This document shows positions 1 to 64,000 of a DNA stretch of 64,000 bases, in pieces. The stretch's first letter is position 1, and every line of letters starts with the position of its first letter. The notes under the pieces were generated by a model that was given only the letters and a program-made list of their open reading frames with translations, was not told the DNA's origin and made no database searches. Source of the stretch: Roseateles sp. Lineage in GTDB: Bacteria; Pseudomonadota; Gammaproteobacteria; Burkholderiales; Burkholderiaceae_C. The position numbers and the translations under genes are program-made. The stretch lies in contig NZ_JAFAGT010000045.1 of NCBI RefSeq assembly GCF_019237615.1, positions 1-64,000 of the forward strand, given 5' to 3'.

Positions 1-614
1 GCGCGGAAGAAGTCGGGCGTGCTCAAGGTGCAAATCCCCCAGGAATCAACTCCGCTAACAACGCTTCCTGCGGGATTCAGAGGACCGGACTTACCCTCGA
101 ACGCCAGCATTCATGCGGGTTGCAGCGAAATTGCAGGGCCGACTAGGCGACAAGCAAGTGGGAGAGTGGCGCTGGTTGGATGAGTCAGGCAAGGTTGTGC
201 GCACGGAGCAACACGACTCGGCTCATTGACGCCGAGCAGTATCGCTGAGGCGCCTGGCTGTTCGGAGCCGCTGCCGCAGGACAGCGGGCAGGTCCGGCCG
301 GCGCCGGGCCTGACGCGAAGGCGCATCCGTCCCCAGACGGGTTGCCGCAGTGCTCGGGGGAGCCGGCAGCATCGAGGCGCGGTCCAAGCGCCGGCCCGCC
401 CCCAGGCGGGCGATGTTGACGGGAGCACAGCCGTCAGGCGTGAGGTCCGCCGCTGACGAAGCGAAGCGCAGGAGGCCACCCTGGATGGCGGCGAAGCGTC
501 CAGCGCAGAGCATGGGCAACGGCACGTTGAACAGGTGCCCGTAATGTATGCGTCCGCCCAAGTCACCTTGAAGTTCGATAGCCGGGCTTGGATGCTTGTG
601 TCCACGACAACTGA
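1..614. other. Gene-poor left edge
   Basis: I see no supportable gene here. A short plus frame at 113-229 would encode 38 residues ending in a Trp- and Gly-containing stretch loosely like a MORN/YwqK repeat, but the frame is closed by a stop at 56-58 and nothing confirms it. Minus-strand open frames across 223-651 are Arg/Pro-rich in the manner of GC-rich non-coding DNA. An imperfect inverted repeat with CGTCAG/CTGACG arms lies at 432-458. With the transposase stub that follows, this looks like decayed accessory DNA. Confidence 0.4.
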
Positions 615-797
615 TGGACACGAGACTCCTACGCGCCAACCGGCGATTCAAGATGGGCGGACTGGACGCTCACCGAGCAGGCGATTCACCGCCACCTCGA
701 GCTCAACAACGCCAACCCCAAACCGTTCTCCTGGACCAAATCCGCCGACGACATCCTCGCCAGCATCGGGCGGTTTTGTTTGCAAACTTCTAACTAA
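615..797 (+). pseudogene. IS630-family transposase remnant, C-terminal end
   Basis: The frame reading through to TAA at 795-797 ends in a stretch containing NNANPKPFSWTKSADDILAS, the typical C-terminal tail of IS630-family (Tc1/mariner-like DDE) transposases. Only the last 45 or so residues are recognisable. The frame is closed upstream by TGA at 612-614, and no DDE catalytic region appears in any frame before it. This is therefore an inactive relic. It lies about 150 bp beyond the minE stop codon and marks a past insertion at this edge of the min locus. Confidence 0.7.
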
Positions 798-944
798 CGA
801 AACTAGCGGCCTGCATTCCGGGCCACTCCGGAGCCGGCCCATCGGGGCGATGTGCATGCGGCTAGATGCCGCTGGCATCGCCGTCCCCTGGGGAGCGACC
901 AGGCTCGCCCGCATCCAGCGGCGCGAGGCCCAGCGGGGGGGGGG

Positions 945-1202
945 CTACTTGGGCTCCGGCAGCTCGATCTTCACCTCGAGCACCTCCAGGTCGCCCTGGC
1001 GCTCCATGTGGACCTTGATGTCGTCGGCGTTGATGGACACGTACTTGCTGATGACGGCCACCAGTTCCCGCTGCAGCTGGGGCAGGTAGTCGGGGCTGCT
1101 GCTGCGCCCGTTGCGCTCATGCGCGAGGATGAGCTGCAGCCGCTCCTTGGCGACGCTGGCGGAGCTCTTCTTTTCGCCAAGGAAGAAGTTCAGGAATCCC
1201 AT
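945..1202 (-). CDS. minE: Cell division topological specificity factor MinE
   Basis: MinE binds membrane-bound MinD, stimulates its ATPase and drives the Min oscillation that keeps FtsZ rings away from the poles. The 85-residue product has the usual family length. Its N-terminal amphipathic segment ([20 protein letters not shown]) is the membrane- and MinD-contact helix, followed by the dimerising beta domain ending in [13 protein letters not shown]. It is the last gene of minC-minD-minE, 13 bp after minD. A run of ten G residues (935-944) directly follows the stop codon. Confidence 0.97.
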
Positions 1203-1215
1203 AGCGAGGCTCCCT

Positions 1216-2034
1216 TCACTTGGCGCCGAAGACGCGCTTGAACCAGCCGGGCTTGACAGCCTCGGTGAAGCGCATGGGCTTGTCCTCGCCGAGGAAGCGC
1301 GCGACGACGTCCTTGTAGGCCTCGGCCACGTCGCTGCCCTGCATGTGGATGGCCGGCAGACCCTGGTTGGAGGCCTGCAGCACGCTCTCGCTCTCCGGGA
1401 TGACACCGATCAGCGGCGTGCGCAGGATCTCGTGGATGTCGTCCAGGCTCAGCATCTGGCCGCCCTCGACGCGATTCGGGTTGTAGCGCGTGATGAGCAG
1501 GTGCTCCTTCACGGGCTCGCCGCCCTGGATGGCGCGCCTGGTCTTGCTGCTCAGCATGCCCAGGATGCGGTCGCTGTCACGCACCGAGGACACCTCGGGG
1601 TTGGTCACCACCAGCGCCTCGTCGGCGTAGTGCATGGCCATCAGCGCGCCTGTCTCGATGCCGGCCGGCGAGTCGCAGATGATGTAGTCGAACTCCATCT
1701 CCTCGAGCTCGGCCAGCACGCGCTCCACGCCCTCCTGCTTCAGCGCGTCCTTGTCGCGCGTCTGAGAGGCGGCCAGGATGTAGAGCTTGTCGAGCTGCTT
1801 GTCCTTGATGAGGGCCTGCGTGAGCTTGATCTCGTCGTTGACGACGTTGATGAGGTCGTAGACGACGCGGCGCTCCACGCCCATGATGAGGTCGAGGTTG
1901 CGAAGGCCCACGTCGAAGTCGATGACGCAGGTCTTGAAGCCGCGCATCGCGAGGCCGGTGGCGAAGCTCGCGCTGGTGGTGGTCTTGCCAACCCCGCCCT
2001 TGCCGGAGGTGACGACGACGATCTTGGTGGTCAT
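1216..2034 (-). CDS. minD: Septum site-determining ATPase MinD
   Basis: MinD is a ParA/MinD-type ATPase that dimerises on the inner membrane with ATP, recruits MinC to block FtsZ assembly, and is released by MinE. The 272-residue protein has an intact deviant Walker A motif ([11 protein letters not shown], about residues 10-20), Walker B-type CDSPAGIE, and a C-terminal amphipathic membrane-targeting helix ending [10 protein letters not shown]. It lies between minC and minE in one minus-strand operon. Length and motifs are typical, and nothing looks broken. Confidence 0.98.
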
Positions 2035-2071
2035 CTGGGGCTTTCCTGTTCGTTCAGTTCAATCGGGTGGG

Positions 2072-2902
2072 TCAGAAGGCGAGGGGCTGCATCAGCAGCT
2101 TCTCGCCGTCGAGCAGTACCTGGGCCGGCTTGCCCGCCACGTCGGCCGGCAGCGGGTTCTCGGTCGTGCGGTAGATGCCGGCGATGGCCAGCAGCTCCGC
2201 TTCCAGGCTGTAGGTGTAGATGCGCGCCGACGTGTCGCCGCGCGCACCCGCGATGGCCTTGCCGCGCAGCGGCGCGTAGACATGCACGCTGCCGTCGGCG
2301 ATGACCTCGGCGCCATGGCTCACGAGGGCCAGCACGACGAGGTCGCCGCCCTTGGCGTAGATGCGCTGGCCCGAGCGCAGCGGCTTGTCGACGACCAGCG
2401 TCGGCGCCGGCGCGGCAGGTTTCTCGACGATCTTCTCGACGACGATCTCGCGCACCACCTCCGCGGGCATGGCGGGCGCCACGCGTTCGGCGGCGGGCTC
2501 GTCGGCCGCGTCGGCCAGGCCCAGCTCATGCGCCAGCGCCAGCTCCTCGGCCGTCGCGCCGGCCACGGCCACGGGCTGCAGCTGGCTGGCGCGCAGCATG
2601 GCGACGATGGCGCGCAGGTCCACGGGCGCCGGGCCGTCCAGCGCCAGCGGCGCCTGGCCTTCGGCGGCGGACGTGGCCGGCGCGCGCGGCACCGCGCTCA
2701 GGTCGATGACGACGGGCTCATGCTCGAAGCCCCCTGCACCGGCGCGCTCGGCCCAGTCGGCGGCGAGCTCGGCCATGTCGGCGCTGTGCAGCACCAGGCC
2801 CAGCAGGCTGAAGCGGCGTGACTTCAACTCGAAAGTGCCGGTGCGCGAGGCACTCTTGCGCCCGCCGCTCTCCCGTGTGAGTTCCGCCTTCGATTCCCCC
2901 AT
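2072..2902 (-). CDS. minC: Septum site-determining protein MinC
   Basis: MinC is the FtsZ polymerisation inhibitor recruited by MinD. The 276-residue protein has an N-terminal domain (about 20-110) that would bind FtsZ and a C-terminal beta-helical domain (about 165-270, with [20 protein letters not shown] and [11 protein letters not shown]) that dimerises and binds MinD. The linker is rich in Ala, Pro and acidic residues. The start chosen (MGESKAE) is the only ATG that gives a complete N-domain. It is the first gene of minCDE, 37 bp before minD. Confidence 0.95.
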
Positions 2903-3064
2903 GTGCCCCGCTGCCGCCTCTTCAAAAGGCCGGGAGTTTAGCCGGCGGCCTCGGGCGGGCCTGTTGGGGCTGCCCCCAAATTCAGCGCCTCAAAAACGGG
3001 CAGTCCAGGCTGGCGGCAAGCCGATCAAGCACTTAGCGCCGCTGTCGTCAGCCGGCCCACAGAC

Positions 3065-3350
3065 TTGTCCACAGCGGGCGTGGACAAACGCCACAGCGAT
3101 GTCATCCAGACCCGTGACATCCGCCCATCGCGGCTTGACTTATCCCCAAATCTGGCAGGCGTCAAGCGTTTTGGACCCTGAGCTTGCCAACCGCGGCCAC
3201 CCTCAGGGCAACTTCGCTAAGTGGTTGATTCATATAGACTCATTGCCGCTGCTTAAAAATTCAGCAACCTAAGCGAAACCGCATTGCACAAGGGCTTGGC
3301 CGCGATCGAGGCGGGTTCTCCACAAAGTTTTCCACAGACTCGGTGGATAG
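3065..3350. other. Cluster of DnaA-box-like 9-mers around an AT-richer core
   Basis: The 594-bp gap between minC and the next gene holds no convincing gene. It contains six close matches to the DnaA box TTATCCACA. Forward copies are TTGTCCACA (3065-3073), TTATCCCCA (3140-3148), TTCTCCACA (3316-3324) and TTTTCCACA (3328-3336). Reverse copies are at 3079-3087 and 3342-3350, each with two mismatches. Between the two groups lies DNA that is AT-richer than its surroundings (about 3225-3285). Matches are seen directly; a DnaA-binding role is inferred. Options are a DnaA-titration site, a DnaA-regulated promoter, or a secondary or former origin. Confidence 0.45.
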
Positions 3351-3496
3351 CTTGCGGAAGTGTTACGGATCAGTGACTTAGAGGCGGTCCTTGAGGCGCT
3401 CTGTAGCTTTCGCTGCCAAGTGGGAGCGCGTGCGTTGCGAGTCCGCGGGTTACATTGGACGATGCCCGCGCGTGCGGGCGCCGCAGGAGATCACAG

Positions 3497-3673
3497 TTGG
3501 CCACACCGAACTACAGCTACGAGAAGCGCCAGCGAGAGCTGGCCAAGAAACGCAAGGCCGAGGAGAAGCGCCAGCGCAAGCAAAGCGGCAAGCCGGCCGA
3601 CGACCAGACCCCCGCCGAGGCCGAGGCCCAGCCCGAGGCTGGCGACACCGGCCCGACCGAGCCGCAAACCTAA
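3497..3673 (+). CDS. Small basic conserved protein
   Basis: A 58-residue hydrophilic protein: an N-terminal ATPNYSYEKRQRELAKKRK segment runs into a Lys/Arg/Glu-rich helix, then an acidic Pro/Glu/Ala tail. Small proteins with the same N-terminal pattern recur as hypotheticals in Burkholderiales, by recollection rather than search. I chose the TTG at 3497 because an AGGAG lies about 10 bp upstream and the recognisable sequence starts at the next codon. An ATG at 3455 would add a non-matching leader. It lies 36 bp before metG and may share its transcript. No function can be assigned. Confidence 0.6.
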   Translation: MATPNYSYEKRQRELAKKRKAEEKRQRKQSGKPADDQTPAEAEAQPEAGDTGPTEPQT

Positions 3674-3709
3674 AATCCGCCGTTTTCCCGCTCCGCCGCC
3701 TCCGTCTCC

Positions 3710-5755
3710 ATGACCCGCCAGCTCTTCGTCACCACCGCCCTGCCCTATGCGAACGCCGGTTTCCACATCGGCCACATCATGGAGTACACCCAGGCCGACA
3801 TCTGGGTTCGCTACCAGCGCATGGTGGGCTCGCAGGTGCACTTCGTCTGCGCGGACGACGCCCATGGCGCGCCCATCATGATCGCGGCCCAGAAAGCCGG
3901 GAAGACGCCGCAGGACTTCGTCGCCGGCATCGCCGCCGGCCGCCGCCAGTACCTGGACGGCTTTCACATCAGCTTCGACAACTGGCACTCCACCGACGGG
4001 GAGGAGAACCACGAGCTGTCCAAGGCCGTGTACCTGGCGCTGCGCCATAACGAGCTGATCACGACCAAGACCATCGAGCAGTTCTTCGACCCGGACAAGG
4101 CCATGTTCCTGCCGGACCGCTTCATCAAGGGCGAATGCCCCAAGTGCGGCGCGAAGGACCAGTACGGCGACTCCTGCGAGGTCTGCGGCGCCGTCTACGC
4201 GCCCACCGAGCTGAAGAACCCGTACTCGGTGCTGTCGGGCGCGACGCCGGTGCTGCGCACCAGCGAGCACTACTTCTTCAAGCTCAGCGACCCGCGCTGC
4301 GTGGAGTTCCTGACCCAGTGGACGCAGGAGGCCGGGCGCCTGCAGCCCGAGGTGCTCAACAAGATCCGCGAGTGGTTCGCGACCGACGAGGACGGCAGCA
4401 ACAAGCTCAGCGACTGGGACATCAGCCGCGACGCGCCCTATTTCGGCATCGAGATCCCCGACGCGCCGGGCAAGTACTTCTACGTCTGGCTGGACGCACC
4501 GGTGGGCTACCTCGCCTCGCTGAAGAACTACTTCGGCAAGATCGGCAAGGACTTCGACGCCTTCGTCGCCGATCCGGCCGTGGAGCAGATCCACTTCATC
4601 GGCAAGGACATCGTCTACTTCCACACGCTGTTCTGGCCCGCGATGCTGCACTTCAGCGGCCGCAAGACGCCCAACCACGTCTTCGTCCACGGCTTCATGA
4701 CCGTCAACGGCGGCGAGAAGATGAGCAAGAGCCGCGGCACCGGGCTCGATCCCCTCAAGTACCTCGGCCTGGGCCTGAACGCCGAATGGCTGCGCTACTA
4801 CATCGCCGCCAAGCTCAACGCCAAGGTCGAGGACATCGACTTCAATCCCGAGGACTTCGTCGCCCGCGTCAACAGCGACCTGGTCGGCAAGTACATCAAC
4901 ATCGCGTCGCGCGCGGCGGGCTTCCTGGCCAAGCGCTTCGATGGCACGCTGAGCGGCGACCTGGGCGTCGAGGGTTCGGCGCTGCTTGAGACGCTGCGCG
5001 CCCACAGTGGCGCCATCGCCGAGCTCTACGAGACCCGCGAGTTCGGCAAGGCCTTGCGCGAGATCATGGCGCTGGCGGACAAGGTCAACGAGTACGTCGA
5101 CCAGCACAAGCCCTGGGAGCTGGCCAAGCAGCAGGGCATGGACGCCGCGCTGCACGACGTCTGCAGCGTCTGCATCGAGGCCTTCCGCCTGCTGACCATC
5201 TACCTCAAGCCGGTGCTTCCGGCCCTCAGCGCACAGGTCGAGGCCTTCCTGAAGATCGAGCCGCTGCAGTGGAGCGACAGCGCGAAGGCGCTGGGCGCCC
5301 ACCCAATCGGCGCCTACCAGCACCTGATGCAGCGCGTGGAGCTCGCCAAGGTGGAGCAGTTGTTCGAGGCCCCGCCGGCCCCCAAGGTCCAGCCCGGCGG
5401 CGAAGACATCGCCGCCGAGATCAAGATCGACGACTTCGCCAAGGTCGACCTGCGCATCGCGAAGATCGTAAAGGCCGAGGCCGTCGAGGGCTCCGACAAG
5501 CTGCTGCGACTGACGCTGGACGCCGGCGAAGGCCGCATGCGCAACGTCTTCAGCGGCATCAAGAGCGCCTACAGGCCCGAGGACCTGGAAGGCAAGCTGA
5601 CCGTGCTGGTCGCCAACCTCGCGCCGCGCAAGATGAAGTTCGGCATCAGCGAGGGCATGGTGCTGGCCGCCAGCCACGCCGACGAGAAGGCGCAGCCCGG
5701 CATCTTCGTGCTGGAGCCCCAGCCCGGTGCCCAGCCCGGCATGCGGGTGCGCTGA
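3710..5755 (+). CDS. metG: Methionyl-tRNA synthetase
   Basis: This cytoplasmic class I synthetase charges tRNA-Met with methionine using ATP. The 681-residue protein is the long, dimeric form. It carries the HIGH-type signature (HIGH at about residues 21-24), a zinc knuckle with CPKC and CEVC (about 143-161), the KMSKS loop (about 339), an anticodon-binding helical region, and a C-terminal EMAP/Trbp111-like tRNA-binding domain (about 575-681). The start follows a short leader after the small basic protein gene. It is a housekeeping gene without visible anomalies. Confidence 0.98.
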
Positions 5756-5810
5756 CGCCGCCGCCAGCCTCGAGAATCGGGCGCATCGCAGCCCAATCCC
5801 CGGAGCCGCC

Positions 5811-6530
5811 ATGCCCCAACACTACGCACGCCGGCTGCTGGCGAGCGAACGCACCGCCGAGGGCAACGCCCACCTCGGCTGGATGCTGGCCTTCGTGGCC
5901 GGCGCCACCAATGCCGGCGGCTTCCTGGCCGTGCAGCAGTACACCTCGCACATGACCGGCATGGTCTCGGCCGCGGCCGACGGGCTCGTGCTGGGCCGGG
6001 CCCAGGCCCTGGCCACGGCCCTGGGCGCGCTGCTGTCCTTCGGCGCCGGCGCGGCCTGCACCGCCCTGCTCGTGCACTTCGGCCGCCGTCGCCGGGCACA
6101 CAGCGTCTTCGCGCTACCGCTGCTGCTGGAGGCGGCCTGCCTGCTGCTCTTCGGCCTGCTGGGCGCCTGGCTGGCCGGCCTGCGCGCCCTCTTCATCCCC
6201 GCAGCCGTCGCCGTGCTGTGCTTCACCATGGGGCTGCAGAACGCACTGATCACCAAGGTCTCGCGCGCGGAGATCCGCACCACCCACGTCACCGGCATCG
6301 TCACTGACCTGGGCATTGAGCTGGGGCGCAGGCTCTGCGGCGCCGGCGCCGATGCGGCCCGACTGCGGCTGCTGGGCGGCCTGCTGCTGGCCTTCGCCGT
6401 CGGTGGCCTCGCTGGCGCATGGGCCTTCAAGGTCATGGGCTATGCCGCCACGCTGCCGCTGGCTGCGCTGCTCGCCCTTCTCGGCGGCGTGCCGGCGCTG
6501 GACGACCTCGGCCGGCTGCGCGCCCGATAA
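5811..6530 (+). CDS. DUF1275 (YoaK-like) membrane protein
   Basis: A 239-residue integral membrane protein of the DUF1275 family. The N-terminal half has the family-typical pattern GWMLAFVAGATNAGGFL followed by YTSHMTGMVS, and five to six hydrophobic helices follow. Members are often annotated as putative transporters without a known substrate, so no transport role is claimed. The ATG at 5811 is preferred over upstream in-frame codons because the conserved region begins shortly after it. It lies 55 bp after metG. Confidence 0.75.
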   Translation: MPQHYARRLLASERTAEGNAHLGWMLAFVAGATNAGGFLAVQQYTSHMTGMVSAAADGLVLGRAQALATALGALLSFGAGAACTALLVHFGRRRRAHSVFALPLLLEAACLLLFGLLGAWLAGLRALFIPAAVAVLCFTMGLQNALITKVSRAEIRTTHVTGIVTDLGIELGRRLCGAGADAARLRLLGGLLLAFAVGGLAGAWAFKVMGYAATLPLAALLALLGGVPALDDLGRLRAR

Positions 6531-6560
6531 AATCAACCGATTCGATTGCGAGACCCTGCC

Positions 6561-6764
6561 ATGCCGCTGTTCTGGAAGCCCTACAAGTCCGACGTCACCC
6601 AATTCATCGACCAGCTCAAGGCCCAGCGCCCGACGCTGGAGGCCGAGCAGCGTGCCGGCCGCGCACTGCTGTGGGACCGCGAGCAGGACCGCGTCGCCCA
6701 GGCCGGCTTCGACGCCGCCCGCGTGGCCCAGAAGCCCTATGTCTACCAGACCGACGACAAGTAG
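6561..6764 (+). CDS. DUF3460 family small protein
   Basis: A 67-residue soluble protein beginning MPLFWKPYKSDVTQFIDQLK, matching the small betaproteobacterial DUF3460 family. The family has no established function. It is commonly found just upstream of scpA, as here (78 bp gap), which supports the call and the Burkholderiales placement. The ATG at 6561 is chosen because the family starts at MPLFW; an earlier in-frame ATG at 6546 would add five residues. Confidence 0.75.
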   Translation: MPLFWKPYKSDVTQFIDQLKAQRPTLEAEQRAGRALLWDREQDRVAQAGFDAARVAQKPYVYQTDDK

Positions 6765-6842
6765 ACGGCCCGCCCCTGGCGGCTTCGCCGGCCTTGCAGC
6801 GCCAGTTCCGCGGCAGTCGCTAGATCGCAGACACCCACGCCA

Positions 6843-7685
6843 ATGACCACGGTCACCGCCGACGAGACCTCCCGGATTTCGTCGGATCTTCCGGAAGCGG
6901 TCGATACCGTCGCCGTCGCTCGCCTGTACGGCGAGCCGCTGTTCCAGCTGCCGCTGGACCTCTACATCCCGCCGGACGCGCTGGAGGTCTTCCTCGAGGC
7001 CTTCCAGGGCCCGCTGGACCTGCTGCTGTACCTGATCCGCAAGCAGAACTTCAACATCCTCGACATCCCGCTGGCCGACGTGACGCGCCAGTACCTCAGC
7101 TATGTCGAGCAGATCCGCAAGCACAACCTGGAGCTGGCCAGCGAGTACCTGCTGATGGCGGCGATGCTGATCGAGATCAAGTCGCGCATGCTGCTGCCGC
7201 CCAAGAAGAGCGAGGACGGCAAGGAGGCGGAGGACCCGCGCGCCGAGCTGGTGCGGCGCCTGCTGGAGTACGAGCAGATGAAGCTGGCCGCCGCGCGCCT
7301 GGACCGACTGCCACTGCTGGGCCGCGACTTTCTGCGCGCCCAGGTGCACATCGAGCAATCGCTGACGCCGCGCTTCCCCGACGTCGACACCGCCGACCTG
7401 CGCGAGGCCTGGCTGGACATCCTCAGGCGCGCCAAGCTCAACCAGCACCACAAGATCAGCCGCGAGCAGCTGTCGGTGCGCGAGCACATGAGCATCGTGC
7501 TGCGCCGGCTGCAGGGCCAGCGCTTCGTCGAGTTCGAGAAGCTCTTCAACGTCGAGAAGGGCCAGGCTGTGCTCGTCGTCACCTTCATCGCGATGCTGGA
7601 GCTGGCCAAGGAGCGCCTGCTGGAGATCACGCAGGCCGAGGCCTTCGCGCCCATCTACGTGCGCCTGGCCTACACACCGGCCTGA
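6843..7685 (+). CDS. scpA: Segregation and condensation protein A
   Basis: ScpA is the kleisin that bridges the Smc heads and binds ScpB in the bacterial condensin complex. The 280-residue protein has the diagnostic EAFQGPLDLLLYLIRKQNFN near residues 51-70, the helical middle region with LLMAAMLIEIKSRMLLPPK, and a winged-helix C-terminus. The first 35 or so residues are a non-conserved extension. scpB is not adjacent, which is common in betaproteobacteria. It ends immediately next to the convergent MaoC-like gene. Confidence 0.93.
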   Translation: MTTVTADETSRISSDLPEAVDTVAVARLYGEPLFQLPLDLYIPPDALEVFLEAFQGPLDLLLYLIRKQNFNILDIPLADVTRQYLSYVEQIRKHNLELASEYLLMAAMLIEIKSRMLLPPKKSEDGKEAEDPRAELVRRLLEYEQMKLAAARLDRLPLLGRDFLRAQVHIEQSLTPRFPDVDTADLREAWLDILRRAKLNQHHKISREQLSVREHMSIVLRRLQGQRFVEFEKLFNVEKGQAVLVVTFIAMLELAKERLLEITQAEAFAPIYVRLAYTPA

Positions 7686-8141
7686 TCAGCGGTAGTGCCG
7701 CGCCAGGCTCTCCGCCACGCAGACCGGCCTGCGCGCGCCCTCGGCCTCGATGGCCACCTCCACCGTCAGCTGCATCGCACCGCCGGCCACCGCGTCCATG
7801 GCCAGCAGCTTGAAGCCGGCGCGCAGCCGGCTGCCCACCGGCACCGGCGCCGTGAAGCGCACTTTGTTGAGGCCATAGTTGACGACCATGCGCGTCTCGC
7901 GCACCGCGAAGCCGGTCTCGAAGAAATAGGGGATCAGCGACAGCGTCAGGAAGCCATGCGCGATCGCCTCGCCGAAGGGGCCGGCCTTGGCGCGCTCGGG
8001 GTCGACATGGATCCACTGCCGGTCCTCGGTGGCCTCGGCGAAGGCGTTGACGCGTGCTTGGTCGACCGAGATCCAGTCGCTGTGGCCCAGGAGCTGGCCG
8101 GTCAGGGCCTGGAGGTCGGCAAGGGTCTCGAAGATGCGCAT
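7686..8141 (-). CDS. MaoC-like (R)-enoyl-CoA hydratase
   Basis: A 151-residue single hot-dog domain protein. The hydratase-2 signature is visible: AFAEATEDRQWIHVD followed by GPFGEAIAHGFLTLSL, with the Asp/His pair that hydrates trans-2-enoyl-CoA to (R)-3-hydroxyacyl-CoA. Family members supply PHA precursors or act in fatty-acid turnover; the substrate here is unknown. I start at the ATG at 8141, which gives the normal family N-terminus (MRIFETLADL), rather than at 8177. It faces away from kefF across a 52-bp gap and ends directly beside scpA. Confidence 0.85.
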   Translation of the reverse strand: MRIFETLADLQALTGQLLGHSDWISVDQARVNAFAEATEDRQWIHVDPERAKAGPFGEAIAHGFLTLSLIPYFFETGFAVRETRMVVNYGLNKVRFTAPVPVGSRLRAGFKLLAMDAVAGGAMQLTVEVAIEAEGARRPVCVAESLARHYR

Positions 8142-8193
8142 TGCGGGTGGCCCAGATGGGAGCTGTCGTGCGCGCACGTTAATCTAGCCGGCC

Positions 8194-8850
8194 ATGCCAG
8201 ACAGTAGCCCCCGCGACATCCTCGTCCTCGCCGCCCACCCGGACCTGGCCCGCTCCAACGCCACCCGTGCCATGCTCGGCGTCCTGCGCGCCTCGCCGGC
8301 GGCCGACCGTGTCGAGCTGCGGGACCTCTACCGCCTCTATCCGGACTTCCACATCCACGTCGAAGCCGAGCAGCGCGCGCTCGCGGCGGCGCGGCTGGTC
8401 GTCATGCTGCACCCGATCTACTGGTACAGCATGCCGGCGCTGCAGAAGCTCTGGCTGGACGACGTGCTGCGCCTGGGCTGGGCCTACGGCCCCGGCGGCA
8501 CGGCGCTGCGCGGCAAGGACTTCTGGCTCGTCACGTCCACCGGCGGCGGCATGGAGAGCTACGCGCCAGGCGGCCACAACCACCACCGAATGGACGAGTT
8601 CCTGCTGCCCTACGAACAGTCAGTCAAGACCTGCGGCATGCGCTACCTGCCGCCGCAGGTCCTGCACGCCGCGCACCGCGCAAGCGACGCCGAGATCCAC
8701 GCCCATGCCCGCCTGTTCGGCGAGCGACTGGCAAGCTACCCCGCCTGGAGCGCCTCGCTCGACGCGCCGGTGGCGGGGGACGAGCAGGAGGTGGCACTGG
8801 ACGAGCGGCCGCCGCTGTTCTCGTCGCTGGACGCGGGAGACGCCGAATGA
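8194..8850 (+). CDS. kefF: KefF-like NAD(P)H oxidoreductase, potassium-efflux ancillary protein
   Basis: A flavodoxin-fold quinone oxidoreductase of the KefF/MdaB type. The 218-residue protein has the N-terminal flavin-binding start ILVLAAHPDLARSNA and the central LHPIYWYSMPALQKLWLDDV segment seen in KefF. In E. coli KefF binds KefC and is needed for full glutathione-gated potassium efflux. The last 40 or so residues are acidic and not part of the usual fold, so it is longer than E. coli KefF. The stop overlaps the kefC start by 4 bp (ATGA), which supports translational coupling and the paired role. Confidence 0.9.
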   Translation: MPDSSPRDILVLAAHPDLARSNATRAMLGVLRASPAADRVELRDLYRLYPDFHIHVEAEQRALAAARLVVMLHPIYWYSMPALQKLWLDDVLRLGWAYGPGGTALRGKDFWLVTSTGGGMESYAPGGHNHHRMDEFLLPYEQSVKTCGMRYLPPQVLHAAHRASDAEIHAHARLFGERLASYPAWSASLDAPVAGDEQEVALDERPPLFSSLDAGDAE

Positions 8851-10694
8851 GTCACGGCCAATGGCTGCTGTTGCCCCTGACCCTGCTGGCCGCCGCCGTG
8901 CTGGCCGTGCCGCTGGCGCGCTACCTGCGGCTGGGCGCCATCCTGGGCTACCTCGTCGCCGGCCTGCTGGTCGGGCCCGCCGTGCTGGGGCTGATCCCCG
9001 AGTCCAACGCCATCCCCGAGGTGGCGGAGCTGGGCGTCGTGCTGATGCTCTTCCTCGTCGGCCTGGAACTGGAGCCCAAGCGGCTGTGGGCCATGCGCCG
9101 GCCCATCTTCGGCTGGGGCAGCGTGCAGTTGCTGGGCTGCGCGGCGGCGCTGACGGCCGTGGGCATCGCGACCGGCCATCCATGGCGGCTGTCAGTCGTC
9201 GTCGGCCTGGGGCTGGCGATGTCGTCCACGGCCGTCGCGCTGGCCGTGATGGCCGAGCGCAACCTGGCGCGCACGACGGCCGGCGAGAGCATCCTGTCCG
9301 TCGCGCTGCTGCAGGACATCGCCGCCATCCCCGTGCTGGCGCTGGTGCCGGTGCTGGCGCTCAGCGGCGCCCATGACGACGATGGCGGCCGCACCTGGCT
9401 GGCCGCGGCCAAGGCGGTGGGCGCCATCATCACCATCATCTTCGGCGGCCGGCTGCTGCTGCGCCCGGCGCTGCGCTGGATCGCGCGCAGCAGGACGCCC
9501 GAGATCTTCACGGCCGCGGCCCTGCTGCTCGTGCTGGGCACGGCGGCGCTGATGCAACTGGTGGGCCTGTCGATGGCGCTGGGCGCCTTCCTGGCCGGCG
9601 TGCTGCTGGCCGAGAGCGAATACCGCCGCGAGCTGGAGACCGACCTGGAGCCGTTCAAGGGCCTGCTGATGGGCCTGTTCTTCATCGCCGTGGGCATGGG
9701 ACTGGACCTGAAGGCCGTCGCCGCGCAGCCGCTGCTGGTGCTGGCCACGCTGCTGGCGCTGCTGGCCTGCAAGACGGTGGTGCTGGTCGCGATGTCCAGG
9801 CTGATGCAGATCCCGCTCGCCGAGCGGCCGGCCTTCGTCATCCTGCTGGCGCCGGGCGGCGAGTTCGGCTTCGTCGTGTTCCAGCTCGCACAGGGCGAGG
9901 GCATGCTGGGTGCCGCGCAGAACTCGGCGCTGGTCGCCGCCATCGCGCTGTCGCTCGCGCTGACGCCGCTGCTGCTGACGCTGGGCGACCGGCTGATGTC
10001 GCGCAAGCTGGACCGGCTGGGCCAGCACAGGAAGCGCGCCGAGGCGCCGCCCACGCCCTCGCCCATCATCCTGGCGGGCTGCGGCCGCTACGGCCAGGTC
10101 ATAGGCCGGCTGCTGCGCGCCAACGGCCTGCAGGCCACCGCGCTGGACCACGACGCCGAGGCCATAGAGAGCCTGCGCCGCTTCGGCTGGACGGTCTACT
10201 ACGGCGACGCCACCCGGCTGGACCTGCTGCGCAGCGCCGGCGCCGGGACCGCGCGCATCCTCATCGTCGCCATCGACGACATCGGCCAGAGCCTGGAGCT
10301 GGTCCGGCTGGCGCGCGAGCATTTCCCGCAGCTCACCATCGTCGCCCGCGCCCGCAACGTGCAGCACTACTACCAGCTGCGCGAGCTGGGTGTCACGCAT
10401 GTCGAGCGCGAGACCTTCGAGTCGGCGCTGCTGAGCGCCCGTACCGTGCTGGAGCTGACCGGCATGGAGCCCGCCGCGGCCCGCCGCCACGCCATGCGCT
10501 ACAGGCGCCACAACATCGAGCTGGTGGAGAGCATGGTGCCGCTGCAGCGTGACGAGAACGCACTGATCGCCGCCGCCAAGCGCGGCCTGCGGCAGTTCGA
10601 GCAGCTCATCGCCGCCGAGCGCGCGGCCGAGGCGGCCTACCGCGCCCAGCGCAGCGGCTGGGACGGCAGGCACGACTCGGAGCCCCGCCCCTGA
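8847..10694 (+). CDS. kefC: Glutathione-regulated K+/H+ antiporter KefC-type
   Basis: An inner-membrane CPA2-family antiporter expected to release potassium, with cytoplasmic acidification, during electrophile stress. The 615-residue protein has about 12 hydrophobic helices in the first 380 residues, including the conserved FLVGLELEPKRLW segment. A cytoplasmic RCK/TrkA-N domain follows, with a nucleotide-binding GCGRYGQ (about 408) and a C-terminal arm. Length is close to E. coli KefC. It is coupled to kefF. A KefB or YbaL-type relative cannot be excluded from sequence alone. Confidence 0.88.
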   Translation: MSHGQWLLLPLTLLAAAVLAVPLARYLRLGAILGYLVAGLLVGPAVLGLIPESNAIPEVAELGVVLMLFLVGLELEPKRLWAMRRPIFGWGSVQLLGCAAALTAVGIATGHPWRLSVVVGLGLAMSSTAVALAVMAERNLARTTAGESILSVALLQDIAAIPVLALVPVLALSGAHDDDGGRTWLAAAKAVGAIITIIFGGRLLLRPALRWIARSRTPEIFTAAALLLVLGTAALMQLVGLSMALGAFLAGVLLAESEYRRELETDLEPFKGLLMGLFFIAVGMGLDLKAVAAQPLLVLATLLALLACKTVVLVAMSRLMQIPLAERPAFVILLAPGGEFGFVVFQLAQGEGMLGAAQNSALVAAIALSLALTPLLLTLGDRLMSRKLDRLGQHRKRAEAPPTPSPIILAGCGRYGQVIGRLLRANGLQATALDHDAEAIESLRRFGWTVYYGDATRLDLLRSAGAGTARILIVAIDDIGQSLELVRLAREHFPQLTIVARARNVQHYYQLRELGVTHVERETFESALLSARTVLELTGMEPAAARRHAMRYRRHNIELVESMVPLQRDENALIAAAKRGLRQFEQLIAAERAAEAAYRAQRSGWDGRHDSEPRP

Positions 10695-10725
10695 ACGACA
10701 GGGCCCGGGCGGCGACAATGGAAGC

Positions 10726-11157
10726 ATGTTCGCCCCGTCCCAGCTCGAAGTCCGGCGCTTCTTCTGCGCCACCTACCGCAAATGGCGCGACGGCGCGCCG
10801 CTGATACCGATGGAGGCCATCGCCGCGGACTGGATCGCCGAGCATCCCGAATACCACGCCGACCTCGCCGACGAGGCCGCCGCACTGGAGAAGGTCTACA
10901 CAGTGGAGGAGGGGCGCACCAACCCCTTCCTGCACCTCTCCATGCACCTGACGATCACCGAGCAGCATGCCATCGACCAGCCCTCAGGCATACGCCAGGC
11001 CATCGACCTGCTGTCCGCCCGGCGCAACTCGCGCCACGAGGCTCACCATGTGGCCATGGAGGCACTGGGCGAGATGATCTGGGCATCGCAGCGCAGCGGG
11101 CTGCCGCCGGATGGCCATGCCTACCTGGACAAGGTGCGCCAGGCCGCCACCCGCTGA
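10726..11157 (+). CDS. DUF1841 family protein
   Basis: A 143-residue soluble protein with the DUF1841 pattern: N-terminal FAPSQLEVRRFFCATYRKW, central NPFLHLSMHLTITEQHAIDQ, and a histidine-rich end with RHEAHHVAMEALGEMIW. The family occurs in proteobacteria and has no established role; the conserved His and Glu residues could bind metal, but this is a guess. It follows kefC by 31 bp and is bounded downstream by a terminator. Confidence 0.8.
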   Translation: MFAPSQLEVRRFFCATYRKWRDGAPLIPMEAIAADWIAEHPEYHADLADEAAALEKVYTVEEGRTNPFLHLSMHLTITEQHAIDQPSGIRQAIDLLSARRNSRHEAHHVAMEALGEMIWASQRSGLPPDGHAYLDKVRQAATR

Positions 11158-11174
11158 ACGGCCGCGACAGCCGC

Positions 11175-11202
11175 AAAAAAGCCACCCGCGGGTGGCTTCT
11201 TC
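11175..11202. terminator. Bidirectional rho-independent terminator
   Basis: A perfect GC-rich hairpin (GCCACCC, loop GC, GGGTGGC at 11181-11196) is flanked by A6 on the left and TTCTT on the right. It sits between the convergent DUF1841 gene and flgN and can stop transcription from both sides. Confidence 0.85.
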
Positions 11203-11218
11203 GTGGGTTGGAGCGCCC

Positions 11219-11608
11219 TCAGGCCTGGAAGCTGCCACCCAGGCTGCGGCGCTCGGCCTTGCCGCCGGCGCCGTAGAGACCGGTAGGCTCGCTGGGGATC
11301 AGCACATCCAGCGCACGGTCCAGCGAGGCATTGCCGCGCGCCAGGGCTTCGCGCTGGGCGGCCAGCAGGCCGCCGGCACGCACCAGGCGGTTGCGCAACG
11401 CCGGGGGCACGCTGCCGGTACGGGCGGCTTCGCTGAAGCTCTGCACGGCGCGGGCCAGGTGCTGGTGCAGCTCGGCGGCATGCTGCTCGATGGCAGCCGC
11501 GTCGCGGCGGGCAAGGGCGTCGCCCAGCTGGTTCAACGCCGACTCGACGGCCAGCAGGGGCTGTTCGAGTTCCGGGCCGAGCGGGGTGGACGAGGCGGTG
11601 GCAGTCAT
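11219..11608 (-). CDS. flgN: Flagellar export chaperone FlgN
   Basis: A 129-residue, largely helical cytoplasmic protein in the usual position after flgM. FlgN chaperones the hook-filament junction proteins FlgK and FlgL to the export gate. Sequence identity in this family is low, so the call rests on size, heptad-like helices (ELEQPLLAVESALNQLGDAL) and the position four bases after the flgM stop codon. The adjacent terminator ends this operon. Confidence 0.85.
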   Translation of the reverse strand: MTATASSTPLGPELEQPLLAVESALNQLGDALARRDAAAIEQHAAELHQHLARAVQSFSEAARTGSVPPALRNRLVRAGGLLAAQREALARGNASLDRALDVLIPSEPTGLYGAGGKAERRSLGGSFQA

Positions 11609-11612
11609 GAGT

Positions 11613-11939
11613 TCAGTGCTTGTTGGCGCGCGCGCTCAGCAATTCTTGCGCATTCGCGACCAGTTTGTCAGCGATGGCGTTCGCGTTGACCGTGAACTTG
11701 CCCTCACTGATGGCCTTGGAGATGCGCTCGACCTTGGCTGCGTCGAAGCTGCCGTCGTCGCCCGTCACGCTGGCGGCCAGCTTGGCGGCGCTGGAAATGG
11801 CGACCTGGGTGCTGGCCGCGGGGGTGGACGCCTGGCGGACGACGTCCTGGGCGGCGGAGGCCTCGGGTTTGCGCGCAGCGGGGCGCTGCTCGACCTTGGC
11901 CGGGCCGGCGCTTCCATCAGGGCTGTTGCCGATCTTCAT
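11613..11939 (-). CDS. flgM: Anti-sigma-28 factor FlgM
   Basis: FlgM binds FliA and holds it inactive until the hook-basal body is finished, when FlgM is exported and late genes are expressed. The 108-residue protein begins MKIGNS, has a disordered Ala/Pro/Ser-rich N-terminal half, and ends in the FliA-binding helices (DAAKVERISKAISEGKFTVN and IADKLVANAQELL). The ATG at 11939 is chosen over longer open frame because the family starts at MKI. It is preceded by a clear sigma-28 promoter, so it should be part of its own feedback loop. Confidence 0.93.
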   Translation of the reverse strand: MKIGNSPDGSAGPAKVEQRPAARKPEASAAQDVVRQASTPAASTQVAISSAAKLAASVTGDDGSFDAAKVERISKAISEGKFTVNANAIADKLVANAQELLSARANKH

Positions 11940-11999
11940 GAGCTTCTCCAGGGTGCGGGGACGGGCCCCGCTGGGGGTATTGCGAGGGAGTTTCCTCCT

Positions 12000-12026
12000 G
12001 TATCGACCCCTGGCCCGAGAACTTGA
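12000..12026 (-). promoter_or_regulatory. Sigma-28 (FliA) promoter for flgM-flgN
   Basis: On the minus strand, TCAAGTTC (12026-12019) and GTCGATAC (12007-12000) are separated by 11 bp, matching the sigma-28 consensus TAAAGTTT-N11-GCCGATAA at six and six of eight positions. The -10 ends 60 bp before the flgM ATG. This makes flgMN a class III transcript separate from flgA. Confidence 0.85.
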
Positions 12027-12078
12027 GCGGGAATTGGCGGTTTTCTCCGGCCAGTTCCTGCGATTCGTGGCGCTTTGC

Positions 12079-12783
12079 TCACAGCGCCAGCTCCACGCGG
12101 CGCTCGGCAACCGCCCGGCCGCTGGCCACGCGCCCGTTCTCGAAGCGCACGCGCACCTCCTGGCCCTCGATGCCGGCGCCCAGCGCCTGGGCCTCCGAGG
12201 CCACGGCAAACCCGGGGCCTGCTGCCAGCACCTGCACCGTCTCGCCGGCAGCAAACCACTGGCGCGACTTCAACGCCGGCGCGCGCACCGCCTCGGCGGC
12301 AGCCAGCGGACGCGCCAGGGTGCGGCCGATCAGCTGGGCCGGGTCGGTGAAGACGGCGCCGGGATCCGCGGCAATGTCGATATCGGCCATTGCCAGTTGG
12401 TCTTGAGACAGGCTCACGCCGGCAGGCAGCGGGCCGCTGGCGACGACGGCCCGGCCGAAGACGGCCACGCGCACCGGCAGGGTCACGTTCCAGCGCGCCG
12501 TGCCGTCGATGCAGCGCAGGCCGATGCGGCTGCGCCCCCAGACGGCCATGCCGGGCGGCAGATAGGGCTGCACCTGCCCGCAGGGCGCCAGGCGCAGGCG
12601 GGCATCCAGGGCGCCGATCTCGACGGCCACGCGGGTATCCGGCGGCGCGGCGGCGCGCGCGGCCGTCTCGGCCAGGACGCGCACGCGCTCCAGCAGCGCC
12701 GGGTCGAGCGTGGTCTGCGCCCGGCACGCACCGGTGGCGAGCAGGCAGACGAGGAGCAGGACAGCACGGAGCATGGCCAGCAC
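12079..12783 (-). CDS. flgA: Flagellar P-ring assembly chaperone FlgA
   Basis: FlgA is a periplasmic chaperone for FlgI during P-ring formation. The 234-residue protein has a signal peptide (MLAMLRAVLLLVCLLATGACRA) and a C-terminal SAF/beta-clip region with two lobes (about 110-234). Two cysteines at about 82 and 104 may pair. It is transcribed away from flgB across 138 bp, and flgM lies 139 bp downstream under its own promoter. Confidence 0.93.
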   Translation of the reverse strand: MLAMLRAVLLLVCLLATGACRAQTTLDPALLERVRVLAETAARAAAPPDTRVAVEIGALDARLRLAPCGQVQPYLPPGMAVWGRSRIGLRCIDGTARWNVTLPVRVAVFGRAVVASGPLPAGVSLSQDQLAMADIDIAADPGAVFTDPAQLIGRTLARPLAAAEAVRAPALKSRQWFAAGETVQVLAAGPGFAVASEAQALGAGIEGQEVRVRFENGRVASGRAVAERRVELAL

Positions 12784-12841
12784 TCTAGGGACGCGGCCCG
12801 CCCGCCCTAGGCCTGAATTGAGCCGCTTTGCCCCCGCTAAT

Positions 12842-12875
12842 CCCGCTCATGTTTTCGGCGTCGGTTCAGACAATT
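12842..12875 (+). promoter_or_regulatory. Shared flagellar class II promoter-like element upstream of flgB
   Basis: A 34-bp segment starting CCCGCTCA, then GTTT after one base, and ending ACAATT aligns without gaps to the segment upstream of flhB (46079-46112), with most positions identical. It ends 46 bp before the flgB ATG. It could be a sigma-70 promoter with FlhDC activation (AACAAT- or GACAAT-like -10) or a weak sigma-28 promoter. The sequence match is observed; the role is inferred. Confidence 0.55.
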
Positions 12876-12921
12876 TGTGCAAGGAGCCATCCCGGCTTCA
12901 CCCCTCGCAAGAGGCACGCCG

Positions 12922-13335
12922 ATGTTGAACCGAATCACCGACACGCTGAACTTCCAGACCCAGGCCCTGACGCTGCGGGCGGAGCGCCAGCGCCTGCTCG
13001 CCAGCAACATCGCGAATGCGGACACGCCGGGCTACCAGGCCCGCGACATCAATTTCGCCAAGGCCTTGCGCGAGGCCACCGGCGAGATCGGTACGCCTGG
13101 CGCGCTGCAGACGACGCAGCGCGGTCACCTGGCCCCGCTGGCCGGCGCGCGTGGCGAAAGCGGCAAGGACTATGCGCTGCAGTCCCAGACCAACCTGGAC
13201 AGCAACGGCGTCGACATGGACCGCGAGCGCGCCAGCTTCGCCGACAACTCGGTGAAGTACGAGGCCACGCTGCGCTTCATCAACGGCTCGGTGCGCACCG
13301 CGCTGGACGCGATGAAGTCGCACAACCAGAGCTGA
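12922..13335 (+). CDS. flgB: Flagellar proximal rod protein FlgB
   Basis: FlgB is a rod subunit assembled in the periplasm after export by the flagellar type III system. The 137-residue protein starts MLNRITDTLNFQ and carries the rod-family signature LLASNIANADTPGYQARDI (about 31-49). The ATG at 12922 follows AAGAGG by a short spacer; an earlier GTG frame would add residues not in the family. It is the first gene of flgBCDEFGH, with a class II-like element upstream. Confidence 0.96.
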   Translation: MLNRITDTLNFQTQALTLRAERQRLLASNIANADTPGYQARDINFAKALREATGEIGTPGALQTTQRGHLAPLAGARGESGKDYALQSQTNLDSNGVDMDRERASFADNSVKYEATLRFINGSVRTALDAMKSHNQS

Positions 13336-13352
13336 CGAAGGAGTAGGCGGCC

Positions 13353-13769
13353 ATGTCCATGTTCCAGATCTTCAACGTCTCGGGCAGCGCGGTCAGTGCG
13401 CAGAGCCAGCGCCTCAACGTCGTCGCCAGCAACCTGGCCAACGCCGACACGGTGGCCGGCCCGGACGGCCAGGCCTACAAGGCGCGCCAGGTCGTCTTCC
13501 AGACCCAGCTGATGGGCGCAGGCAACGACGGCGGCAACGCCGGCGTGCGCGTGACCAACGTGACCGAGGACCAGACGCCCGGCCGCCGCGTGCTGGACCC
13601 CAGGCATCCGCAGGCCGACGCCGACGGCTATGTGACCTATTCCAACGTGAACCCGGTGGAAGAAATGGTCAACATGATCTCGGCGTCGCGCTCCTACCAG
13701 AACAACATCGAAGTGATGAGCACAGCCAAGAGCCTGCTGCTCAAGACCCTGCAACTGGGTCAGTCCTGA
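13353..13769 (+). CDS. flgC: Flagellar proximal rod protein FlgC
   Basis: This rod subunit is exported by the flagellar secretion system. The 138-residue protein has the N-terminal rod motif (VVASNLANADTVAGPDGQAY) and the C-terminal coiled segment (VEEMVNMISASRSYQNNIEV) that form the shared D0 helices. An AAGGAG lies upstream of the ATG, 17 bp after flgB. Length is normal. Confidence 0.97.
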   Translation: MSMFQIFNVSGSAVSAQSQRLNVVASNLANADTVAGPDGQAYKARQVVFQTQLMGAGNDGGNAGVRVTNVTEDQTPGRRVLDPRHPQADADGYVTYSNVNPVEEMVNMISASRSYQNNIEVMSTAKSLLLKTLQLGQS

Positions 13770-13783
13770 CCGCGAGGCAAGCC

Positions 13784-14422
13784 ATGGACGTCTCCGCCAT
13801 CAACGGCACCGCATCCTCGAACACGACCGCGAGCAAGAACGCGGCCGACACGCAGGACCGCTTCCTGAAGCTGCTCGTCGCGCAGATGAACAACCAGGAC
13901 CCGCTCAACCCCATGGACAACGCCCAGGTGACCAGCCAGATGGCGCAGATCCAGCAGGTCACGTCGCTGTCCACGCTGGACACCAGCATCAAGAACCTGG
14001 GCCTGCAGCTCGGCCAGATGCAGGCCATGCAGTCCATCTCGCTGGTGGGTCGCGAGGTCAGCGTGCCGGGCAACTCGCTGCAGGTCGTCAACGGCGTTGC
14101 CGGCGCCAGCTACGAGCTCGACGGCGCCGCCCAGACGGTCAAGCTGGAGATCCTCGGCCCGGCGGGCAACGTCATCGACACCCAGCAGCTCGGCGCGCAG
14201 GGCTCGGGCCGCCAGACCTTCACTTGGACCGCCAACAACCTCGTCCCCGAGGGCACGGAGGTCAAGTACCGCATCACGGCCGCCAACGGCACCAAGGCCG
14301 TCGACGCGACGCTCTACGCCCACGACAAGGTGAACGCCGTCTACAGCGAGAACGGCAGCCTGAAGCTGAACCTCGAACGCCTCGGCCCCGTGGACTACTC
14401 GGCCGTCTCCTCGGTCAACTGA
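13784..14422 (+). CDS. flgD: Flagellar hook capping protein FlgD
   Basis: FlgD is the scaffold that caps the growing hook and is discarded when the hook is complete. The 212-residue protein has the conserved N-terminal segment RFLKLLVAQMNNQDPLNPMD (about 26-45), which carries the export and capping function, then FlgD Ig-like and Tudor-like domains (about 85-205). It is slightly shorter than the E. coli protein. It lies between flgC and flgE with short gaps. Confidence 0.96.
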   Translation: MDVSAINGTASSNTTASKNAADTQDRFLKLLVAQMNNQDPLNPMDNAQVTSQMAQIQQVTSLSTLDTSIKNLGLQLGQMQAMQSISLVGREVSVPGNSLQVVNGVAGASYELDGAAQTVKLEILGPAGNVIDTQQLGAQGSGRQTFTWTANNLVPEGTEVKYRITAANGTKAVDATLYAHDKVNAVYSENGSLKLNLERLGPVDYSAVSSVN

Positions 14423-14453
14423 TCACCCTTCCGCACGACAGCAAGGACTCCCC

Positions 14454-15764
14454 ATGAGCTTCCAGCAAGGCCTCTCCGGACTCAACTCCGCGTCCAAGAA
14501 CCTCGATGTCATCGGCAACAACATCGCCAACTCGGGCACCTACGGCGCCAAGAGCTCGCGGGCCGAGTTTGCCGACGTCTACGCCGCCTCGCTGAACGGC
14601 GCCGGCACGAACCAGCTCGGCATCGGCACCAGCCTGCAGACCGTGGCCCAGCAGTTCAGCCAGGGCAACATCACGACGACCGAGAACCCGATGGACCTCG
14701 CCATCAACGGCGGCGGCTTCTTCCAGGTCGGCGACGGCGTGAACCCGACGCGCTACAGCCGCAACGGCCAGTTCAAGGTCAGCAAGGACGGCTTCATCGT
14801 CAACAACGACGGCCTCAAGCTGATGGGCTACCCGGCAAACGGCGCCGGCGTCATCCAGCCCGGCACGGCCCAGCCGCTGCAACTGCCCACGAGCGGCATC
14901 CCGCCGGCCGTGACGACCAGCCTGAAGATGGAGTTCAACCTGGACTCGCGTCAGAAGTCGACGGCCCCTGCCGCCGGCACCGGCATCGACCTGAAGGATT
15001 CGGCGACCTACAACAACGCCACGTCCATGACCGTCTACGACGCCAAGGGCCAGGACGTTGCCGTCACCTTCTACTTCCAGAAGGGCCCGACAGCCGCCAA
15101 CGGCAGCGACACCTGGCACATCTACGCGACGGCCAACGGCACGCCCTTCAACACCGACTCGAGCGGCAATCCCATCACGCTGGACGCCAACGGCAACCCG
15201 ACCACCCCGTACACGACGCTCACCTTCCCGCCCAGCGGCGGCGCGCCGACCATCCCGACGGGCCCGATCACGATGAGCATCCCGTCCGGCACCAGCACGC
15301 GCGGGAACACGACGCTGGCCGTCCCCGGCATCCAGCTCGACCTGAGCAAGGTGAGCGAGAACGGCAGCAGCTTCGCCGTGACCGCGCTGACCCAGGACGG
15401 CTACGCGCCGGGCCAGCTGACCGGCATCCAGGTTGGCAACGACGGCACCGTGCTGGCACGCTACTCCAACGGCCAGAGCAAGCCTGCCGGCCAGGTCGAG
15501 CTGGCCAACTTCCGCAACCCGCAGGGCCTGCAAGCGCTGGGCGGCAACATGTGGATACGCACCGTCGCGTCCGGCGACGCCGTCGTCGGCGTGCCGGGCG
15601 ACGGCAACATGGGGGCGCTGCAGTCCGGCGCGCTGGAGGAAAGCAACGTCGACATCACGGCCGAGCTGGTCAACATGGTGACGGCCCAGCGCGCCTACCA
15701 GGCCAACGCGCAGACGATCAAGACGCAGGACCAGGTCCTGCAGACCATCGTCAACCTGCGCTGA
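14454..15764 (+). CDS. flgE: Flagellar hook protein FlgE
   Basis: FlgE forms the flexible hook joining rod to filament. The 436-residue protein has the N-terminal D0 motif (MSFQQGLSGLNSASKNLDVI, then NNIANSGTYG), the FlaE-type central domain, and the C-terminal helix NVDITAELVNMVTAQRAYQA. The middle, surface-exposed region is rich in Thr, Ser, Pro and Gly and accounts for the length above the E. coli protein. Confidence 0.97.
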   Translation: MSFQQGLSGLNSASKNLDVIGNNIANSGTYGAKSSRAEFADVYAASLNGAGTNQLGIGTSLQTVAQQFSQGNITTTENPMDLAINGGGFFQVGDGVNPTRYSRNGQFKVSKDGFIVNNDGLKLMGYPANGAGVIQPGTAQPLQLPTSGIPPAVTTSLKMEFNLDSRQKSTAPAAGTGIDLKDSATYNNATSMTVYDAKGQDVAVTFYFQKGPTAANGSDTWHIYATANGTPFNTDSSGNPITLDANGNPTTPYTTLTFPPSGGAPTIPTGPITMSIPSGTSTRGNTTLAVPGIQLDLSKVSENGSSFAVTALTQDGYAPGQLTGIQVGNDGTVLARYSNGQSKPAGQVELANFRNPQGLQALGGNMWIRTVASGDAVVGVPGDGNMGALQSGALEESNVDITAELVNMVTAQRAYQANAQTIKTQDQVLQTIVNLR

Positions 15765-15789
15765 TCGCAACCACGGCCGAGGACGCGCG

Positions 15790-16521
15790 ATGGACCGCAT
15801 GATCTACCTCTCGATGGCCGGCGCCAAGGCGGCCATGCAGCGGCAGGACGTGCTCTCGCACAACCTCGCCAACGTGACGACCAACGGCTTTCGCGCCGAG
15901 CTGCAGGCCTTCCGCGCCGTGCCGGTGCGCGGCGACGGCGCGTCCACGCGCGCCTATGCGCTGGAAACCACCATCGGCTACAACGACGCCCAGGGCCCGC
16001 TGACCGCCACCGGCCGCAACCTCGACGTGGCCATGCAGGGCAACGCCTGGCTGGCCGTGCAGGCCAACGACGGCACCGAGGCCTACACCCGTGCGGGCTC
16101 GCTGGACGTGAGCGCCGAAGGCCTGCTGGTCATGCGCAACGGCATGCCGGTGCTGGGCGACGGCGGCCCGATCAGCATCCCGCCCAACAGCGAGGTGTCC
16201 ATCGGCAGCGATGGCACCGTCAGCGTCAAGTCGCCCAACCAGAAGCCGACGACGATGGGTCGCCTGAAGCTCGTCACGCCCGAGGCGCCGACGCAGCTCG
16301 CGCGCGGCGACGACGGCCTGTTCCGCGCCGCCGCCGGCGACCTGCCGGCCGACCCGGCCGCGCGGCTGCAGGACGGCGCGCTGGAAGGCTCCAACGTCAG
16401 CCCGGTCGCGACCATGGTCGCCATGATCGCCGCCGGCCGCCAGTTCGAGCAGCAGATGAAGCTGCTGCAGATCGCCCAGACCCAGGGCCAGCAGTCCGCC
16501 AAGCTGCTCGGCAGCACTTAA
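15790..16521 (+). CDS. flgF: Flagellar proximal rod protein FlgF
   Basis: FlgF is a rod subunit. The 243-residue protein starts MDRMIYLSMAGAKAAMQRQD and has the signature SHNLANVTTNGFRAEL; the C-terminal helix ends near KLLGST. It lies 25 bp after flgE and 12 bp before flgG. Length and motifs match FlgF rather than FlgG, whose N-terminus differs ([12 protein letters not shown]). Confidence 0.96.
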   Translation: MDRMIYLSMAGAKAAMQRQDVLSHNLANVTTNGFRAELQAFRAVPVRGDGASTRAYALETTIGYNDAQGPLTATGRNLDVAMQGNAWLAVQANDGTEAYTRAGSLDVSAEGLLVMRNGMPVLGDGGPISIPPNSEVSIGSDGTVSVKSPNQKPTTMGRLKLVTPEAPTQLARGDDGLFRAAAGDLPADPAARLQDGALEGSNVSPVATMVAMIAAGRQFEQQMKLLQIAQTQGQQSAKLLGST

Positions 16522-16533
16522 GGAATCCCCGCC

Positions 16534-17316
16534 ATGATGCGCTCGCTCTGGATTGCCAAGACCGGCATGGAAGCCCAGCAGACCCAGCTGGACAACATCT
16601 CGAACAACCTCGCCAACGTCGCGACCAATGGCTACAAGCGCTCGCACGCTGTATTCGAGGACCTGATCTACCAGAACATGCGCCAGAGCGGCGCAAACAG
16701 CACGGAGCAGACCACGCTGCCCACCGGCCTGCAGGTCGGCCTGGGTGTGCGGCCCGTCGCCACGGCGCGCATCTACACGCAGGGCAACCTGCAGCAGACC
16801 AGCAACAACCTGGACCTCGCCATCAAGGGCGACGGCTTCTTCCAGATCCAGATGCCCGACGGCACGACGGCCTACACGCGCGACGGCAGCTTCCAGCTGA
16901 ACGCCAACGGCCAGATGGTCACGAGCAACGGCTACACGCTGCTGCCCGGCATCACGATCCCGCCGAACGCGCAGAGTCTGACCATAGGCAACGACGGCAC
17001 CGTCAGCGTCACGCTGCCGGGCCAGCCCACGCCGCAGAGCGTGGGCCAGCTGCAGCTCGCCACCTTCGTGAACCCGGCCGGCCTGGACCCCAAGGGCCAG
17101 AACCTCTTCACGGAGACGGCGGCCAGCGGCACACCAAACACCGGCGCGCCCAGCAACAACGGCATCGGTGCGGTGCAGCAGGGCTTCGTCGAGACGTCCA
17201 ACGTCAACGTCGTCGAGGAGCTGGTGCAGATGATCCAGACCCAGCGCGCCTACGAGCTGAACTCCAAGGCGGTGCAGACCTCCGACCAGATGCTGCAGAA
17301 GCTGGCCCAGATTTAG
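16534..17316 (+). CDS. flgG: Flagellar distal rod protein FlgG
   Basis: FlgG builds the distal rod, the longest rod segment. The 260-residue protein begins [20 protein letters not shown], has the signature [14 protein letters not shown], and ends with the conserved segment [20 protein letters not shown] followed by [11 protein letters not shown]. It is the last tightly linked gene before the 122-bp gap ahead of flgH. Confidence 0.98.
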
Positions 17317-17425
17317 GTTCCCCCGTAGCGCTCGCGCGCTCCTCCCAGGGGGCGCAGCCGGCAGCCCGGCCGGGCCGGCTCCACGGCTGGCGCCGGAGGA
17401 GCGGCCGGCCTCGCGGCCCGATCCA
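17317..17425. repeat. GC-rich intergenic repeat-like element
   Basis: Between flgG and flgH lies GC-rich DNA containing CGCTCGCGCGCTCCTCCC then AGGGGGCGC, and a perfect 12-bp palindrome GCCCGGCCGGGC at 17364-17375. The CGCTCG...GCGCTC followed by C-run/G-run layout resembles the element at 35694-35750, so both may belong to one REP-like family. It may fold in the flg transcript and lower flgH expression relative to flgG. Confidence 0.45.
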
Positions 17426-17438
17426 TGGAGATGTCGTC

Positions 17439-18107
17439 ATGAAATTCCTCGCTGCTCTCGTCCTCGCAGCCCTGCTCGCAGGCTGCGCGACGCCCTACCC
17501 CGAGCCCCAGGTCGAGCTGACCCACACGCCCGTCGTCAACCTGCCGCCGGTGCAGGCCATGGCGTCGACCAACGGCGCCATCTACCAGGGCGCCAGCTAC
17601 CGCCCGCTGTTCGAGGACCAGCGCGCCCGCCTGGTCGGCGACACGCTGACGGTCAACATCATCGAGAAGGTCTCGGCCACGCAGACCAGCACCAGCGAGC
17701 TGAGCAAGACGGGCAGCCTGTCGGCCGGCGTGAGCGCCCTGCCCGGCATCGCGCCCAACTCCTTCGGCCGCGCCAGCGCCGGCGCCACCTCGGCCAACGA
17801 CAACAAGGGCAAGGGCAGCAACCAGAACACCAACGAGTTCACGGGCGCCATCACTGCCGTCGTGACGGCGGTGCTGCCCAACGGCCACTTGATGATCAGC
17901 GGCGAGAAGCAGATCGGCGTGAACCGCAACGTCGACGTGCTGCGCTTCTCCGGCCAGGTGGACCCACGCGCCATCGGCCAGGGCAATGCCGTGGCGTCGA
18001 CCGCAGTGGCCAACGTGCGCATCGAGCAGCGCGGCCGCGGCGCGACCGCCGACGCTCACGCGGTGGGCTGGCTGTCGCGCTTCTTCCTCAACATCGCGCC
18101 GAGCTGA
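17439..18107 (+). CDS. flgH: Flagellar L-ring lipoprotein FlgH
   Basis: FlgH forms the outer-membrane L-ring bushing. The 222-residue protein has a lipoprotein signal peptide with lipobox LAGC (Cys at about 18), the conserved central part with SYRPLFEDQRARLVGDTLTV, and a C-terminal segment with GNAVASTAVANVRIEQRGRG. It ends one base before the stop codon of the convergent M20 gene, so there is no room for a terminator between them. Confidence 0.97.
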   Translation: MKFLAALVLAALLAGCATPYPEPQVELTHTPVVNLPPVQAMASTNGAIYQGASYRPLFEDQRARLVGDTLTVNIIEKVSATQTSTSELSKTGSLSAGVSALPGIAPNSFGRASAGATSANDNKGKGSNQNTNEFTGAITAVVTAVLPNGHLMISGEKQIGVNRNVDVLRFSGQVDPRAIGQGNAVASTAVANVRIEQRGRGATADAHAVGWLSRFFLNIAPS

Positions 18108-19376
18108 TCAGCCCGCCTCGCCGGCCAGGTAGTCGACGGCCAGGTTGGCCAGCGCCCTCACGCCCACCTCCAGCCCGCGTTCGTCGACGATGAAGCGCGG
18201 CGAATGGTTGGAATAGGCCTGGCTGGGCTCGATCTCCGGCGGCGTCACGCCGACGAAGAAGAACAGCCCCGGGATCAGGCGCTGGAAGAAGGAGAAGTCC
18301 TCCGCGCCGGTCGCCTTGGGTACCACCTCTATGCCCATGGGGCGCGGGCCGCTGCTGGCGACGCGCGTCAGCGTGGGCAGCATCCGCTCGGTCAGCACGG
18401 GGTCGTTGCGCGTGACCGGGTAGTTTTTCGTGATGCAGACCTTGCAGGTCGCGCGTGAGGCCGCGGCGATGCCCTCGGCCAGCTGCGTCACGCGCGCGTG
18501 GATGGCGTCGCGCATGCCCTCGTCGAAACTGCGTATCGTGCCGCGCATCTCCACCGCATCCGGGATGATGTTCTCGCGCACGCCCCCCTTGATGGCGCCT
18601 ATGGTCACGACGGCCGGCTCGCGGTTCAGGTCCAGCGTGCGGCTGACGACGGTCTGCAGGCCCAGCACGATTTGAGCCGAGGTGACGATGGGGTCGATGC
18701 CCAGCCATGGCGCCGCGCCATGGGTCTGCCTGCCCTGCACGGTGATGCGCAGCTTGTCCGAACTTGCCATCGTCGGCCCCGGCCGGTAGCCGATGACGCC
18801 AGCCGACTGGCGCGACGTGACGTGCAGGCCGAAGATGGCGCCGGGCGTGGGGTGCTCCAGCACGCCCTCCTTGATCATCAGCGCCGCGCCGCCCTCCTCG
18901 CCCTCGGGCGGCATCTCCTCGGCGGGCTGGAAGATGAACTTCACCGTGCCGGGGATGTCGGCGCGCAGGCTGGCCAGGATGCTGGCCACGCCCATCAGGA
19001 TGGCGACATGGCAGTCATGCCCGCAGGCGTGCATGACGCCCACCTCCTCGCCGTTCCAGACAGCGCGGGCCCTGGACGCGAAGGGCAGTTCGACCTCCTC
19101 GGTGACGGGCAGGCCGTCCATGTCGGCGCGCAGCGCCACCACGCCACCGGGCCTGCCGCCTTTCAACAGGCCGACGACGCCGGTGTGTGCCACGCCCGTC
19201 CTGACCTCGTCCAGGCCCAGGCCATGCAGATGCTCGGTGACGACGGCGGCGGTGCGGAACTCGCGGTTGCCCAGCTCGGGGTGCTGGTGCAGGTCGCGCC
19301 GCCAGGCGATGACCTGGGGCTCCAGCGCCGCCGCCAGCGCGGCGATGCGTTCGCTCAAGGGGGGCTGCGGGCTCAT
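18108..19376 (-). CDS. M20D-family amidohydrolase
   Basis: A 422-residue metal-dependent hydrolase of the IAA-amino-acid hydrolase/HipO/AbgB type. Metal ligands are visible in ACGHDCH (about 116-122), the EE pair in QPAEEMPPEGEEGG (about 152) and a His in GLHVTS. The C-terminal part keeps GAEDFSFF. The family cleaves N-acyl or amide bonds of amino acid conjugates (hippurate, N-acetyl amino acids); the substrate here is not predictable. It has no flagellar role and sits between flgH and flgI on the opposite strand. The ATG at 19376 gives the family-normal N-terminus. Confidence 0.9.
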   Translation of the reverse strand: MSPQPPLSERIAALAAALEPQVIAWRRDLHQHPELGNREFRTAAVVTEHLHGLGLDEVRTGVAHTGVVGLLKGGRPGGVVALRADMDGLPVTEEVELPFASRARAVWNGEEVGVMHACGHDCHVAILMGVASILASLRADIPGTVKFIFQPAEEMPPEGEEGGAALMIKEGVLEHPTPGAIFGLHVTSRQSAGVIGYRPGPTMASSDKLRITVQGRQTHGAAPWLGIDPIVTSAQIVLGLQTVVSRTLDLNREPAVVTIGAIKGGVRENIIPDAVEMRGTIRSFDEGMRDAIHARVTQLAEGIAAASRATCKVCITKNYPVTRNDPVLTERMLPTLTRVASSGPRPMGIEVVPKATGAEDFSFFQRLIPGLFFFVGVTPPEIEPSQAYSNHSPRFIVDERGLEVGVRALANLAVDYLAGEAG

Positions 19377-19420
19377 GCGGCCATGGTAGGCCGAGGCGGC
19401 GCCCCCGTGGGCACGGCGTC

Positions 19421-20341
19421 TCAGCGACCCAACAGCCGTCGTAACCGACGTTTCAAGTCCAGCCACTGCTTGCCGCGCGACCGGTCGATGCGCTTCACGT
19501 CGATCAGCGTGAAGCCGCCGCAGCCGGTCAGCGTGTGCAGGCCGGCGGTGTGGCTGTCGCTGGCCAGGTCGCCGGTCAGGCGCTCGGCGCCCGCCTCGAT
19601 GACCACACGCTCGGTCGTCAGCACCGGGAAGCGCAGCAGCCGCGTCGCGCTGCCGTAGCCGCGGCTGCTGTCCTGCACCGGCAGCGTCAGCATGCCGTCG
19701 CGGCCGACGAAGGGACGGCCCGCCGGGCGCGCGCCGTCGCGGCTGACGCGCACCGGGTTGCCGGCCAGCGGTGTCCACGGCCCCGTCAGCGCCGGCGCAT
19801 GGGCGACATGCAGCTCGCGCTGGTCGCGCGCCCCGGGGCCCACCAGTGTGTAGAACATCCACCAGCGGCCCTGGTGCTCGATCAGCGACGCATCCGCGCC
19901 GGGCACGCCCGCGATCAGCGCGCACTCGCGCTCCCAGCGGTCCAGCGTGCCGTCGGCGGCGCGGTAGAGCGCGATCTCGCCGGCCTGGTGGCTCTCCGGC
20001 ACCATCCAGGTCTCGCCCCGGTGCTCGAAGACCTGGGGGTAGGACAGGTGAAAGGGCTGCTCAAGCACCGTCGCCTGGCCGCGCCAGCGCAGGTCGGCCA
20101 GGCCGAACTCGTGGCGCTCGATGTGGGCGCGCTTGACGCGGTAGTCGAAGGCCTCGACGAAGACATGCAGCGCGTCGCCGCGCACGAGGCCGAAAGGGTC
20201 GGCGAGGTAGCGCCAGCGCCCCGCGTCGGGCAGCCAGGTGATGCGCCCGCGGGCTGCGCGCAGGCCGTCGGCGTCCACGTCTTGCAGCGCGACGGGAACG
20301 ATACCGACCTGCCAGAAGTCGGTGCGCGGCGCCTTGAGCAT
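19421..20341 (-). CDS. GINT1-like / GH43-like beta-propeller protein
   Basis: A 306-residue protein without signal peptide. Repeated blade-like motifs with Asp/Glu and Trp (LADPFGLVRGDALHVFVEAF, YPQVFEHRGETWMVPESH, DASLIEHQGRWWMFYT, GRPFVGRDGMLTLPVQDSS) match the five-bladed propeller found at the N-terminus of glucosamine inositolphosphorylceramide transferase-like and formyltransferase-linked sugar proteins. In bacteria such domains occur in polysaccharide clusters; activity is not established. It overlaps the upstream glycosyltransferase by one base, so the two are probably co-translated and act on the same glycan. Confidence 0.65.
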   Translation of the reverse strand: MLKAPRTDFWQVGIVPVALQDVDADGLRAARGRITWLPDAGRWRYLADPFGLVRGDALHVFVEAFDYRVKRAHIERHEFGLADLRWRGQATVLEQPFHLSYPQVFEHRGETWMVPESHQAGEIALYRAADGTLDRWERECALIAGVPGADASLIEHQGRWWMFYTLVGPGARDQRELHVAHAPALTGPWTPLAGNPVRVSRDGARPAGRPFVGRDGMLTLPVQDSSRGYGSATRLLRFPVLTTERVVIEAGAERLTGDLASDSHTAGLHTLTGCGGFTLIDVKRIDRSRGKQWLDLKRRLRRLLGR

Positions 20342-21432
20342 CAGGCGCGCCAGGCGGCGTAGGCCTCTTCCTCGTCCATGAAGGGCTTGGCCCGGGTGGC
20401 CTGATGCAGCATCACGTCACGGTAAAAGCCCAGCGTGCGGGCCACGGCGTTGGCGCGGTCGTAGGCCGCGGTGGCATAGGACACGGCGCGCTGCTGCGGC
20501 GCCAGCGGGCGCAGCCGCGCCAGCTCCTCGGCCATGGCCTGGCCAAGCAGGTCGGCATCACCGACCTTCACGAGGCGGGCCGGCTGGCCGGCCAGCATCT
20601 CCAGCGGCCCCTGCGTGGCCGTGGACAGCACCGGGCGCCCGGCGCGCATCGCCTCCAGGATGGCCAGCGGGAAGGCCTCCTCGCGGGACGGCGAGATGAA
20701 GAGGTCGAAGGCCTTCAGGGCCTGGTCGACGTCGCTGCGGAAGCCCAGCAGGCGGATGCGCGGGTCCGCGCCGGCCATGTCCTTGAGCAGGGCCTCGTCC
20801 GGGCCCTCGCCGAGGATCGCCAGCACGGCGTCCGCCGGCGCGTGGGCCTTGAAGGCGGCGATCAGCAGGTCCATGCCCTTGCTGACATGCAGGCGGCCAA
20901 CGCTGCCGACCAGCAGCTGCTCGGGCGCCAGGCCCAGTTCGGCGCGCAGGTCGGTCTGGCGCGCGGCCGCCGCGGCGTCGCGCTCCGGCGCCCAGTTGTA
21001 GATGACGCTGGCGAGCGCCGGGCCGTCGGGCAGGTTGTCGTGCTGGGCGCGGTTCACGCAGACGAGGCCGTCCAGCCGCCCATGATGGTGGGCCTTGTAG
21101 CCGACATGCAACGTGCCGATGCGCGCGGACCGGCGGACATGGGCGACCGCCTTGCAGGCCGGGCCCAGGTGGCCGTGGCAGACGTCCGCCCGCAGGCGGC
21201 GCGCCAGCGCGGCGACGCGCCAGCCGCGCATCAGCGGCAGGGCCAAGCCATGGAAGCGCACGCCCGGCGCCAGCGCGGTGGCGACGGCCGAGTCGGCGAC
21301 GCCGATGACGTGGACACGGTGACCCAGGGCCGCCTGGGCGTTGGCGAGGTCGATGCAATGCCGCTCTCCTCCCGCGATGCGGGAGGAAAACACGACATGA
21401 ACCAGGGTCAACGGCTCGAAAGGCAAAGACAT
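20341..21432 (-). CDS. GT4-type glycosyltransferase
   Basis: A 363-residue GT-B-fold glycosyltransferase. The N-terminal lobe has the Gly-rich start (VHVVFSSRIAGGERHCIDLA), and the C-terminal lobe has SVGRLHVSKGMDLLIAAF and the EX7E motif with SPSREEAFPLAILEAMRAG (about 265-283) that binds the nucleotide sugar. Donor and acceptor are unknown. It is the first gene of a two-gene minus unit with the propeller protein. Its position inside the flg cluster makes a role in flagellar or surface glycan modification possible, but this is inference. Confidence 0.85.
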   Translation of the reverse strand: MSLPFEPLTLVHVVFSSRIAGGERHCIDLANAQAALGHRVHVIGVADSAVATALAPGVRFHGLALPLMRGWRVAALARRLRADVCHGHLGPACKAVAHVRRSARIGTLHVGYKAHHHGRLDGLVCVNRAQHDNLPDGPALASVIYNWAPERDAAAAARQTDLRAELGLAPEQLLVGSVGRLHVSKGMDLLIAAFKAHAPADAVLAILGEGPDEALLKDMAGADPRIRLLGFRSDVDQALKAFDLFISPSREEAFPLAILEAMRAGRPVLSTATQGPLEMLAGQPARLVKVGDADLLGQAMAEELARLRPLAPQQRAVSYATAAYDRANAVARTLGFYRDVMLHQATRAKPFMDEEEAYAAWRA

Positions 21433-21834
21433 GGCAGGTCCTAGGGACGATGGCAGCTCGGACGGGTCAGTAAAACTTTACCGAACTACACAGTCAGAAA
21501 CCTGTCACCAAGTTTCCTTCCGCATCGCCATCGGGGCCGAATTTAGCCAAAGACACCCAAACCGCAGCAAACTCACACATAACATGAAGTTATTCCGCTG
21601 CATTCGACGCTCACGCGTCGCGGGCCGGCGGCCGGCTGAAGGCCGGCGATCAGGATTGACAGAATCGCATGGCCGGGCGGCGGAAGCTGAGTACAAGCTT
21701 GCGCTCCGCCGTCGCCGACACCCGACCGGGGGGGGCAAGCCAGCCCCGGCAAGACGCCACGGGTTTGGAAAAGCGGGGCAGTCCGCGTCCTTTTCCCCGG
21801 CTTCGCGGGCTCAAGCATCCGCAGAATCCGCCGA
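21433..21834. other. Divergent intergenic region before flgI
   Basis: This 402-bp gap must hold promoters for the minus-strand glycosyltransferase and probably for flgIJKL. Visible features: an AT-richer part (21465-21600) with the inverted repeat GTAAA-AC-TTTAC near 21470, a cluster of GCCGGC inverted repeats (about 21618-21650), and a run of eight G (21729-21736). I cannot assign a confident promoter. No gene longer than a few dozen codons is convincing. Confidence 0.5.
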
Positions 21835-22944
21835 GTGAAGTCCCTGCAAGTCCTCCTCCTCGCCCTGAGCCTCGTGCTGGCGCCCCTGGCGCCGCCGGCA
21901 CAGGCGGCCCGCATCAAGGAAGTCGCCTCGGTCGCCGGCGTGCGCTCCAACCCACTGACGGGCTACGGCCTGGTCGTCGGCCTGGACGGCACGGGCGACC
22001 AGACCACGCAGGCCCCCTTCACCGGCCAGAGCCTCACGGCCATGCTGCAGCAGTTCGGCGTGCTGCTGCCCCAGGGCGTGACGATGCAGCCTCGCAACAT
22101 CGCCGCCGTCATGGTGACGGCCTCGCTGCCGCCCTTCGCCCAGCCCGGCCAGCAGCTGGACATCAATGTCTCATCCATCGGCAACGCCAAGAGCCTGCGC
22201 GGCGGCACGCTGATCGCGACGCCGCTGCGCGGCGCGGACGGGCAGGTCTACGCCATCGCCCAGGGCAACCTGGTCGTCGGCGGCGCCGGCGCGTCGGCGG
22301 GCGGCTCCAAGGTGCAGATCAACCACCTGAGCGCCGGCCGCATCCCGGCGGGTGCCCTCGTCGAGCGCTCGGTGCCGACGCCCATCGCCCAGGGCGACAG
22401 CATCCAGCTGGACCTCAACAGCAGCGACTTCGCCACCGCCCGCGCCGTGGCCCGGGCCATCAACCAGGCCAAAGGCGCCGGCGTCGCCCAGGCGCTGGAC
22501 GGCCGCGTCGTTCGCGTGCGCGCCCCCGCCACGCCGGACGAGCGCGTCGCCTTCCTGGCCGACGTCGAGAACCTCGCAGTCGACATGGCCACGCCGGCCG
22601 CCCGCGTCGTCATCAACGCCCGCACCGGCTCCATCGTCATGAACCAGGCCGTCACGCTGACCTCCTGCGCCGTGGCCCATGGCAGCCTGTCGGTGACCAT
22701 CAGCTCCACCCCCGTCATCAGCCAGCCCAATGCGCTGTCCGGCGGCCAGACGACGGTGGCCGAGAAGGCCGACATCGCCATCCGCCAGGAGCCCGGCAGC
22801 CTCATCCAGCTGCCTGCCGGCGCGCGGCTGTCCGACGTCGTCAAGGCGCTGAACTCGCTCGGCGCCACGCCCCAGGACCTGCTCGCCATCTTGCAGGCCA
22901 TGAAGAGCGCGGGCGCCCTGAACGCCGAGCTCGAGGTGATTTGA
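21835..22944 (+). CDS. flgI: Flagellar P-ring protein FlgI
   Basis: FlgI forms the periplasmic P-ring around the rod. The 369-residue protein has a signal peptide (MKSLQVLLLALSLVLAPLAP, cleavage after AQA) and the conserved start of the mature part (ARIKEVASVAGVRSNPLTGY). The start is a GTG; it is required because the signal peptide begins there. It begins the flgIJKL block and overlaps flgJ by one base. Confidence 0.97.
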   Translation: MKSLQVLLLALSLVLAPLAPPAQAARIKEVASVAGVRSNPLTGYGLVVGLDGTGDQTTQAPFTGQSLTAMLQQFGVLLPQGVTMQPRNIAAVMVTASLPPFAQPGQQLDINVSSIGNAKSLRGGTLIATPLRGADGQVYAIAQGNLVVGGAGASAGGSKVQINHLSAGRIPAGALVERSVPTPIAQGDSIQLDLNSSDFATARAVARAINQAKGAGVAQALDGRVVRVRAPATPDERVAFLADVENLAVDMATPAARVVINARTGSIVMNQAVTLTSCAVAHGSLSVTISSTPVISQPNALSGGQTTVAEKADIAIRQEPGSLIQLPAGARLSDVVKALNSLGATPQDLLAILQAMKSAGALNAELEVI

Positions 22945-23813
22945 TGGCTGCGTCCTTCGAGTCCGTCTCCGGCCAGAGCCTGGGCAGCCTGGATGCGCTC
23001 AAGGCCCAGGCCTCGCGCGACCCCAAGGCCAGCATCCGCGAGACGGCCAAGCAGTTCGAGGCGCTCTTCATGCAGGAGGTCATGAAGAGCATGCGCGCGT
23101 CCACGCTGTCCAGCGGCATGCTGGACAACAGCGCCACCCAGCTGGGCACGGAAATGCTGGACACCCAGTTCGCCGGCAAGATGAGCGGCCTGCCGGGCGG
23201 CCTGTCCGACGCCATCCAGCGGCAGCTGCAGCGCCAGATGGGCGTGCAGGACCTGTCACCCGAGAACGTCAAGAAGGCCAGCCAGACGACGCTGGCCCAG
23301 GCGCTGCCGGCGCTGGCGACCAAGGGCATCCCCAGCCACGTGCAGAGCTTCATCCAGCAGCATGACGCCGCCGCCCGCTCGGCCTCGGCCGCCAGCGGCA
23401 TCCCGGCCAGCTTCATGGTGGCCCAGGCGGCCCACGAGAGCGGCTGGGGCAAGCGCGAGATCACCGGCGCCGACGGCACGAAGAGCTACAACGTCTTCGG
23501 CATCAAGGCCTCGCCGGGCTGGACGGGCAAGACCGTCGATGTGAAGACCACCGAAGTCATCAACGGCCAGGCCGTCAAGGTGACGGCCAAGTTCCGCGCT
23601 TACGCCAGCTATGACGAGGCTTTCAAGGACTATGCCAAGCTGATCAGCAGCAACGATCGCTACGCCAAGGTCGTGGCCCAGGCCCAGAACGGCAACGCCG
23701 CCGGATTCGCCCAGGGCCTGCAGCAGGCCGGCTACGCCACCGACCCGGCCTATGCCAGCAAGCTCGCCAAGGTCATCGACACCACGCAGCGCGTCCAGCG
23801 CAGCCTGGCATGA
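22944..23813 (+). CDS. flgJ: Flagellar rod-cap and muramidase FlgJ
   Basis: This is the two-domain FlgJ of beta- and gammaproteobacteria. The N-terminal rod-binding domain (about 25-90, with KQFEALFMQEVMKSMRAST) caps the rod. The C-terminal glucosaminidase domain (about 135-289) opens the peptidoglycan; its catalytic Glu lies in VAQAAHESGWGKREI. The 289-residue length is typical. It starts at the ATG overlapping the flgI stop codon (TGATG). Confidence 0.97.
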   Translation: MAASFESVSGQSLGSLDALKAQASRDPKASIRETAKQFEALFMQEVMKSMRASTLSSGMLDNSATQLGTEMLDTQFAGKMSGLPGGLSDAIQRQLQRQMGVQDLSPENVKKASQTTLAQALPALATKGIPSHVQSFIQQHDAAARSASAASGIPASFMVAQAAHESGWGKREITGADGTKSYNVFGIKASPGWTGKTVDVKTTEVINGQAVKVTAKFRAYASYDEAFKDYAKLISSNDRYAKVVAQAQNGNAAGFAQGLQQAGYATDPAYASKLAKVIDTTQRVQRSLA

Positions 23814-23827
23814 GGAAGGATTGAGCC

Positions 23828-25819
23828 ATGCCCAGCCTGCTCTCCCTCGGCGCGCGCGCCATGTTCGCCAACCAGGCGGCGCTGCAGACCGTGGGCAACA
23901 ATATCGCCAACGCGAACACCCCGGGCTATTCGCGCCAATCGGTGGTGCTCACGACGGCTCCGGGGCAGTACACCGGTGCGGGATTCTTCGGCCGCGGCGT
24001 GGACGTGCAGACCATCGAGCGCGCGCACGACCAGTTCCTTACGCGCCAGGCCGCCGCCACCAAGTCCGCCGCGGCGGGCGACGCCACCCGCTCCGACCTG
24101 CTGACGCGGCTGGGCAAGGTGCTGCCGCTGGGTGCCGACGGCCTGGGCTATGCCGCCAGCCAGTTCCTCAACGCCATGCAGGACGTGGCCAGCCGCCCCA
24201 GCGACCCCTCGGCCCGTCAGGTCGTGCTGGGCCGCGCCAGTGACCTGGCCGCGCGCTTTCGCGACGCCGGCGGCCAGATCGAGGCCATGCAGGCCGGCAT
24301 CGTCGGCGACCTGCGCAACGGCGTGCAGCGCGTCAACGACCTGGCCCAGCAGATCGCACGCATCAACGACCAGATCGCCTCCAACCGCGGCAGCGGCCAC
24401 GAACCCAATGACCTGCTGGACCAGCGCGAGCAACTGGTCTCCAAGCTCAGCGAATTCATCTCCGTCACCACCGTGCCGGCCGACGACGGCACCCTGGGCG
24501 TGTTCATCGGCGGGGGCCAGCGCCTGGTGCTGGGCAACTCCGCGTCAGCACTGCAGGTCACGCCCGACGCCTACGACCCCAACCGCGCCGTGCTGACCAT
24601 GAGCGACGGCCACCTGCAGCGCTCGCTGGACGAGTCCGTCCTGACCGGCGGCACGCTGGCGGCGATGCTGCGCGTGCAGAACCGCGACCTGGTGGATGCA
24701 CGCAACATGCTGGGCCAGCTCGCCGCCGCCATCGGCACGCGGGTCAACGACCAGAACGCGCTGGGGCTGGACCTCTCCACGCCGGCCCGCACGGGCGGCA
24801 ACATCTTCAGCGTTGCGGCGCCGCGCGTGCTGCCGTCCACGAACAACCCCAGCGCCGCCCTGCCGCAGGTGAGCATCACCGACGCGACCCAGTTGCAGGC
24901 CAGCAACTACCTGCTCAAGGTCACGGCCGGCGGCTACGAGATCACCCAGCTGCCCGACGGCAAGCCCATCCCCTTCGTCAACGGCGACACGGTGGACGGC
25001 GTCAAGATCAGCTTCCCCGCCAGCCCGGCGCCGCAGGTTGGCGACAGCTTCATCATCGAGCCCGTCGGCATGGCCGCCTCCGGCATGAACGTGGTGCTCG
25101 ACTCGCCCAACGGCATCGCCGCGGCGTCGCCGCTGACGGCCACCAGCAACGTCGCCAACACGGGCACGCTCAGCATCCAGAGCATCTACGCCGTCAACGG
25201 CAACTTCAGCGCGACGACGGCAGCCCAGCTGCCGCTGACCCTCACCTTCGGCACCGCCAACCCGGACGGCAGCGTCAACTACAGCCTCTCCAACGGCCAG
25301 ACCGGTGTCTGGCGTGCCGGTCAGCCCATAGGCAACGACGCACCTCCTGGCATCGACCTCGGCTTCCAGCTCAACACCAGCGGCGTGCCGCGCAGCGGCG
25401 ACAGCCTCACCATCGACCCCACCAAGTACACCGGCGCCAATAACGGCAACGCCAAGGCCTTCCTGGGCCTGCAGACCGAGGCCTTCGTCGGTCGCCAGCA
25501 GCAGCGCGACGCCAACGGCGTGTTGTTGCTGGACGCCAACGGCAACCCGGTGATGAAGCCCGGCGCCACCGTCACCGACGCCTACGCCGCCGACCTCAGC
25601 GACCTCGGCGCGCGCAGCCAGAGCGCCACCTACCTCAGCGGCGTCTCGGCCGGCGTGGCCAGCAGCGCCGAGCAGGCCCGCTCCAGCGTGGCCGGCGTCA
25701 ACCTGGACGAGGAGGCCGCCCGGCTCATGCAGTTCCAGCAGGGCTACCAGGCCGCCGCCCGCGTGCTGCAGACCGCGCAGTCGCTGTTCGACGAACTGCT
25801 GCGCCTGGCCCAGCACTGA
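23828..25819 (+). CDS. flgK: Hook-filament junction protein FlgK
   Basis: FlgK (HAP1) is the first junction protein between hook and filament and a FlgN client. The 663-residue protein has the N-terminal D0 signature (NIANANTPGYSRQSVVL) and the C-terminal helix (VNLDEEAARLMQFQQGYQAA). The long variable centre (about 300-560) is rich in Thr, Ser, Asn and Gly and makes it longer than E. coli FlgK. GGAAGG lies upstream of the ATG. Confidence 0.97.
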   Translation: MPSLLSLGARAMFANQAALQTVGNNIANANTPGYSRQSVVLTTAPGQYTGAGFFGRGVDVQTIERAHDQFLTRQAAATKSAAAGDATRSDLLTRLGKVLPLGADGLGYAASQFLNAMQDVASRPSDPSARQVVLGRASDLAARFRDAGGQIEAMQAGIVGDLRNGVQRVNDLAQQIARINDQIASNRGSGHEPNDLLDQREQLVSKLSEFISVTTVPADDGTLGVFIGGGQRLVLGNSASALQVTPDAYDPNRAVLTMSDGHLQRSLDESVLTGGTLAAMLRVQNRDLVDARNMLGQLAAAIGTRVNDQNALGLDLSTPARTGGNIFSVAAPRVLPSTNNPSAALPQVSITDATQLQASNYLLKVTAGGYEITQLPDGKPIPFVNGDTVDGVKISFPASPAPQVGDSFIIEPVGMAASGMNVVLDSPNGIAAASPLTATSNVANTGTLSIQSIYAVNGNFSATTAAQLPLTLTFGTANPDGSVNYSLSNGQTGVWRAGQPIGNDAPPGIDLGFQLNTSGVPRSGDSLTIDPTKYTGANNGNAKAFLGLQTEAFVGRQQQRDANGVLLLDANGNPVMKPGATVTDAYAADLSDLGARSQSATYLSGVSAGVASSAEQARSSVAGVNLDEEAARLMQFQQGYQAAARVLQTAQSLFDELLRLAQH

Positions 25820-25833
25820 TCGGAAGACCCGCC

Positions 25834-27048
25834 ATGAGAATCTCCACCGCCAACGTCTACGAGGCCTCCATCAGCAACCTGCAGCGCCGCCAGACCGCGC
25901 TGCAGCAGCAACAGCAGCAGCTCACGTCCGGCAAGCGGGTGCTCAGTGCCAGCGACGACCCCACCGGCGCGGCGCGTGCCGAACGCGCGCTCGCCGCCAT
26001 AGGCCGCGTGGATGCCAACCAGCGCTCGCTGGAGGCCAGCCGCAACAGCATGACGCTGGCCGAGTCGGCGCTGGGCGACGCCGGCGAGCTGCTGCAGCAG
26101 GCCCGCGAGACCATGCTCAACGCCGGCAACGCCAGCTATCCCGACACCGAGCGCGCATCCCTTGCGCAAAAGCTCAAGGGCCTGCGCGACCAGTTGCTCG
26201 CCATCGCCAACCGCACCGACGGCGCGGGCGGCTACGTCTTCGGTGGCCAGGGCTCGGCCCAGCCCCCCTTCCTCGACCGCAACGGCGGCGTCACCTTCAT
26301 CGGCGTGCCCGGCCAGATCCAGAGCGGCAACCTGGAGGACTTCCCGCTGACCATGGACGGCCGCGGCGCCTGGGAAAGCGCGCGCAGCGGCAACGGCTTC
26401 TTCGTCACCGACGCCGGCACCAACAGTCTCGTTCCCGGCCAGGCCGCCAAGGGCTGGATAGACAGCGGCTCCGTCTCCGACCCGTCCAAGCTGACGGGCC
26501 ACGCCTACAGCATCGCCATCGGCGGCACCGCACCATCGCAGACCTACACCATCACGCCCGCGCCCGCCGACGGCACGCCCGGCACCGGCACCTTCACGCC
26601 CGGCAAGGCGCTGGAGTTCGACGGCATGAGCATGACCATCTCCGGCGCGCCCGTGAACGGCGACAACTTCTCCGTCTCCCCGTCGACCGATTCGCTGAAG
26701 GTCTTCGACGTGCTGGACCGCGCCATCAGCGACCTGCTGACGCCCAACCGAGGCGCTGCCCAGATCACGCAGTCCAACAACAACGCCGTGCGCGACCTCG
26801 ACGCCGTCATGACCAGGCTGCAGAGCGCGCGCAGCCAGGCCGGCGAGGCGCTGAACAAGCTCGACGGCAGCGAAACCCGCATGTCCGGCCTCAAGCTCTA
26901 CTCCCAGCAGGAGCAGAGCGCCGCCACCGACCTGGACATGACCCAGGCCATCTCCGACTTCAGCAACCAGCAGACCGGCTACGACGCGGCGCTCAAGACC
27001 TACGCCATGGTCCAGCGCATGTCGCTGTTCCAGTACATCAACGGCTGA
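25834..27048 (+). CDS. flgL: Hook-filament junction protein FlgL
   Basis: FlgL (HAP3) joins FlgK to the flagellin filament. The 404-residue protein begins MRISTANVYEASISNLQRRQ and has the flagellin-like N-terminal coiled coil (LTSGKRVLSASDDPTGAARA) and C-terminal helix (NQQTGYDAALKTYAMVQRMS). It ends the flgIJKL block, 14 bp after flgK. Confidence 0.97.
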   Translation: MRISTANVYEASISNLQRRQTALQQQQQQLTSGKRVLSASDDPTGAARAERALAAIGRVDANQRSLEASRNSMTLAESALGDAGELLQQARETMLNAGNASYPDTERASLAQKLKGLRDQLLAIANRTDGAGGYVFGGQGSAQPPFLDRNGGVTFIGVPGQIQSGNLEDFPLTMDGRGAWESARSGNGFFVTDAGTNSLVPGQAAKGWIDSGSVSDPSKLTGHAYSIAIGGTAPSQTYTITPAPADGTPGTGTFTPGKALEFDGMSMTISGAPVNGDNFSVSPSTDSLKVFDVLDRAISDLLTPNRGAAQITQSNNNAVRDLDAVMTRLQSARSQAGEALNKLDGSETRMSGLKLYSQQEQSAATDLDMTQAISDFSNQQTGYDAALKTYAMVQRMSLFQYING

Positions 27049-27167
27049 GCCGGCGCTCCCGGCGGGGCGCGCAGCCGGCGCGCGTCTGCGTGAAGCTGTC
27101 ACGATTTGCCCGCGTTCGCGCCGGATGGTCGTGGCAGACTGCCGCATTCACCGCCGCCGCGCCGCCC

Positions 27168-28352
27168 ATGCCCGACCACATCCCCGCCGCCCTCGATCAC
27201 GCCATCCTGCCCGGCATCGCCCTCGGCTTTGCCCCGGTCATCGACCGCCAGCGCGCCATCGCCGGAACGCGGCTGACCCTGGTGCCACTGCGTGCGGACG
27301 CCCGCATCGACCAGGCCGAGCTGCTCGCCGCGCTGGCCGCCACCTGGCCCCAGGGCGGTGCCGTCATCAGCCCGCAGGGCGAGGCCCTGCTGACCGCCCT
27401 GCTGGCCCAGTCGCCCGCCGAGCCCTCGCAGATCGAGGTGCCCGCTTTCATCGCCGCCGACCCGGCGCACGCCGACGCCATCGCCGCGCTCAAGGCCGCG
27501 GGCCACAGCGGCCTGCTCAAGGGCCTGCCCAACACGCCGCTGCCGACCGCCGTCGCTGCGGTATTCAAGCAGGTCGTGCTCGAGCCCGGCCAGGCCGCGC
27601 CGGCCGGCGTCGCCCTCATCCATGCCGGCGTGCGCGGCGCCGACGCCGTCGAGGCCAGCTTCCAGGCGGGCGCCCAGAACGTCATCGGCTGGCCCATGGA
27701 CGGCGTCTATGCCGCCACGCCCGGCACCGGCAAGACCGAGATCGCCGCCGACCTGCAGGTCATCGTCGAGCTGATGGCCCGCGTCGACGAGGGCGAGGAC
27801 GTCGAGCGCCTGGAGCAGACGCTCAAGCGCGACCCCAGCCTGGCCTTCAAGCTGCTGCGCTACATGAACTCCGCCGCCTTCGGCCTGCCGGTCGAGGTGT
27901 CCAGCTTCCGCCACGCCATCATGCTGCTGGGCTATGCGCGCCTGCGGCGCTGGCTGGCCCTGCTGCTGACGACCGCCAGCAAGGACCACAGCATGCGCCC
28001 CATCATGTACGGCGCCCTGCGCCGCGGCCTGCTGATGGAGGAGCTCGCCGCCGGCATGGAAGAGCGCGAGATGCGCGACGAGATGTTCATCTGCGGGCTG
28101 TTCTCGCTGCTGGACCACATGCTCAAGCAGCCCTTCGAGCGGCTACTGCAAAGCATCCCCGTGCCGGAACGCGTGCGCCAGGCCCTCGTCGACGGCAGCG
28201 GCCCCTTCCTGCCCTATCTGGAGCTGGTGCGCGCGATCGAGTCCGAGAGCGTGTTCGACTACCGCGAACGCGCCGAGGCGCTGATGCTGGGCGCCGGCGA
28301 GATCAATGCCTGCGTGCTGCGGGCCCTGCACAAGGCCACCCAGCTCGAATGA
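27168..28352 (+). CDS. HDOD-domain signalling protein with degenerate EAL-like N-terminus
   Basis: A 394-residue soluble protein. The N-terminal part (1-190) resembles the EAL-like half of YuxH/CdgJ-type proteins (GFAPVIDRQRAIAG) but lacks EAL, DDFGTG and other catalytic residues, so it should not cleave c-di-GMP. The C-terminal HDOD domain (about 195-390) has the typical LKRDPSLAFKLLRYMNSAAF motif. HDOD proteins often act as regulators of motility or second-messenger signalling. It lies 119 bp after flgL and may be read with it. The ATG at 27168 is preferred to an earlier frame start because the family begins there. Confidence 0.8.
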   Translation: MPDHIPAALDHAILPGIALGFAPVIDRQRAIAGTRLTLVPLRADARIDQAELLAALAATWPQGGAVISPQGEALLTALLAQSPAEPSQIEVPAFIAADPAHADAIAALKAAGHSGLLKGLPNTPLPTAVAAVFKQVVLEPGQAAPAGVALIHAGVRGADAVEASFQAGAQNVIGWPMDGVYAATPGTGKTEIAADLQVIVELMARVDEGEDVERLEQTLKRDPSLAFKLLRYMNSAAFGLPVEVSSFRHAIMLLGYARLRRWLALLLTTASKDHSMRPIMYGALRRGLLMEELAAGMEEREMRDEMFICGLFSLLDHMLKQPFERLLQSIPVPERVRQALVDGSGPFLPYLELVRAIESESVFDYRERAEALMLGAGEINACVLRALHKATQLE

Positions 28353-28421
28353 GCGGGACCGCCTTCGCGTGATGCCGGCCGGCCCGCTCGCATGAGCCCG
28401 CCCCTGCCGCACGGCTGAACC

Positions 28422-30872
28422 ATGCTCGGCGCGCCCGCCTCCGCTGCGCTGCTCGAACTCGTCGGCGACCCGGTGCTGACGCTGCGGGCCGACCTGTCCG
28501 TGCTGCGCGCCAACCCGGCCGCGCGCGAATGGCTGGGCGGCGACGCCGCCGACGGCTGGCGGATGTTGCGCAACGCGGCCGGCGCCCGGCTGGAGGCCTG
28601 GCTGCGCGAGGCCACCCAGGCCATAGACGCCGGCCGCGCGCCGCCGGCCGCGCCGCCGCTCAAGCTCGCCGATGGCCAGCGCGCCACGCTGCACCTGCTG
28701 CGCGAGCGCCCCCACTGGCTGCTGCATGCCCGCCTCAGCGCCGCCGAGCCCGGCGAGCCGCCGCTGGCCGAGTGGCTGGCGTTGTCGCCGCTGCCGGCCC
28801 TGCTGGCCGATACGGCCAGCGGCAGCATGCTGCGTCACAACGCCGCCTTCGCCGCCCTATACAGCGGCTCGCCGCGCCACCTGAACGACCTGCCCGACCT
28901 GCTGCAGGCGCTGCTCGGCTGGCATCGAGGCGCACCGCTGCCGGCGCTCGCGGCCCAGCGCGCGCTGGACGCCTCCCTCGTCACCGAGGCCGAGTTCATC
29001 GACCCACAGGGCCTGCAGCGCTGGCTGCAGGCGCGGCTGCGCCTGTGGCGACACAACGGCCGCACGCTGCTGCTGGCGGTGCTTGAAGACCAGAGCCCGC
29101 TGCACGAGCGCGACCTCGCGCACCAGCAACTGGATGCGCTGATGGACGCCGCCGCCGTCGGCCTGGCCACCTTCCAGCCCGAGGCCGGCTGGCTCAAGGC
29201 CCACCGCAAGGGCTCGCCCTTCAAGACCGGCGCCAGGCAGCAGAGCCCGCTCCAGGGCTCGTTGCAGGGCATACATCGCGACATCGTCGAGCCCGCCTCG
29301 CTGCCCGAGTTCGAGCGCCTGCAGCGCGCGCTCAAGAAAGGTGACGCCATCGAGGTGCGCTACGCCGTGCGCCACCCCGAGCTGGGCCGGCGCTGGCTGC
29401 TGACGCGCGTCGCGCCGGGGCTGCTGGCCGGCGGGCGGCGCTCCACCTCGGTCGTCACGCTGGACGTGACCGCCCAGGCCCAGGCCGAGAACGCGCTGCT
29501 GCTGCGCGCCGAGAGCGAGCGCGCCGTGCTGGACTCCGTGCTGGTGGGCATCGTCACGGTCGGCCCGGACGGCATCGAGTGGATGAACCGCTCGGCGCGC
29601 CGCATGTTCGGCTGCGAGCTGGAGGACGTGCGGGGCCAGCCCATGGGCGTGCTGGCGCCCGAGGACGACGCGCACGCCTTCCACGCCGAGCCCGGCACCG
29701 ACGTGTTCGAGTGCCGGCTGCGTGGCCGCGACGGGCGCGCGTTCTGGGTCATAGGCAACGCAGTGCAGACGCCGCGCGAGGACGGCGGCACCCAGCTGAC
29801 CTATGCGCTGCTGGACATCGACCGCCGCCGCCAGGCCGAGGCCGAGAGCCGCCTGGCCCAGGCCTCGCTGGCCCGCATCATCGAGGGCGCGCCGCTGGCC
29901 ATCACGCTGCACGAGGCCCAGAGCCTGCGCATCGTCAAGCTCAACCAGGCCGCCGCGGCGCTGGCCGGGCGGCCCGAGGCCGCGCTGCTGGGCGGCACGC
30001 CGGCCGAGCTGTTCGGCGCCGAGCAGGGCGCCCAAGTCGTGGCCGACATGCGCGAGGCGCTGGCCGCGCAGGCCGTCGTGCAGCGCGAGTACCGCGTGCC
30101 GGCCGGCCCCGCCACGCGCATCTGGGACACGCGGCTGCTGCACCTGGCCGGCGTCGGCGGCGACACGCCCGAGCTGCTGCTGCTCGTCGCCAGCGACGTG
30201 ACCGAGCAACGCGCCGCCGAGCAGGCCCGCCTGCAGGCCGCCATCGCACAGCGCGAGCTGCTCGTGCGCGAGGTGCACCACCGCATCAAGAACAATCTGC
30301 AGGGCGTGGCCGGCCTGCTGCAGCAGATCGCCGCGCGCCGGCCCGAGGTCGCGCCGGTGCTGAAGGAGGCGGTGGGCCAGGTGCAGGCCATCGCCCAGGT
30401 CTACGGCCTGCAGGTTGGCGCCACCGGGCCGCTGCTGCTCAAGCGCGTGTTCGACGCCATCGTCGGCTCCGTGCAGCGCATGCAGGGCCGCGTCATCACC
30501 ACCGCCGCCGAAGGCGGCGTGCTGATGGACGACTGGTGCCTGCCCGAAGCCGAGGCCATCCCCATCGCACTCAGCCTCAACGAGCTGCTCGGCAACGCGC
30601 TGCGCCACGGCGGCGAGGCCCCGGTGCGCTGCCAGCTCATCTGCGACGCGGCCGGCGTGACCGTCGAGATCGTCAACCCCGGGCGCCTGCCCGAGGGCTT
30701 CGCACTGCAGAACGTGAAAAGTGGCGTCTCGGGCCTTGGCCTGGTGCGCGCGCTGCTGCCACGGCGCAGCGCCATCCTCAGCCTGGAACAGCAGGACGGC
30801 GACGTCGTCTGCCGGTTGGAACTGATTCCGCCCAGCGTGGTTCACAATCCGGGCACAAGAGCAAGTTCCTGA
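28422..30872 (+). CDS. Multi-PAS sensor histidine kinase, HisKA_2 family
   Basis: An 816-residue soluble kinase. At least two clear PAS domains (about 365-480 and 485-600) and two weaker ones nearer the N-terminus precede the HisKA_2 domain; the phospho-acceptor His is in REVHHRIKNNLQ (about 619). The HATPase domain has an N-box LNELLGNALRHGG (about 719) and a G-box GLGLVRALL. No membrane segment is present, so it senses a cytoplasmic signal. It lies 8 bp before an ANTAR response regulator, its probable partner. HisKA_2 kinases are the usual partners of ANTAR regulators. Confidence 0.88.
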   Translation: MLGAPASAALLELVGDPVLTLRADLSVLRANPAAREWLGGDAADGWRMLRNAAGARLEAWLREATQAIDAGRAPPAAPPLKLADGQRATLHLLRERPHWLLHARLSAAEPGEPPLAEWLALSPLPALLADTASGSMLRHNAAFAALYSGSPRHLNDLPDLLQALLGWHRGAPLPALAAQRALDASLVTEAEFIDPQGLQRWLQARLRLWRHNGRTLLLAVLEDQSPLHERDLAHQQLDALMDAAAVGLATFQPEAGWLKAHRKGSPFKTGARQQSPLQGSLQGIHRDIVEPASLPEFERLQRALKKGDAIEVRYAVRHPELGRRWLLTRVAPGLLAGGRRSTSVVTLDVTAQAQAENALLLRAESERAVLDSVLVGIVTVGPDGIEWMNRSARRMFGCELEDVRGQPMGVLAPEDDAHAFHAEPGTDVFECRLRGRDGRAFWVIGNAVQTPREDGGTQLTYALLDIDRRRQAEAESRLAQASLARIIEGAPLAITLHEAQSLRIVKLNQAAAALAGRPEAALLGGTPAELFGAEQGAQVVADMREALAAQAVVQREYRVPAGPATRIWDTRLLHLAGVGGDTPELLLLVASDVTEQRAAEQARLQAAIAQRELLVREVHHRIKNNLQGVAGLLQQIAARRPEVAPVLKEAVGQVQAIAQVYGLQVGATGPLLLKRVFDAIVGSVQRMQGRVITTAAEGGVLMDDWCLPEAEAIPIALSLNELLGNALRHGGEAPVRCQLICDAAGVTVEIVNPGRLPEGFALQNVKSGVSGLGLVRALLPRRSAILSLEQQDGDVVCRLELIPPSVVHNPGTRASS

Positions 30873-30880
30873 GGGGCGCG

Positions 30881-31471
30881 GTGAGCAAGGGCAAGATCCT
30901 GGTCGTCGACGACGACCGACTGGTGCTGGCAACGCTGAGCTACGGGCTCACGCAGGCCGGTTTCGAGGTCATCGATGCCGACAACGGCGACGACGCCATC
31001 CTGCTCGCCCGCGAGCACCGGCCCGAGCTGGCCCTGCTCGACATCCGCATGGAAGGCCTGACCGGCTTCGACGTGGCAGCCTACCTGCGCGAGTTCCTGC
31101 AGACGCCGTTCATGTTCCTGTCCGCCTTCACGGACGAAGCAACGGTGGCCAAGGTCAAGGAGCTGGGCGCCGTGGCCTACCTCGTCAAGCCGCTGGACAT
31201 CTCGCAGATCGTGCCGGCCGTCGAGGCTGCCTTTGCACGTCTGGCCGCTCCGCCCCCGGCGGCCGCGGCCTTCGAGAGTCCTTCCGAGCTGCCGCTTCTC
31301 GACACGACGGCGTTGGCCGTCGGCGTGCTGATGCACCGCTACTCGCTGCCGCGCGACGAAGCCCTGGCCCGCCTGATGAGCCTGGCCGCGGCCGACGGCC
31401 ACAGCCTGCCGGAGCAGGCTCGGCGCATCGTCGATGCCGTGGAACTGCTGGCCCGGCCCGGGCAGCACTGA
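30881..31471 (+). CDS. Response regulator with ANTAR RNA-binding domain
   Basis: A 196-residue protein with a REC domain (1-120; acidic pocket D10-D12, phospho-acceptor D54 in ALLDIRM, Lys in LVKPLD) and a C-terminal ANTAR domain (about 140-196; LAVGVLMHRYSLPRDEALAR). ANTAR regulators bind paired hairpins in leader RNA and prevent termination, so this should act after transcription starts rather than on DNA. The start is a GTG at 30881, following GAGGGG. The RNA target is unknown. It pairs with the HisKA_2 kinase directly upstream. Confidence 0.88.
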   Translation: MSKGKILVVDDDRLVLATLSYGLTQAGFEVIDADNGDDAILLAREHRPELALLDIRMEGLTGFDVAAYLREFLQTPFMFLSAFTDEATVAKVKELGAVAYLVKPLDISQIVPAVEAAFARLAAPPPAAAAFESPSELPLLDTTALAVGVLMHRYSLPRDEALARLMSLAAADGHSLPEQARRIVDAVELLARPGQH

Positions 31472-31577
31472 TTCACGCAATCCATGCGGCGGTAGCGCCT
31501 GCCAGCGGACCGGGCACCGGAACGCCCTGGCGATGCGCTTGCCGGCATCCGGCCAAAGCGGGACCGGGCGAAGGGCC

Positions 31578-32918
31578 TCAGCCCAACGTGAAGTAGAAGC
31601 GGGCGCCCTCGCCCACCGCGGATTCGGCCCAGATGTCGCCGCCATGCCGCCGGATGATGCGGCGCACCAGCGCCAGCCCGACGCCCGTGCCCTGGAAGTC
31701 GCTGGCGCTGTGCAGGCGCTGGAAGACGCCGAACAGGCGTTCCGCAAAGCGCATGTCGAAGCCCGCGCCGTTGTCCGACACGACGAAGACGCGCCGCCCG
31801 TCCTGCTGCACGGTGCCGAACCCGATCTCGGTGCGCTCGGTCTTGGCGCTGTACTTCCAGGCGTTGCCGAGCAGGTTCTCCAGCACCATGCGCAGCAGCG
31901 TCGGGTCGCCCTGCACCATCAGGCCGGGCTCGATGTCCAGGGCCAGCTCGCGCTGCGGCGCCGCGCGCTGGAGTTCCTCGACCACATAGCCGGCCTGCTG
32001 CGACAGGTTGACGGGCTGGCTGATCAGCGGCCGCGTGGACAGCTGGCTCAGCGACAGCAGCGCGTCGATCATGCTGTTCATGCGCGCCGCGGCGCTCATG
32101 ACGCGGTCCAGGTGGTCGTTGCCGACGCGGTCCAGCCGCGTGCCGTAATCCTCCTTCAGGATGCGCGCAAAGCCTTCGACGACGCGCAAGGGGGCGCGCA
32201 GGTCGTGCGAGACCGTGTAGCTGAAGGACTCATGCTCGGCGGCGATGTCGGGCGCGGTCTGCGGGGCCGGCGCGGCCACGGCATCCTCCTGCGGCCGCGC
32301 CGTGCCGAGATAGCCGGCGAAATGACCCTGCGAATCGATGCAAGGCAGCCCGCGCAGCTGCCATGACGCGCCGCCCTCCGCCGCGCCGAGCTGAAGCTCG
32401 GCGAAGGGTTGGTGGGCATCGAGCCGCTCACGCAGCTGGGCGGCAGGCGCTGCAGCCTCGAAGCGCTCCCACAGCCGCTGGGTGCTTGCGCCCGCACCCA
32501 CCCAGCTCGACGATGGCGCGCCCTGCGGTGCCTGCCAGCGCACCAGGCGGTGGTTGGCGTCTGTCGCCCATTGCCAGTCGCGCTGCAGCTGGGCCTGCAT
32601 CAGCAGTTGCTGGCGCGCCTCGCGCAGCGGCTCGGCCAGGCGTTGACGGGTCAGCCGCACCCCGGCATGCCAGCCCAGGGCCGCCGCGACCAGCAGCATG
32701 ACGCCAGTGAAGAAGGCTGTCAGCACGAGGGCGGCATGCACGAGGCCGACCTCGCCGCCCCACACGCGCACCAGAGCCAGCACCACCAGGCAGCCCAGCA
32801 GGAGCATCAGCAGCGCGGCCGCAGCCAGACCCAGCACCAGCAGTCGCATCGGCAGTCGTCGCTCCTGGCGGCGCGACGTGATCGCGCTGTCGTCGCTGAG
32901 GCTGTTCATGCGGGACAT
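31578..32918 (-). CDS. Membrane sensor histidine kinase
   Basis: A protein of about 446 residues with two N-terminal membrane helices (about 30-52 and 65-90), a PAS-like region, HisKA with acceptor His in SYTVSHDLRAPLRVVEGFAR, and HATPase with N-box LENLLGNAWKYS and G-box GTGVGLALVRRI. The architecture resembles light- or redox-type kinases of the phytochrome-kinase class, but no chromophore domain is present. Either ATG at 32918 or 32909 could be the start, and no clear ribosome site decides. It is divergent from an Hpt gene, which suggests a phosphorelay. Confidence 0.85.
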   Translation of the reverse strand: MSRMNSLSDDSAITSRRQERRLPMRLLVLGLAAAALLMLLLGCLVVLALVRVWGGEVGLVHAALVLTAFFTGVMLLVAAALGWHAGVRLTRQRLAEPLREARQQLLMQAQLQRDWQWATDANHRLVRWQAPQGAPSSSWVGAGASTQRLWERFEAAAPAAQLRERLDAHQPFAELQLGAAEGGASWQLRGLPCIDSQGHFAGYLGTARPQEDAVAAPAPQTAPDIAAEHESFSYTVSHDLRAPLRVVEGFARILKEDYGTRLDRVGNDHLDRVMSAAARMNSMIDALLSLSQLSTRPLISQPVNLSQQAGYVVEELQRAAPQRELALDIEPGLMVQGDPTLLRMVLENLLGNAWKYSAKTERTEIGFGTVQQDGRRVFVVSDNGAGFDMRFAERLFGVFQRLHSASDFQGTGVGLALVRRIIRRHGGDIWAESAVGEGARFYFTLG

Positions 32919-33083
32919 TGTAGGCAGCGCATCCGCGCGCTCCAGATGACGGCAGGACCGGCGCAGCCCGATGTCAATAAGCACCGAAAGCACCATCGAA
33001 TCTGTGCATTCCTTCGCGTCTGCCCCCCCTCACACCCGAGATACATTTAGGCATGCCGAGTCCCTAGACCCGCAGCCCCGTCC

Positions 33084-33452
33084 ATGACCGCCCCAAATCC
33101 CGCCCTGCTGCTCGATCCCGAGGCGATCCGTCGCTTGCGGGAGCTCGACCCGAGTGGCGGCAACAAGCTGCTGGAGCGCGTCGTGAATGCCTTCTCCAAT
33201 TCATTGGACCGTTTGCTCCCCGACCTTGCCCGCGCCCGCGAAGGCGGCACGCTGGACCTCGCCATCGTGCGGCATGTCAGCCACACGCTGAAGTCCTCGT
33301 CCGCCAGCCTCGGCGCGGCGGCGCTGTCGGCGCGTTGCGCCGACATCGAAACCATGGCCCGCGACGGCCATGCCCAGGGCTTGCATGAGCAGTTGGACGC
33401 TATGCTCCAAGACATCCAACAGGTACGCGCGGCCCTCGCCGCGCTGCTCTGA
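33084..33452 (+). CDS. Histidine phosphotransfer (Hpt) protein
   Basis: A stand-alone Hpt of 122 residues. The phospho-His lies in RHVSHTLKSSSASLG (about residue 72), the standard HxLK(G/S) motif, in a four-helix bundle. Hpt proteins pass phosphate between hybrid kinases and REC domains. It lies 6 bp before a REC-GGDEF-EAL gene and divergent from a membrane kinase. A relay through this Hpt to the c-di-GMP enzyme is plausible, although the kinase lacks its own REC domain. Confidence 0.88.
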   Translation: MTAPNPALLLDPEAIRRLRELDPSGGNKLLERVVNAFSNSLDRLLPDLARAREGGTLDLAIVRHVSHTLKSSSASLGAAALSARCADIETMARDGHAQGLHEQLDAMLQDIQQVRAALAALL

Positions 33453-33458
33453 CCCTTC

Positions 33459-35681
33459 ATGCTGCCTACCGGTCAAGCCCTCGACGACCTGCCTCCGCGC
33501 CCCCGCGTGCTGCTGGTGGACGACGACGAGGTCAACCTGCTGCTGACCGCAGCGGCGCTGCGCGAGCGTGGCTTCGAGGTCACCGAGGCCGCCAGCGGCA
33601 GCGAGGCCCTGGGCCAGCTGTCCGGCCGCGCGCCCGACGTCGTCGTGCTGGACGCGCTGATGCCCGAGCTCGACGGCTTCGAGACCTGCTCGCTGCTGCG
33701 CGCCACGCCCGGCTTCGAATCCCTGCCCGTGCTGATGCTGACCGGCCTGGACGACGAGGCCTCCATCAACCGGGCCTACCAGGCCGGCGCAACGGACTTC
33801 TTTGTCAAGTCTTCGCAGTGGAGCCTGCTGGACGGCCGGCTGCGCTATCTGCTGCGCAGCTCGCGCACGCGGCTGGAGCTGGAGCGCAGCAAGGCCAAGC
33901 TGGCCCGCGCCCAGGACCTGGCGCGCATGGGCAGCTTCGAATGGTGGCGCGAAGCGTCCGCCAGCTTCGCCATCTCCGCCGAAGGCCTGCGCGTGTTCGG
34001 CCGCGGCCCGCAGGACCGGCTGGACTTCATCGGCGTCATGCGCATGGTGCCGGCCGATGACCGCCACGTCTTCCTGCGCCTGCTGCGCGACGTCATCGCC
34101 CACACCTCGGTGCTGGTCACCGACCTGCCACTGACCTTGCCAGACGGCCGCCAGCGCGTCGTGCACATCGAGGCCGAGCCCGAGTTCAACGAGCAGGGCG
34201 GCGTCAGCGGCTACACCGGCATCCTGCAGGACGTGACCGACCGCCGCCAGGCCGAGGACCGCATCCGCCAACTGGCCCATTTCGACGCGCTGACCGGCCT
34301 GCCGAATCGGCGCCAGCTGATCTACCGCGTCGAGCGTGCCATCGAGAGCGCCCGCCGCGGCGGCCACGAGGTGGGCCTGCTGCTCATCGACCTGGACCGC
34401 TTCAAGGTCATCAACGACACGCTGGGCCACACGGCCGGCGACGAGCTGCTCGTCGAGGTCGGCCGGCGCCTGCGCGCCTGCGTGCGCCACTCCGACCAGA
34501 TCCTCGAAGGCGTGCTCGACGGCCTGGGCAACCGTGGCCATCGCGGCCTGGAGGCTGTGGGGCGCCTGGGCGGCGACGAGTTCGTGGCCCTGCTGCCCGA
34601 GGTGGCCGACGAGCGCGACGCCGAGCGCGTCGCCCAGCGCGTGCTGGATGCGCTGCGCGAGCCCATCTTCGTCGGCGGCCAGGAATGCTTCGTCACGGCC
34701 AGCGTGGGCATCGCGCTCTACCCGCGCGACGGCCAGACCATGGCCGACCTGCTGCGCAACTCCGACGTCGCCATGTACGCCGTCAAGAGCCAGGGCCGCA
34801 ACGCCTCGGCCGTCTACTCGCCGCAGCTGGCCGGCCATGGCAAGCAGAAGCTGGAACTTGAAAGCGCGCTGCACAAGGCACTGGAGCGCAACGAGATCGT
34901 GCTGCACTACCAGCCCAAGATCGACGTGCGTGCCGCCCGCATGGTGGGCGCCGAGGCGCTGATGCGCTGGCAGCGCGGCAACGTGCTGGTGCCGCCGGCC
35001 GACTTCATCCCGCTGGCCGAGGAGACAGGCCTCATCGTGCCCTTGTCCGAATGGGCGCTGAAGGAGGCCGCCCGCCAGGCCAAGCTGTGGTCGCTGCAGT
35101 TCGGCTTCTCGGACTCCATCGCCGTGAACCTGCCCAGCCGGCTGTTCGAGCGCACCGATCTCGTCGAGCACATCCACCAGTGCGTCAGCGCCTACGGCGT
35201 GCCGCACCGCTCCATCCAGCTCGAGATCACCGAAAACAACCTGATGAAGGACCTGCAGAACGTCATCCCGTCGCTGCACCGCCTGAACGAGGTCGGCGTG
35301 GAGATCTCCATCGACGACTTCGGCACCGGCTACTCGTCCCTCGCCTACTTGACCACGCTGCCCATCTCCGAGGTCAAGATCGACCGCACCTTCGTGCGCG
35401 ACCTCGGCATCACGCCGCAGAGCTCGGCCGTCGTCACGGCCATCATCGCGCTGGCGCGGGCGCTGGGCCTTCGCGTCATCGCCGAGGGCGTGGAGACGCT
35501 GCGCCAGATGGAGGTGCTGCACCGCCTGGGCTGCTCGCTGATGCAGGGCTTCCTGTTCAGCAAGCCGCTTCCGGCGGACGAGCTGGAGCGCTGGATCGCC
35601 CAGACCGTGCTGCCGCGCAAGGCGCCCTGGATCACCCAGGCCGACAGCCCCGCCGACCTGGCTTCGCGCGGGCAGGCCTGA
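33459..35681 (+). CDS. Response regulator with PAS, GGDEF and EAL domains (c-di-GMP turnover)
   Basis: A 740-residue protein: REC (about 14-130; phospho-acceptor D65 in VVLDALMPELDG), PAS (about 145-260), GGDEF (about 270-430) and EAL (about 450-720). The cyclase signature GGDEF (about 371-375) and the phosphodiesterase residues (GAEALMRW, EITENNLM, IDDFGTGYSSLAYL, KIDRTFV) are intact, so it could make and break c-di-GMP. The GGDEF domain carries about 20 extra residues just before RLGGDEF, within the loop that normally leads directly into the motif. It follows the Hpt gene by 6 bp. Confidence 0.93.
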   Translation: MLPTGQALDDLPPRPRVLLVDDDEVNLLLTAAALRERGFEVTEAASGSEALGQLSGRAPDVVVLDALMPELDGFETCSLLRATPGFESLPVLMLTGLDDEASINRAYQAGATDFFVKSSQWSLLDGRLRYLLRSSRTRLELERSKAKLARAQDLARMGSFEWWREASASFAISAEGLRVFGRGPQDRLDFIGVMRMVPADDRHVFLRLLRDVIAHTSVLVTDLPLTLPDGRQRVVHIEAEPEFNEQGGVSGYTGILQDVTDRRQAEDRIRQLAHFDALTGLPNRRQLIYRVERAIESARRGGHEVGLLLIDLDRFKVINDTLGHTAGDELLVEVGRRLRACVRHSDQILEGVLDGLGNRGHRGLEAVGRLGGDEFVALLPEVADERDAERVAQRVLDALREPIFVGGQECFVTASVGIALYPRDGQTMADLLRNSDVAMYAVKSQGRNASAVYSPQLAGHGKQKLELESALHKALERNEIVLHYQPKIDVRAARMVGAEALMRWQRGNVLVPPADFIPLAEETGLIVPLSEWALKEAARQAKLWSLQFGFSDSIAVNLPSRLFERTDLVEHIHQCVSAYGVPHRSIQLEITENNLMKDLQNVIPSLHRLNEVGVEISIDDFGTGYSSLAYLTTLPISEVKIDRTFVRDLGITPQSSAVVTAIIALARALGLRVIAEGVETLRQMEVLHRLGCSLMQGFLFSKPLPADELERWIAQTVLPRKAPWITQADSPADLASRGQA

Positions 35682-35693
35682 TATGACGCAGCG

Positions 35694-35750
35694 CCCACGC
35701 TCGCTGCGCTCACTGCCCCCCACGAGGGGGCAGCAGCCCCCTCGGACGCC
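35694..35750. repeat. REP-like intergenic palindrome
   Basis: The gap contains CGCTCGCTGCGCTC followed by a perfect 8-bp stem, CTGCCCCC-CACGA-GGGGGCAG (35713-35733). This type of element is dispersed between genes in Burkholderiales (recollection, not searched). A related layout is seen at 17317-17425. It could act as a weak terminator or mRNA stabiliser between the two c-di-GMP genes. Confidence 0.55.
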
Positions 35751-35764
35751 CGGACTGCACTGAC

Positions 35765-37603
35765 ATGCCTCCACAACTGCCGCCGGCCCAACTGGCCAAG
35801 GCCGCGCTGCAACGCCTGGCCCAGGCGCGGCTGGAGCCCACGCCCGAAAACTACGCACGCGCCTACGCCTTCGAGGCCGGAGGAGAGTCCGCGGCGCCCG
35901 GTGCCCTGCCCGAGCGAGCACAGCAGCTGATGTCCAAGCTCATCAGCCTGGCCCTGCCCAGCGGTGGCACACGACAGGAGCTGCAGGCTGCCCTGCGCGA
36001 GCAGCGGCTGGACGAACTTCAGCGCCAGGTCGACAAGCTGCTCGACGTGGCCGGTCCCGCGGCCCAGGCCGAAGCGCTGGCCGAGGCCGTCGAACGCCTT
36101 GTGCGCGGCCTCGAGCGCGGCGGCCGTCACTGGACGCTGGCGCGCAAGAAGGACGGCGTCTTCCGCACGCTGGACCTGGGCCGCAGCGACAGCGGCAAGC
36201 TCATCAAGCGCCTCTCCCACCTCGTCGCGAGCTGGGACAAGGACGGCGACGGCGGCAGCGTAGAGACCGAGGAGGGCGGCACGCCCAGTCAGCTCTTCGC
36301 CGACAGCGCCTTCGCCGATACCGGCTTTCACGAGAACACCGGCTTCGGCGATCTGTACGACGGCGATTCGCGCGACAAGCCGCCCGCGGCCGACACCCGC
36401 ACGCATTGGACGGCGATCAGCGGCGAGCTCAACGGCACGGTACGCCACGCGCTGCGCTCGCCGCAGACGGAGGCGACGCCCGCCGACGCCCTGATGCGCG
36501 AGCTGGAGGCCGCGCAGGACGAGCTCCAGGCCGGCGACGCCGGCCCCGAGCGCACCGCGCAGATGGCCGCGCTCTGCCTGCGCGCCCGCCACCTGCTGGA
36601 CCACCGCCGCCACCTCTTCGACGAGCTCGGAGGCCTGTGCCGCGAGCTGGGCGCCAGCCTCGTCGACCTGGCTGAGGACGACTCCTGGGCGCGCGGCCAG
36701 GCCGAGGCGATGAACCAGACGCTGGCCCAGGGCCTGTCCGGCCGTGGCGTGCGCACCGTCGCCGAACTGCTGGCCGGCACCCGTGAGCGCCAGCGCGCGC
36801 TGCGCGAGGAGCGCTCCAGGGCGCGCGACGCGCTGAAGGGCCTGATCCAGCGCATGCTGTCCGAGCTCGGCGAACTGGGCCAGCACACCGACCGCTTCCA
36901 GAGCAGCGTCGGCCGCTACGCCGAGGCCATAGAGCATGCCGACTCGCTGGAAAGCCTGGCCGGCACCGTGCGCGAGATGGTCGAGGAGACCCGCAGCGTG
37001 CAGGGGCTGGTGGCACAGACGCAGGCGCGGCTGACGCTGGAACACGACCGTGCCGCCGCACTGACCCAGCGCGTGGACGAGCTGGAGGGCGAGCTGCGCC
37101 GGCTGTCCAGCGAGGTCCACACCGACCAGCTGACTCAGGTGGCCAACCGCCGCGGCCTCATCCAGGCCTTCGGCATCGAGCAGGCCAGGGCCGAACGCGA
37201 GACAACCCGCATCGCGCTGGCGCTGCTGGACATCGACAACTTCAAGAAGCTCAACGATGGCCTGGGCCATCACGCGGGGGACATCGCGCTGAAGTCGCTG
37301 GCCGAACGCACCCAGGCCTCGCTGCGGCCCGGCGACATGGTGGCCCGCTACGGGGGCGAGGAGTTCGTGCTGATGCTGCCGGACACGCCGCTGGACGAGG
37401 CGCAGGCAGTGCTGGTTCGCCTGCAGCGCGCGCTGTCCAGCGCGCTTTTCAAGCATGAGGGCAAGGACGTCTTCGTGACCTTCTCGGCCGGTGTGACTCT
37501 GTACCGCCCCGGCGAGACGCTGGAAGCCGCGCTGGATCGCGCCGACGTGGCGCTGTACGAGGCCAAGCACACGGGCAAGAACCGGGCTTGCATCGCCGAG
37601 TGA
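35765..37603 (+). CDS. Diguanylate cyclase with long helical N-terminus
   Basis: A 612-residue soluble protein. The N-terminus has PTPENYARAYAFEAGG, a motif shared by a group of DgcP-like cyclases; a long helical region (about 100-440) follows, then a GGDEF domain with active-site GGEEF (about 529-533; YGGEEFVLMLP) and DIDNFKKLNDGLGH. It should convert two GTP to c-di-GMP. No EAL domain. The stop overlaps the start of the solute-binding protein gene by 4 bp (GTGA). Confidence 0.92.
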   Translation: MPPQLPPAQLAKAALQRLAQARLEPTPENYARAYAFEAGGESAAPGALPERAQQLMSKLISLALPSGGTRQELQAALREQRLDELQRQVDKLLDVAGPAAQAEALAEAVERLVRGLERGGRHWTLARKKDGVFRTLDLGRSDSGKLIKRLSHLVASWDKDGDGGSVETEEGGTPSQLFADSAFADTGFHENTGFGDLYDGDSRDKPPAADTRTHWTAISGELNGTVRHALRSPQTEATPADALMRELEAAQDELQAGDAGPERTAQMAALCLRARHLLDHRRHLFDELGGLCRELGASLVDLAEDDSWARGQAEAMNQTLAQGLSGRGVRTVAELLAGTRERQRALREERSRARDALKGLIQRMLSELGELGQHTDRFQSSVGRYAEAIEHADSLESLAGTVREMVEETRSVQGLVAQTQARLTLEHDRAAALTQRVDELEGELRRLSSEVHTDQLTQVANRRGLIQAFGIEQARAERETTRIALALLDIDNFKKLNDGLGHHAGDIALKSLAERTQASLRPGDMVARYGGEEFVLMLPDTPLDEAQAVLVRLQRALSSALFKHEGKDVFVTFSAGVTLYRPGETLEAALDRADVALYEAKHTGKNRACIAE

Positions 37604-38271
37604 AGACGACCGCGGCGCTCGCCGGGCTCATCGCCGCGGCAGGCGCCGCGAAGGCGCAGGCGCCCGTGCCGCTGTGCGTGACCGACTTCCCGCCCTACGT
37701 CAGCACGGAGCTGGGCGACGGCGGCAGCATGACCGCGTTGGCGCGCCGCGCCTTCGCGGCCGGCGGCCTGGACGTGCAGATGCTGCGGGTGCCCTGGGTG
37801 CGCGCGCTGAGCATGGCCAGGAACGGCGAATGCCTGCTGATGACGGTGTGGCGCAATGCCGAGCGTGACGCCCTCTTCCGCTACTCGCTGCCGGTGGCCC
37901 GCATGCAGCTGGGCTTCTTCGTGCGCGCGGACCGCAAGGCGCCGCTGCCGCCGGGCGCGACGGTGGCCTACCAGCGCGGCTCCTACCTGCCACCCCTGCT
38001 GCTCGACGGACGCTACAGGCTGCACGAGTTGGTGGACCCGCGCCCCGGTGCGGAGATGCTCAACCTCGGCCGCGTCGACGCAGTGTTCTCGGAGCGCGGC
38101 ACCTTCGAGTACCAGCTCTCGAAGCAGCCGCTGACGGCCGACACCATCCGCTGGCAGCCGCCGCCGCTGGAGGTCAAGACCACATTCATGGCCATCAGCC
38201 GCAGTCATCCCAGCGCCGAGGCCTGGTTGGCGTTGCTGAACAGCGAGATCCGTCGATCGGTCAGAAATTGA
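37600..38271 (+). CDS. Periplasmic solute-binding protein, family 3-like
   Basis: A 223-residue exported protein with a signal peptide (KTTAALAGLIAAAGAAKA, cleavage before QAPV) and a mature part resembling the amino-acid ABC solute-binding fold (PPYVSTELGDGGSMTALARR). No permease or ATPase gene is adjacent, so it may act as a sensor rather than a transporter part. The GTG start overlaps the cyclase stop codon, so co-translation is likely. Its 3' end overlaps the convergent chemoreceptor gene by 11 bp. Confidence 0.75.
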   Translation: MKTTAALAGLIAAAGAAKAQAPVPLCVTDFPPYVSTELGDGGSMTALARRAFAAGGLDVQMLRVPWVRALSMARNGECLLMTVWRNAERDALFRYSLPVARMQLGFFVRADRKAPLPPGATVAYQRGSYLPPLLLDGRYRLHELVDPRPGAEMLNLGRVDAVFSERGTFEYQLSKQPLTADTIRWQPPPLEVKTTFMAISRSHPSAEAWLALLNSEIRRSVRN

Positions 38272-39607
38272 ACGCCAGGCGCAGCCCGCCCCAATGGCGC
38301 CCCGCCACGATGATGGGCGCCGTCGCCTCCTTCAGCACGACGAAGCGGCCGCCACCCATGTCGCGCCGGTAGGTCTGCAGCAGGAAGGGGCGCTGGTTGC
38401 GCGCCGACGCCAGGCCGGTGCGGTCATTGAAGATGCGGCGATAGCGGCTGTTGGCCGTGTTCCAGACCAGGTCGCCGGGGCGCTGCGGCTGGCAGTACTT
38501 GCGGTTGTGCGTCGCGATGTAGCCGTTGCGGTCGGCCGCGATGCAGAACACCACCTTGTCGCTGAAGGCCAGTGCCTTTTCCTGCACGGCCGGGAAGAGC
38601 TTGTCCGTCAGCGAACAGAAGCGCGTCGTGTGCTGCTGCGGGGCGGTGCCCTCGATGGGGCGGTAAGCCTCGTCGAAGAGGTCGGCCTGCGAGATCCGGC
38701 CTTCGCGCAAGGCCGCCTCCAGCAGCCCGGCGATGTCAGCCGCGGCCTGCTCGGCGGCGCGGATGAAGGGCATGTCGTCGACCTCGACGCCGCTCTCGGC
38801 GATCTGCTCGACCAGGTCCTCCGCCATGCGCAGGAAGCGGTCGCTGCCGTCGAACGCGACCTTGAGCCCGTGCGAGGCCTCGGACACTTCGCGCTCCAGC
38901 TCCTGGGCGCGCTCGTTGAGCAGGCCCATCTGCTGGCCGCTCTCGGCGGCCGACGCGGCGATGCGCTGCACGTCCTCCTCGACTTCGTGGAAGGCGGCAT
39001 GGATGGCGCTGGGCTTCTCGCCGTCATGGGTCAGCTCGGCACTGAAGCGATCGATGCGCTGCTGCAGGCTGGCGATGGCGCCGACGATGGCCTTGGACGA
39101 TGCCTCGACCTGACCGGCCAAGGCCTTGACCGCCTCGGCCACGACGGCAAAACCGCGGCCGGCGTCGCCCGCATGCTTGGCCTCGACGGCGGCGTTGAAG
39201 GCCACCAGTCGGGTCTGCAGCGAAATCTTCGTGATCTCGGCGGCCGCGTCGGACACCTGGGCCAGCGTGGACGCCATGCCGGTGACTTCGTCGCCGACGC
39301 CGCCAAGCGCGCCGCGCGCTCGCTGAACGGCAGCGGCGCTCTGCGCCGTGGCCGCGGCGATGGCCGCCTGGGCCTGGCCGATCTGGTTGAGCTGCCGGGC
39401 CAGGGCCTGCATGGCCTGGCCCTGGGCCTGGACGATGCGCTGGGTGTCCTCCAGCGCGCCGCGCACCTCGGCGGCGTCCTTGCCGACCGTGCCGATGGAA
39501 CGGGCGAGGCGCTTGACGACGTTCAGCGCGCCACCATCCTCACGGCGCACTGGCTCTTCGCGAGAGACGGCGGTGGTTGTTCCTCCGCTCCTTGGCCACC
39601 TGAGCAT
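38261..39607 (-). CDS. Soluble methyl-accepting chemotaxis protein
   Basis: A 448-residue chemoreceptor-like protein with no membrane helix. The signalling coiled coil (about 40-280) holds the hairpin-like conserved part (ITKISLQTRLVAFNAAVEA, then GRGFAVVAEAVKALAGQV), in place of the usual INIIDGIAFQTNILALNAAVEA. A C-terminal sensor-like domain (about 325-448, with FCIAADRNGYIATHNRKY and GRHWGGLRLAF) follows the signalling part, reversing the usual order. It lies 49 bp after fliA and may be read with it. The start at 39607 is the first ATG outside fliA. Confidence 0.85.
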   Translation of the reverse strand: MLRWPRSGGTTTAVSREEPVRREDGGALNVVKRLARSIGTVGKDAAEVRGALEDTQRIVQAQGQAMQALARQLNQIGQAQAAIAAATAQSAAAVQRARGALGGVGDEVTGMASTLAQVSDAAAEITKISLQTRLVAFNAAVEAKHAGDAGRGFAVVAEAVKALAGQVEASSKAIVGAIASLQQRIDRFSAELTHDGEKPSAIHAAFHEVEEDVQRIAASAAESGQQMGLLNERAQELEREVSEASHGLKVAFDGSDRFLRMAEDLVEQIAESGVEVDDMPFIRAAEQAAADIAGLLEAALREGRISQADLFDEAYRPIEGTAPQQHTTRFCSLTDKLFPAVQEKALAFSDKVVFCIAADRNGYIATHNRKYCQPQRPGDLVWNTANSRYRRIFNDRTGLASARNQRPFLLQTYRRDMGGGRFVVLKEATAPIIVAGRHWGGLRLAFNF

Positions 39608-39656
39608 GCGTTGTCCCCTGCTTGTCAGCCGGGGCTCGGCAAGAAATGGCCCCGTG

Positions 39657-40370
39657 TTACCAATCGCGCAGCTTAACGCGCAACCTTGCAATGGACTGAC
39701 TATGCAGCTGGCAGACGCGCGACTCCGTGACCTTGAGCACGGCCGCGATCTCCTTCAGGTTCATGTCGTGCTCGTAGTACATGCTCATCACGAACTGCTC
39801 ACGCTCGGGCAGGTTCTTGATGGCTGCCACCAGCGCCTGGCGCATGCGGTGGTCCTGCAACTGGGCCACCGGGTTGCTTGCCTCGTCGGCCACGTGGCGG
39901 TCGAGATAGTCGTCGTCGCCATCGTCGCCCGACATGTCCTCGAGGTAGACCAGCTGGGTGCCGCGCACCTTGCCCAGCAGCTCCTGGTACTCGGCCAGCG
40001 GCAGGCCCATCTCGGCGGCGATCTCGGCTTCGCTGGGTGCGCGCCCCAGGCGCTGCTCGACCTTGTGCACCGCCACCTCGATCTCGCGCTGTTGGCGACG
40101 CGTGCCACGGCTCATCCAGTCGCCGCCGCGCAACTCGTCCAGCATGGCGCCGCGGATGCGCTGGGTGGCGAAGGTCTCGAACTGCACGCCCTGCCCGGCA
40201 TCGAAGCGCGACAGCGCGTCGGTCAGGCCGATCAGGCCGACCTGGATCAGGTCATCCACCTCCACGTTGGCCGGCAGCTTGGCGATCATCTGGTGCGCCA
40301 GGCGTCGGACCAGCGGGCTGTACTGCTTGATCAGCGTGCTGTTGTCGAGGCGGCCTTTGGGCGTATACAT
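39657..40370 (-). CDS. fliA: Flagellar sigma factor 28 FliA
   Basis: FliA directs RNA polymerase to late flagellar, motor and chemotaxis promoters and is held by FlgM. The 237-residue protein has sigma region 2 (QYSPLVRRLAHQMIAKLPAN, then VDDLIQVGLIGLTDALSRFD), region 3, and a region 4 helix-turn-helix (NLKEIAAVLKVTESRVCQLH). It lies 18 bp after flhG. The two good sigma-28 promoters in the window (flgM, motA) are its expected targets. Confidence 0.97.
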   Translation of the reverse strand: MYTPKGRLDNSTLIKQYSPLVRRLAHQMIAKLPANVEVDDLIQVGLIGLTDALSRFDAGQGVQFETFATQRIRGAMLDELRGGDWMSRGTRRQQREIEVAVHKVEQRLGRAPSEAEIAAEMGLPLAEYQELLGKVRGTQLVYLEDMSGDDGDDDYLDRHVADEASNPVAQLQDHRMRQALVAAIKNLPEREQFVMSMYYEHDMNLKEIAAVLKVTESRVCQLHSQSIARLRVKLRDW

Positions 40371-40388
40371 GAGTAGCTCCGGCGAGGA

Positions 40389-41183
40389 TCAGTGCGCTGC
40401 GACAAAGGGATTGGACACCGCGCGCGCCGGGCGCAGCGGGATCGCATCGGAGGCGGCGTCCAGCGCCGCTCCGGGAGGAGCCGCAAGCAGCAGCTCACGG
40501 GCCAGGTGGCGCAGCTCGGGCGCCATCGGCGCGTGCTGCGAGCCGCGTGGATCCAGGCAGGCCCAGTCACGCAGCACCGCGCCGAGGAAGCCGTCGGCGC
40601 AGGAATGGAGCTGTTGCGCGATGCGGGTGGCCACGCGCAACTGGGGGTGGCAGGCCATCAGCAGACTGTAGACCATCAACCCCGCCCGTTGCGACAGCCA
40701 TTTCATGCCGGCATAGGCCTCCGTGACGCTGGCCGGGTCGGTGTCGGCCAACAGCAGCGGGCGCACCTCGCGCAGCGCGACGACACGGGCCAGCTCGGCC
40801 GCGCTGGCGTGCAGCAGGATGACGTCGGCCTCGGGCGCGGCCTCGGCCACGACCTCCAGGAATGACGCCGCCGAACCGTGCGCATTGGTATGGCGCAGCG
40901 GCAGGCCGCGTGCGGCCAGGTAGGACAGCTTGGGCGACAGGCGCTCGATGCAGTTGGACAGGTCCACCTGCGCCAGCTCCGAGGGCTGCGGCGAATGCAC
41001 GCCGGCGTCGACGACCAGGGTGTGCAGGCCGAGCTCGGCAAAGGCGGCGCACAGGCCTTCGAGCAGTGCGCCCGCGCCCATCACGCGCGGGTTGCTGACG
41101 ACGGGAACGAAGCGCGTCTTGGAGGCGGCGAACAGGCGGCGCAGGCCGTGGGCTTGGTCTTGAAGCATCCCGCCTCCGGTCAA
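40389..41183 (-). CDS. flhG: FlhG-like (FleN/YlxH) protein with degenerate ATPase site
   Basis: FlhG is normally a MinD-type ATPase that controls flagellar number and activates the FlhF GTPase. Here position and the N-terminal activator motif (DQAHGLRRL, residues 9-17) are kept. The deviant Walker A motif is gone: where KGGVGKT should be there is SNPRVMGAGALLEG (30-43), with no P-loop lysine. The rest (VVDAGVHSPQPSELAQ) follows the fold. It may stimulate FlhF without ATP-controlled dimerisation. It overlaps flhF by 4 bp and precedes fliA by 18 bp. Confidence 0.82.
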   Translation of the reverse strand: MTGGGMLQDQAHGLRRLFAASKTRFVPVVSNPRVMGAGALLEGLCAAFAELGLHTLVVDAGVHSPQPSELAQVDLSNCIERLSPKLSYLAARGLPLRHTNAHGSAASFLEVVAEAAPEADVILLHASAAELARVVALREVRPLLLADTDPASVTEAYAGMKWLSQRAGLMVYSLLMACHPQLRVATRIAQQLHSCADGFLGAVLRDWACLDPRGSQHAPMAPELRHLARELLLAAPPGAALDAASDAIPLRPARAVSNPFVAAH

Positions 41184-42799
41184 TGGACGGCGCGCAGGCC
41201 GGCGTCGGTCAGCGGCGCACCGGCGAAGATGAGGTTGACATCGGTGTTGTCCATGCGCCAGGCCCCCGAGGCCGCGCCCTTGAGCGCGCGCTGCACCAGG
41301 GCTACGCTGGGCAGGCGGTGCCAGTCTTCCGGCACGCGCTGGCCGTTGGCCACGCCCAGTACCTTGAGCTTGTGGCGGATCAGCGTGTCCAGCGCCGGGG
41401 CCAGCTTCACGGCTTCGTCGATCTTGCTGAGCACCACGCCCTCGCAGGCGGCGCCCTTCCAGGCATTGACGACATCCTCGATCGTCTCGCCCTGCTGGGC
41501 CGCGTTGATGACCAGCAGCTTCTTGATGCTGGGGTGGGCCAGCATCTCCAGCAGTTCCTGGGTGCGCGTGTCGCGCTGGGCCATGCCGGCCGTGTCGATG
41601 AGGACCAGCTTCTTGCTGGACAGCAGGTCCAGCAGGTCATCCAGCGAGGCACGGTCGTGCGCCGTGTGCACGGGCACGCCCAGGATGCGGCCGTAGGCGC
41701 GCAGTTGCTCGTGGGCGCCGATGCGGTAGGCGTCCAGCGTGATGAGGCCCAGCTGGCCTGCGCCATGCTTGGTCGCGAAATGGGCGGCCAGCTTGGCCGT
41801 CGTCGTGGTCTTGCCGACGCCGGTGGAGCCGATCAACGCGTAGACGCCGCCACGGTCCTCGATGGCGGGCGCGGCCTCGTCGGTCTGCAGGTTGCGCGAC
41901 AGCACATGGGCGGCCCAGGCGTTCTCATCGGCAGCCTCGCCGCCGCGGAAGTCGGACGGGCAGCACTCGGCCAGCTTGCGCACTAGCGCGGGCGAGAAGC
42001 CCAGCTCCAGCAGCTTCTGCGTCAGGCGCGCCTGCACGGGCTGGCGCTGCAGCTTCTCCATGAAAGCCAGCGAGGAGAAGCGCTCCTCGATGAGGCCACG
42101 CATCTGGCGCAACTCGTCGGCCATGTCCATCTGGCTGCGCTGGCTGGCGCTTGGCTGGCCGGGCAGCGGCAGGGGTTCGGCGGCAGACAGCTCGCTGAGC
42201 CGCGGCACGGCGCGCGACGCGCCGGCGGGCGGGATGCGGATCTCGTCACGCAGCACCGGCGGCACCGGGCGTGCCACTCGCGGCTCGGGCTGGGCTGCAG
42301 CGCGCCGGGGCGCCAGGGCAGCCATGGCTTCGGCGGCGCGGCGCTCGCGCTGCAGGCGCACGGCGTCCAGCGACGGGGCGGCAGGCGCCTGCACGGGCGG
42401 CGGAGCGACCTGGCGAACGGGGTCGGGCTGGCCACTCATCTCGGCCTGGCGGCGGCGCAGCACGCGCTCGCGGACATAGTCCTGGAAGTTCAGCGTGCTC
42501 ATCGCCAGCTGCTGCACGTCGCCCGCCACCTCGGGCGCGACGAAGCTGGGCTCCTGGCGCAGCGTGCGCTCGCTGAAGCTGGCGCGGGCGGACGGCTGGG
42601 CCGGCTGCGGCGCCACCATGCGCGGCGCCGTGGCGGCCATCTGCTCGATCTGACCCATGCCCTCGGGGGCCATGGCCAGCACCTCCACGCCTTCGGGCAC
42701 GTTCTTGTTGGACAGCACCACGGCGTCGGGGCCGAAAGCCTGCTTGACGAGAGCGAGCGCCTCGCGCGATGTGCGAGCGGTGAACTTGCGGACGTTCAT
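41180..42799 (-). CDS. flhF: Flagellar biosynthesis GTPase FlhF
   Basis: FlhF is an SRP-type GTPase that places the flagellum, often at the pole, with FlhG. The 539-residue protein has the N-terminal B domain (MNVRKFTARTSREALALVKQ), a long Pro/Ala/Arg-rich middle, the N domain, and an intact G domain (P-loop GSTGVGKTTTTAKLA, about 325-339; TLDAYRIGAHEQLRAYG; DTAGMAQRD). It overlaps flhA and flhG by 4 bp each in flhBAFG-fliA. Confidence 0.95.
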   Translation of the reverse strand: MNVRKFTARTSREALALVKQAFGPDAVVLSNKNVPEGVEVLAMAPEGMGQIEQMAATAPRMVAPQPAQPSARASFSERTLRQEPSFVAPEVAGDVQQLAMSTLNFQDYVRERVLRRRQAEMSGQPDPVRQVAPPPVQAPAAPSLDAVRLQRERRAAEAMAALAPRRAAAQPEPRVARPVPPVLRDEIRIPPAGASRAVPRLSELSAAEPLPLPGQPSASQRSQMDMADELRQMRGLIEERFSSLAFMEKLQRQPVQARLTQKLLELGFSPALVRKLAECCPSDFRGGEAADENAWAAHVLSRNLQTDEAAPAIEDRGGVYALIGSTGVGKTTTTAKLAAHFATKHGAGQLGLITLDAYRIGAHEQLRAYGRILGVPVHTAHDRASLDDLLDLLSSKKLVLIDTAGMAQRDTRTQELLEMLAHPSIKKLLVINAAQQGETIEDVVNAWKGAACEGVVLSKIDEAVKLAPALDTLIRHKLKVLGVANGQRVPEDWHRLPSVALVQRALKGAASGAWRMDNTDVNLIFAGAPLTDAGLRAVH

Positions 42800-44886
42800 G
42801 CTGTGCCTCCGATGATGGAGCCGATGCGGATGGTGTGGGTCTCTGGAATCTCGCTATGGCCCAGCACCTTCAGGCGCGGCGCGGCACGCTTGAGCAGGCG
42901 GGCCATGGGCGCGCGGATCAGGTCGGGCACCAGCAGCGTGGCAGGCACGCCACGGTCTTCCTGCTTCTGGGCCGTCTCGGCGGCGCTGCGCGCCAGCGTG
43001 TCGGCGACGCCCGGGTCCAGCGCGGCGCCATGCGGCGAGTTGAGGGCCTGGGTGACGAGGCGCTCCAGCTCCGGCTCCAACGCGATGACGTCCAGCTCCT
43101 TGGTGGAGCCATAGATCTGCTGCACGATGGCCGGCGCGATGTGGGTGCGGATGCGGCGGGCCAGCTCCTGCGGGTCTGTGACGGTGGCGGCGTTCTCGGC
43201 CAGGCATTCGACGATGGAACGCATGTCGCGCACATGCACGCCCTCCTCCAGCAGCAGCTGGAGCACGCGTTGCAGGGTGGCGATGCTGACCATCTTGGGA
43301 ATCACGTCTTCGATCAATTGCGGCGCCTGCTTGGTGAGGTGTTCCACCAGCGACTGCGTCTCCACGCGGCCCAACAACTTGGCCGCGTGCACTTGCATCA
43401 AGTGTGAGAGGTGGGTGGCCACGACGGTCGAGCAATCAACCACCGTAAACCCGCTCATTTGGGCCATCTCCTTCTGGCGTTCCTCGATCCACACCGCCGG
43501 CAGGCCGAAGGCGGGGTCGGTGGTCGCGGTGCCGATGAGCTTCTGCGTCGCGTGGCCCGGGTTGATGGCCAGCCACATGCCGGGGAAGGCCTCGGCCTCG
43601 CCGACGACGGCGCCGCGCAGCGAGATGCGGTACTGGCTGGGGCGCAACTCCAGGTTGTCGCGGATGTGCACCGGCGGCGGCAAGAAGCCGACCTCCTGCG
43701 CGAACTTGCGCCGCACGCCCTTGATGCGCGAGAGCAGGTCACCCTCCTTGGTCTTGTCGACCAGCGTGATGAGGCGGTAGCCCACCTCCAGGCCCAGCGT
43801 GTCGACCGGCACCAGGTCTTCCCAGCTGGCCTCGCCGGCACCCTCGCTGCTGGGCATGACGGGCTTGACCGCCTTGGCCGCATCCTGGGCCTGCTCCCTG
43901 GCGCGCAGCCAGTAGGCCAGGTAGCCCAGGCCGCCGGCGATCAGCAGGAACACGACATGGGGCATGCCGGGGATCAGGCCCAGCGCCCCGATGACGGCGG
44001 CCGTGATCGCGATGCTCTTGGCCGAGCCGAACACCTGCTTGCCGATCTGGCTGCCGATGTCCTTGTCCGTGCCCACGCGCGACACCACCATCGCCGCCGC
44101 CACCGAGATCAGCAGCGCCGGGATCTGCGCCACCAGCGCATCGCCCACCGCCAGCAGGATGTAGCTGTCGGCAGCCTGGCCGGCGGACAGGCCATGCTGG
44201 GCAACGCCAATGATGAAGCCGCCGACGATGTTGATGGCCAGGATGAGCATGCCGGCGATCGCGTCGCCGCGTACGAACTTGCTGGCACCGTCCATGGAGC
44301 CGAAGAAGTCCGCCTCGTCGGACAGCTCCGCGCGGCGGCGCTTGGCCTCGGCCTCGTTGATGAGGCCGGCGTTCAGGTCCGCGTCCACGGCCATCTGCTT
44401 GCCGGGCATCGCGTCCAGCGTGAAGCGCGCGCCGACCTCGGCGATGCGCTCGGCGCCCTTGGTGACGACGATGAAGTTGATGACCACCAGGATGGCGAAC
44501 ACGATCAGGCCGACCGCGAAGTTGCCGCCGATCAGGAAATGGCCAAAGGCCTCGATGACCTTGCCGGCCGCACCGGTGCCCGTGTGGCCCTCCAGCAGCA
44601 CCACGCGGGTGGACGCGACGTTCAGCGACAGCCGCATCAGCGTCGTCAGCAGCAGCACAGTCGGGAAGGCAGCGAAGTCCAGCGGCCTGATCATGTGCGC
44701 CGCAACCATCATCACCATCACCGCCATCGCGATGTTGAAGGTGAACAGCAGGTCCAGCACGAAGGGCGGCAACGGCAGCACCATCATGGACAGCACCATC
44801 AGCACCGCGACGGGCGCGCCCAGGGCGGCGATGATGCCGGCGCGCGGGCCCAGCAGGCCTTGCAGCTTCTGGATCAAGGGATTCAT
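42796..44886 (-). CDS. flhA: Flagellar export gate protein FlhA
   Basis: FlhA is the main inner-membrane component of the flagellar type III export gate and binds export chaperones through its cytoplasmic ring. The 696-residue protein has seven to eight N-terminal membrane helices with the FHIPEP-type region (TVLLLTTLMRLSLNVASTRV, GKVIEAFG) and the cytoplasmic domain (about 350-696). Length is typical. It overlaps flhB and flhF by 4 bp each. Confidence 0.98.
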   Translation of the reverse strand: MNPLIQKLQGLLGPRAGIIAALGAPVAVLMVLSMMVLPLPPFVLDLLFTFNIAMAVMVMMVAAHMIRPLDFAAFPTVLLLTTLMRLSLNVASTRVVLLEGHTGTGAAGKVIEAFGHFLIGGNFAVGLIVFAILVVINFIVVTKGAERIAEVGARFTLDAMPGKQMAVDADLNAGLINEAEAKRRRAELSDEADFFGSMDGASKFVRGDAIAGMLILAINIVGGFIIGVAQHGLSAGQAADSYILLAVGDALVAQIPALLISVAAAMVVSRVGTDKDIGSQIGKQVFGSAKSIAITAAVIGALGLIPGMPHVVFLLIAGGLGYLAYWLRAREQAQDAAKAVKPVMPSSEGAGEASWEDLVPVDTLGLEVGYRLITLVDKTKEGDLLSRIKGVRRKFAQEVGFLPPPVHIRDNLELRPSQYRISLRGAVVGEAEAFPGMWLAINPGHATQKLIGTATTDPAFGLPAVWIEERQKEMAQMSGFTVVDCSTVVATHLSHLMQVHAAKLLGRVETQSLVEHLTKQAPQLIEDVIPKMVSIATLQRVLQLLLEEGVHVRDMRSIVECLAENAATVTDPQELARRIRTHIAPAIVQQIYGSTKELDVIALEPELERLVTQALNSPHGAALDPGVADTLARSAAETAQKQEDRGVPATLLVPDLIRAPMARLLKRAAPRLKVLGHSEIPETHTIRIGSIIGGTA

Positions 44887-46055
44887 TCAGCGAAATCCTG
44901 GTCGGGCTCGGGTGCCCAGCCCGGCTTGTTGTGCGGATCGAGTTCGGGCGGCACGTGCGGATTGGGCACGTCGGGACGCGCGGCGTTGCGCGAGCTCATC
45001 GCGGCGCGCAACTGGTAGACGTAGGCCAGCACCTGGGCTACGGCGCCGAACAGCGCGGCGGGGATCTCGTGGTCCAGCTTGGCGTGGGCGTAGAGGGCGC
45101 GGGCCAGCACCGGCTGCTGCAGCACCGGCACCTTGCTCTCCTTGGCGAGGTCGCGGATCTTCATCGCCAGCAGGTCGGCTCCCTTGGCCACGACCTTGGG
45201 CGCGGCCATCTTGCCCTCGTCGTACTTCAGCGCGACGGCATAGTGGGTCGGGTTCATGACGACCAGGTCGGCCTGCGGCACGGCGGCCAGCATGCGGCGC
45301 TTGGCCAGCTCGCGCATCTTGGCGCGCACCTTGGCCTTGATCTCCAGGTTGCCCTCGACCTCCTTCAGTTCCTGCTTGACCTCCTCGCGGGTCATGCGCA
45401 GGCGGCGCAGCCAGAGCTGGCGCTGCAGCGGCACGTCGATGGCGGCGAACACCGCCAGCGCGATGGCCAGCAGCGCGAGACCGGCCATCAGCTGCTGGCC
45501 CGCGTAGGCCAGGGCCGAGGGCAGCGGCACGGACATGATGCCCACATAGGCCGCCAGGCGGTTCTTCAGCACCAGCGCGCCGACGATGCCCAACACCAGC
45601 GCCAGCAGCACCGCCTTCAGCGCCGTGCCCAAGCCCTGGCCGGTGAACAGACGCTTCAGGCCGCCCAGCGGATTCAGGTGCGAGAACTTGGGCACGAGCG
45701 GCTTCATCGTCCAGTTCCAGCCGCTGGCGAGATGGCTGGCGATGCCCGCCAGCATCAGCACGGCGGCGATGGGGGCCATGACGGAGGCGAAGGCCAGCGC
45801 CATGTCGACCAGGCGCTCGCCCATGAAGCCGGGCCGCGCAAGCAGGTCGGCGTCGAAGTGCAGGCCGGCGGCCAGCGTCTGGCGCAGCTTCTCGACGATG
45901 CGGGGCCCGCCCACGGTCAGCACGGCGCCGCCGGCCACCATCATCACGAAGTGCGGCAGGTCGCGCGAGCGCGGCATCTGGCCCTCGGCCCGGGATCTTT
46001 CGATCTTCTTGGCCGATGCTGGCAGGTTGCGGTCTTGTGCGTCTTGGTCGGCCAT
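44883..46055 (-). CDS. flhB: Flagellar export switch protein FlhB
   Basis: FlhB switches export specificity from rod and hook to filament proteins by self-cleavage at Asn-Pro. The 390-residue protein has four membrane helices and the autocleavage motif NPTHYAVALKYDEG (about 270), and ends in a Pro-rich tail. It is the first gene of flhB-flhA-flhF-flhG-fliA, 23 bp downstream of the element shared with flgB. Confidence 0.97.
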   Translation of the reverse strand: MADQDAQDRNLPASAKKIERSRAEGQMPRSRDLPHFVMMVAGGAVLTVGGPRIVEKLRQTLAAGLHFDADLLARPGFMGERLVDMALAFASVMAPIAAVLMLAGIASHLASGWNWTMKPLVPKFSHLNPLGGLKRLFTGQGLGTALKAVLLALVLGIVGALVLKNRLAAYVGIMSVPLPSALAYAGQQLMAGLALLAIALAVFAAIDVPLQRQLWLRRLRMTREEVKQELKEVEGNLEIKAKVRAKMRELAKRRMLAAVPQADLVVMNPTHYAVALKYDEGKMAAPKVVAKGADLLAMKIRDLAKESKVPVLQQPVLARALYAHAKLDHEIPAALFGAVAQVLAYVYQLRAAMSSRNAARPDVPNPHVPPELDPHNKPGWAPEPDQDFAE

Positions 46056-46078
46056 GGCGGTTCTACAGCGCTGGACCG

Positions 46079-46112
46079 AATTGTTCGAGGCCGCCCCGCA
46101 AACTTGAGCGGG
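46079..46112 (-). promoter_or_regulatory. Shared flagellar class II promoter-like element upstream of flhB
   Basis: Read on the minus strand, this 34-bp segment begins CCCGCTCA, has GTTT one base later and ends ACAATT. It aligns base for base with the segment upstream of flgB (12842-12875), with about ten mismatches. It ends 23 bp before the flhB ATG. The first 12 bases also match the -35 side of the flgM sigma-28 promoter, but the -10 side (TCGAACAA) is a poor sigma-28 match. Confidence 0.55.
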
Positions 46113-46279
46113 AAAAGCGGGGTGCTTGCCCGGCTTATCTCGCCCGGGCCGACGCCGTCACCCTCGTCAACAGCGCAGTAGAGCCCGACCCAACGGGTTT
46201 TACTACGCAAAGGGCCCAAGAATCCGCGGAAAGCTGGCGCTGGCGCGGGTTCCCGGCGAGCACCATGCTCGTGCGCGTC

Positions 46280-46668
46280 CTACTTCTTCTTCAGCTTGTC
46301 GTCCGCGGTTCTCGACGCGGTCTTCACAGCCGCGGCCATGACATTGGCCGCATCAACCAGGCGAGCCATGGCCGACTTGCAGACGGCGCTGTCCTCGCGC
46401 TTGTCGACAACGAGCACCAACACGACGAGGGCGTCGTCCTCGACTTGGCACACCAAGCGAACGCCTTGCTCGAGACGATTGATTTTGTAGCAGTTGGCGA
46501 GGTCGCCATGCAGCTCGCCACCAGGCACGTGCGGCGAGTCCAGTCGCTTTGCCAGAAGCTTCCTGAGGGTCGCTCGAATGCTGCGATCAAGGCCTGGCAT
46601 TCCTCCAGAGCTTCAGGCAGGAACTTGAGCCGGCACTTGTACTTCTTCTTTGGAGCCTTCTTCGTCAC
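46280..46668 (-). pseudogene. Frameshifted RelE/StbE-family toxin
   Basis: Two overlapping frames together form one RelE/ParE-superfamily toxin of the StbE type. The first gives KYKCRLKFLPEALEECQAL. The second gives DRSIRATLRKLLAKRLDSPH and then CYKINRLEQGVRLVCQVEDD and VVLVLVVDKREDSAVCKSA. They join if one G is added after the TTG near 46588-46589, so a single-base deletion breaks the gene. RelE toxins cut mRNA on ribosomes; this copy should be inactive unless frameshifting occurs. The proposed GTG start (46668) lies 10 bp after the antitoxin stop. The C-terminus is about 20 residues longer than usual. Confidence 0.8.
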
Positions 46669-46678
46669 CGGCTTTGGT

Positions 46679-46930
46679 TTAGAGGCCGTCAAGGTCGACC
46701 TCGATGGCCTTGCTCTTGTCGGCAAGTCGAGCACGGACCTTGGCCATCAGCTCCCGGTCGGCCATCTCTTGCATCAACACTTCGAAAAGTTCAGGCTCGA
46801 CCATGTAGAAAGCGGCCTTGCTATGGTTCAGTACGGCCACGGGACGCTTGTTGGCCTCGCGCAGCACGGCGGCCGGGTTCTTCTTGAACTCCGGCATGCT
46901 CACGGCGACGTCAGCGAGGATGGCTTGCAT
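46679..46930 (-). CDS. StbD/Phd-YefM-family antitoxin
   Basis: An 83-residue protein with the typical antitoxin pattern: N-terminal DNA-binding part (MQAILADVAVSMPEFKKNPA, then VLREANKRPVAVLNHSKAAF) and C-terminal toxin-neutralising helix (MQEMADRELMAKVRARLADK). A strong AAGGAG lies five to seven bases before the ATG. The gene is intact while its toxin partner downstream is frameshifted, the harmless order of decay. It lies between the flhB and mot-che operons, a usual site for small mobile modules. Confidence 0.88.
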   Translation of the reverse strand: MQAILADVAVSMPEFKKNPAAVLREANKRPVAVLNHSKAAFYMVEPELFEVLMQEMADRELMAKVRARLADKSKAIEVDLDGL

Positions 46931-47152
46931 TTCAGCTCCTTATTCAGAGCCGAATACAGCCACGACGACCTCGCCTGTTAATCCGCAGCCCCGGGAGGGT
47001 TCTGTTCTCGCAGGGGTCTCATGCAGGTTGGAGTAGGCCTTTGAAGCGACCCGCGCGGCGACCGGCGCCCGAAACAGGTGCAGCTATATCGCCTATCCAG
47101 GCCCGCCTACATCACTTGGGCCATCTGCACAGCAAATCCCGCCCCAATGGCA

Positions 47153-47176
47153 AAGGCCGGCGCAGAGGCCGGCCTT
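47153..47176 (-). terminator. Terminator after cheZ
   Basis: A perfect 9-bp stem AAGGCCGGC / GCCGGCCTT with a 6-base loop lies about 95 bp past the cheZ stop, followed on the minus strand by TTTGCC. It probably ends the motA-motB-cheY-cheZ transcript. The rest of the 340-bp gap between cheZ and the antitoxin (46931-47269) shows no gene. Confidence 0.65.
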
Positions 47177-47269
47177 GTCGACGGGAGGTGAGAGGGCTCA
47201 TGCCAGGCCGCCCGCATGCGGCCCTCGCCCGGCGCGGGACAAGCCCCAGGGCCTGTCCTGGTTGCGGGC

Positions 47270-47905
47270 TCAGAAGCCGAGGCTGGCGAGCAGGTCGTCG
47301 ACCTCGCCCTGGCTGGAGACCACGTCCGTGCGGCCTTCCGGGTTCACGACCGGGCCCTGCAGGATGTTGGGGTCAACCTTTTCGCGCTGCTCCGGCGGCA
47401 CGACCTGCACCAGCAGCTTGACGAGGCTGTCTTCCAGGTCGTTGGCCAGCGTGACGACCTTGGCGACGACCTGACCGGTCAGGTCGTGGAAGTCCTGGGC
47501 CAGCATGATGTCGGTCAGGTGGGCATCGATGCTCGCGGTGCGGTGCTCGACGTCCTTGACGAAATTCATCACCGCGCCGCTGGCGACGGCGCGCACCGGG
47601 TCGGCCACGATGGCGGCGGCCATGTCGTTGGCCGCCTTGCTGATGCCGGCGTGCTCGACCTTGGCCTGGTCGACCGAGTTCAAGACCTTCTCGGCGGCCG
47701 CGGCCGTCTTCGTCGCGATGTAGTTCAGGCGGCTGCGCGCATCGGGCAGGCCGTCAGTGGCCACCTGCAGCTTGGGCATGACGCCCAGCCGCTGCATGGT
47801 GTCATGCAGCGTGCGGGTGATGGTCCCGAGCTGCTGGAAGACTTCGGGAGAGACCAGCAGCGGCTCGGAAGCCTTGGCCAGTTGGTCCAACTGTTCCATC
47901 GACAT
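47270..47905 (-). CDS. cheZ: CheY-P phosphatase CheZ
   Basis: CheZ removes phosphate from CheY-P and ends the tumble or reversal signal. The 211-residue, mostly helical protein has the catalytic Gln in MLAQDFHDLTGQVVAKVV (about 148) and the C-terminal CheY-binding peptide (GEVDDLLASLGF). It follows cheY by 15 bp. cheA, cheW, cheR and cheB are not in the window. Confidence 0.96.
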   Translation of the reverse strand: MSMEQLDQLAKASEPLLVSPEVFQQLGTITRTLHDTMQRLGVMPKLQVATDGLPDARSRLNYIATKTAAAAEKVLNSVDQAKVEHAGISKAANDMAAAIVADPVRAVASGAVMNFVKDVEHRTASIDAHLTDIMLAQDFHDLTGQVVAKVVTLANDLEDSLVKLLVQVVPPEQREKVDPNILQGPVVNPEGRTDVVSSQGEVDDLLASLGF

Positions 47906-47920
47906 ATGGATCCCCCGTTG

Positions 47921-48313
47921 TCAGGCCGCCGCGGCCAGCTTCTGCATGATCTTGAGGACCTTTTCCTCCAGCGTGGCCTTGGTGAAAGGCTTGACGATGT
48001 AGCCCGCGGCACCCGACTGGGCGGCCAGCACGATGTCCTCCTTGCGGGCCTCGGCGGTGACCATCAGCACCGGCAGGTGCTTCAGGCTGGGGTCTTCCTT
48101 GATGGCCTTCAGCAGCTCGAAGCCCGTCATGTTGGGCATGTTGATGTCGCTGACAACGAAGTCGAACTTGGCACCCTTGAGCATGCTCAGCGCCTCGACG
48201 CCATCCTCGGCCTCTTCGCAGTTGTTGTAGCCGATCTCCTTCAGCAGGCCGCGCACGATGCGGCGCATGGTGGAGAAATCGTCAACGACCAGGAATTTCA
48301 TGTCTGCGCTCAT
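47921..48313 (-). CDS. cheY: Chemotaxis response regulator CheY
   Basis: CheY carries phosphate from CheA to the flagellar switch (FliM). The 130-residue single-REC protein has the acidic pair ([20 protein letters not shown]), the phospho-acceptor Asp in [13 protein letters not shown] (about 58), a Thr in LMVTAEA and Lys in [13 protein letters not shown]. Length and residues match CheY of beta- and gammaproteobacteria. It lies between motB and cheZ. Confidence 0.97.
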
Positions 48314-48369
48314 GGCGATCCTCTCTCGGGGCAGGCGGGGATTTCAGGGGTCACCCCGCAGTCTAGTTT

Positions 48370-49368
48370 CTAGCGAGGCGGCGCCGGCGTCCGAGTTTGC
48401 GGCATTTTTCCGCTACCCGGCACTTCCGTGAGGCCGGTCCCCGGCGCCTGTGCCCCGCCGCTCTCCGCAGGGCCCGCGTCGGCCTCCGGCTCGTCGGTCA
48501 AGTTCTTCAGCACGGCGTCCTCGGCATCACGGTTCATGACAATGATGCTGATGCGCCGGTTCAACGCACCGTTGGGGTCCTTGGCGTCGAGCAGCTTGCT
48601 GGCCGCCAGGCCCTGCACGCGCAGCATGCGGGCCTCTGACAGTCCGCCGGCCACCAGCTCGCGGCGGGACGCGTTCGCGCGGTCGGCCGACAGTTCCCAG
48701 TTGCTGTAACCCTTGTCGCCGCCCGGGAAGGGCTGGGCGTCGGTATGGCCCTCCACCGTCAGGCGGTTGGGCACCTCGGTCAGCACGCCGCCCAGTTCCC
48801 GCAGCAGCTCGCGCATATAGGGCTTCACGACCGCACTGCCGCTGTCGAACATGGGCCGGTTGCCCTCGTCGACGATCTGGATGCGCAGGCCTTCCCTGGT
48901 CATGTCCAGGCGGATCTGGCCGCCCAGTGCGGCCAGCTTGGGGTTCTCGGCCAGCATCTGCTCGACCTTGGCCTTGAGCTGCTCCAGCCGCGAGCGCTCG
49001 GCCTTGCGCTGCTCCTCCTTCAGCGCACGCAGCGTGTAGGTGGAGCGCCGGGCCAGGCTGTCGCCTTCCTTGACCTGCCCGGTCTCGCGCGTCAGGTCCT
49101 TGCCGCCGCCGCGCACGATGCTGGACGAGTCGCCCGACCCCGAGCCGCCCAGCATGGCGACGCGCAGCGGCGACTGGAAGAACTCGGCGATGCCCTTCTT
49201 GTCGCCCTCGGTCGTCGAGCCGAGCAGCCACATCAGCAGGAAGAAGGCCATCATGGCCGTGACGAAGTCGGCGTAGGCGATCTTCCATGCGCCGCCATGG
49301 GCCGCGTGGCCGCCCTTCTTCACCTTCTTGATGATGATGGGCTGCAGTTTCTTTGCATCTCCCGCCAT
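48370..49368 (-). CDS. motB: Flagellar motor stator protein MotB
   Basis: MotB anchors the stator to peptidoglycan and with MotA forms the proton channel. The 332-residue protein has one N-terminal membrane helix with the proton-binding Asp (KIAYADFVTAMMAFFLLMWL, about 33), a plug region, and a C-terminal OmpA-like domain (about 165-290; LTVEGHTDAQPF, NWELSADRANASRRELVAGG). The Pro/Gly-rich tail is variable. The stator appears proton-driven (MotB, not PomB), inferred from family resemblance. Confidence 0.97.
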   Translation of the reverse strand: MAGDAKKLQPIIIKKVKKGGHAAHGGAWKIAYADFVTAMMAFFLLMWLLGSTTEGDKKGIAEFFQSPLRVAMLGGSGSGDSSSIVRGGGKDLTRETGQVKEGDSLARRSTYTLRALKEEQRKAERSRLEQLKAKVEQMLAENPKLAALGGQIRLDMTREGLRIQIVDEGNRPMFDSGSAVVKPYMRELLRELGGVLTEVPNRLTVEGHTDAQPFPGGDKGYSNWELSADRANASRRELVAGGLSEARMLRVQGLAASKLLDAKDPNGALNRRISIIVMNRDAEDAVLKNLTDEPEADAGPAESGGAQAPGTGLTEVPGSGKMPQTRTPAPPR

Positions 49369-49504
49369 CAGACGCTCCCGGCGTTTCCGGCGTTTCCGGC
49401 GCGCGAAGCGCCACCACCCTCAGGCAGCGGCCGTGAAACCGGCTTCGCCGGGCCACTGGGTGCGCGCCCCGTGGGGGGAGCGCCAAAGGCGCTTCGGGGG
49501 GGGG
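49369..49504. repeat. GC-rich motA-motB spacer with hairpins
   Basis: A 136-bp spacer separates two genes that are usually only a few bases apart. It holds a triplicated CCGGCGTTT-like unit (about 49378-49402), a perfect hairpin AGCGCC-AAA-GGCGCT (49479-49493) and a run of nine G (49496-49504) next to the motA stop codon. On the minus transcript the hairpin comes directly after motA and could lower motB relative to motA. Confidence 0.5.
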
Positions 49505-50362
49505 TCATTTCTTCTTCACATGACCTTCCAGCTCGACGAAGCTGGGGCGGTCGCCCGAGAACAGCACCTTGCGTCCGAACTCGATGGCCACCTGGGGCGC
49601 ATAGCCCTGCATGCTGGCCAGCAGCGTCGTCTTGATGCACTGGAATTCCTTGCCGGCATCCTCGACCTTCTGCTCCAGCAGGCCTGCCAGGGGCTCCGCG
49701 AAGCCGTAGGCCAGCAGAATGCCCAGGAAGGTGCCGACCAGCGCCGAGCCGATCATGCCGCCCAGCACCGCCGGCGGTTGGCCCACAGAGCCCATGGTGT
49801 TCACGACACCGAGCACGGCGGCCACGATGCCGAAGGCCGGCAGGCCGCCGGCCACGCGCTGCAGCGCTGCCACGGCGGCATGCTCTTCCTGGTGGTGGGT
49901 CTCGATCTCGCTGTCCATCAGCGCCTCGATCTCGTGGGCGTTGAGGTTGCCCGACACCATCATGCGCAGGTAGTCGGTGATGAACTCGGTGACATGGTGG
50001 TCGTTGCCCACCGTCGGGTACTTCTGGAACAGCGGGCTGGAATGCGGATCCTCGACGTCCTTCTCTATGGACATCAGGCCTTCCTTGCGTGCCTTCTGCA
50101 GGATGTCGTACATCAGCGCCAGCAGCTCCATGTAGCGCGCCTTGCTGTACTTGCCGCCCTTGAAGCAGCGGCCCAGGCCGGCGGCCGTGGCCTTGACGAC
50201 CTTCATCTGGTTGTTGGCCAGGAAGGCGCCCATGGCGGCGCCGAAGATGGTGATCATCTCGAAGGGCAAGGCATGCAGGATGACGCCGATGTTCCCGCCG
50301 TGGGCAATGAACACGCCGAAGATGCAGGCCATGGAAATGGCCCAGCCGATGATGACGAACAT
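49505..50362 (-). CDS. motA: Flagellar motor stator protein MotA
   Basis: MotA forms the pentameric proton-driven stator ring around MotB. The 285-residue protein has four membrane helices (MFVIIGWAISMACIFGVFIA at the start; GIVAAVLGVVNTMGSVGQPP in helix 3-4) and a cytoplasmic loop with charged residues that contact FliG. Length matches the family. A strong sigma-28 promoter lies 28 bp upstream of the ATG, so it heads a class III operon motA-motB-cheY-cheZ. Confidence 0.97.
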   Translation of the reverse strand: MFVIIGWAISMACIFGVFIAHGGNIGVILHALPFEMITIFGAAMGAFLANNQMKVVKATAAGLGRCFKGGKYSKARYMELLALMYDILQKARKEGLMSIEKDVEDPHSSPLFQKYPTVGNDHHVTEFITDYLRMMVSGNLNAHEIEALMDSEIETHHQEEHAAVAALQRVAGGLPAFGIVAAVLGVVNTMGSVGQPPAVLGGMIGSALVGTFLGILLAYGFAEPLAGLLEQKVEDAGKEFQCIKTTLLASMQGYAPQVAIEFGRKVLFSGDRPSFVELEGHVKKK

Positions 50363-50390
50363 GCGCGGAAGTTGTGGAGGTGTTCAGGCC

Positions 50391-50417
50391 ATATCGGCCC
50401 GATGCCGGGGGGCTTGA
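50391..50417 (-). promoter_or_regulatory. Sigma-28 (FliA) promoter for motA-motB-cheY-cheZ
   Basis: On the minus strand TCAAGCCC (50417-50410), an 11-bp spacer and GCCGATAT (50398-50391) match the sigma-28 consensus well, with seven of eight in the -10. The -10 ends 28 bp before the motA ATG. Confidence 0.9.
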
Positions 50418-50451
50418 GAAAGTATGCCCCGCCGGCGCCGCCTTGAACGTG

Positions 50452-51198
50452 TCAATTGGCGGACTTTGACGCGGCATTCCGCCCGGGGCGGTAAAGCCAC
50501 ACGCTCTGGCCGCCCGGCAGTTGCCAGCTCGTCACAGGCGGCTGCTCAGGCACCGCGAAGTCCAGGCTGACCAGCCAGGCGTCGGGCGCCAGCTCCGCGC
50601 ATGCCTTGTCCCAGACGCGGGGCATGGATTCTGGCCGCTGGAACACATAGACCAGCGCAAACGGCGCCCAGTCGTCGGCCCACAGGTCGCCACGCCGCAC
50701 GCTGGCGCCGCCGGCGCGCCAGCGTGCCAGCAACGCCAGCGGGCGGCTCCATTCGACGCCTTCGACACGGGCCTGCGGATAGGCGCCGAGCAGCTCGCGC
50801 AGGCCGTCGCCCGCACCGCAGCCGGCGTCCAGCACGCGGGCGCCCGGCGCCAGCGGCGCATGCCCGGGCAGCGGCGCCAGCGCGCCGCGCGGCGTCGGAA
50901 ACAGGGGCGCGTCGCTCCACGCACGGCGCGGATAAAGCCACCACAGCAGCGCCAGCGCCAGCAGCCAGACCCATCCGCCGCCGGGCTGCCAGCCCAGCAG
51001 CAGCGCCGACACCGGGAAACCCAACGCCGAGATCAGCCGGCGCCAGGGCTGGCGGTACAACAGGGCCAGCGCGACGCCCAGCGCCGCTCCGGCGGCGAGC
51101 GCCACGTCCGGGTCCAGGTCCTTCAGCAGCAGATGCGCCAGCCAGGCCGCCAGCCAGATGAGCAGGGCAGACAGCGGCCAGGTGGTGATGAGGTTCAC
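50452..51198 (-). CDS. Membrane-anchored class I SAM methyltransferase
   Basis: A 248-residue protein with two to three N-terminal hydrophobic helices (about 5-95) and a cytoplasmic Rossmann methyltransferase domain; the SAM motif VLDAGCGAGDGLRELLGAYP is at about 120-139. The acceptor is unknown. It overlaps the preceding glycosyltransferase by 4 bp and, with it, trails flhDC closely, so it is likely read from the flhDC promoter. A role in methylating a surface or flagellar glycan is possible but not shown. Confidence 0.75.
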   Translation of the reverse strand: MNLITTWPLSALLIWLAAWLAHLLLKDLDPDVALAAGAALGVALALLYRQPWRRLISALGFPVSALLLGWQPGGGWVWLLALALLWWLYPRRAWSDAPLFPTPRGALAPLPGHAPLAPGARVLDAGCGAGDGLRELLGAYPQARVEGVEWSRPLALLARWRAGGASVRRGDLWADDWAPFALVYVFQRPESMPRVWDKACAELAPDAWLVSLDFAVPEQPPVTSWQLPGGQSVWLYRPGRNAASKSAN

Positions 51199-52250
51199 GG
51201 CCAGGGATGGGCGGCGCGCAGCGCGGCGGCCCCGGCCGCGCGGTCGGTGCCCTCCAGCACCAGGGCCAGGTTGTGCGCGGCGAGGAAGCTGCCCCGGCCG
51301 GCCACGGCGCCCGCCTGCTCGGGGCGCTCACCCAGCTCCAGGCAACGCTGCCAGGCGGCCTCGACCATGGGCAGCAGCTCTCCAGCCTGTTCGGGCTGCG
51401 TGGCGGCCAGGTCCAGCAGCAGGTCGCCCAGCGCAAAGAAGAAATCGGGCGACTCGGCGCCGACCTCCATCTGCGTCTGCGCGAAATCCACTGCGTCGGC
51501 ATGCCGGCCCAGGCATTTGAGGGCGAACAGGCGGCGCGACACCAGGTCCAGCCACCAGGGCGCGGCGATCGCGCCCGGCAGTTGGCAGGCGCGCGCGAAG
51601 GCATCCTCCGCGGCCTCATGCTCGTCGTAGACGGCGCAGTCCTTGCCGAGCTGGTAGCAGAGGTAGGCGTCTTCGGGCGCCTCGTCCAGCGCCTGCTCCA
51701 GCAGCCGGCGGTTGCGCCCGCGCTTGTCCGCCAGGCGCTCGGCGACATAGCCGTCATGCCCCACCACCAGCGGCAGCCGGCGCACAGGCAGGTCGTGCAG
51801 CGGCTGCTCGTGCACGCGGCCCGCATAGCGCACGGCGCCCGGCAGCACGCGGCTCAGCCAGGCGACGGCCTCGGCCTGCCGGCCCGGCGCCTGGTCGAAG
51901 CGGTCGCGCAGCTGCAGCACGCCGACGAAATCGGGTGGCGTGGCGCGCAGCGCCTGCAAGGCCTCGCCGCCTTCCATGAGCCATTCGTCGGCGTCCAGCA
52001 CCAGGCGCCAGTCCGCGTCGACCAGCGCCAGCGCGTGATTGCGGGCGGCAGCGAAATCGTCACACCAGGCGAAATGCGCCACGCGGGCGCCATGAGCGCG
52101 CGCGACCTGTGCCGTGGCGTCGCGCGAGCCGGTGTCCAGCACCAGCATCTCGTCAACCCAGGGGCGCACGCTGTCCAGCAGCCGCGCGATGCGCGGCGCC
52201 TCGTCGCGGGCGATGACAACGAGGGCGATGCGGTGGCTGGCGGTGCTCAC
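51195..52250 (-). CDS. GT2-family glycosyltransferase with TPR-like C-terminus
   Basis: A 351-residue protein with a GT-A domain at the N-terminus (LVVIARDEAPRIARLLDSV; LDTGSRDAT; DADWRLVLDADEW with the metal-binding DAD) and a helical TPR-like part (about 195-350). Such proteins transfer sugars to proteins or glycans at the cytoplasmic face. It begins 4 bp after the flhC stop codon and overlaps the methyltransferase, so it should be expressed with FlhDC. This makes a flagellin glycosyltransferase role attractive, but the acceptor is not known. Confidence 0.85.
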   Translation of the reverse strand: MSTASHRIALVVIARDEAPRIARLLDSVRPWVDEMLVLDTGSRDATAQVARAHGARVAHFAWCDDFAAARNHALALVDADWRLVLDADEWLMEGGEALQALRATPPDFVGVLQLRDRFDQAPGRQAEAVAWLSRVLPGAVRYAGRVHEQPLHDLPVRRLPLVVGHDGYVAERLADKRGRNRRLLEQALDEAPEDAYLCYQLGKDCAVYDEHEAAEDAFARACQLPGAIAAPWWLDLVSRRLFALKCLGRHADAVDFAQTQMEVGAESPDFFFALGDLLLDLAATQPEQAGELLPMVEAAWQRCLELGERPEQAGAVAGRGSFLAAHNLALVLEGTDRAAGAAALRAAHPWP

Positions 52251-52254
52251 GCGC

Positions 52255-52791
52255 TCAGTGCATCTGGATGCCGCCGGCCGCCTTGCCCTTGCCCGCGCGC
52301 GCCGGCGGGTTGCACAGGCCGCAGACGAAATGGCGGGCGATCTCGTGTGGATGGGTCACGAACTGGCCGTTGCACCTGGAGCAGCGGGTCAACGTCAACA
52401 TGCCGTTGTCGACGAACTTCACGAGGCGCCAGGCGCGCGTGACCGACAGCATGGCCTCCAGGCCCTGGGCCGTCGTCTGCTCCTGGTAGAGCTGGTAGGC
52501 CTTGATGACGGTGTCAATCTCGTCCATCTCCGCGGCCTTGTTCAGGTATTCGTGGATGTTCAGGAACAGGCTGGCGTGGATGTTGGGCTGCCATGTCATG
52601 AACCAGTCAGTCGAGAACGGCAGCTGGCCCTTGGACGGCGACTTGCCGCTCACTTCCTTGTACAGGCGCAACAGGCGCTCGTAGGACAGGTCGGTTTCGG
52701 ATTCCAGCACCTGCAGGCGGGCACCGAGGTGGATCAGCTGAACGGCACGCTCGATCTGCTTGGCTTCGGTGAGGATGCTCTTGACGCGCAT
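52255..52791 (-). CDS. flhC: Flagellar master regulator FlhC
   Basis: FlhC is the zinc-binding subunit of the FlhD4C2 complex that activates class II flagellar promoters. The 178-residue protein has the four-cysteine cluster CSRCNGQFVTHPHEIA... to CGLC (about 137-160) and the conserved LQVLESETDLSYERLLRLYK region. It lies 49 bp after flhD. Length is slightly below E. coli FlhC. Confidence 0.97.
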   Translation of the reverse strand: MRVKSILTEAKQIERAVQLIHLGARLQVLESETDLSYERLLRLYKEVSGKSPSKGQLPFSTDWFMTWQPNIHASLFLNIHEYLNKAAEMDEIDTVIKAYQLYQEQTTAQGLEAMLSVTRAWRLVKFVDNGMLTLTRCSRCNGQFVTHPHEIARHFVCGLCNPPARAGKGKAAGGIQMH

Positions 52792-52840
52792 GGTGGGCTC
52801 CGGAATCTATGAACTTTATGGCGGCGAAGGGGTCGCTGGC

Positions 52841-53161
52841 TCAGGCGTGCTCGTGGCGGCCGGCCATCAGGATGGAGGCGTGCAGGCGGCTGACGCTCTC
52901 GTTCGCGCCGGGCTTGCTGTGGTTGGTCAGCAGCCCCCACACCAGGTCGTCGCTCATGCGGAAGGCACACAGCAACGTGTTGCCGGAAGCGACCTTCATG
53001 ATCTGCGCCGGGCTCAGTGTGCCGATCAACGTGGCCGTGTCCTCGCTGATGCCCAAGCGGTAGAGCGCCTGCTCGCGGTCCGCACGGATCAGGCTCTGGG
53101 CCAGCATCAGGTAGGACAGGTTGGCTTCGCGGATCTCGTTGAGGATTTGCTCGGTGTTCAT
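52841..53161 (-). CDS. flhD: Flagellar master regulator FlhD
   Basis: FlhD partners FlhC to activate the flagellar cascade. The 106-residue protein starts MNTEQILNEIREANLSYLML and has the conserved REQALYRLGISEDTATLIGT. It heads flhD-flhC-glycosyltransferase-methyltransferase. Nothing in the sequence looks altered. Confidence 0.97.
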   Translation of the reverse strand: MNTEQILNEIREANLSYLMLAQSLIRADREQALYRLGISEDTATLIGTLSPAQIMKVASGNTLLCAFRMSDDLVWGLLTNHSKPGANESVSRLHASILMAGRHEHA

Positions 53162-53443
53162 CGTCGGCTCCTTGCTGTTTCAGCGTGGAACGGATTCTGA
53201 AGAGTCGAGATGCGGCGCAACATCGTCCCAATTCCACGCCTGGCGTCAGGGTTGCCGTCGCAGCTTGTCAGGCAAATTCCTACAGGACTGCTGTGCAGGC
53301 GCAGCAGCCAGGCCCGGCATGCCTGGAAAAGCAGGGGAAATCCATGTCTCAAGCGCTTCGCCAGGCGGCCGCAGCGGGCGATCATTCGTCTGGCACGGAG
53401 AAGGCGGTGACCACTGCGTCCACCACGACGGGAGTTTTTGGAC
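53162..53443. other. Divergent flhD / rfbF intergenic region
   Basis: This 282-bp region must hold the flhDC promoter (minus) and the sugar-cluster promoter (plus). An 8-bp inverted repeat, GCGTGGAA (53183-53190) and TTCCACGC (53232-53239), lies in the expected flhD leader and could form a stem or bind a regulator. I could not assign -35/-10 elements with confidence. No gene is seen. Confidence 0.5.
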
Positions 53444-54214
53444 ATGAAGGCAGTCATCCTCGCAGGCGGGCTGGGCACGCGGCTGGCGGAAGAGACCACG
53501 CTGCGCCCCAAGCCGATGGTCGAAGTGGGCGGGCGCCCGGTGCTCTGGCACATCCTGAAGACCTATTCGCATCACGGCATCAATGATTTCGTGATCTGCC
53601 TGGGCTACAAGGGCTATGTCATCAAGGAGTACTTCGCCAACTACTTTCTGCACATGTCGGACGTGACGTTCGACCTGGCCGAGAACCGCATGGAAATCCG
53701 CGACCGCCACTGCGAGCCCTGGCGTGTCACGCTGGTCGACACCGGCGAGGACTCGATGACGGGCGGGCGCCTCAAGCGCGTGCGCCACTACCTTGACGAC
53801 GAGAGCTTCTGCTTCACCTACGGCGACGGGCTGTCCGATGTGGATGTCCGGGCGCTGATTGCACACCACAAGGCCCAGGGCCGGCTCGCCACCGTGACGG
53901 CCGTGCAGCCACCGGGCCGCTTCGGCGCGCTCGGCATCACCGACCACCAGATCACCCATTTCACCGAGAAGCCCCAGGGCGACGGCGGCTGGGTCAACGG
54001 TGGCTTCTTCGTGCTGGAGCCGCAGGTGATCGACTACATCGCCGGTGACGCCACATCCTGGGAGGGCGATCCGCTGAACCGCCTGGCCGCCGAAGGTCAA
54101 CTGTCGGCCTTCCAGCACCCCGGCTTCTGGCAGCCCATGGACACGCTGCGCGACAAGGTCAGGCTCGAAGAGCTGTGGCAGACACACCAGGCCCCGTGGA
54201 AGGTATGGCGCTGA
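53444..54214 (+). CDS. rfbF: Glucose-1-phosphate cytidylyltransferase
   Basis: This enzyme makes CDP-glucose from CTP and glucose-1-phosphate, the first step to CDP-deoxy sugars. The 256-residue protein has the nucleotidyltransferase signature ([20 protein letters not shown] and [10 protein letters not shown]), YGDGLSDVD for metal and sugar binding, and the C-terminal [17 protein letters not shown]. Length and motifs match RfbF. The ATG follows GGGAG; it is the first gene of a nine-gene plus-strand run with 1- to 13-bp overlaps or short gaps. Confidence 0.96.
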
Positions 54215-55335
54215 TGAGCCAGCCTTTGTTCGCCGGGGTCTACGAAGGTCGCCGCGTGCTGGTGACCGGACATACCGGCTTCAAGGGCTCGTGGTTGGCG
54301 CTGTGGCTGCGGCAACTCGATGCCCAGGTGTGCGGGCTGGCCCTGCCGCCCGCCACCGAGCCCAGTCACCATGCCCTGCTGAATCTCGGCATCGAAGAAG
54401 CCTTCGTCGACCTGCGCGACGCCGACGGCGTGCGCCGTACCGTGCAAGCCTTGGCACCCGACATCGTCTTCCATCTGGCGGCCCAGCCCCTCGTGCGCCG
54501 CAGCTACGCCGAGCCGGCCGGCACGCTGGCGACCAATGTGATGGGGTTGGTGCACCTTTTCGAGGCCGTGCGCGCCACGCCATCGGTGCGCGCCGTCGTC
54601 AACGTCACCACCGACAAGTGCTACGCCAACCGGCACCAGGCCCAGGGCTACACCGAGGACGACGCCCTGGGCGGACACGATCCCTACAGCGCCTCGAAGG
54701 CCTGCGCGGAGATCGTCTCCGCCAGCTATCGCGCCAGCTTCCTGTCCAACGACGACAGCCGCGGCCACCCCGTGCTGCTGGCCACGGCCCGCGCGGGCAA
54801 CGTGATCGGTGGCGGCGACTGGTCGGAAGACCGCCTGATCCCCGACCTCGTGCGTGCCGCGCTCGCGGCCGAGCCTGCGCGGATCCGCCACCCCGGCTCG
54901 ACCCGACCCTGGCAGCACGTGCTGGAGCCGCTGGCAGGCTACCTGCTGCTGGGCCAGCAACTGCTGCAGGGGCGTGGCGAACAAGCCCAGGCCTGGAACT
55001 TCGGCCCCGACGAGGCCGGGCACCTGAGCGTGGGCGAGGTGGTGAGCGGCTTCTCGGCCCACTGGCCCTCGTTGCGCCACGAACTCGGCGGCCAGGACGC
55101 CACGCGGCACGAGGCCGCCCTGCTGCACCTGGATTGCGGCAAGGCCCGCGCACGTCTGGGCTGGCGCCCGGTCTGGGACGCGCCCACCTCCCTGGCGCGC
55201 ACCGCCCGCTGGTACCGTGCCTGGCACGAACGGGGCGAACGCCTCAGCCAGGCAGACCTAGATGCCTACGTCGAAGACGCCCGCCGGCATGGGCTGGCCT
55301 GGGCCGGGCAAACATCGGGATGGGTGCCTGCATGA
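54214..55335 (+). CDS. rfbG: CDP-glucose 4,6-dehydratase
   Basis: This SDR enzyme converts CDP-glucose to CDP-4-keto-6-deoxyglucose with bound NAD. The 373-residue protein has the NAD motif VTGHTGFKGSWLALW (about 16), the YxxxK catalytic pair in DPYSASKACAEI, and the conserved ARAGNVIGGGDWSEDRLIPD. The start at 54214 overlaps the rfbF stop codon (TGATG); an upstream ATG at 54205 is also possible. Together with rfbF it defines a CDP-activated sugar route. Confidence 0.96.
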   Translation: MSQPLFAGVYEGRRVLVTGHTGFKGSWLALWLRQLDAQVCGLALPPATEPSHHALLNLGIEEAFVDLRDADGVRRTVQALAPDIVFHLAAQPLVRRSYAEPAGTLATNVMGLVHLFEAVRATPSVRAVVNVTTDKCYANRHQAQGYTEDDALGGHDPYSASKACAEIVSASYRASFLSNDDSRGHPVLLATARAGNVIGGGDWSEDRLIPDLVRAALAAEPARIRHPGSTRPWQHVLEPLAGYLLLGQQLLQGRGEQAQAWNFGPDEAGHLSVGEVVSGFSAHWPSLRHELGGQDATRHEAALLHLDCGKARARLGWRPVWDAPTSLARTARWYRAWHERGERLSQADLDAYVEDARRHGLAWAGQTSGWVPA

Positions 55336-55883
55336 AGCTCCACCCCACGCCGCTGCCCGGTCTCTGGCAGATCAGCACCGAGCCGCGCGGCGACGCCCGC
55401 GGCCGCCTGACGCGCTTGCATTGCGAGCGGGAACTGGCCGCCATCCGCCCGCAATTGCACTTTGTGCAGACCAACCTTTCCTACACCGCGCAGCGTGGCA
55501 CGGTACGCGGGCTGCACTTCCAACGTGCCCCGGCGCTGGAAGCCAAGCTCATCCGCTGCCTGCGCGGCCGGGTGTTCGACGTGGCCGTCGACCTGCGCGC
55601 CGGGTCGGCGAGCTTCGGCCGCTGGTTCGGGCTGGAACTGGCGGCCGACAACGAGCAGCAGGTCTTCATCCCCGAAGGTTTCGCCCACGGCTTCCAGGCG
55701 CTGACGAACGACGTGGAACTGCTCTACCAGCACACCGCCGCCTACGCCCCCCGGCATGAGGGCGGGCTGCGTCCCGACGACCCGGCGCTGGCCATCGATT
55801 GGCCGCTGCCCATTGGCCAACTGTCCGACCGCGACCGCAGCCACCCCGCGCTGGATGCGGCCTTCGCGCCTTTGCAGGCCTGA
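55332..55883 (+). CDS. dTDP-4-dehydrorhamnose 3,5-epimerase-like sugar epimerase
   Basis: A 183-residue cupin-fold enzyme of the RmlC family (QTNLSYTAQRGTVRGLHFQR; KLIRCLRGRVFDVAVDLRAG; IPEGFAHGFQALTNDVELLY). The catalytic His is in GLHFQ and the second-site Tyr and Asp residues appear conserved. In this context it should act on CDP-4-keto-6-deoxyglucose, as in the ascarylose-type routes, rather than on dTDP sugars. It overlaps rfbG by 4 bp. Whether it epimerises at C3, C5 or both cannot be read from sequence. Confidence 0.85.
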   Translation: MKLHPTPLPGLWQISTEPRGDARGRLTRLHCERELAAIRPQLHFVQTNLSYTAQRGTVRGLHFQRAPALEAKLIRCLRGRVFDVAVDLRAGSASFGRWFGLELAADNEQQVFIPEGFAHGFQALTNDVELLYQHTAAYAPRHEGGLRPDDPALAIDWPLPIGQLSDRDRSHPALDAAFAPLQA

Positions 55884-55917
55884 AGAGTCCGACAACCGAC
55901 AGAAGAGAAGGAACCCC

Positions 55918-57141
55918 GTGCGCTGCCGCCACTGCCACACCCCGCTCGCCGAAGTCTTTGCCGACCTGGGCAGCGCACCGCCCTCCAACGCCTTCCTGCG
56001 CGCCGAAGACCTGAACGCGCCGGAGCTTTACTTCCCGCTGAAGGTGTTCAGTTGCGGCCACTGCCGGCTGGTGCAGGTCGACGAACTGCAACGCCACGAC
56101 GCGCTGTTCTCCAGCGACTACGTCTACTTCTCGTCCTACTCCAGTTCCTGGCTGGCACACGCCCGCGCCTATGTGGAGCACGCCACGCAACGCCTGGACC
56201 TGGGCCCGCAATCGCTGGTGCTGGAAGTGGCCTCCAACGACGGCTACCTGCTGCAGTACGTGCAGCAGCTCGGCATCCCCTGCGTGGGCATAGAACCCAC
56301 GGCCAGCACCGCGGCCGCGGCGCGCGCCAGGGGCATCGAAAGCATCGAGCGATTCTTCGGCGCATCGTTCGCCGCCGAGTTCGCGCGCACGCGGCGCCCG
56401 GCCGACCTGGTCGTGGGCAACAACGTGCTGGCCCATGTACCCGACATCAATGACTTCGTTGCCGGCCTGACAGCCGTGCTGGCCCCCGGCGGCTGCGTGA
56501 CGATGGAGTTCCCGCACCTGCTGAGCCTGGTGCGCGAGGCCCAGTTCGACACCATCTACCACGAACACTTTTCCTACCTGGGCCTTGCCACGGTGCAGCG
56601 CATCTTCGCCGCCGCCGGCCTGCAGATCTGGGACGTGGAACGCCTGCCAACCCATGGCGGCTCGCTGCGCATCTGGGCGCAGCACAGCGGCAGCCCCCGC
56701 GCGCCGCTACCCAGCGTGACCGAGCTGCTGGCCGAAGAAGCCGCCGCCGGCATGCTGGAGCCGGCCTTCTACGCCAGCCTGCAACCCCGCGCCGAAACCA
56801 TCAAGTACAAGCTGCTCAGCTGGTTGATCGAGCAGCGCCGCGCGGGCAAGAAGGTAGCCGCCTACGGTGCAGCCGCCAAGGGCAACACCTTGCTGAACTG
56901 GGCCGGCGTGCGCCCTGACCTGCTGCCCTACGTCGTCGATGCCTCGCCCCACAAGCAGGGTCGCTTTCTGCCGGGCTCGCGGATCCCTGTCGTGGCGCAA
57001 GCGCATCTGCGTGAGCATCGACCGGACTACGTGCTGATCCTGCCGTGGAACTTGCGCGACGAGATCTCCTCCCAACTGCGCTACATCGGTGACTGGGGCG
57101 GGCGTTGTGTGGTCGCCATTCCGGAGCTGCAAGTGCTATGA
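55918..57141 (+). CDS. Sugar C-methyltransferase, TylC3/NovU-like
   Basis: A 407-residue, three-part methyltransferase. An N-terminal zinc-binding domain has CRHCHTPL and CGHC; the SAM-binding domain has EVASNDGYLLQYVQQLGIP (about 102); the C-terminal Methyltransf_14 domain has GAAAKGNTLLNWAGV (about 318). EFPHLLSLVREAQFDTIYHE is the family's active-site segment. This family puts a methyl group on C3 of 4-keto-6-deoxy sugars, giving branched sugars such as mycarose, virenose or yersiniose-type precursors. The start is GTG at 55918, the first codon of the zinc domain. Confidence 0.9.
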   Translation: MRCRHCHTPLAEVFADLGSAPPSNAFLRAEDLNAPELYFPLKVFSCGHCRLVQVDELQRHDALFSSDYVYFSSYSSSWLAHARAYVEHATQRLDLGPQSLVLEVASNDGYLLQYVQQLGIPCVGIEPTASTAAAARARGIESIERFFGASFAAEFARTRRPADLVVGNNVLAHVPDINDFVAGLTAVLAPGGCVTMEFPHLLSLVREAQFDTIYHEHFSYLGLATVQRIFAAAGLQIWDVERLPTHGGSLRIWAQHSGSPRAPLPSVTELLAEEAAAGMLEPAFYASLQPRAETIKYKLLSWLIEQRRAGKKVAAYGAAAKGNTLLNWAGVRPDLLPYVVDASPHKQGRFLPGSRIPVVAQAHLREHRPDYVLILPWNLRDEISSQLRYIGDWGGRCVVAIPELQVL

Positions 57142-58244
57142 GTGCCGACCGTATCCACTACACGCTGCCGTCCATCACCGAGCTGGAAATCCGCTACGTC
57201 GAGGACGCCATCCGCCACGGCTGGGGCGAACGATGCTACGAGTACATCCAGCGCTTCGAGGCTGCGTTCGCCAAGCACCTGGGCGTGCCCTACGCTATCG
57301 CAACCTCGAGCTGCACCGGCGCGCTGCACATGGGCATGGCGGCGCTGGGCATCGCGGCCGGCGACGAGGTCATCCTGGCCGACACCAACTGGATCGCCTC
57401 GGCAGCCCCCATCACCTACCTGGGCGCCAAGCCCGTCTTCGTGGACGTGCTGCCCGACAGCTGGTGCCTCGACCCCGCCAGGGTCGAAGCCGCCATCACA
57501 CCAGCCACCAAGGCCATCCTCGCGGTGCACCTGTACGGCAACCTGTGCAACATGGATGCACTGCTGGACATCGGCGCTCGACACGGCATCCCAGTCATCG
57601 AGGACGCCGCCGAAGCCCTCGGCTCCAGCCTGCGCGGCGCGGCCGCCGGGGCCATGGGCGCCTTCGGCACCTTCTCCTTCCACGGCACCAAGACCCTCAC
57701 GACCGGCGAGGGCGGCATGTTCATCACGCAGGATCGAGCGCTGTACGAGCGCGTCCTGACCCTGTCCAACCATGGCCGTGCAGCCGGGCAGGCCAGGCAG
57801 TTCTGGCCCGACCTGCTGGGGTTCAAGTACAAGATGTCCAATCTGCAAGCGGCCGTGGGCTGTGCGCAGGTGGAGCGACTGGACGAACTGATCGCGGCCA
57901 AGCGCCGGGTCTTCATGGCCTACCGCGAGCGACTGGCCGACCTGCCGCTGACGATGAACCCCGAAGGCGCCGAGCAGCGCAACGGCTTCTGGATGCCCAC
58001 CATCGTCGTGGACGAGGGCGTGCGCTTCGACCGTGAAGCCCTGCTGGCGGCCTTCCGGGCCGACCGCATCGACGGTCGCGTGTTTTTCTGGCCGCTGAGC
58101 CAGTTGCCGATGTTCACGCCAAGACCCGAGAACCGCGTCGCCTACGGTCTGCCCGCGCGCGCACTGAACCTGCCCAGCTACCACGACCTGGGCGAGGCAC
58201 AGATCGAACGCGTCGTGGCCCATGTGCGGTCTGCAATCCGCTGA
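57138..58244 (+). CDS. DegT/DnrJ/EryC1-family sugar aminotransferase
   Basis: A 368-residue PLP enzyme that transfers an amino group to a keto sugar. The PLP lysine is K185 in SFHGTKTLTTGEGGM, and the substrate-binding YKMSNLQAAVGCAQ and VIEDAAEALGSS are conserved. It most resembles perosamine/viosamine-type C4 aminotransferases, so a 4-amino-4,6-dideoxy product is the first guess; an RfbH-type C3 dehydratase is unlikely because the Lys is kept. It overlaps the methyltransferase by 4 bp. Confidence 0.88.
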   Translation: MSADRIHYTLPSITELEIRYVEDAIRHGWGERCYEYIQRFEAAFAKHLGVPYAIATSSCTGALHMGMAALGIAAGDEVILADTNWIASAAPITYLGAKPVFVDVLPDSWCLDPARVEAAITPATKAILAVHLYGNLCNMDALLDIGARHGIPVIEDAAEALGSSLRGAAAGAMGAFGTFSFHGTKTLTTGEGGMFITQDRALYERVLTLSNHGRAAGQARQFWPDLLGFKYKMSNLQAAVGCAQVERLDELIAAKRRVFMAYRERLADLPLTMNPEGAEQRNGFWMPTIVVDEGVRFDREALLAAFRADRIDGRVFFWPLSQLPMFTPRPENRVAYGLPARALNLPSYHDLGEAQIERVVAHVRSAIR

Positions 58245-58254
58245 GGACACCACG

Positions 58255-59100
58255 ATGCCAACCCCTTTGCTGAGCGAACAGCAGCGCGAACAGTTCCACC
58301 GTGATGGCCTGCTGATCCTGCCGGGCTTCTACGACGCACATGCCGACATCGAGCCCGTGCAGCGCGCCATCCACGCCGCCATTGGCCAGGTCATGCAGCG
58401 TCACGGCGTGCCGGATGAGCGCCCTCCGCTGGACCCTGCCCACTTCGATGCCGGCTACCAGGATCTCATCCGGCGCGATCGCAGTTGGGGTGCCGAGGTC
58501 TATGACGCCGTCAAGCAGCTGCCGCCCTTTGTACGACTGGTGGCCCATCCCGCACATGAACGCCTGATGCGTGAACTGCGGCCCGGCAGCGAGCCGGGCA
58601 TTGCCGGCGGCGGCTACGGCATCCGCATCGACAACCCGGGCGAGGAGCGTTTTCGCGCGCAATGGCACCAGGAGTACCCGGCCCAGCTGCGCAGCCTCGA
58701 TGGGCTGGTGTTCTGGAGCCCCTTGGTCCCGGTAGACGAAGCGCTCGGTCCAGTGCGCTTCTGTCCGGGCTCGCAGCGCGAGGGACCGCTGCCGGTCTAC
58801 CGCGGCAGTGGTGACGGGCGCAGCGGCGCGTACGCGCTGATGCTGGCCAACCAGGAGGCTCTGCTGTCACGCTATGCGCAGGTCGCGCCCCTCTGCGCGC
58901 CGACAGACCTCGTCATCATCGACTTCCTGGTGCTGCACGCTTCGGGCTACAACCGAAGCCAGCGCTCCCGCTGGTCGATGCAGTTTCGCTACTTCAACTT
59001 TGCGGACGCGACCGGCCGCAGCCACGGCTGGAAGGGCTCCTTCGCCGCCGGCCAGGACTTCAGCCTGATCCACCCTGAACTGTGCGTTGACGCGCCCTGA
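58255..59100 (+). CDS. PhyH-like Fe(II)/2-oxoglutarate dioxygenase
   Basis: A 281-residue protein of the phytanoyl-CoA dioxygenase superfamily. Iron ligands are likely His and Glu in QWHQEYPAQL (about 141) and a distal His in VLHASGYNRS, with an Arg a few residues on for 2-oxoglutarate. It probably hydroxylates a sugar or its acyl group. Such genes occur in LPS and flagellin glycan clusters, but the substrate is unknown. The ATG at 58255 follows GAGGAC. Confidence 0.8.
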   Translation: MPTPLLSEQQREQFHRDGLLILPGFYDAHADIEPVQRAIHAAIGQVMQRHGVPDERPPLDPAHFDAGYQDLIRRDRSWGAEVYDAVKQLPPFVRLVAHPAHERLMRELRPGSEPGIAGGGYGIRIDNPGEERFRAQWHQEYPAQLRSLDGLVFWSPLVPVDEALGPVRFCPGSQREGPLPVYRGSGDGRSGAYALMLANQEALLSRYAQVAPLCAPTDLVIIDFLVLHASGYNRSQRSRWSMQFRYFNFADATGRSHGWKGSFAAGQDFSLIHPELCVDAP

Positions 59101-59107
59101 CCCCATC

Positions 59108-60274
59108 ATGCTCTGCAACGTCTGCCAGGCGCCTCTCGGCGCTCCCCTCTACGAGTCACGCGGCAAGCTCTCGCTGACCTCGCTGTGCGAGCTCAGGCCG
59201 GGCCGCACGCGCGTGTGGTGCTGCGACCGCTGTGGCCATCTGCAGGGGGAGCCGCTACCCGACACGGCGCAGTACTACGCAAGCGACTACCGCATCCTGC
59301 TGGACCACGACGACGAGGACCAGATCTACGACACCGAGCGTACCGCGGACGGCGGCGAGCGCATCGTCTACCGCACCCAGCACCAGTTGCGCCTGTTGCT
59401 GGAACGCCTGCCACTGCCCGAAGGTGCACGCCTGCTGGACTACGGCTGCGCCAAGGCTGCGATGCCGCGCCTGCTGGCCGCCGAGCGTCCCGACCTGCAA
59501 CTGCACCTGTTCGACGTCAGCGAGATGTACCGCAGCCATTGGGACCGCCTGCTGCCGCGCGAGCGCCAGGCGGTGAACGAGGCACCTGCCGGCTGGCACG
59601 GCAGCTTCGACGCGGTGATCTCCTTCTTCGCACTTGAGCACATCCCCGCGCCCATCGCGAGCGTGGCCCATGTGGCGGCGCTGCTGAAGGCGGGCGGTAG
59701 CTTCTACGGCGTCGTGCCCTGCACAGTCGGCAACCCGGCGGACTTCATCGTCGCCGACCATGTGAACCACTTCACCACCGCCTCGCTGCACCGCCTGCTG
59801 GCCGACGCCGGCTTCGGCGCCATCTGCATCGAGCCCGACGTGCATCGCGGCGCGCTGGTGTTCCGTGCCGTCAAGGCAGGCGTGGCCGCACTCGGCCCGG
59901 AGCCGTCCGTCGTGCGCCCGCAGGCCCAGGCCCTCGCACGCTTCTGGAGCGAGCTGAGCGATCGCATCGCGGCCGCCGAGCACGCCGCGGGCGACGTGCC
60001 GGTCGCAATCTACGGCTCGGGCGTCTACGGCGCCCACATTGCTGCCAGCCTCGCGCACCCCGAGCGGCTACGCTGCTTCCTGGACCGCAATCCCTTCCAG
60101 CAGGGCAAGGCCCTGTTCGAACGGCCGGTGCTGGCCCCAGAGCAACTGCCAGATGATGTGACACAGCTCTACGTGGGCCTGAACCCCTCCATCGCGCGGC
60201 AGGCGCTGTCCGACCAACCATGGCTGGCACGCAGCCGAGCACGTCCCTTCTTCCTCGACGGAGGTGCCCCTTGA
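59108..60274 (+). CDS. SAM-dependent methyltransferase with zinc-ribbon N-terminus
   Basis: A 388-residue protein: an N-terminal four-Cys motif (CNVC at 3-6, CDRCG at about 41), a SAM domain (LLDYGCAKAAMPRLLAAERP; SFDAVISFFALEHIPAP) and a C-terminal half with a second Rossmann-like motif (VAIYGSGVYGAHIAASLAHP). It is related to but distinct from the TylC3-like enzyme at 55918. It may O- or N-methylate the sugar or acyl chain. The ATG at 59108 is preferred to the TTG at 59087, which lies inside the PhyH gene. Confidence 0.82.
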   Translation: MLCNVCQAPLGAPLYESRGKLSLTSLCELRPGRTRVWCCDRCGHLQGEPLPDTAQYYASDYRILLDHDDEDQIYDTERTADGGERIVYRTQHQLRLLLERLPLPEGARLLDYGCAKAAMPRLLAAERPDLQLHLFDVSEMYRSHWDRLLPRERQAVNEAPAGWHGSFDAVISFFALEHIPAPIASVAHVAALLKAGGSFYGVVPCTVGNPADFIVADHVNHFTTASLHRLLADAGFGAICIEPDVHRGALVFRAVKAGVAALGPEPSVVRPQAQALARFWSELSDRIAAAEHAAGDVPVAIYGSGVYGAHIAASLAHPERLRCFLDRNPFQQGKALFERPVLAPEQLPDDVTQLYVGLNPSIARQALSDQPWLARSRARPFFLDGGAP

Positions 60275-60798
60275 TCGAGTCGGCCCAGCTACGCCTGCGC
60301 GCCTGGCGGGAGGACGACATCGCGACACTGCACCTGCTGCGCAACGACGTGGCGCTGCAGGCCCAGTTGCTCGCGCGCGTTCGCGGCAGCGATGCAGCCC
60401 AGGTGCGGCAATGGCTGCAGCTGCGCAGCAGCGCTCCGGACAGCCTGCTCTGGGTCATCGCCGCACGCGAAGGCGACATCGCTCTGGGCTATGTGCAGGT
60501 CACCGGCCTGGACGCCATCGACCGGCGCGCCGAACTGGGCATCTGCCTGGCACCGGCTTCGCAGGGGCGCGGACATGGTCGGGCGGCAATCGCGGCGCTG
60601 CTGCCCTATCTGCGCCGCACCTGGGGCCTGCGCAAGCTGAGCCTGCGCGTGCGCGCCGACAACGCGCCGGCGCTGCGCTGCTACGCGAGTCTGGGCTTCC
60701 AGCCCTGCGGCCGGCTGCGCGAGCATGTCTTCATTGACGACGCCTGGCACGACCTGGTGCTGATGGAGGTCTTCCTGGAGACCGCATGCCCGGCATAG
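60271..60798 (+). CDS. GNAT-family N-acyltransferase
   Basis: A 175-residue acetyltransferase of the RimJ/RimL type, with acyl-CoA-binding motif GICLAPASQGRGHGRAAIAA and C-terminal ALRCYASLGFQPCGRLREHV. In this cluster it most simply N-acylates the amino group placed by the aminotransferase. The start is a TTG at 60271, chosen because GGAGG lies just upstream and it overlaps the previous stop codon (TTGA). It overlaps the next gene by 13 bp. Confidence 0.88.
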   Translation: MIESAQLRLRAWREDDIATLHLLRNDVALQAQLLARVRGSDAAQVRQWLQLRSSAPDSLLWVIAAREGDIALGYVQVTGLDAIDRRAELGICLAPASQGRGHGRAAIAALLPYLRRTWGLRKLSLRVRADNAPALRCYASLGFQPCGRLREHVFIDDAWHDLVLMEVFLETACPA

Positions 60799-61514
60799 TC
60801 ATCTCGCAGTCCATGCTGTTCCCCTGGGTCGGCCTGCTGGAGCAGGTGCGCCAGGCCGACGTGTTCGTGCACTACGACGACGTGCAGTTCTCCAAGGGCA
60901 GCTTCGTCAACCGCGTACAGATCAAGACGGCCGATGGCCAGCGATGGCTGACCGTGCCACTGCCCGGCCTGCAGCTGGGTCAGCGCATAGACGCCGTGCG
61001 GCCGGCGCCATCGGCGCAGTGGCGCGAAAACCATCTCGCGCTGCTGGCGCGCAGCTTCCGGGCTGCACCGCACGCGGCCGACGCGCTCTCCCTGGCCCGG
61101 GACATCTATGCCCAGGAGTACGCCAGCATCGGCGCACTGGCGCGCGCCTCGCTGATGGCGCTGGTCCGCTACTTCGGGCTGGAAGCCGGCCGGCGCTTCG
61201 TGGATGTGGCCGATCTGGGAGTTTCCGGTACAAGCAGCGCCCGTGTGCTGGCCGTGGTTCGCCAACTTGGCGGCACGGACTACATCACCGGCCATGGCGC
61301 CGCGCGTTACCTCGCCCACGACGAGTTCGAGGCCCAAGGGGTGACGGTGCGATACATGGACTATCTGCGCCTGCCCTATCCGCAGTCCCATGGGGCATTC
61401 AGTCCATACGTATCCGGGCTTGATCTGGTCGCTCACTGTGGCCGCGACGGCTCGCGCTATATCGCGTCCGGCACTGTGGCGTGGCAGGAATTCCTGAAGC
61501 GCTCAGCGGGCTGA
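60786..61514 (+). CDS. WbqC-like family protein
   Basis: A 242-residue protein of the WbqC family. The family start is visible (ISQSMLFPWVGLLEQVRQAD, then FVHYDDVQFSKGSFVNRVQI), and the C-terminal half keeps TDYITGHGAARYL. WbqC-like proteins occur in O-antigen and flagellin glycan clusters and are thought to modify amino sugars (for example with amino-acid or acyl groups); the reaction is not settled. It closes the plus-strand sugar cluster and converges on a minus-strand glycosyltransferase. Confidence 0.88.
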   Translation: MPGIVISQSMLFPWVGLLEQVRQADVFVHYDDVQFSKGSFVNRVQIKTADGQRWLTVPLPGLQLGQRIDAVRPAPSAQWRENHLALLARSFRAAPHAADALSLARDIYAQEYASIGALARASLMALVRYFGLEAGRRFVDVADLGVSGTSSARVLAVVRQLGGTDYITGHGAARYLAHDEFEAQGVTVRYMDYLRLPYPQSHGAFSPYVSGLDLVAHCGRDGSRYIASGTVAWQEFLKRSAG

Positions 61515-61533
61515 ACCCTGGCGCCATGCGCGC

Positions 61534-62763
61534 TCAGGCGACGAACTTGCGCATCAGGTCGCGCTCCAGCACCAGCCGCCCGCCGAAGCTGGCGGGCAGC
61601 GCCTCGCGGCTGACCGCATCGCCCAGGCCGAACACCAGCGTCTGTGCATCCGGATCCCCATGCTCGGCCACCGTCGTGGCGAACTGCACAGGCAGGCGCG
61701 CCCTCTCCTGCACGAGCTGGCGCAGCGGAGCCGGAAAATGGCCCACGCAGAGCAGCTTGCTCATGCCTCGGTTGAGCTCCTCGTCGGTGGCGATGAAGCT
61801 GACCGCCGCATGGGTCGCCAGCACCGGCAGTTGCACCGGCAGCAACTGCTCGGCCCCCATGGCTTTAAGCCGGTAGGCCAGGTAGTAGGTATCGACTGCA
61901 TCACGTTGCTGATGCAGTCGCAGCCGCACCGCCACCGAGATCCGACTGGCGATCAGATCCTGGATTCGCAGCAGAAACTCGACACGCCGCTGCGAGGTCA
62001 GCTGCGGCAGGGCGCGGCCCAACACATGTTCCAGCCCGGCGCGATAGCGATCCCAGGCGTGTTCGGCTTCGCTCAGGCCGGTCTGCTCGCGCCGGTGGTC
62101 GGCAAAGTAGTTCGTGATGGAGACGTAGAACGGGTCCTTCAGGAACAGCACCTGGGCGTGACTGGCGAACTCGGCCGAATGCACAAACGCGTAGAACGCC
62201 TGCTCGGACACTCGCGGCATCACGACCCGCAGAATCTCGGTGCGATAGACCGCAATCTCGGGAAATATCCCGTGGTTCAGCAGGGTGTCCAGCAGCTTGT
62301 CATAGTCACCCTGCTCCACCAACACGTCGTCGCCCTGTCGGTAGAACTGCCCACGCTCCTCGCCCTGGACCAGATCGAACAACTTCCACGGCGCGTAGGC
62401 CACGCCTGCCTGGGGCAGCGCCTCCATGACCGTGACCGTCTGCGCCAGTTGGGCGCCCAGCAGTGCGTCGTCATCGGCCACGTAGACGATGTAGCGGCCG
62501 CGCGCGTGGGTCAGCAGATAGTGCCAGTTGGGGCCGCCGCCCAGGTTGCTCGCATGGCGGTGCCAGCGCAGCGGCAGGCGTTCGCGGTACTTCTCCAGCA
62601 CCTCCGGGGTTGCGTCGGGCGAGGCGTTGTCGCCGACGAACACCTCGAAGCTGTAGGGAAAGTCAGCCATCTGCCCGCACAGCATCTCCAGCAGCGAGTC
62701 CAGGTAGCGCGCCCGGTTGAAGGTCGGCACGATGATGGTGAGGATGGGCGAGACATCTGTCAT
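61534..62763 (-). CDS. GT2-family glycosyltransferase
   Basis: A 409-residue protein with an N-terminal GT-A domain (LTIIVPTFNRARYLDSLLEM; FVGDNASPDATPEVLEKYRE; YIVYVADDDALLGAQ with the DDD metal site) and an uncharacterised C-terminal half of about 180 residues with no clear motif. It probably transfers a sugar to the glycan or to protein. The ATG at 62763 gives the domain-normal N-terminus. It follows the O-GlcNAc-transferase-like gene by 20 bp and could be co-transcribed with it. Confidence 0.85.
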   Translation of the reverse strand: MTDVSPILTIIVPTFNRARYLDSLLEMLCGQMADFPYSFEVFVGDNASPDATPEVLEKYRERLPLRWHRHASNLGGGPNWHYLLTHARGRYIVYVADDDALLGAQLAQTVTVMEALPQAGVAYAPWKLFDLVQGEERGQFYRQGDDVLVEQGDYDKLLDTLLNHGIFPEIAVYRTEILRVVMPRVSEQAFYAFVHSAEFASHAQVLFLKDPFYVSITNYFADHRREQTGLSEAEHAWDRYRAGLEHVLGRALPQLTSQRRVEFLLRIQDLIASRISVAVRLRLHQQRDAVDTYYLAYRLKAMGAEQLLPVQLPVLATHAAVSFIATDEELNRGMSKLLCVGHFPAPLRQLVQERARLPVQFATTVAEHGDPDAQTLVFGLGDAVSREALPASFGGRLVLERDLMRKFVA

Positions 62764-62783
62764 GGCTTCTTTCGGCAGCGGGT

Positions 62784-64000
62784 TCAGGCCGTCAGCGGCT
62801 TCGCCGTCAACGCTTCGGGAGACAGGCCGGCTCGGTGGCGCCCCCACATGCGCTCGTACAGCGCCTCCAGGTCGCGGGCGAAGCCCTTGGCGTCGTACAG
62901 CGGTGCATCGTCGCGCGCCTGCGCGAGCCGCGCACGCAACACGCCGCGGCGCTCAGGCAGGGCCGCCAGCTCGCAGACCTGGTCGACATAGGCCTGAGGC
63001 GAATCACACACCAGTTCGGGCAGGCCCACGGCACGCAGCAGGCTTTCGCTGACACGGCCCGCAAAGTTGCTCCCGCGCAGCGTCACCACCGGCACGCCGG
63101 CCCACAACGCGTCGCTGGTGGTGGTGTGGCCGTTGCAGGGCCAGCTGTCCAGCGCCAGGTCGGCCGCGCCCAGACGGCGCAGATGGTCGGCCAGCTTGGC
63201 TCTCGGCATGAAGATCAGGCGCTCTGGAGCCACACCGCGGGCTTGGGCTTGGCGGCGCAGCTCCGCATCAGGCTCGTCCCCCCCCGTCAACTGCCACAGC
63301 ACGGCTTGCGGCAGGCGGCGCAGGATTTCCATCCACGCGTCGAACAGCGGCGGATTCAGCTTGGCCGTCTGGTTGGCGCTGACCAGCACCAGCGCATCGT
63401 CAGGCAAGCCCAGCTCGCTGCGCGCCGGCGGTGTGGCGCGTTCGCGCAGGCCGTCGTTGGGCTGATAGCAATGCGGCATCTGGGCGATCTTCTCGCTGTA
63501 CCAGGGCGCATCGGCCAGCGGTGTGACGATGGGGTCGCCAATGATGTAGTCCACTTCACGGGCGCCGCAACTACCTGGAAAGCCGAGCCATGCCACCTGT
63601 ATCGGCGCAGGACGATGGGCCAGCATGGTCAGGCGGCTGCCGCCCGTGTGTCCCTTGAGATCCACGAGGATGTCCACCCCCAGTTCGCGTACGCGGCTGG
63701 CCATGTCGGCCAGGCTCAAGCGGCTCATGTCCTCGAAGCGATCCCCCACCCGCAGAAGGCGCTGGCGCAGCGCGGAGCCGTCGTCTTCGCCATGCGACAG
63801 CAAGCTGACCTCGAAGCGTTCGCGGTCGTGGCTTTCCAGCACCTGCGTGATCAGCGAAGCCGTGGCGTGGCCATGGAAGTCATTGGAGAGATAGGCCACG
63901 TGAAGACGCCGCCCCTCGGCCGGGCTGCGCACCGCCGCTGGCATGGGAGAGATGCCCCGGCACTGATGCTGCGACGCCAGCCTGGCCACCGCCAGCAGCT
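62784..64000 (-). CDS. O-GlcNAc transferase (SPINDLY/OGT)-like protein, partial
   Basis: The frame stays open to the right edge, so the N-terminus (usually TPR repeats) lies outside. The visible 405 residues are the catalytic region: VAYLSNDFHGHATASLITQV with a conserved His, VDILVDLKGHTGGSRLTMLA, RPAPIQVAWLGFPGSCG and the nucleotide-sugar-binding DLALDSWPCNGHTTTSDALW. Bacterial members glycosylate Ser/Thr of proteins, including flagellins in some species. Next to the flagellar and sugar genes this makes flagellin a reasonable but unproven target. Confidence 0.88.
   Translation of the reverse strand, partial: LLAVARLASQHQCRGISPMPAAVRSPAEGRRLHVAYLSNDFHGHATASLITQVLESHDRERFEVSLLSHGEDDGSALRQRLLRVGDRFEDMSRLSLADMASRVRELGVDILVDLKGHTGGSRLTMLAHRPAPIQVAWLGFPGSCGAREVDYIIGDPIVTPLADAPWYSEKIAQMPHCYQPNDGLRERATPPARSELGLPDDALVLVSANQTAKLNPPLFDAWMEILRRLPQAVLWQLTGGDEPDAELRRQAQARGVAPERLIFMPRAKLADHLRRLGAADLALDSWPCNGHTTTSDALWAGVPVVTLRGSNFAGRVSESLLRAVGLPELVCDSPQAYVDQVCELAALPERRGVLRARLAQARDDAPLYDAKGFARDLEALYERMWGRHRAGLSPEALTAKPLTA

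What the first reader, a model, noticed from the sequence alone, without database searches (positions are those of the whole stretch)
53444..64000. CDP-sugar cluster for a C-methylated, N-acylated amino sugar beside the flagellar regulon
RfbF and RfbG should give CDP-4-keto-6-deoxyglucose. The next genes are an RmlC-like epimerase, a TylC3-like C-methyltransferase, a DegT aminotransferase, a PhyH dioxygenase, a second methyltransferase, a GNAT enzyme and WbqC, nearly all overlapping. RfbH (for 3,6-dideoxy sugars) is absent. The set predicts an unusual branched 4-amino-4,6-dideoxyhexose with an acyl group that may be hydroxylated or methylated. An OGT-like enzyme and a GT2 follow, and flhDC is directly upstream. 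I do not recognise this exact combination.
Basis: partly seen in the sequence, partly recalled or inferred. Interest (0 to 1): 0.8.

Follow-up and report, generated by a model that had tools for sequence, protein, structure and literature searches.

The report
Sugar-making gene cassette beside flagellin genes
Nine neighbouring genes appear to build a rare branched amino sugar, and because they lie between the flagellum master switch and the flagellin genes, the sugar is probably used to decorate the bacterium's swimming filament; relatives of the cassette recur in other bacteria with one exchangeable part.

The parts
53444..54214 (+). rfbF, glucose-1-phosphate cytidylyltransferase
   Evidence: TIGR02623 471.5 bits, cut-off 300; only match over the cut-off in the genome
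54214..55335 (+). rfbG, CDP-glucose 4,6-dehydratase
   Evidence: TIGR02622 447 bits, cut-off 278; only match over the cut-off in the genome
55332..55883 (+). RmlC-like 3(,5)-epimerase of the 4-keto sugar
   Evidence: PF00908; TIGR01221 160 bits, cut-off 156; best solved relative NovW
55918..57141 (+). sugar 3-C-methyltransferase (cmt)
   Evidence: PF08421/PF08484; MtmC, KijD1, TcaB9 at E 1.6e-69 or lower; YHEH motif at 214-217
57138..58244 (+). DegT 4-aminotransferase
   Evidence: PF01041 396 bits; best solved relative perosamine synthetase; below the RfbH cut-off
58255..59100 (+). PhyH-type Fe(II)/2-oxoglutarate dioxygenase
   Evidence: PF05721; H138, D/E140 and H228 kept in 20 of 20 aligned rows (that these bind iron is recalled)
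59108..60274 (+). MT2, divergent three-domain sugar C-methyltransferase-like enzyme
60271..60798 (+). GNAT N-acyltransferase (exchangeable capping enzyme)
   Evidence: PF13302; formyltransferase or ATP-grasp instead in other loci
60786..61514 (+). WbqC, BshC-like putative amino-acid ligase
61534..62763 (-). GT2 glycosyltransferase, candidate transferase for this sugar
   Evidence: PF00535; in 2 of 40 relatives, own and G017, where it again adjoins rfbF-rmlC-cmt-degT and fliC; 36-41% identical relatives in 6 of 6 Ralstonia-type loci; no match in the 20 kb of G033
62784..64000 (-). TPR + GT41 (OGT/SPINDLY-like) transferase; frame runs beyond the window end, to 64844 at most
   Evidence: PF13844 and TPR; relative in 18 of 20 genomes of the genus, own included
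52255..53161 (-). flhC (52255-52791) and flhD (52841-53161), flagellar master regulator, upstream border
51195..52250 (-). second GT2 (tprGT), flagellin-linked candidate
   Evidence: PF00535; beside the flhDC/OGT block in eight same-genus loci; two relatives flank the cassette in each of six Ralstonia-type loci

Best explanation
The nine genes are an acquired nucleotide-sugar cassette at the flagellin locus. RfbF and RfbG make CDP-4-keto-6-deoxyglucose; the RmlC-like enzyme epimerises C3 (perhaps C5); cmt puts a methyl on C3; DegT aminates C4. PhyH and MT2, an adjacent pair wherever MT2 was found, add one further oxidation and one methylation, position unknown. WbqC, with the fold of bacillithiol synthase BshC, joins an amino acid to the 4-amine, and the GNAT caps the result with an acyl group; GNAT, formyltransferase and ATP-grasp replace one another between loci. 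The sugar is then transferred in the cytoplasm to flagellin by the GT2 and/or the TPR-GT41 protein, before export. Shown here: gene content, families, motifs, predicted folds, exchange of the capping enzyme, position at flagellin in several arrangements. Inferred: the product, the order of steps, the WbqC reaction, and flagellin as acceptor.
Against: 31 of the 40 loci show no flagellin in the stretch held (7 of the 31 are under 12 kb), and the three other MT2 loci of the order sample had none within 20-34 kb: the cassette is not flagellar by nature. Five of six Ralstonia-type loci lack cmt, so C-methylation is not a fixed part. G033 has no gt2 and no OGT match in its 20 kb. No flagellar sigma-28-like promoter above chance. 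Other genomes of the genus keep OGT and tprGT without this cassette, so those transferases are not specific to it. WbqC-BshC likeness rests on fold alone (11% identity; no BshC model among Pfam matches), and near the 20 sampled WbqC genes no GNAT or formyltransferase of these kinds was found and ATP-grasp in only 2. No product, motility or mass data.
Confidence: 0.58

Rival explanations
1. The cassette feeds the O-antigen or another surface polysaccharide and lies beside the flagellar genes only by chance of insertion.
For: Relatives in Rhizobium, Verrucomicrobiota and three other genomes of the order have no flagellin in the stretch held. The genome holds O-antigen ligase/polymerase-type proteins on contigs C9, C5 and C27.
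Against: No flippase, polymerase or chain-length gene among the eleven genes of 53444-64844; the cassette adjoins flagellin and protein-type transferases; flagellin-linked relatives in G033, Ralstonia, Cupriavidus and G017.
Confidence: 0.2
2. WbqC is not a ligase; the GNAT simply acetylates the 4-amine, giving an N-acetyl 3-C-methyl sugar, and WbqC is an accessory protein.
For: GNATs and formyltransferases act directly on 4-amino sugars in known pathways (recalled); WbqC-BshC likeness is by fold only; the 20 sampled WbqC loci mostly lack these capping enzymes.
Against: WbqC has a predicted adenylate-enzyme-like fold with 39 invariant positions in 28 rows, and is often directly beside an aminotransferase (10 of 18 within 80 bp); an N-acetylglycyl 4-amino sugar is known in E. 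coli O121 (PMC3210612, passages).
Confidence: 0.3
3. PhyH and MT2 modify the aminoacyl residue rather than the sugar ring.
For: The best solved relative of PhyH is a leucine hydroxylase; ATP-grasp loci are one clade in the PhyH and MT2 trees; G017 has ring genes without PhyH, MT2 or WbqC.
Against: MT2 keeps the nucleotide-sugar methyltransferase architecture; the cap swaps in Rhizobium with little change in PhyH and MT2.
Confidence: 0.35

Closest known systems
Caulobacter FlmG flagellin glycosylation system (PMC7591256, passages seen)
   Same: TPR + GT-B transferase with its sugar pathway modifies flagellin
   Different: sugar is pseudaminic acid; here a CDP-hexose route
E. coli O121: N-acetylglycyl 4-amino-4,6-dideoxyglucose (PMC3210612, passages seen; that the wbq names come from the O121 cluster is recalled)
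   Same: 4-amino-4,6-dideoxyhexose with an acyl-aminoacyl group; WbqC-type protein (recalled)
   Different: dTDP route and O-antigen, no C-methylation, PhyH or MT2 (all recalled)
Dickeya zeae WH1 fliA-fliC insertion (PMC9650423, passage seen)
   Same: WbqC, DegT and methyltransferase genes inserted beside fliC
   Different: listed as gene content only; no CDP-sugar genes, PhyH or function named in the passage
TcaB9, MtmC, KijD1 sugar C-3'-methyltransferases
   Same: cmt by sequence and motif; MT2 by predicted fold
   Different: antibiotic dTDP-sugars (recalled); MT2 has Val where they have a catalytic Tyr
BshC, bacillithiol synthase
   Same: predicted fold of WbqC over 220 residues
   Different: adds cysteine to a glucosamine conjugate (recalled); identity only 11%
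Virenose route of Coxiella (PMC3539893, passages seen)
   Same: predicted 3-C-methyl-6-deoxyhexose made from a 4-keto sugar
   Different: GDP or dTDP proposed, reduced at C4, not aminated

Membership tests
Flagellin glycosylation island | sugar genes adjacent to flagellin or flagellar genes | tested here: met
   flhDC on one side, flagellin on the other
Flagellin glycosylation island | candidate protein glycosyltransferase in the locus | tested here: met
   TPR-GT41 and GT2
Flagellin glycosylation island | glycan on flagellin | not testable with these tools
   needs mass spectrometry
O-antigen / capsule locus | flippase, polymerase or ABC exporter in the cluster | tested here: not met
   none among the eleven genes of 53444-64844; genes further left were not all annotated
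CDP-3,6-dideoxyhexose pathway | RfbH/E1 dehydrase | tested here: not met
   DegT scores 164 bits against the RfbH cut-off 423; closest solved relative perosamine synthetase. Only the cluster was tested, not the whole genome
Sugar C-3'-methyltransferase (cmt) | three domains and Y-x-E-H motif | tested here: met
Sugar C-3'-methyltransferase (MT2) | three-domain fold | tested here: met
Sugar C-3'-methyltransferase (MT2) | catalytic His181, Tyr222, Glu224, His225 of TcaB9 | tested here: not met
   both His kept, Glu to Asp, Tyr to Val, by profile alignment through cmt; not by superposed coordinates
BshC ligase (WbqC) | BshC core fold | tested here: met
BshC ligase (WbqC) | sequence membership of the BshC family | tested here: inconclusive
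   no BshC model among Pfam matches of 28 members at E up to 10; filters drop weak matches
BshC ligase (WbqC) | amino-acid ligation to an amino sugar | not testable with these tools
   needs an assay

The most novel reading that the evidence does not exclude
Flagellin in this bacterium, and in some other Burkholderiales with relatives of the cassette, is decorated with a previously undescribed class of sugar: a 4-amino-4,6-dideoxyhexose made on CDP (3-C-methylated here and in G033, without that step in most Ralstonia-type loci), oxidised and methylated again by the PhyH-MT2 pair, with an amino acid joined to C4 by WbqC, a new family of BshC-like ligases, and a terminal cap set by an interchangeable enzyme (acyl, formyl or ATP-grasp-added). 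WbqC would thereby gain its first function across many surface-sugar loci.
Probability: 0.3. Interest if true: 0.8.

Novelty: new variant of a known kind. Interest (0 to 1): 0.62.

Why it matters
It gives an assayable function to WbqC, a widespread family (52 of 300 order genomes) that one paper calls functionally uncharacterized (PMC5532660, passage), shows a modular code for the amide cap of a bacterial amino sugar, and points to flagellin sugars outside the pseudaminic, legionaminic and viosamine kinds (those kinds recalled).

Tried and rejected
RfbH-type deoxygenation: rejected on the DegT score. Sigma-28 promoter search on L006: 3 matches against a mean of 1.9 by chance, no support; sigma-70/terminator scan at or below chance. 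Phage relatives of cmt: 7 records, all under 60% identity. PDB sequence search for WbqC: nothing credible. GNAT against PDB: spermidine acetyltransferase-like, not informative on substrate. The CmcI-like gene, in 26 of 40 loci, is absent from the window's cluster and no match was found in the genome, so it is not needed here. Idea that PhyH/MT2 act on the cap: weakened by the Rhizobium swap. The tree comparison is uneven: ATP-grasp rows are 10 of 40 in mt2 and phyH but 4-5 of 25-33 in the others; mt2 and phyH were built by the careful method and again by the quick one, the others by the quick one. WbqC neighbourhood test: 20 of 63 listed matches were fetched, chosen by score and contig length, and the 14 control stretches are arbitrary genome regions, not polysaccharide loci. 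In those 20, PhyH, MT2, GNAT and formyltransferase were 0 and ATP-grasp 2. Foldseek E-values were not obtained; only the VIA-align second look was. Literature: 10 searches listed no paper on this gene set; several lists were cut, and subscription papers and preprints are not held. PMC8268093: one passage seen, of no use.
Full report
What is there. The window is part of contig C78 (66,352 bases) of a 4.8-Mb genome. From 53444 to 61514 nine genes run on the plus strand: rfbF, rfbG, rmlC, cmt, degT, phyH, MT2, gnat, wbqC. Five of eight junctions overlap by 1-13 nt; the others leave 34, 10 and 7 nt. A GT2 (61534-62763) and a TPR-GT41 gene (from 62784, past the window end, to 64844 at most) follow on the minus strand. 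Beyond lie a flagellin gene (65022-65885 in window numbering) and a second, 97% identical over 98 residues, cut by the contig end. flhD/flhC are on the other side. G+C of the cassette (0.684) is close to that of window 21669-52791 (0.699), so composition does not betray it.

An insertion at a flagellin locus. In eight same-genus loci (L074-L081) the order is motB, motA, a methyltransferase, tprGT, one or two OGT-like genes, then flhC, flhD and three flagellin matches, with none of the nine genes in the 12-20 kb held; L080 ends before flhC and L076 after flhD. MT2 is in 0 of 19 other same-genus genomes and 2 of 60 relatives in all (own and G033); in an order-wide sample it is in 4 of 399. In G033, another genus of the family, all nine genes stand in two opposed blocks, rfbF-rfbG-rmlC-cmt-degT against phyH-MT2-gnat-wbqC-CmcI, next to flagellin genes; neither gt2 nor OGT was matched in its 20 kb. 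Flagellin also lies in the stretch of 6 of 6 Ralstonia-type loci (five of which lack cmt) and of Cupriavidus L031 (ATP-grasp in place of GNAT); flagellin in all is in 9 of 40 loci. Against a purely flagellar role, 31 of 40 loci show none (7 of them under 12 kb), and the three other MT2 loci of the order sample (L097-L099) have none within 20-34 kb. So the cassette is a portable sugar pathway used at flagellin in some Burkholderiales and, it seems, in other surface loci elsewhere.

The two modules. Ring genes (rfbF, rmlC, cmt, degT, 75-82% identical) occur in same-genus G017 without phyH, MT2, gnat or wbqC, between fliC/OGT and flhA/flhB/fliR, with a hexapeptide acyltransferase after degT and a gt2 relative (56%) next to it. 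No rfbG stands there and none passes the cut-off in that genome (about 91% complete). gt2 is in 2 of 40 relatives searched, own and G017 (G033 was not in that sample), and 36-41% relatives stand in 6 of 6 Ralstonia-type loci, so it is my first candidate for the cognate transferase; its absence near the G033 cassette speaks against a fixed link. Six loci (five Hoeflea, one Aliiroseovarius on a 9-kb contig) carry phyH-MT2 with MT3, ATP-grasp and a metallophosphoesterase and no wbqC; of nine loci without rfbF in the stretch, 8 of 9 genomes hold an rfbF over the cut-off elsewhere.

An exchangeable amide-capping enzyme. Over 43 loci (38, plus L083, L097, L098, L099 and the window) the cluster holds a GNAT in 27 (one cut by a contig end), an ATP-grasp in 11, a formyltransferase-like protein in 4 and none of the three in 1 (L098, which has hexapeptide, methyltransferase and glyoxalase-like genes); no cluster has two. 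GNAT and formyltransferase share the place beside wbqC; the ATP-grasp stands elsewhere in the cluster, so its 'slot' is one of function. In L035-L039 a further formyltransferase-profile match lies about 5.7 kb beyond the end of the cluster. Within Rhizobium, L035 and L038 have the formyltransferase and L036, L037, L039 the GNAT between the CmcI gene and wbqC; across the swap PhyH is 91.2-95.4% and MT2 82.9-92.5% identical. ATP-grasp loci form one clade in the MT2 and PhyH trees (1 change, 10 of 40 rows), but need 2-3 changes in the rfbF, rfbG, rmlC, cmt, degT and wbqC trees; row numbers are unequal, so this is supportive only.

Conclusion. The product, step order and acceptor remain inferences.

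Noticed in passing
L035-L039, about 7700-8420: GNAT and formyltransferase exchanged at the same place between otherwise closely similar Rhizobium clusters.
   Followed up: partly
L105:7231-14523: Same-genus genome G017 has a ring-gene cassette with rfbF but no rfbG between flagellin and flhA/flhB; no CDP-dehydratase over the cut-off in that genome.
   Followed up: partly
L074-L081: Same-genus genomes carry one or two OGT-like genes beside flhDC, some with a nearby frame beginning MIPRTLH (GT32-like by recall): a hot spot of flagellin glycosyltransferase variety.
   Followed up: partly
L082: G007 has three DegT matches, a distant WbqC match, an OGT-like gene and a flagellin in one stretch: another, unlike island.
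   Followed up: no
L150: One of the 20 WbqC loci sampled in the order has DegT, WbqC and a flagellin match (53% identity) in 12.6 kb, without the present cassette.
   Followed up: no
L028:11151-13555: PhyH-MT2 followed by a methyltransferase, an ATP-grasp and a metallophosphoesterase; an ATP-grasp of this kind is in 11 of 43 loci: a companion module I could not name.
   Followed up: partly
window 50452-52250: A methyltransferase and tprGT lie between motA and flhC, and stand beside motA in eight same-genus loci; possible older flagellin modification genes.
   Followed up: partly
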